Below are positions 1 through 9,870 of a stretch of 9,870 bases of DNA, piece by piece; the first letter of the stretch is position 1, and each line of letters begins with the position of its first letter. This DNA comes from Dehalococcoidales bacterium (GTDB lineage Bacteria > Chloroflexota > Dehalococcoidia > Dehalococcoidales > ARS1013). The notes beneath the pieces were generated by a model, which was not told the DNA's origin, ran no database searches, and was given only the letters and a program-made list of their open reading frames with translations. The stretch spans positions 10,152-20,021 of the forward strand of contig NZEH01000026.1 of assembly GCA_002690375.1 (NCBI GenBank), written 5' to 3'. Position numbers and translations under genes: made by a program.

Positions 1-563
1 ACCTTGGTGCCAACAACATTAGCGATATCTCAGCCTTAGCCGACCTTACCAACTTGGGGAGCCTTAACCTTACTGACAACAACATTAGCGATATCTCAGC
101 CTTAGCCGACCTTACCAACTTGTGGAGCCTTATCCTTTCGTACAACAATATCAGCGATATCTCAGCCTTAGCCGACCTTGCCAACTTGGGGAGCCTTACC
201 CTTTCGTACAACAATATCAGCGATATCTCACCCCTAGCTGGTCTTAGCAGGCTGCAGTATCTTGAACTTGAGGACAACATCATCAGCGATATCTCACCAC
301 TGACTGGTCTTACCCACCTGAAGAATCTTACAGTTTCGCACAACAATATCAGCGATATCTCACCACTGACCGGTCTTACCCACCTGAAGAACCTTACAGT
401 TTCGTACAACAACATCAGTGACATCTCGCCACTAGTTGAGAATAGCGGGCTTTCAGCGGGGGATACTGTGTATTTGAGGGACAATCCCTTAAGCACCACA
501 TCAATTGATGACCATGTCCCTCAACTTGAGGCAAGAGGGGTTACTGTGGACCTAGTTGGGTGA
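1..563 (+). CDS. Leucine-rich-repeat protein, internalin-like, C-terminal part (5' end outside window)
   Basis: The frame is open from the first bases of the window (codons start at base 3) to TGA at 561-563, so the start lies upstream. A TTG at 54 falls inside a repeat and is not a credible start. What is seen: six complete 22-residue repeats and part of a seventh, each with the core N-N-I-S-D-I-S followed by A-L-A-D-L or P-L-x-G-L and spaced leucines, as in LRR proteins of the internalin type. The last about 45 residues leave the repeat pattern (R-D-N-P-L-S, then P-Q-L-E-A-R-G-V) and look like the capping tail that closes such solenoids. Family knowledge: these are usually secreted or surface proteins that bind other proteins. 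A signal peptide or anchor cannot be judged because the N-terminus is missing. The function and partner are unknown. It converges on mutL and is unlikely to be functionally linked to it. Confidence 0.85.
   Translation, partial: LGANNISDISALADLTNLGSLNLTDNNISDISALADLTNLWSLILSYNNISDISALADLANLGSLTLSYNNISDISPLAGLSRLQYLELEDNIISDISPLTGLTHLKNLTVSHNNISDISPLTGLTHLKNLTVSYNNISDISPLVENSGLSAGDTVYLRDNPLSTTSIDDHVPQLEARGVTVDLVG
12..437 (+). repeat. 66-bp in-frame tandem repeat array coding for LRR units
   Basis: Units begin at 12, 78, 144, 210, 276, 342 and 408, each starting AAC-AAY or a close variant followed by ATY-AGC-GAT-ATC-TCA. The period is exactly 66 bp, or 22 codons. The first 45 bases of units 1 and 2 are identical. 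Units 5 and 6 differ at only about five positions, while units 1-3 and 5-6 form two sequence groups (A-L-A-D versus P-L-T-G). This pattern points to recent duplication or gene conversion of single units. The seventh unit diverges after about 30 bases. Confidence 0.9.
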
Positions 564-600
564 TGGCAATATAGAATATTAGAAGTCAAATCTATTGCCA
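564..600. other. Inverted repeat between convergent LRR gene and mutL; possible weak bidirectional terminator
   Basis: TGGCAATA (564-571) is perfectly complementary to TATTGCCA (593-600), with a 21-base AT-rich loop. The left arm starts directly after the LRR stop codon. Pairing may extend a few bases outward with one mismatch and a G-U pair. There is no T-run after it on the plus strand. On the minus strand the hairpin is about 55 bases beyond the mutL stop, and AATTTTTATAA at 611-621 lies on the wrong side to serve as a tail. Its place between two converging genes suggests transcript ending, but the structure is weak. The rest of 601-655 holds nothing that I recognise. Confidence 0.25.
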
Positions 601-655
601 CTACCCTCTCAATTTTTATAACCACATTCCGCGGGTCCCCCAGACTCTAGAAAAA

Positions 656-2356
656 TTAAACTCTGTGGAACTCCCGCTTAAGCTCTTCTGAAGTTATGTG
701 AATTATAGTCGGTCGGCCATGGGGACAGGTATTGGGTAGGCTTACCTTTTCTAATTGTCGGATAAGCTCGCGCATCTCATCGTCGCTTAGTTTTTGTCCT
801 GCCCTCACGGCACTATGGCAAGCCATAGAGACAGTGAGCTTTTCTAAAAAATCTTTGCCTTTCGATGGCAAGTCTAGGAGTTTAGTTACCATATCCTGCC
901 AGTCTTTTTCATAAAGTAGCGCTGGCACGGTGCGCACCAAGTAGGTTCTAGCTCCAAAAGGTGAAATAGAGAAACCAAATTCAGCAAGGTCTTTGTAGTG
1001 GACTTTAAGAACCTCATCTTGTTGTGGGCTAACCTCAAATATCGCTGGTTCAAGTAGCCTTTGCATCTCTATCTCCGGCTGTGACTGCTGCGTAATCTTT
1101 TCAAAAAGGATGCGCTCGTGAGCAGCGTGTTGGTCAATAAGATATAGCCCCCGAGGCCCCTCAGCTATAATGTAGCTTGTAAGGAGTTGGCCTAAGATTC
1201 GTAGTACCGGTAGCGAGGCGGCTGGAGTTTCAGATCCAAGTGGCAGTTGAGCCGTCGGGTGGCTGACAGCGGATATTGGCAGCAGCGGTCGCCGCTTCTC
1301 TGGCTCACGGTAGATGGTGGCTACCGCCTCAATTTTGGGCACCGGCGCTAATTTAACTAGAGCCTGCCGGGCTGCTTTCTGGACAGCGGCAAACACAGCG
1401 CTCTCATCACGGAATTTTATTTCACTCTTTCTGGGGTGAATATTACTATCCATCTCTTCAGACGGCAGTGTTAGGTTAACGATAGCCACTGGATGTTTCC
1501 CAGTCATTAGAAGACCGTGATAGGCTTCTTCTAGTGCCCAAGACAGCATTCGGCTGCTTATCCAGCGGTGGTTAACAAAGAAGCTTAAGTGGCGGCGGCT
1601 GGAACGGCTTACCTCGGGTGAGCTAAGCATACCGGTTACGCTTGGTGATGAGTTAGCCACTCCCTCCGGCCACTGCCGGTCACTGCTTATTTCCAGCATA
1701 TTCTTGGCTACTTCTAGACCGTGGACTTGGATGACGCTATCTAGTAAATGACCACTGCCTGCAGTTCTCAAAGTCGTCCGGCCATCAATGGACAGAGTGA
1801 ACTTGACCTCGGGGAAAGCTAGAGCATATTGGCTGGCAACATTGGCAATATGGCTATGCTCGGTAGCCTGAGACTTGAGGAATTTTAGTCTTGCCGGCAG
1901 GCTGTGGAAGAGACTCCGTACTGTAACCGTAGTCCCTCGGGACCGTCCCTGACTTGTCTGACTAGTAACTAGGCCGTCTCTTATAGACAGGTAACTACCC
2001 GTTGGCTCATCAGTAGCCGAGGTAACAATATCAACCTCGGCTACGGCAGCTATGCTGGGTAGTGCCTCGCCGCGAAAGCCAAGGCTATTAGTAGATTGCA
2101 GGTCGGAAATACTACTTATCTTACTGGTAGCATGCCGTTCAAAAGCAAGCCCAACTTCTGCTGTTGGAATACCACTGCCATTATCGGTTACTCGGATTAG
2201 GCTTGCCCCACCACCCTTAACCTCAATAGAAATCTGGCTTGATGAGGCATCCAGTGAATTCTCAACCAGCTCTTTTACTACCGAGGCTGGTCTTTCCACC
2301 ACTTCACCGGCGGCAATCTGGGAGGCCAATTCTCTATCTAAAATCTTAATGGGCAT
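656..2356 (-). CDS. mutL: DNA mismatch repair protein MutL, endonuclease type
   Basis: MutL links mismatch recognition by MutS to strand removal. The 566 residues show the GHKL ATPase in order: K-E-L-V-E-N with catalytic Glu29 and Asn33, D-N-G-S-G-I (58-63), H-A-T-S-K-I (75-80), G-F-R-G-E-A-L (93-99), and the lysine loop N-I-H-P-R-K (Lys310). After a short linker (about 340-385) comes the C-terminal domain with D-Q-H-A-A-H-E-R-I-L-F-E (408-419), the metal-binding motif of MutL proteins that nick DNA themselves, plus A-C-H-S-A-V-R-A (512-519) and C-P-H-G-R-P (544-549). It therefore should have latent nickase activity, as expected in bacteria without MutH. The length is slightly below the usual 600-650 because the linker is short. 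The ATG is 3 bases past the pcrA stop, with only a weak GGA-type binding site, so translational coupling is likely. No mutS is in the window. Confidence 0.96.
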   Translation of the reverse strand: MPIKILDRELASQIAAGEVVERPASVVKELVENSLDASSSQISIEVKGGGASLIRVTDNGSGIPTAEVGLAFERHATSKISSISDLQSTNSLGFRGEALPSIAAVAEVDIVTSATDEPTGSYLSIRDGLVTSQTSQGRSRGTTVTVRSLFHSLPARLKFLKSQATEHSHIANVASQYALAFPEVKFTLSIDGRTTLRTAGSGHLLDSVIQVHGLEVAKNMLEISSDRQWPEGVANSSPSVTGMLSSPEVSRSSRRHLSFFVNHRWISSRMLSWALEEAYHGLLMTGKHPVAIVNLTLPSEEMDSNIHPRKSEIKFRDESAVFAAVQKAARQALVKLAPVPKIEAVATIYREPEKRRPLLPISAVSHPTAQLPLGSETPAASLPVLRILGQLLTSYIIAEGPRGLYLIDQHAAHERILFEKITQQSQPEIEMQRLLEPAIFEVSPQQDEVLKVHYKDLAEFGFSISPFGARTYLVRTVPALLYEKDWQDMVTKLLDLPSKGKDFLEKLTVSMACHSAVRAGQKLSDDEMRELIRQLEKVSLPNTCPHGRPTIIHITSEELKREFHRV

Positions 2357-2359
2357 AGT

Positions 2360-4594
2360 TTATTCCAGCTTCTCCAAATGGGCAAAGCTTAAAAGGAGCT
2401 TTTTAACTCCCACTCCCCTAAAGGCGACTACCACCTCGTTATCGTCAGTTACCGGCCGAGAGCTTATTACCAGCCCTTCACCAAAGTGGGCATGGCGAAC
2501 GTGGTCACCAGCTTCCAAGTCAGGAATGGAGATAGTACCGGTGGGGGCAAAAGTATCAGTCGGAGTACTATCCCAGGAATAGGAGCGGCTCGCCATCTGG
2601 TTCTCTTGCTCCAATTGTACCCCAGTATTCGAAATTAAATGGCGGGGTATATCTTCTAAGAATCGTGATGAGCTATTTACGGTACTTAAGCCCATCAGAC
2701 GGCGGCGAAAGGCATGGACTAGGTACACCCTATGCTTGGCTCTGGTGATGCCGACATAACAAAGTCGTCGCTCCTCCTCCATCTGTTCCGGGTTATCAAA
2801 TGACCTAAAGTGTGGCAGAATCCCCTCTTCCAGCCCAACAATAAATACCACTGGAAATTCTAAGCCCTTAGCTTGATGAAGCGTAATCAGGGTTACTGCA
2901 TTAGTACTTTCATTAAGTCCATCAACATCAGATACTAACGTTACTCCTTCTAGAAAGGCAGTCAGCCCCTCCCTGGGGTTTAAGTCGCTATACTGGCTAG
3001 CGACACTGCCAAGCTCAAGGATATTATCCCAGCGCTCCTCCCCATCCACCTCTTTTAGTAGATACTCCCTGTAGCCTAGATTCTTTATCACCAGACTAAA
3101 CAGTTCAGCCAGATTAAGCTTATTACTGTGGGTAGTAAGTTCTTTCAACAAGTCAAAAAACTCAGCCAGTGCTCTAACGGTGCGAGAGCTAAACGGCGGC
3201 TTATTACTTTCGGATTTATTGTCATTAGATAAAGAGATAAGTCTTAAGGCCTCGTATAGCGACACTCCTTTAGACTTTGCCCAACTGGATAGTTCGCTTA
3301 GGCTGCGCTTGCCTATGCCGCGCTGGGGAACATTGATGACCCTTAACAGGCTAATGCTGTCATGGGTATTCTGAATAAGCTTAAGATAAGTAATAATGTC
3401 TTTAACCTCTCGTCGTTCATAGAAGCGAGTGCCACCCACCAGTTTATAGGGCGTCTCGTAGTGGATAAAGGCTTCCTCAATGGCTCTTGACTGAGCATTG
3501 GTGCGATACATCACGGCACAGTCAGAAAGACTGGCTTTACCACTCTCCACCAGGTGGCTAACTTCACTGACTACAAACTGAGCTTCTTCTTGCTCATTAT
3601 AGGTTTCAGCAACTGTAGTTAGTTCGCCGGGCTCATTATCAGTCCATAGCTTCTTGGGCTGGCGCTGTCCATTACCTGAGATTATATAGGATGCTGTCTC
3701 CAGAACCCTTTTAGTTGAGCGGTAGTTCTGCTCCAATAGCACTACTTTAGTATCGGGATAACCCTTCTCAAAATTAATAATGTTACGCATGTCAGCAGAG
3801 CGCCACGAGTAGATTGATTGGTCAGGGTCGCCAACGACACATATATTGCGATACTTTCCCGATAGTTGCTTTACCAGTTCATACTGGGTAACGTTGGTAT
3901 CCTGAAACTCGTCCACCATAATGTGGCGGTATCTTTTCTGGTATTTAGCTAGGACCTCAGGGTGGTCCCTAAATAGCTTAACGACCTGCATCAGCAGGTC
4001 GTCAAAATCAAGGGTGCTATTTTCAGTCAGTAGCTGCTGGTAGCGCTCGTAGACCCTGCCTATTACCTCATCAAAATAGCTGGTGGCCCGCTCGATATAA
4101 TTCTTGGGCGTTAACATCTGACTCTTTGCAGCAGAAATGCCTGAATGAATTGCGGACGGGGTATACTGTTTGGGGTCAAGTCCCGTATCTTGGGTAGCCT
4201 GCTTTACTAGCTTGAGTTGGTCTCCCTTATCATAGATAGTAAAGCCGGGGTTAATACCTATAGCCCGCCCATCTCGGCGCAGGATACGGGCGCAAATAGC
4301 GTGAAAGGTACCCACCGTAATCTGGCCCCGCATACTCCAAGTAAGTAGTGGAGCGGCAGGGTTCTTTTTACCTTTTCCGAATAAACGGGACTCCATCTCC
4401 CGCGCCGCTTTATTGGTAAAGGTAACGGCCATGATGTGGCGGGGACTGATGCCACAAATTTTGATGAGATAAGCAATACGATGGGTAATAACCCTAGTTT
4501 TGCCACTACCGGGGCCAGCTAGAATTAAAACCGGACCGCTCACCTGCTCTACAGCTTCCCTTTGTGCTGGGTTAAGCTTTTCTAAAATATCCAT
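2360..4594 (-). CDS. pcrA: ATP-dependent 3'-5' DNA helicase of the UvrD/PcrA family
   Basis: This is a superfamily 1A helicase of 744 residues, a normal length. Motifs seen in order: Walker A G-P-G-S-G-K-T-R (27-34), Ia T-F-T-N-K-A-A (58-64), T-F-H-A (96-99), Walker B D-E-F-Q-D (228-232), III G-D-P-D-Q-S-I-Y-S-W-R (255-265), IV Q-N-Y-R-S (289-293), V T-L-H-Q-A-K-G-L-E (571-579), and VI Y-V-G-I-T-R-A-K (613-620). The C-terminus (about 695-744, V-R-H-A-H-F-G-E-G then G-V-K-K-L-L-L-S-F) is the Tudor-like domain found in PcrA/UvrD, which in studied relatives contacts RNA polymerase. Family roles are nucleotide excision repair, removal of RecA filaments, transcription-replication conflict repair and, in some bacteria, mismatch repair. 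It is transcribed ahead of mutL in what appears to be a two-gene unit. UvrD and PcrA cannot be told apart by sequence alone here. The start M-D-I-L-E-K-L-N-P-A-Q is standard for the family, but no Shine-Dalgarno precedes it. Confidence 0.96.
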   Translation of the reverse strand: MDILEKLNPAQREAVEQVSGPVLILAGPGSGKTRVITHRIAYLIKICGISPRHIMAVTFTNKAAREMESRLFGKGKKNPAAPLLTWSMRGQITVGTFHAICARILRRDGRAIGINPGFTIYDKGDQLKLVKQATQDTGLDPKQYTPSAIHSGISAAKSQMLTPKNYIERATSYFDEVIGRVYERYQQLLTENSTLDFDDLLMQVVKLFRDHPEVLAKYQKRYRHIMVDEFQDTNVTQYELVKQLSGKYRNICVVGDPDQSIYSWRSADMRNIINFEKGYPDTKVVLLEQNYRSTKRVLETASYIISGNGQRQPKKLWTDNEPGELTTVAETYNEQEEAQFVVSEVSHLVESGKASLSDCAVMYRTNAQSRAIEEAFIHYETPYKLVGGTRFYERREVKDIITYLKLIQNTHDSISLLRVINVPQRGIGKRSLSELSSWAKSKGVSLYEALRLISLSNDNKSESNKPPFSSRTVRALAEFFDLLKELTTHSNKLNLAELFSLVIKNLGYREYLLKEVDGEERWDNILELGSVASQYSDLNPREGLTAFLEGVTLVSDVDGLNESTNAVTLITLHQAKGLEFPVVFIVGLEEGILPHFRSFDNPEQMEEERRLCYVGITRAKHRVYLVHAFRRRLMGLSTVNSSSRFLEDIPRHLISNTGVQLEQENQMASRSYSWDSTPTDTFAPTGTISIPDLEAGDHVRHAHFGEGLVISSRPVTDDNEVVVAFRGVGVKKLLLSFAHLEKLE

Positions 4595-4603
4595 TTATAA
4601 CTA

Positions 4604-4612
4604 ATTATAACA
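4604..4612 (-). promoter_or_regulatory. Probable pcrA-mutL promoter, extended -10
   Basis: On the minus strand TGTTATAAT is a perfect extended -10 element (TG, one base, TATAAT). The -35 region at proper spacing (near 4627-4632, TGATTA) is poor, as is often seen with extended -10 promoters. The end of the hexamer is only 9 bases from the pcrA ATG, so transcription would begin at or within a few bases of the start codon. A second minus-strand possibility is TTGACA at 4689-4684 with a weak AATACA at 4666-4661, giving a leader of about 60 bases. Confidence 0.5.
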
Positions 4613-4682
4613 TTTTAAGGCTGAGGTAATCATTGTTATTAGTTATTTGAGGTTAAGGTTTGTATTTGGCTGATATTAAGTA

Positions 4683-4711
4683 TTGTCAAAATTTTTTTCA
4701 TGTGGTATAAT
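4683..4711 (+). promoter_or_regulatory. Promoter of the pyrimidine operon
   Basis: TTGTCA (4683-4688), a 17-bp spacer and TATAAT (4706-4711) make a near-consensus housekeeping promoter. A TG at 4703-4704 adds an extended -10. The spacer contains a T-run (4692-4698). The expected transcription start is around 4718, giving a leader of about 105 bases before pyrR. This is just long enough for the three RNA structures listed below. Confidence 0.8.
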
Positions 4712-4741
4712 CCAAGTAAGTTAAAGTAGAATAAGATTATA

Positions 4742-4773
4742 CCTTTAAGCTAGTCCAGTGAGGCTGGTAAGGG
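4742..4773 (+). promoter_or_regulatory. PyrR-binding RNA hairpin (anti-antiterminator)
   Basis: AGTCCAGTGAGGCT at 4752-4765 matches the known PyrR-binding loop consensus ARUCCNGNGAGGYU at every position. It is held in a hairpin: lower stem 4742-4747 with 4768-4773 (six pairs including one U-G), an unpaired purine pair AG at 4748-4749 on the 5' side, then an upper stem 4750-4753 with 4764-4767. CC (4755-4756) pairs with GG (4762-4763) and closes the loop. A purine-rich 5' internal bulge below the loop is a feature of characterised PyrR sites. By family knowledge, PyrR bound to UMP stabilises this form, which removes 4762-4773 from the competing antiterminator. Confidence 0.88.
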
Positions 4774-4802
4774 AAATAAGTTAGCAGGACCTCTTGCCAG
4801 CC
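4762..4802 (+). promoter_or_regulatory. Antiterminator stem of the pyr leader
   Basis: Bases 4762-4773 (GGCTGGTAAGGG) can pair with 4791-4802 (CTCTTGCCAGCC) to give a 12-bp stem with two G-U pairs and a 17-base loop. It uses the 3' half of the PyrR-binding hairpin and the 5' arm of the terminator, so it excludes both. This is the state expected when UMP is low and PyrR is not bound. The call rests on manual base pairing, not on folding energies. Confidence 0.78.
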
Positions 4803-4821
4803 AAGGTAAGGGGTTATTTTT
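4790..4821 (+). terminator. Attenuator hairpin that also covers the pyrR ribosome binding site
   Basis: CCTCTTGCC (4790-4798) pairs with GGTAAGGGG (4805-4813), giving nine pairs with two G-U and a 6-base loop AGCCAA. The T-rich stretch TTATTTTT (4814-4821) follows at once, and the pyrR ATG comes directly after it. This has the form of an intrinsic terminator. The 3' arm contains AAGGGG (4808-4813), which is the pyrR Shine-Dalgarno at 8 bases from the ATG. The same fold would therefore block ribosome entry on any message that reads through. The T-run is interrupted by one A, so termination could be partial. Confidence 0.75.
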
Positions 4822-5388
4822 ATGGCTAAAAAAATTATAATGACCGCTTCTGACATTAGGCGGACTCTGGCTCGCATTGCTCATGAAATCATTGAGTTTA
4901 ATAAATCTACCGAACACCTAGTTCTGGTTGGCATGCGCACTCGTGGTGTGCCACTGGCTAAGAGGCTAGCCGCCAATATAGCAGATTTTGAGGGGGCAAA
5001 AATAGCGGTTGGTGCTTTAGACTTCAGTCTCTATAGAGACGACCTTAGTTCACTTGGCCTTCAACCAATTGTCAAAAGCACCGATATTCCGATAAGTATT
5101 GCAAACAGAGTAATTGTCTTAGTTGATGATGTTCTCTACACCGGACGTAGTACCCGTGCCGCAATGAATGCCATTATTGACTTGGGACGCCCACAGTTTA
5201 TCCAACTAGCGGTGCTTATTGACCGCGGTCACCGTGAGCTTCCGATACGAGCTGACTATGTCGGCAAGAATATGCCTAGCTCAAGGTATGAGGAGATACA
5301 GGTCAAGCTTAGGGAAACCGATGGCGTAGATGAGGTAGCCATCATTCCCACACCGCTGGCTAAGGAGGAAAATCATGAGAGAAGTTAA
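4822..5388 (+). CDS. pyrR: Bifunctional pyr operon regulator / uracil phosphoribosyltransferase PyrR
   Basis: PyrR binds the pyr leader RNA when UMP is high and lowers operon expression. Many members also convert uracil plus PRPP to UMP. The 188 residues (typical about 180) have the phosphoribosyltransferase type I fold. The PRPP loop [13 protein letters not shown] lies at about 99-111, with the acidic pair Asp102-Asp103. The signature [19 protein letters not shown] (132-150) separates PyrR from ordinary uracil or adenine phosphoribosyltransferases. Basic residues in the N-terminal half (R38-T-R-G) and after the PRPP loop fit an RNA-binding face. The gene is first in the operon and directly behind a matching RNA target, which supports autoregulation. 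It overlaps pyrB by 14 bases. The start is set by AAGGGG at 8 bases spacing and by the normal length. Confidence 0.96.
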
Positions 5389-6379
5389 GCAAAAGGATGA
5401 ACTGGCGGAAGAAGTAAAACCAGAAACATTAGCGACAACTCCACTGTGGCAACACCGCCATATACTTGATCTTGATGATTTTACCTCTGCAGAGATAGAG
5501 CTTGTTCTTAAAACAGCTGACGCCATGAAGGAAGTGCTGTCCCGGCCGATTAAAAAGGTACCTACCCTCCGCGGTAAGACAGTGATTACCCTGTTCTATG
5601 AGCCTAGCACCCGTACCCGCTCATCCTTTGAGTTGGCAGCCAAGAATTTGAGTGCTGATGTGATAAGCTTGAACGCTCAAACAAGTAGCTCCGTCAAGGG
5701 TGAATCTCTGGTTAGTGTCCTTGGGACACTTGAAGCATTGGGGGCAGATGTAGTGGTCATGCGGCACTTTCATTCGGGAGCTCCCTACATCGCTGCTAGG
5801 TATATGCGGGCAAATATGGTCAATGCTGGTGATGGCTGGCATGCCCACCCTACTCAGGCACTGCTTGACCTCTACACTATCCGCGAGCATAAGAAAAGCT
5901 TCAAGGGGCTAAAGGTGGTCATAATTGGCGATATTAAGCACAGCCGTGTGGCTCGTTCCAATATCTGGGGACTAACTACTATGGGAGCCGAGGTGAGCGT
6001 GTGCTGTCCTTTTACCCTTTTACCCGCTGGTCTAGATGTAGCACAGCATCACTTTCCCAAGGTTAATATTGAGCCTGAAATTGAGTCAACTCTTCGTGGA
6101 GCCGATGTGGTTATGACATTACGCTTGCAACTGGAAAGACAGCAAAGCGGATTATTACCTAGCATCCGTGAGTATGTAAAGCTATATCAGCTTACCGAGG
6201 CTAGGCTGGCTAATGCTAAGGCTGACGCTATAGTTCTTCATCCCGGTCCGGTAAATCGGGACATTGAAATTTCTTCAGCCGTAGCTCAAGGTCCACAATC
6301 AGTCATAAATGAGCAGATAACAAATGGGGTAGCGGTGCGCATGGCTTTACTTTATCTACTAGCCGGGGGTAACAGATGA
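5375..6379 (+). CDS. pyrB: Aspartate carbamoyltransferase catalytic subunit
   Basis: The enzyme joins carbamoyl phosphate and aspartate to N-carbamoyl-aspartate in the cytoplasm. Seen in 334 residues: S-T-R-T-R (78-82), the carbamoyl-phosphate loop, then S-S-V-K-G-E-S (105-111) with Lys108, M-R-H (129-131), [10 protein letters not shown] (152-161), [12 protein letters not shown] (185-196), the aspartate-binding L-R-L-Q (249-252), and H-P-G-P-V-N-R (289-295). The G-D-I-K-H-S-R and H-P-x-P-V-N-R forms resemble the Bacillus-type trimeric enzyme, which works without a regulatory subunit. No pyrI gene follows. About 28 hydrophilic, charged residues precede the core and are longer than usual. A strong site, AAGGAGG at 5362-5368 and 6 bases before the ATG, supports this start. 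The start overlaps the end of pyrR, and the stop shares ATGA with pyrC. Confidence 0.96.
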
Positions 6380-7725
6380 TGATAGCGAAGCCATTACTAA
6401 TCCAAGGCGGTCGTATAATTGACCCCAGCCAGGGAATAGATAGAATTGGTAATTTGATAATCTCAGGCGATAAAATCTTGGGACTAGGCACTGCCCAGTC
6501 TAGCCTGCCCGATTCAGATTACGATATCATCAATGCTGAAGGCCTAATCGTTTGTCCTGGTTTTATTGACCTCCACTGCCACTTAAGGCAGCCCGGTTTT
6601 GAGGAAAAGGAGACCATCTCAAGCGGCAGCCGAGCCGCTGCTAGGGGTGGCTTTACCACTATCTGTTGTATGCCCAATACTAACCCACCATTAGATGACC
6701 AGGCTACTATAGATTTTGTAAAGTCAACCGCAGCTAGCGAAGGTGTAGTCCGTGTTCTGCCTGTTGGCTGTATTTCTAAAGGCAGAAAGGGTAAAGAACT
6801 AGCTGAGATGGGAGAATTGGCCCAGGCCGGGGCGATTGCCTTCAGTGACGACGGTCAGCCGCTAAGGAGCTCACGCCTGATGCGTCAGGCAATGGAATAT
6901 AGTCTTGCCTTTTCTTTGCCGCTTATTGACCACTGTGAGGATACCGCCCTTAGTGAGGGCGGGCAGATGAATGAGGGTATCATAGCCACCAAGCTAGGTC
7001 TTTGTGGAATACCAGCTGCTGCCGAGGAGAGTATAGTTGCCCGTGACCTAGCCTTAGCTCACCTCATCGGGGCTCGCCTGCACATTGCCCATACCACGAC
7101 TCAAGGCTCGGTTGAGCTTATCCGTCGTGCTAAAGAGAAGGGGATCAAAGTTACCGCTGAGGTTACTCCCCATCACCTCACTCTGACCGAAGAAAGGGTA
7201 ATCGGTTATGACACCAATGCCAAGGTAAATCCACCATTAAGAACCAAGCGGGATATAAAGGCTTTAATTGTGGGGTTGAAGGAAGGCGTTATTGATATTA
7301 TCGCTACTGACCACGCCCCTCACACTGGAAATGATAAACTCTCGGAGTTTGCTCTGGCTCCTTTCGGCATTAGTGGATTGGAAACGGCACTGGGTAGCCT
7401 GATGAGCTTGGTTCACGATGAAGAGCTAACTCTAGCTATTCTAATTGCCAAGCTTACCTGTGGGCCAGCCAAGCTCATCGGTACCGGATATGGCAAGCTG
7501 GGCACTCTAGAAGTTGGCGCCTCGGCTGAGGTAACTATTTTTGACCCTGACTTGGAGTGGATGGTAGATGCCAGTGATTTTACATCCAAAGGTAAAAATA
7601 CGCCACTTAATGGCAAAAAGCTAAAGGGCAAGATAATAGCAACCATATATCAAGGGAAGCTCGTGTATAAAGATGATAGGCTAACAATCCAATCGGGTAA
7701 ATTATGGTTAAAAAGACAACACTAG
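6376..7725 (+). CDS. pyrC: Dihydroorotase, class I
   Basis: This amidohydrolase closes carbamoyl-aspartate to dihydroorotate. Metal and substrate residues visible in 449 residues: H-C-H-L-R (67-71), P-N-T (100-102), F-S-D-D-G (156-160), D-H-C-E-D (185-189), H-I-A-H-T-T (236-241), V-N-P-P-L-R (284-289), and A-T-D-H-A-P-H (310-316) with the essential Asp312. The length and motifs fit the longer class I type (Aquifex and Bacillus-like, often in complex with PyrB) rather than the short class II of E. coli. In studied class I enzymes the aspartate of the F-S-D-D-G region takes the place of the carboxylated lysine. Two ATGs lie in a row at 6376 and 6379. GGGGGT at 6365-6370 is 5 bases from the first and 8 from the second, so the second may be the true start. 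It overlaps pyrB by 4 bases and carA by 22. Confidence 0.95.
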
Positions 7726-8795
7726 TCCTAGAAGATGGCTCAGCTTACGAAGGTTACTCCTTTGGTGCTGAGGCTGATACTTATGGCGAAGTGGTCTTCA
7801 ATACCAGCATGATTGGCTATCAGGAGATGCTGACCGATCCATCCTATGCCGGGCAGATTGTTGTGCCCACCTATCCCTTAATCGGCAACTACGGTGTAAA
7901 TAACGAGGACTTTGAATCAAATAAAATCCAAGTAAGGGGCTTTGTCGTCAGAGAGGAGTGCCCCCAGCCAAATCACTACCTCAGCACCGCCACCCTCCAC
8001 CAGTATCTTGAGGAAGCCGGTATACCCGGTATAAGTGGTGTGGATACTCGGGCTATTACCCGCCAGCTTCGCTCATCAGGGGTAATGATGGGTATCATAA
8101 CTAGCGATAAGACCCCCGAACAGGCATTAGAAGAGCTAGAAAGAGCACCTAGATACGGTTCTACTGATTATGTAAAGCAAATTACTGCCAACGCTTCCTA
8201 CCAGTGGCAACTGGAACTAGCTAGCTCAAAGCCTTTATATAATATAGTAGTTCTGGACTGTGGTCTGAAATACAATATTCTGCGCTTACTTTCCCATCTG
8301 GGTTGCCGGGTAACGGCTGTCCCAGCCACTACATCAGCCGAGGATATCCTGATATTAAAACCGGATGGCATTCTTCTATCCCCAGGGCCAGGTGACCCGG
8401 AACTACTGGACTACATCGTAGGTACAGTCCGGAAACTCATTGGCAGAAAGCCAATGATGGGTGTCTGCCTGGGTAATCAGCTTATTGCCCGTGCTTTTGG
8501 CGCCAAAACTTTCAAGTTGAAATTTGGTCATCGCGGCGGTAACCACCCGGTTAGAGACCTGTCAACTGGGCGCATCCACATCACTGCTCAAAACCACGGC
8601 TATGCCGTTTCTCCCGATAGCTTAAAAGACGGCTTAGAGGTAAGCCACATAAACCTAAATGATGGTACGGTGGAAGGCTTGTGCCATAAAGAGCTACCCA
8701 TATTCGCTATCCAGTATCATAGTGAAGCATCACCTGGTCCGCTGGATAACACCTACCTTTTTGAGAAGTTTCTGGGGATGTTAAGGGTAGGGTAA
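7704..8795 (+). CDS. carA: Carbamoyl-phosphate synthase small subunit (glutamine amidotransferase)
   Basis: CarA hydrolyses glutamine and passes ammonia through a tunnel to CarB. The 363 residues contain the N-terminal CPSase small domain (L-V-L-E-D-G at 7-12, G-E-V-V-F-N-T-S-M-I-G-Y-Q at 28-40, S-G-V-D-T-R-A-I-T-R at 111-120). The C-terminal class I amidotransferase follows: L-S-P-G-P-G-D-P (225-232), the nucleophile Cys255 in G-V-C-L-G-N-Q, and His339 with Glu341 in Q-Y-H-S-E-A-S-P-G-P. The triad is complete, so it should be active. The ATG lies inside the end of pyrC, with a modest GGG site about 6 bases upstream, so coupling to pyrC translation is likely. The last codons run into a G-rich repeat that includes the stop codon. 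Confidence 0.96.
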   Translation: MVKKTTLVLEDGSAYEGYSFGAEADTYGEVVFNTSMIGYQEMLTDPSYAGQIVVPTYPLIGNYGVNNEDFESNKIQVRGFVVREECPQPNHYLSTATLHQYLEEAGIPGISGVDTRAITRQLRSSGVMMGIITSDKTPEQALEELERAPRYGSTDYVKQITANASYQWQLELASSKPLYNIVVLDCGLKYNILRLLSHLGCRVTAVPATTSAEDILILKPDGILLSPGPGDPELLDYIVGTVRKLIGRKPMMGVCLGNQLIARAFGAKTFKLKFGHRGGNHPVRDLSTGRIHITAQNHGYAVSPDSLKDGLEVSHINLNDGTVEGLCHKELPIFAIQYHSEASPGPLDNTYLFEKFLGMLRVG

Positions 8796-8803
8796 GGGTA
8801 GGG
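8785..8803 (+). repeat. G-quadruplex-type motif across the carA stop codon
   Basis: Four runs of GGG (8785-8787, 8790-8792, 8796-8798, 8801-8803) are separated by TA, TAA and TA, which fits the standard G3 with 1-7 base loops pattern. The stretch is a short imperfect tandem of an 11-base unit GGGTAGGGTAA, which suggests slippage. The carA TAA (8793-8795) is the middle loop. Since the G-rich strand is the coding strand, the mRNA would carry the motif. Folding has not been shown. Confidence 0.7.
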
Positions 8804-8813
8804 CTAAGGAACT

Positions 8814-8834
8814 TCTCCTTTTCTTAAAGGGAGA
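8814..8834. repeat. Small palindrome in the carA-carB gap, REP-like
   Basis: TCTCCTTT (8814-8821) pairs with AAAGGGAGA (8826-8834) around the loop TCTT, with one bulged G. An alternative fold pairs AAGGA (8806-8810) with TCCTT (8816-8820), followed by TTCTT, which is a weak terminator-like shape. Downstream, 8835-8866 remains strongly purine-rich with further GGG, GGGG and GGGGG runs. The look of paired CTCC/GGGAG arms with A/T-rich spacing recalls short interspersed palindromes found in many bacterial genomes, but a single copy cannot prove that. Confidence 0.4.
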
Positions 8835-8849
8835 TAAAGAGGGATTTAA

Positions 8850-9053
8850 ACGGGGACAAAGGGGGTAAGCTGGAAAAGGGAAGAGATCACTTATATCTAT
8901 GAAGAAGAAAAGGAATTCTTAGAAGATCTTGAAAGAATATTTAATGAATTATCGCGCAAGTATGGCCAAAACTTGTGGTCATTTGATATTTCTCCACTCA
9001 ACAATACGATAATAATACTAAATGAAATAGATTTAGGAGTATATATATATTGA
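8850..9053 (+). pseudogene. Open frame without start codon between carA and carB; probable gene remnant
   Basis: After a TAA at 8847-8849 the frame stays open for 67 codons to TGA at 9051-9053. There is no in-frame ATG or GTG, and the only TTG is late (within N-L-W). The translation reads like real protein: charged and helical first (E-E-E-K-E-F-L-E-D-L-E-R-I-F-N-E-L), then L-W-S-F-D-I-S-P-L-N and an isoleucine-rich end ([15 protein letters not shown]). I do not recognise a family. Base use is much richer in A and T than in carA or carB. An ATG at 8899 is in another frame and stops after eight codons. Either this is the 3' remnant of a gene brought in or left between carA and carB, or a small protein using a rare start such as ATC at 8886. 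The stop overlaps the carB start. Confidence 0.35.
9035..9039 (+). promoter_or_regulatory. carB ribosome binding site deciding a TTG start
   Basis: AGGAG lies 10 bases before TTG at 9050. The spacer is a run of alternating TA. No ATG or GTG lies in the carB frame between here and the conserved K-V-L-I-I-G-S-G-P region, so TTG is the best start. Confidence 0.7.
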
Positions 9054-9870
9054 CCAAAAAACCATCTAAAGTCCTAATTATCGGGTCAGGGCCGATTGTC
9101 ATCGGGCAGGCGGCTGAGTTTGACTATGCTGGCACACAGGCGTGTAAGGCAATGAGGGAAGAAGGGGTAACCTCGGTGTTGGTTAACTCCAACCCGGCGA
9201 CCATTATGACCGATGAGGGCATCGCTGATATTATCTATATTGAGCCACTGACGGTGGCTATGGTTGCCCGCATCATTGAAAGAGAGCGCCCCGACGGACT
9301 GTTGCCTACCCTTGGTGGTCAAACGGGGCTAAATCTGGCAGTTGATTTAGCCGATGCCGGCGTGCTTGATAAATACAATGTAAAGAGCCTGGGGACGCCG
9401 ATAGAGACGATACGAATGGCTGAAGACCGAGAGTTATTTAAGCAAATGCTGATTAAAATCAACGAGTCGGTGCCCAAAAGTGCCACCGTAACCAGCCTTA
9501 AGCAAGCGAACAAGGTGGCTAAAGAGTTGAGTCTGCCGCTGGTAGTCCGTCCGGCCTATACATTGGGGGGGACGGGGGGAGGTATTGCCAGCACCTTAAA
9601 GGAACTGGGAGAAATTGTAACTGCTGGTCTTGCCGCCAGCCCTATCGGTCAAGTGCTTCTGGAAAGCTCGCTGGTTGGTTGGAAGGAAATTGAGTATGAG
9701 GTCATGCGAGACGCTGCCGATAACTGCATCACCGTCTGCAATATGGAGAATTTTGACCCCATGGGGGTGCATACTGGTGATAGCATTGTGGTTGCCCCCA
9801 GCCAGACGCTAACCAATAAAGAGTATCAGATGCTTAGGACAGCCAGCTTAAAGATTATCCGTGCCCTTGG
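9050..9870 (+). CDS. carB: Carbamoyl-phosphate synthase large subunit, N-terminal quarter (runs off window)
   Basis: CarB makes carbamoyl phosphate from bicarbonate, ammonia delivered by CarA and two ATP. Only 273 codons of an expected roughly 1070 are present, all from the first (carboxyphosphate) half. Seen: [22 protein letters not shown] near the start, the preATP-grasp fold; then [21 protein letters not shown], the ATP-grasp glycine loop [23 protein letters not shown], and [15 protein letters not shown]. No break is seen. The TTG start overlaps the stop of the preceding startless frame by two bases. Unlike the other operon genes it does not overlap its real upstream neighbour carA but lies 254 bases beyond it. 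I see no separate promoter of good quality in the gap, so it is probably transcribed with the operon. Confidence 0.95.

Follow-up and report, generated by a model that had tools for sequence, protein, structure and literature searches.

One predicted hairpin as terminator and Shine-Dalgarno cover in the PyrR leaders of most sampled Dehalococcoidia

In Mycobacterium, PyrR reportedly controls translation: Fields and Switzer are said to have described in 2007 a Shine-Dalgarno (SD) sequence placed in the PyrR-binding hairpin, with no terminator needed. In the Bacillus-type attenuator, as described in PMC7430163, control follows from an anti-antiterminator, an antiterminator and a terminator, three such sites are present in the B. 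subtilis operon, and the PyrR-binding loop has the consensus ARUCCAGAGAGGYU. Barrick and Breaker (2007; PMC2258182) assign dual attenuation of transcription and translation to riboswitches whose terminator lies at most 10 nt from the start codon. PyrR was placed among the motifs of moderate taxonomic spread in a 2013 RNA-motif survey that covered five Chloroflexi genomes (PMC3766115).

The window, that is, the whole stretch of 9,870 nucleotides that was analysed, holds a pyr leader followed by the gene order pyrR-pyrB-pyrC-carA, as named by NCBIfam models, and then by a frame that we take to be carB from its sequence and its position in the operon (Table 1). The cognate pyrR lies directly 3' of the element. 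The product of pyrR matched the PDB entries 1ufr, 1a3c and 1non as well as other PyrR structures, and these alignments begin at residues 1-5, which supports the start at 4822; the reading frame 5' of this AUG is closed by a TAA at 4807-4809. The promoter pair was the best of 17 such sites in the window, where 13.6 were expected by chance, and a TATAAT-like box 5' of the PyrR hairpin was seen by eye in many relatives. The pyr transcript is expected to start at about 4718.

Table 1. Coordinates of the leader elements and operon genes in the window.
Feature	Position	Strand	Remarks
Leader	between pyrR (4822-5388) and the pcrA/uvrD-like gene, which diverges from it on the minus strand with its start codon at 4594		
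Putative sigma-70-type promoter, TTGTCA-17-TATAAT	4683-4711	+	11/12 consensus matches
PyrR-binding hairpin (anti-antiterminator)	4742-4773	+	lower stem CCUU/AAGG, purine bulge, upper stem, loop 4752-4765
Antiterminator, 12 bp	4762-4773 with 4791-4802	+	-18.7 kcal/mol, z -3.16, equalled by 0/200 shuffles
Terminator hairpin, 11 pairs, 6-nt loop	4788-4815	+	3' arm 4805-4815 holds the pyrR SD
SD of pyrR, AAGGGG	4808-4813	+	paired within the terminator
U-tract, TTATTTTT	4814-4821	+	also the SD-AUG spacer
pyrR, PyrR attenuator protein / uracil phosphoribosyltransferase	4822-5388	+	NF003549, 246.5 bits (cut-off 138)
pyrB, aspartate carbamoyltransferase catalytic subunit	5375-6379	+	NF002032, 389 bits (cut-off 263)
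pyrC, dihydroorotase	6376-7725	+	TIGR00857, 436 bits (cut-off 279)
carA, carbamoyl-phosphate synthase small subunit	7704-8795	+	TIGR01368, 484 bits (cut-off 307)
carB (presumed), beginning of the large-subunit gene, incomplete at the window edge	9050-9868	+	from translation

Two further observations were made in the surroundings of these genes. The gap between carA and carB contains a 67-codon stop-to-stop frame on the plus strand (8850-9053) with no ATG or GTG start near its beginning; the TGA that closes this frame (9051-9053) shares bases with the TTG with which carB begins at 9050. At the other end of the window, positions 3-563 of the plus strand encode the last part of a protein whose leucine-rich repeats, of the ISDIS type, are nearly identical to one another (Pfam LRR_4, LRR_8), and this gene adjoins mutL and the pcrA-like helicase gene.

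The leader can form an anti-antiterminator, an antiterminator and a terminator that are mutually exclusive, in agreement with the three-state PyrR attenuator of the original prediction, and these helices are largely kept in 113 relatives. The binding loop, AGTCCAGTGAGGCT, fits the consensus overall, as had been claimed, although not at all positions, since U replaces A at 4759; the purine bulge predicted under the loop is present in the stem. The binding hairpin folds at -11.5 kcal/mol (z -1.4), and as 17 of 200 shuffles were equally good its energy alone is not significant. The 12-bp competing stem proved real (Table 1), and its pairing is modelled to leave the SD sequence free. The hairpin with a T-rich tail was recovered as the terminator, which over 4786-4821 folds at -16.9 kcal/mol (z -3.3, equalled by 2 of 200 shuffles) and is followed by an interrupted U-tract (UUAUUUUU) that runs to 4821. 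What the original prediction missed is that the terminator contains the SD sequence of pyrR and that the U-tract abuts the AUG. The duplex with the anti-SD, GTAAGGGGT, has an energy of -7.8 kcal/mol, and 89% of its bases are paired in the terminator hairpin, whose end (4815) and the AUG (4822) are 6 nt apart, or 8 nt if the stem is trimmed. Hence, the leader is not a plain Bacillus-type attenuator.

Rfam family RF00515 matched positions 4738-4822 over its full length (1-115) with 51.6 bits (E 5.6e-5), the gathering score being 54, and no other RF00515 element was found in the window. The conserved loop on a purine-bulged stem, by which this family is recognised, is present with one base changed. 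Judged by sequence, structure and context, the element appears to belong to the PyrR family, although it scores below the Rfam cut-off. Other Rfam matches in the window, to a snoRNA and to a C. difficile sRNA, were discarded; they lie far below their cut-offs, inside carA and the pcrA-like gene.

The nearest relatives of this PyrR were found in Dehalococcoidales MAGs (87, 84 and 83% identity) and were also the closest rows in a FastTree PyrR tree. In that tree the window falls in a clade of 52 rows, all of them labelled Dehalococcoidia or drawn from the class sample (SH-like support 99), and 17 of the 19 Clostridia rows form a clade of their own. RF00515 matches were present in 170 of the 245 genomes drawn from the class to which genome G003, the source of locus L004, belongs; 57 had matches above the cut-off and 113 of the 170 had none, so that the cut-off is strict for this lineage and PyrR elements are suggested to be under-annotated. 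A larger draw from the class, with many of the same genomes, gave 270 of 393. Across the phylum, class members included, 68 of 251 genomes had matches, and PyrR elements are thus ordinary in Chloroflexota. The host, which the original prediction had supposed to be a Chloroflexota bacterium, is by all these sequence comparisons a Dehalococcoidia-like member of that phylum, and the PyrR element is native there. The same prediction had raised the option of a Firmicutes-type operon head gained by transfer, and the element family is indeed common in Clostridia (84 of 196 genomes). Against it stand the position of the window PyrR, apart from nearly all the Clostridia rows, and the spread of the element across class and phylum; transfer from Firmicutes was rejected on the PyrR tree and is very improbable. 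In one MAG (genome G004), two PyrR elements (L286 and L287) were seen on different contigs, which are either paralogues or the product of a mixed bin.

The layout of the leaders was classified with one script for all groups, the start being the codon closest to where the alignment would place it. Leaders were called merged when the hairpin reached -8 kcal/mol or lower with a tail score of at least 3.0, ended at most 10 nt from the start and paired at least half of the SD duplex. After removal of duplicates, 116 of the 134 analysed Dehalococcoidia pyrR leaders were merged, namely 48 of 57 on named contigs (the window included; some labelled only Chloroflexi) and 68 of 77 in a sample of the class that leans to better-scoring elements. 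Of the other 18, nine hide the SD sequence in a hairpin with a weaker tail, seven have a separate terminator and two have neither. For the named contigs, 80 of 108 relatives were kept, the 57 Chloroflexota-labelled loci and the window were used, and one of these 58 was dropped; L070, whose match begins at residue 50, had been left out. The class sample comprised 60 regions chosen roughly in score order, 31 loci and 7 regions, 98 in all, from which 12 duplicates and nine unanalysed cases were dropped. Eight of these nine lie before carA, and the ninth, L156, is a merged pyrR leader that the loop pattern missed.

Outside this class the layout was different. Among the other sampled Chloroflexota (7 of 40 dropped), 0 of 33 pyrR leaders were merged, 25 had a separate terminator and 8 neither. 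None of the 19 Clostridia pyrR leaders was merged and 17 were separate, after 13 of 32 without pyrR downstream had been dropped, and the three loci from Thermodesulfovibrionales, an uncultured bacterium and Omnitrophota all had a separate terminator and were in no case merged (one of four, L052, was dropped). In Frankia and relatives, a strong terminator was found in 0 of 11 analysed leaders (2 duplicates and 2 unanalysed of 15 dropped). Merged leaders have 3-10 nt from the end of the hairpin to the start; where the two are separate, this distance is 12-128 nt in other Chloroflexota and 20-108 nt in the 17 Clostridia leaders. In a further sample, whose 40 regions likewise lean to better-scoring elements, 31 of 35 analysed leaders were merged and 4 separate; the initial 42 had included 3 duplicates, 3 regions that lack pyrR and 1 in which the loop pattern found no match, all of which were dropped, and two of the 42 (L294 and L295) came from genomes already sampled. 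When merged and separate labels were mapped on the PyrR tree, nine changes were needed: the merged layout is clustered, but either it arose or disappeared repeatedly or the tree has errors.

A second, tandem PyrR element was seen directly before permease-type genes at four Clostridia loci (L243, L244, L256 and L265), its hairpin ending 7 nt from the start and pairing with the SD sequence. L256 had all the features of a merged leader, with a U-run, while L243, L244 and L265 fell short of the thresholds (-7.4 to -7.8 kcal/mol; tails 2.0, 2.1 and 3.2). These tandem leaders differ from that of the window in that they do not precede pyrR and in that a full separate terminator lies 104-119 nt 5' of the start. 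Confinement of the merged layout to Dehalococcoidia was ruled out by L256, together with such close cases; the layout is typical of Dehalococcoidia, not exclusive to that class. Of the 25 other Chloroflexota leaders classed as separate, 11 have a TTG or GTG, in no case an ATG, in frame 2-10 nt past the hairpin, and if some of these are used as starts the contrast with the other Chloroflexota would shrink; the Chloroflexota locus L229, outside the analysed set, is merged if TTG is the start. The NC10 locus L052 may be merged as well: its terminator, U-run and an ATG in frame with pyrR are arranged in this way, and 15 nt further on stands another ATG in the same frame, preceded by an SD sequence of its own; the leader would be separate if this second ATG were the start. 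Additionally, a second PyrR loop was seen by eye before pyrB-like genes at the Clostridia loci L253 and L266, with the 3' arm of its binding hairpin directly containing the SD sequence AAGGAGG, as in the actinobacterial form.

The helices were compared in an alignment of 113 of the 125 SD-hiding leaders. In the binding hairpin the loop columns are invariant and 99.5% of cells were paired. The antiterminator (10 pairs tested) had 92.7% of cells paired and the terminator 93.4%. The covariation score of the binding hairpin exceeded those of all 500 shuffles, and the scores of the other two helices were each matched by 0 of 500, in a control that ignores the kinship of the rows. Two-sided changes were found in 10 of the 11 terminator pairs (equalled by 3 of 500 shuffles), in 4 antiterminator pairs (74 of 500) and in 3 pairs of the binding hairpin (182 of 500); low numbers, as in the latter two helices, are to be expected where conservation of the sequence itself or sharing of a strand leaves little room for change. 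When the partners were slid, all three helices fell on both cells paired and covariation score, whereas two-sided changes did not always fall, with 26 cells against 23 for the binding hairpin slid by +3 and again 10 pairs for the terminator slid by +1. The covariation in relatives that the original prediction had called for was therefore found, most clearly in the terminator. Chance hairpins without any PyrR control could appeal to the Rfam score under the gathering cut-off and to the ordinary stability of the binding hairpin on its own, but the covariation speaks against them, as do the nearly complete pairing and invariant loop of that hairpin and the cognate pyrR downstream; with the covariation contradicting it, this explanation has next to no probability left.

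With constrained folds, the closed state was the more stable one in 110 of the 113 leaders. With the SD sequence forced open, an antiterminator of at least 7 pairs formed in 90 of the 113 and no antiterminator pair in 14. Since the closed state is favoured in isolation, the ON state should depend on co-transcriptional folding. For the window, the fold of 4718-4850 adopted the antiterminator state (-31.2), and constrained folds from 4732 to about 4851 gave -31.1 for the OFF state versus -23.2 with the SD sequence forced open; as the two calculations disagree, equilibrium folding does not settle the state of the switch. Folding in local windows overlooked several terminators, which the antiterminator outcompetes at that scale, and our own stem search was used instead.

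The stretch between hairpin and start was then compared with ordinary spacers. A run of at least four U in the 8 nt before the start was found in 121 of the 125 SD-hiding leaders, 116 of which had been chosen for a tail score of at least 3, versus 1 of 159 background genes, which were selected for having an SD sequence in 400 kb of one Dehalococcoidia genome (G003). Over all Dehalococcoidia leaders analysed, the run was present in at least 121 of 134. The mean number of U in these 8 nt was 6.4 and 2.2, respectively, and the spacer of the SD-hiding leaders does not look like an ordinary one between SD sequence and start. The tail score, calculated with our own formula (Barrick and Breaker used Rnall, with a threshold of 4.0 on its own weights), averaged 4.11 in merged leaders, not far from the 4.59-4.73 of separate PyrR terminators; the window scored 3.69, less than the merged mean and lowered by the A at 4816. 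The SD-start spacing was 4-8 nt in 121 of the 125 SD-hiding leaders, and the tail score fell below 3 in nine of them. In L048, a leader before position 3001, the SD-hiding hairpin is retained and the U-run is largely gone (GGTGTCCTT; GGTGTCCTTATG), which makes this leader a candidate for PyrR control by translation only. This suggests that a few lineages with weak tails may lean mainly on translation.

The 3' arm of the terminator was partly SD-like even where terminator and start are apart. Its mean anti-SD energy was -5.9 in the separate leaders of other Chloroflexota, -3.5 in those of Clostridia and -7.0 in the three other loci, versus -7.7 and -8.1 in merged leaders. This is likely due to the 5' arm, which has to be complementary to the purine-rich side of the binding hairpin. 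If the bases separating terminator and start were lost, the 3' arm could act as an SD sequence.

These data bear on what the merged hairpin does. An ordinary PyrR terminator may have come to lie on the start site through shortening of the leader, the SD sequence in its stem being without regulatory effect because transcripts that escape are already antiterminated. The strong retention of the U-run would be expected of such a terminator, and the overlap could be a cheap by-product, given that the 3' arm echoes the binding-hairpin arm in separate leaders too. Control of transcription alone is nevertheless rather unlikely, although it deserves weight, in view of a merged layout retained in 116 of 134 analysed leaders of a deep class, of the SD-start spacing of 4-8 nt, and of the nine leaders in which the tail is weak but the hairpin still hides the SD sequence, L048 having lost most of its U-run. 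Conversely, the hairpin might only sequester the SD sequence, with no terminator and with the U-rich spacer reflecting a preference in ribosome entry. The interrupted U-tract of the window, with just 8 nt left before the AUG, and the nine weak tails would fit such a sequestor. We consider control of translation alone improbable, as other SD-bearing genes of the one Dehalococcoidia genome sampled have no U-rich spacers and in other Chloroflexota the terminator is separate in most leaders (25 of 33).

A PyrR-dependent attenuator with a dual expression platform, acting on both transcription and translation, is the reading that we regard as probable. From the helices, their covariation and the merged anatomy, we infer the binding of PyrR and UMP, the termination event and the translational arm as follows. 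When UMP is high, PyrR-UMP would keep the binding hairpin (4742-4773) closed, positions 4791-4802 would be left free, the terminator (4788-4815) could form, and RNA polymerase would halt in the U-tract just before the AUG of pyrR. On transcripts that escape, the SD sequence would be locked in the terminator hairpin and ribosomes could not start. When UMP is low, 4762-4773 would pair with 4791-4802, so that no terminator forms, ribosomes have access to the SD sequence and all of the pyrR-pyrBC-carAB operon can be expressed. The U-run and the tail scores speak for termination, and the pairing of the SD sequence in the hairpin and its spacing from the start for sequestration. The dual reading is weakened by the interrupted U-tract of the window, the nine weak tails, the 14 SD-open folds with no antiterminator pair, and the separate terminators of seven Dehalococcoidia leaders and of 4 of 35 in the further sample. 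The SD block would add little if termination were nearly complete.

PyrR elements linked to carA were observed at ten loci of the class (L091, L115, L124, L158, L167, L289, L290, L292, L293 and L303), and most of them repeat by eye the arrangement of hairpin, SD sequence and start. This start opens a mini-ORF, except in L289, where it reads into carA, and in L290, which is ambiguous. In L124 and L292, mini-ORF and carA start share 4 nt; in L158 and L293, the mini-ORF ends 1 and 3 nt before the carA start, respectively. In seven testable loci, a number too small to build on, the stop of the mini-ORF fell between -4 and +10 nt from the carA start in four, versus 0.98 expected by shuffling; L303 is outside this count, and inspection by eye showed the pattern to have picked an incorrect mini-start for L167 and a distant one for L290. 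The position of the stops hints at a role for translation initiation at the carA-linked hairpin. At another locus, L296 (G162:C273), a PyrR element with a terminator lies 5' of a presumably hisF-like gene, so called from its sequence, which has its own SD sequence further down; it is possibly an extension of the regulon related to PRPP, or a mis-binned contig.

As a wider and more tentative proposal, which is possible though more doubtful than assured, most of the Dehalococcoidia may use a fused PyrR off-switch, in which the terminator is the SD cover and the U-tract the spacer. Together with the Clostridia tandem permease leaders, it would stand halfway between the Bacillus-type and the actinobacterial form, and where a second element is present it may drive the translation of carA through the coupled mini-ORF. 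In a literature search with most subscription papers outside its scope, no dual platform described for PyrR was found, nor was any paper linking PyrR with Dehalococcoides. The layout represents a known regulator in a variant form that is real and class-wide: in a presumably protein-controlled attenuator, one hairpin provides both terminator and ribosome-binding site, over most of a deep class that is known here mainly from MAGs. It suggests that few changes are needed for a transcriptional attenuator to turn to control of translation, since the terminator has a 3' arm that resembles the purine-rich side of the binding hairpin from the outset.

In comparison with the known systems, the element resembles the attenuator of Bacillus subtilis and B. 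caldolyticus (RF00515) in its loop consensus, purine bulge, three-helix logic and cis-encoded PyrR. It differs from the B. subtilis operon, with its three sites, in having a single one, and from the Bacillus type in general in lacking a separate ribosome-binding site, since the 3' arm of the terminator is the SD sequence and the U-tract touches the AUG. With actinobacterial PyrR control it would share a PyrR-controlled hairpin that hides the SD sequence. In the Frankia leaders this sequence lies by eye within the PyrR-binding hairpin, whereas that of the window (4808-4813) lies in the downstream terminator and not in the binding hairpin (4742-4773), which sets it apart from the actinobacterial type. 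The window hairpin, 6 nt from the start and with a tail score of 3.69 by our own formula, is within the distance given for dual-attenuation riboswitches by Barrick and Breaker (2007). Unlike those metabolite-binding aptamers, the sensor here would be a protein, PyrR.
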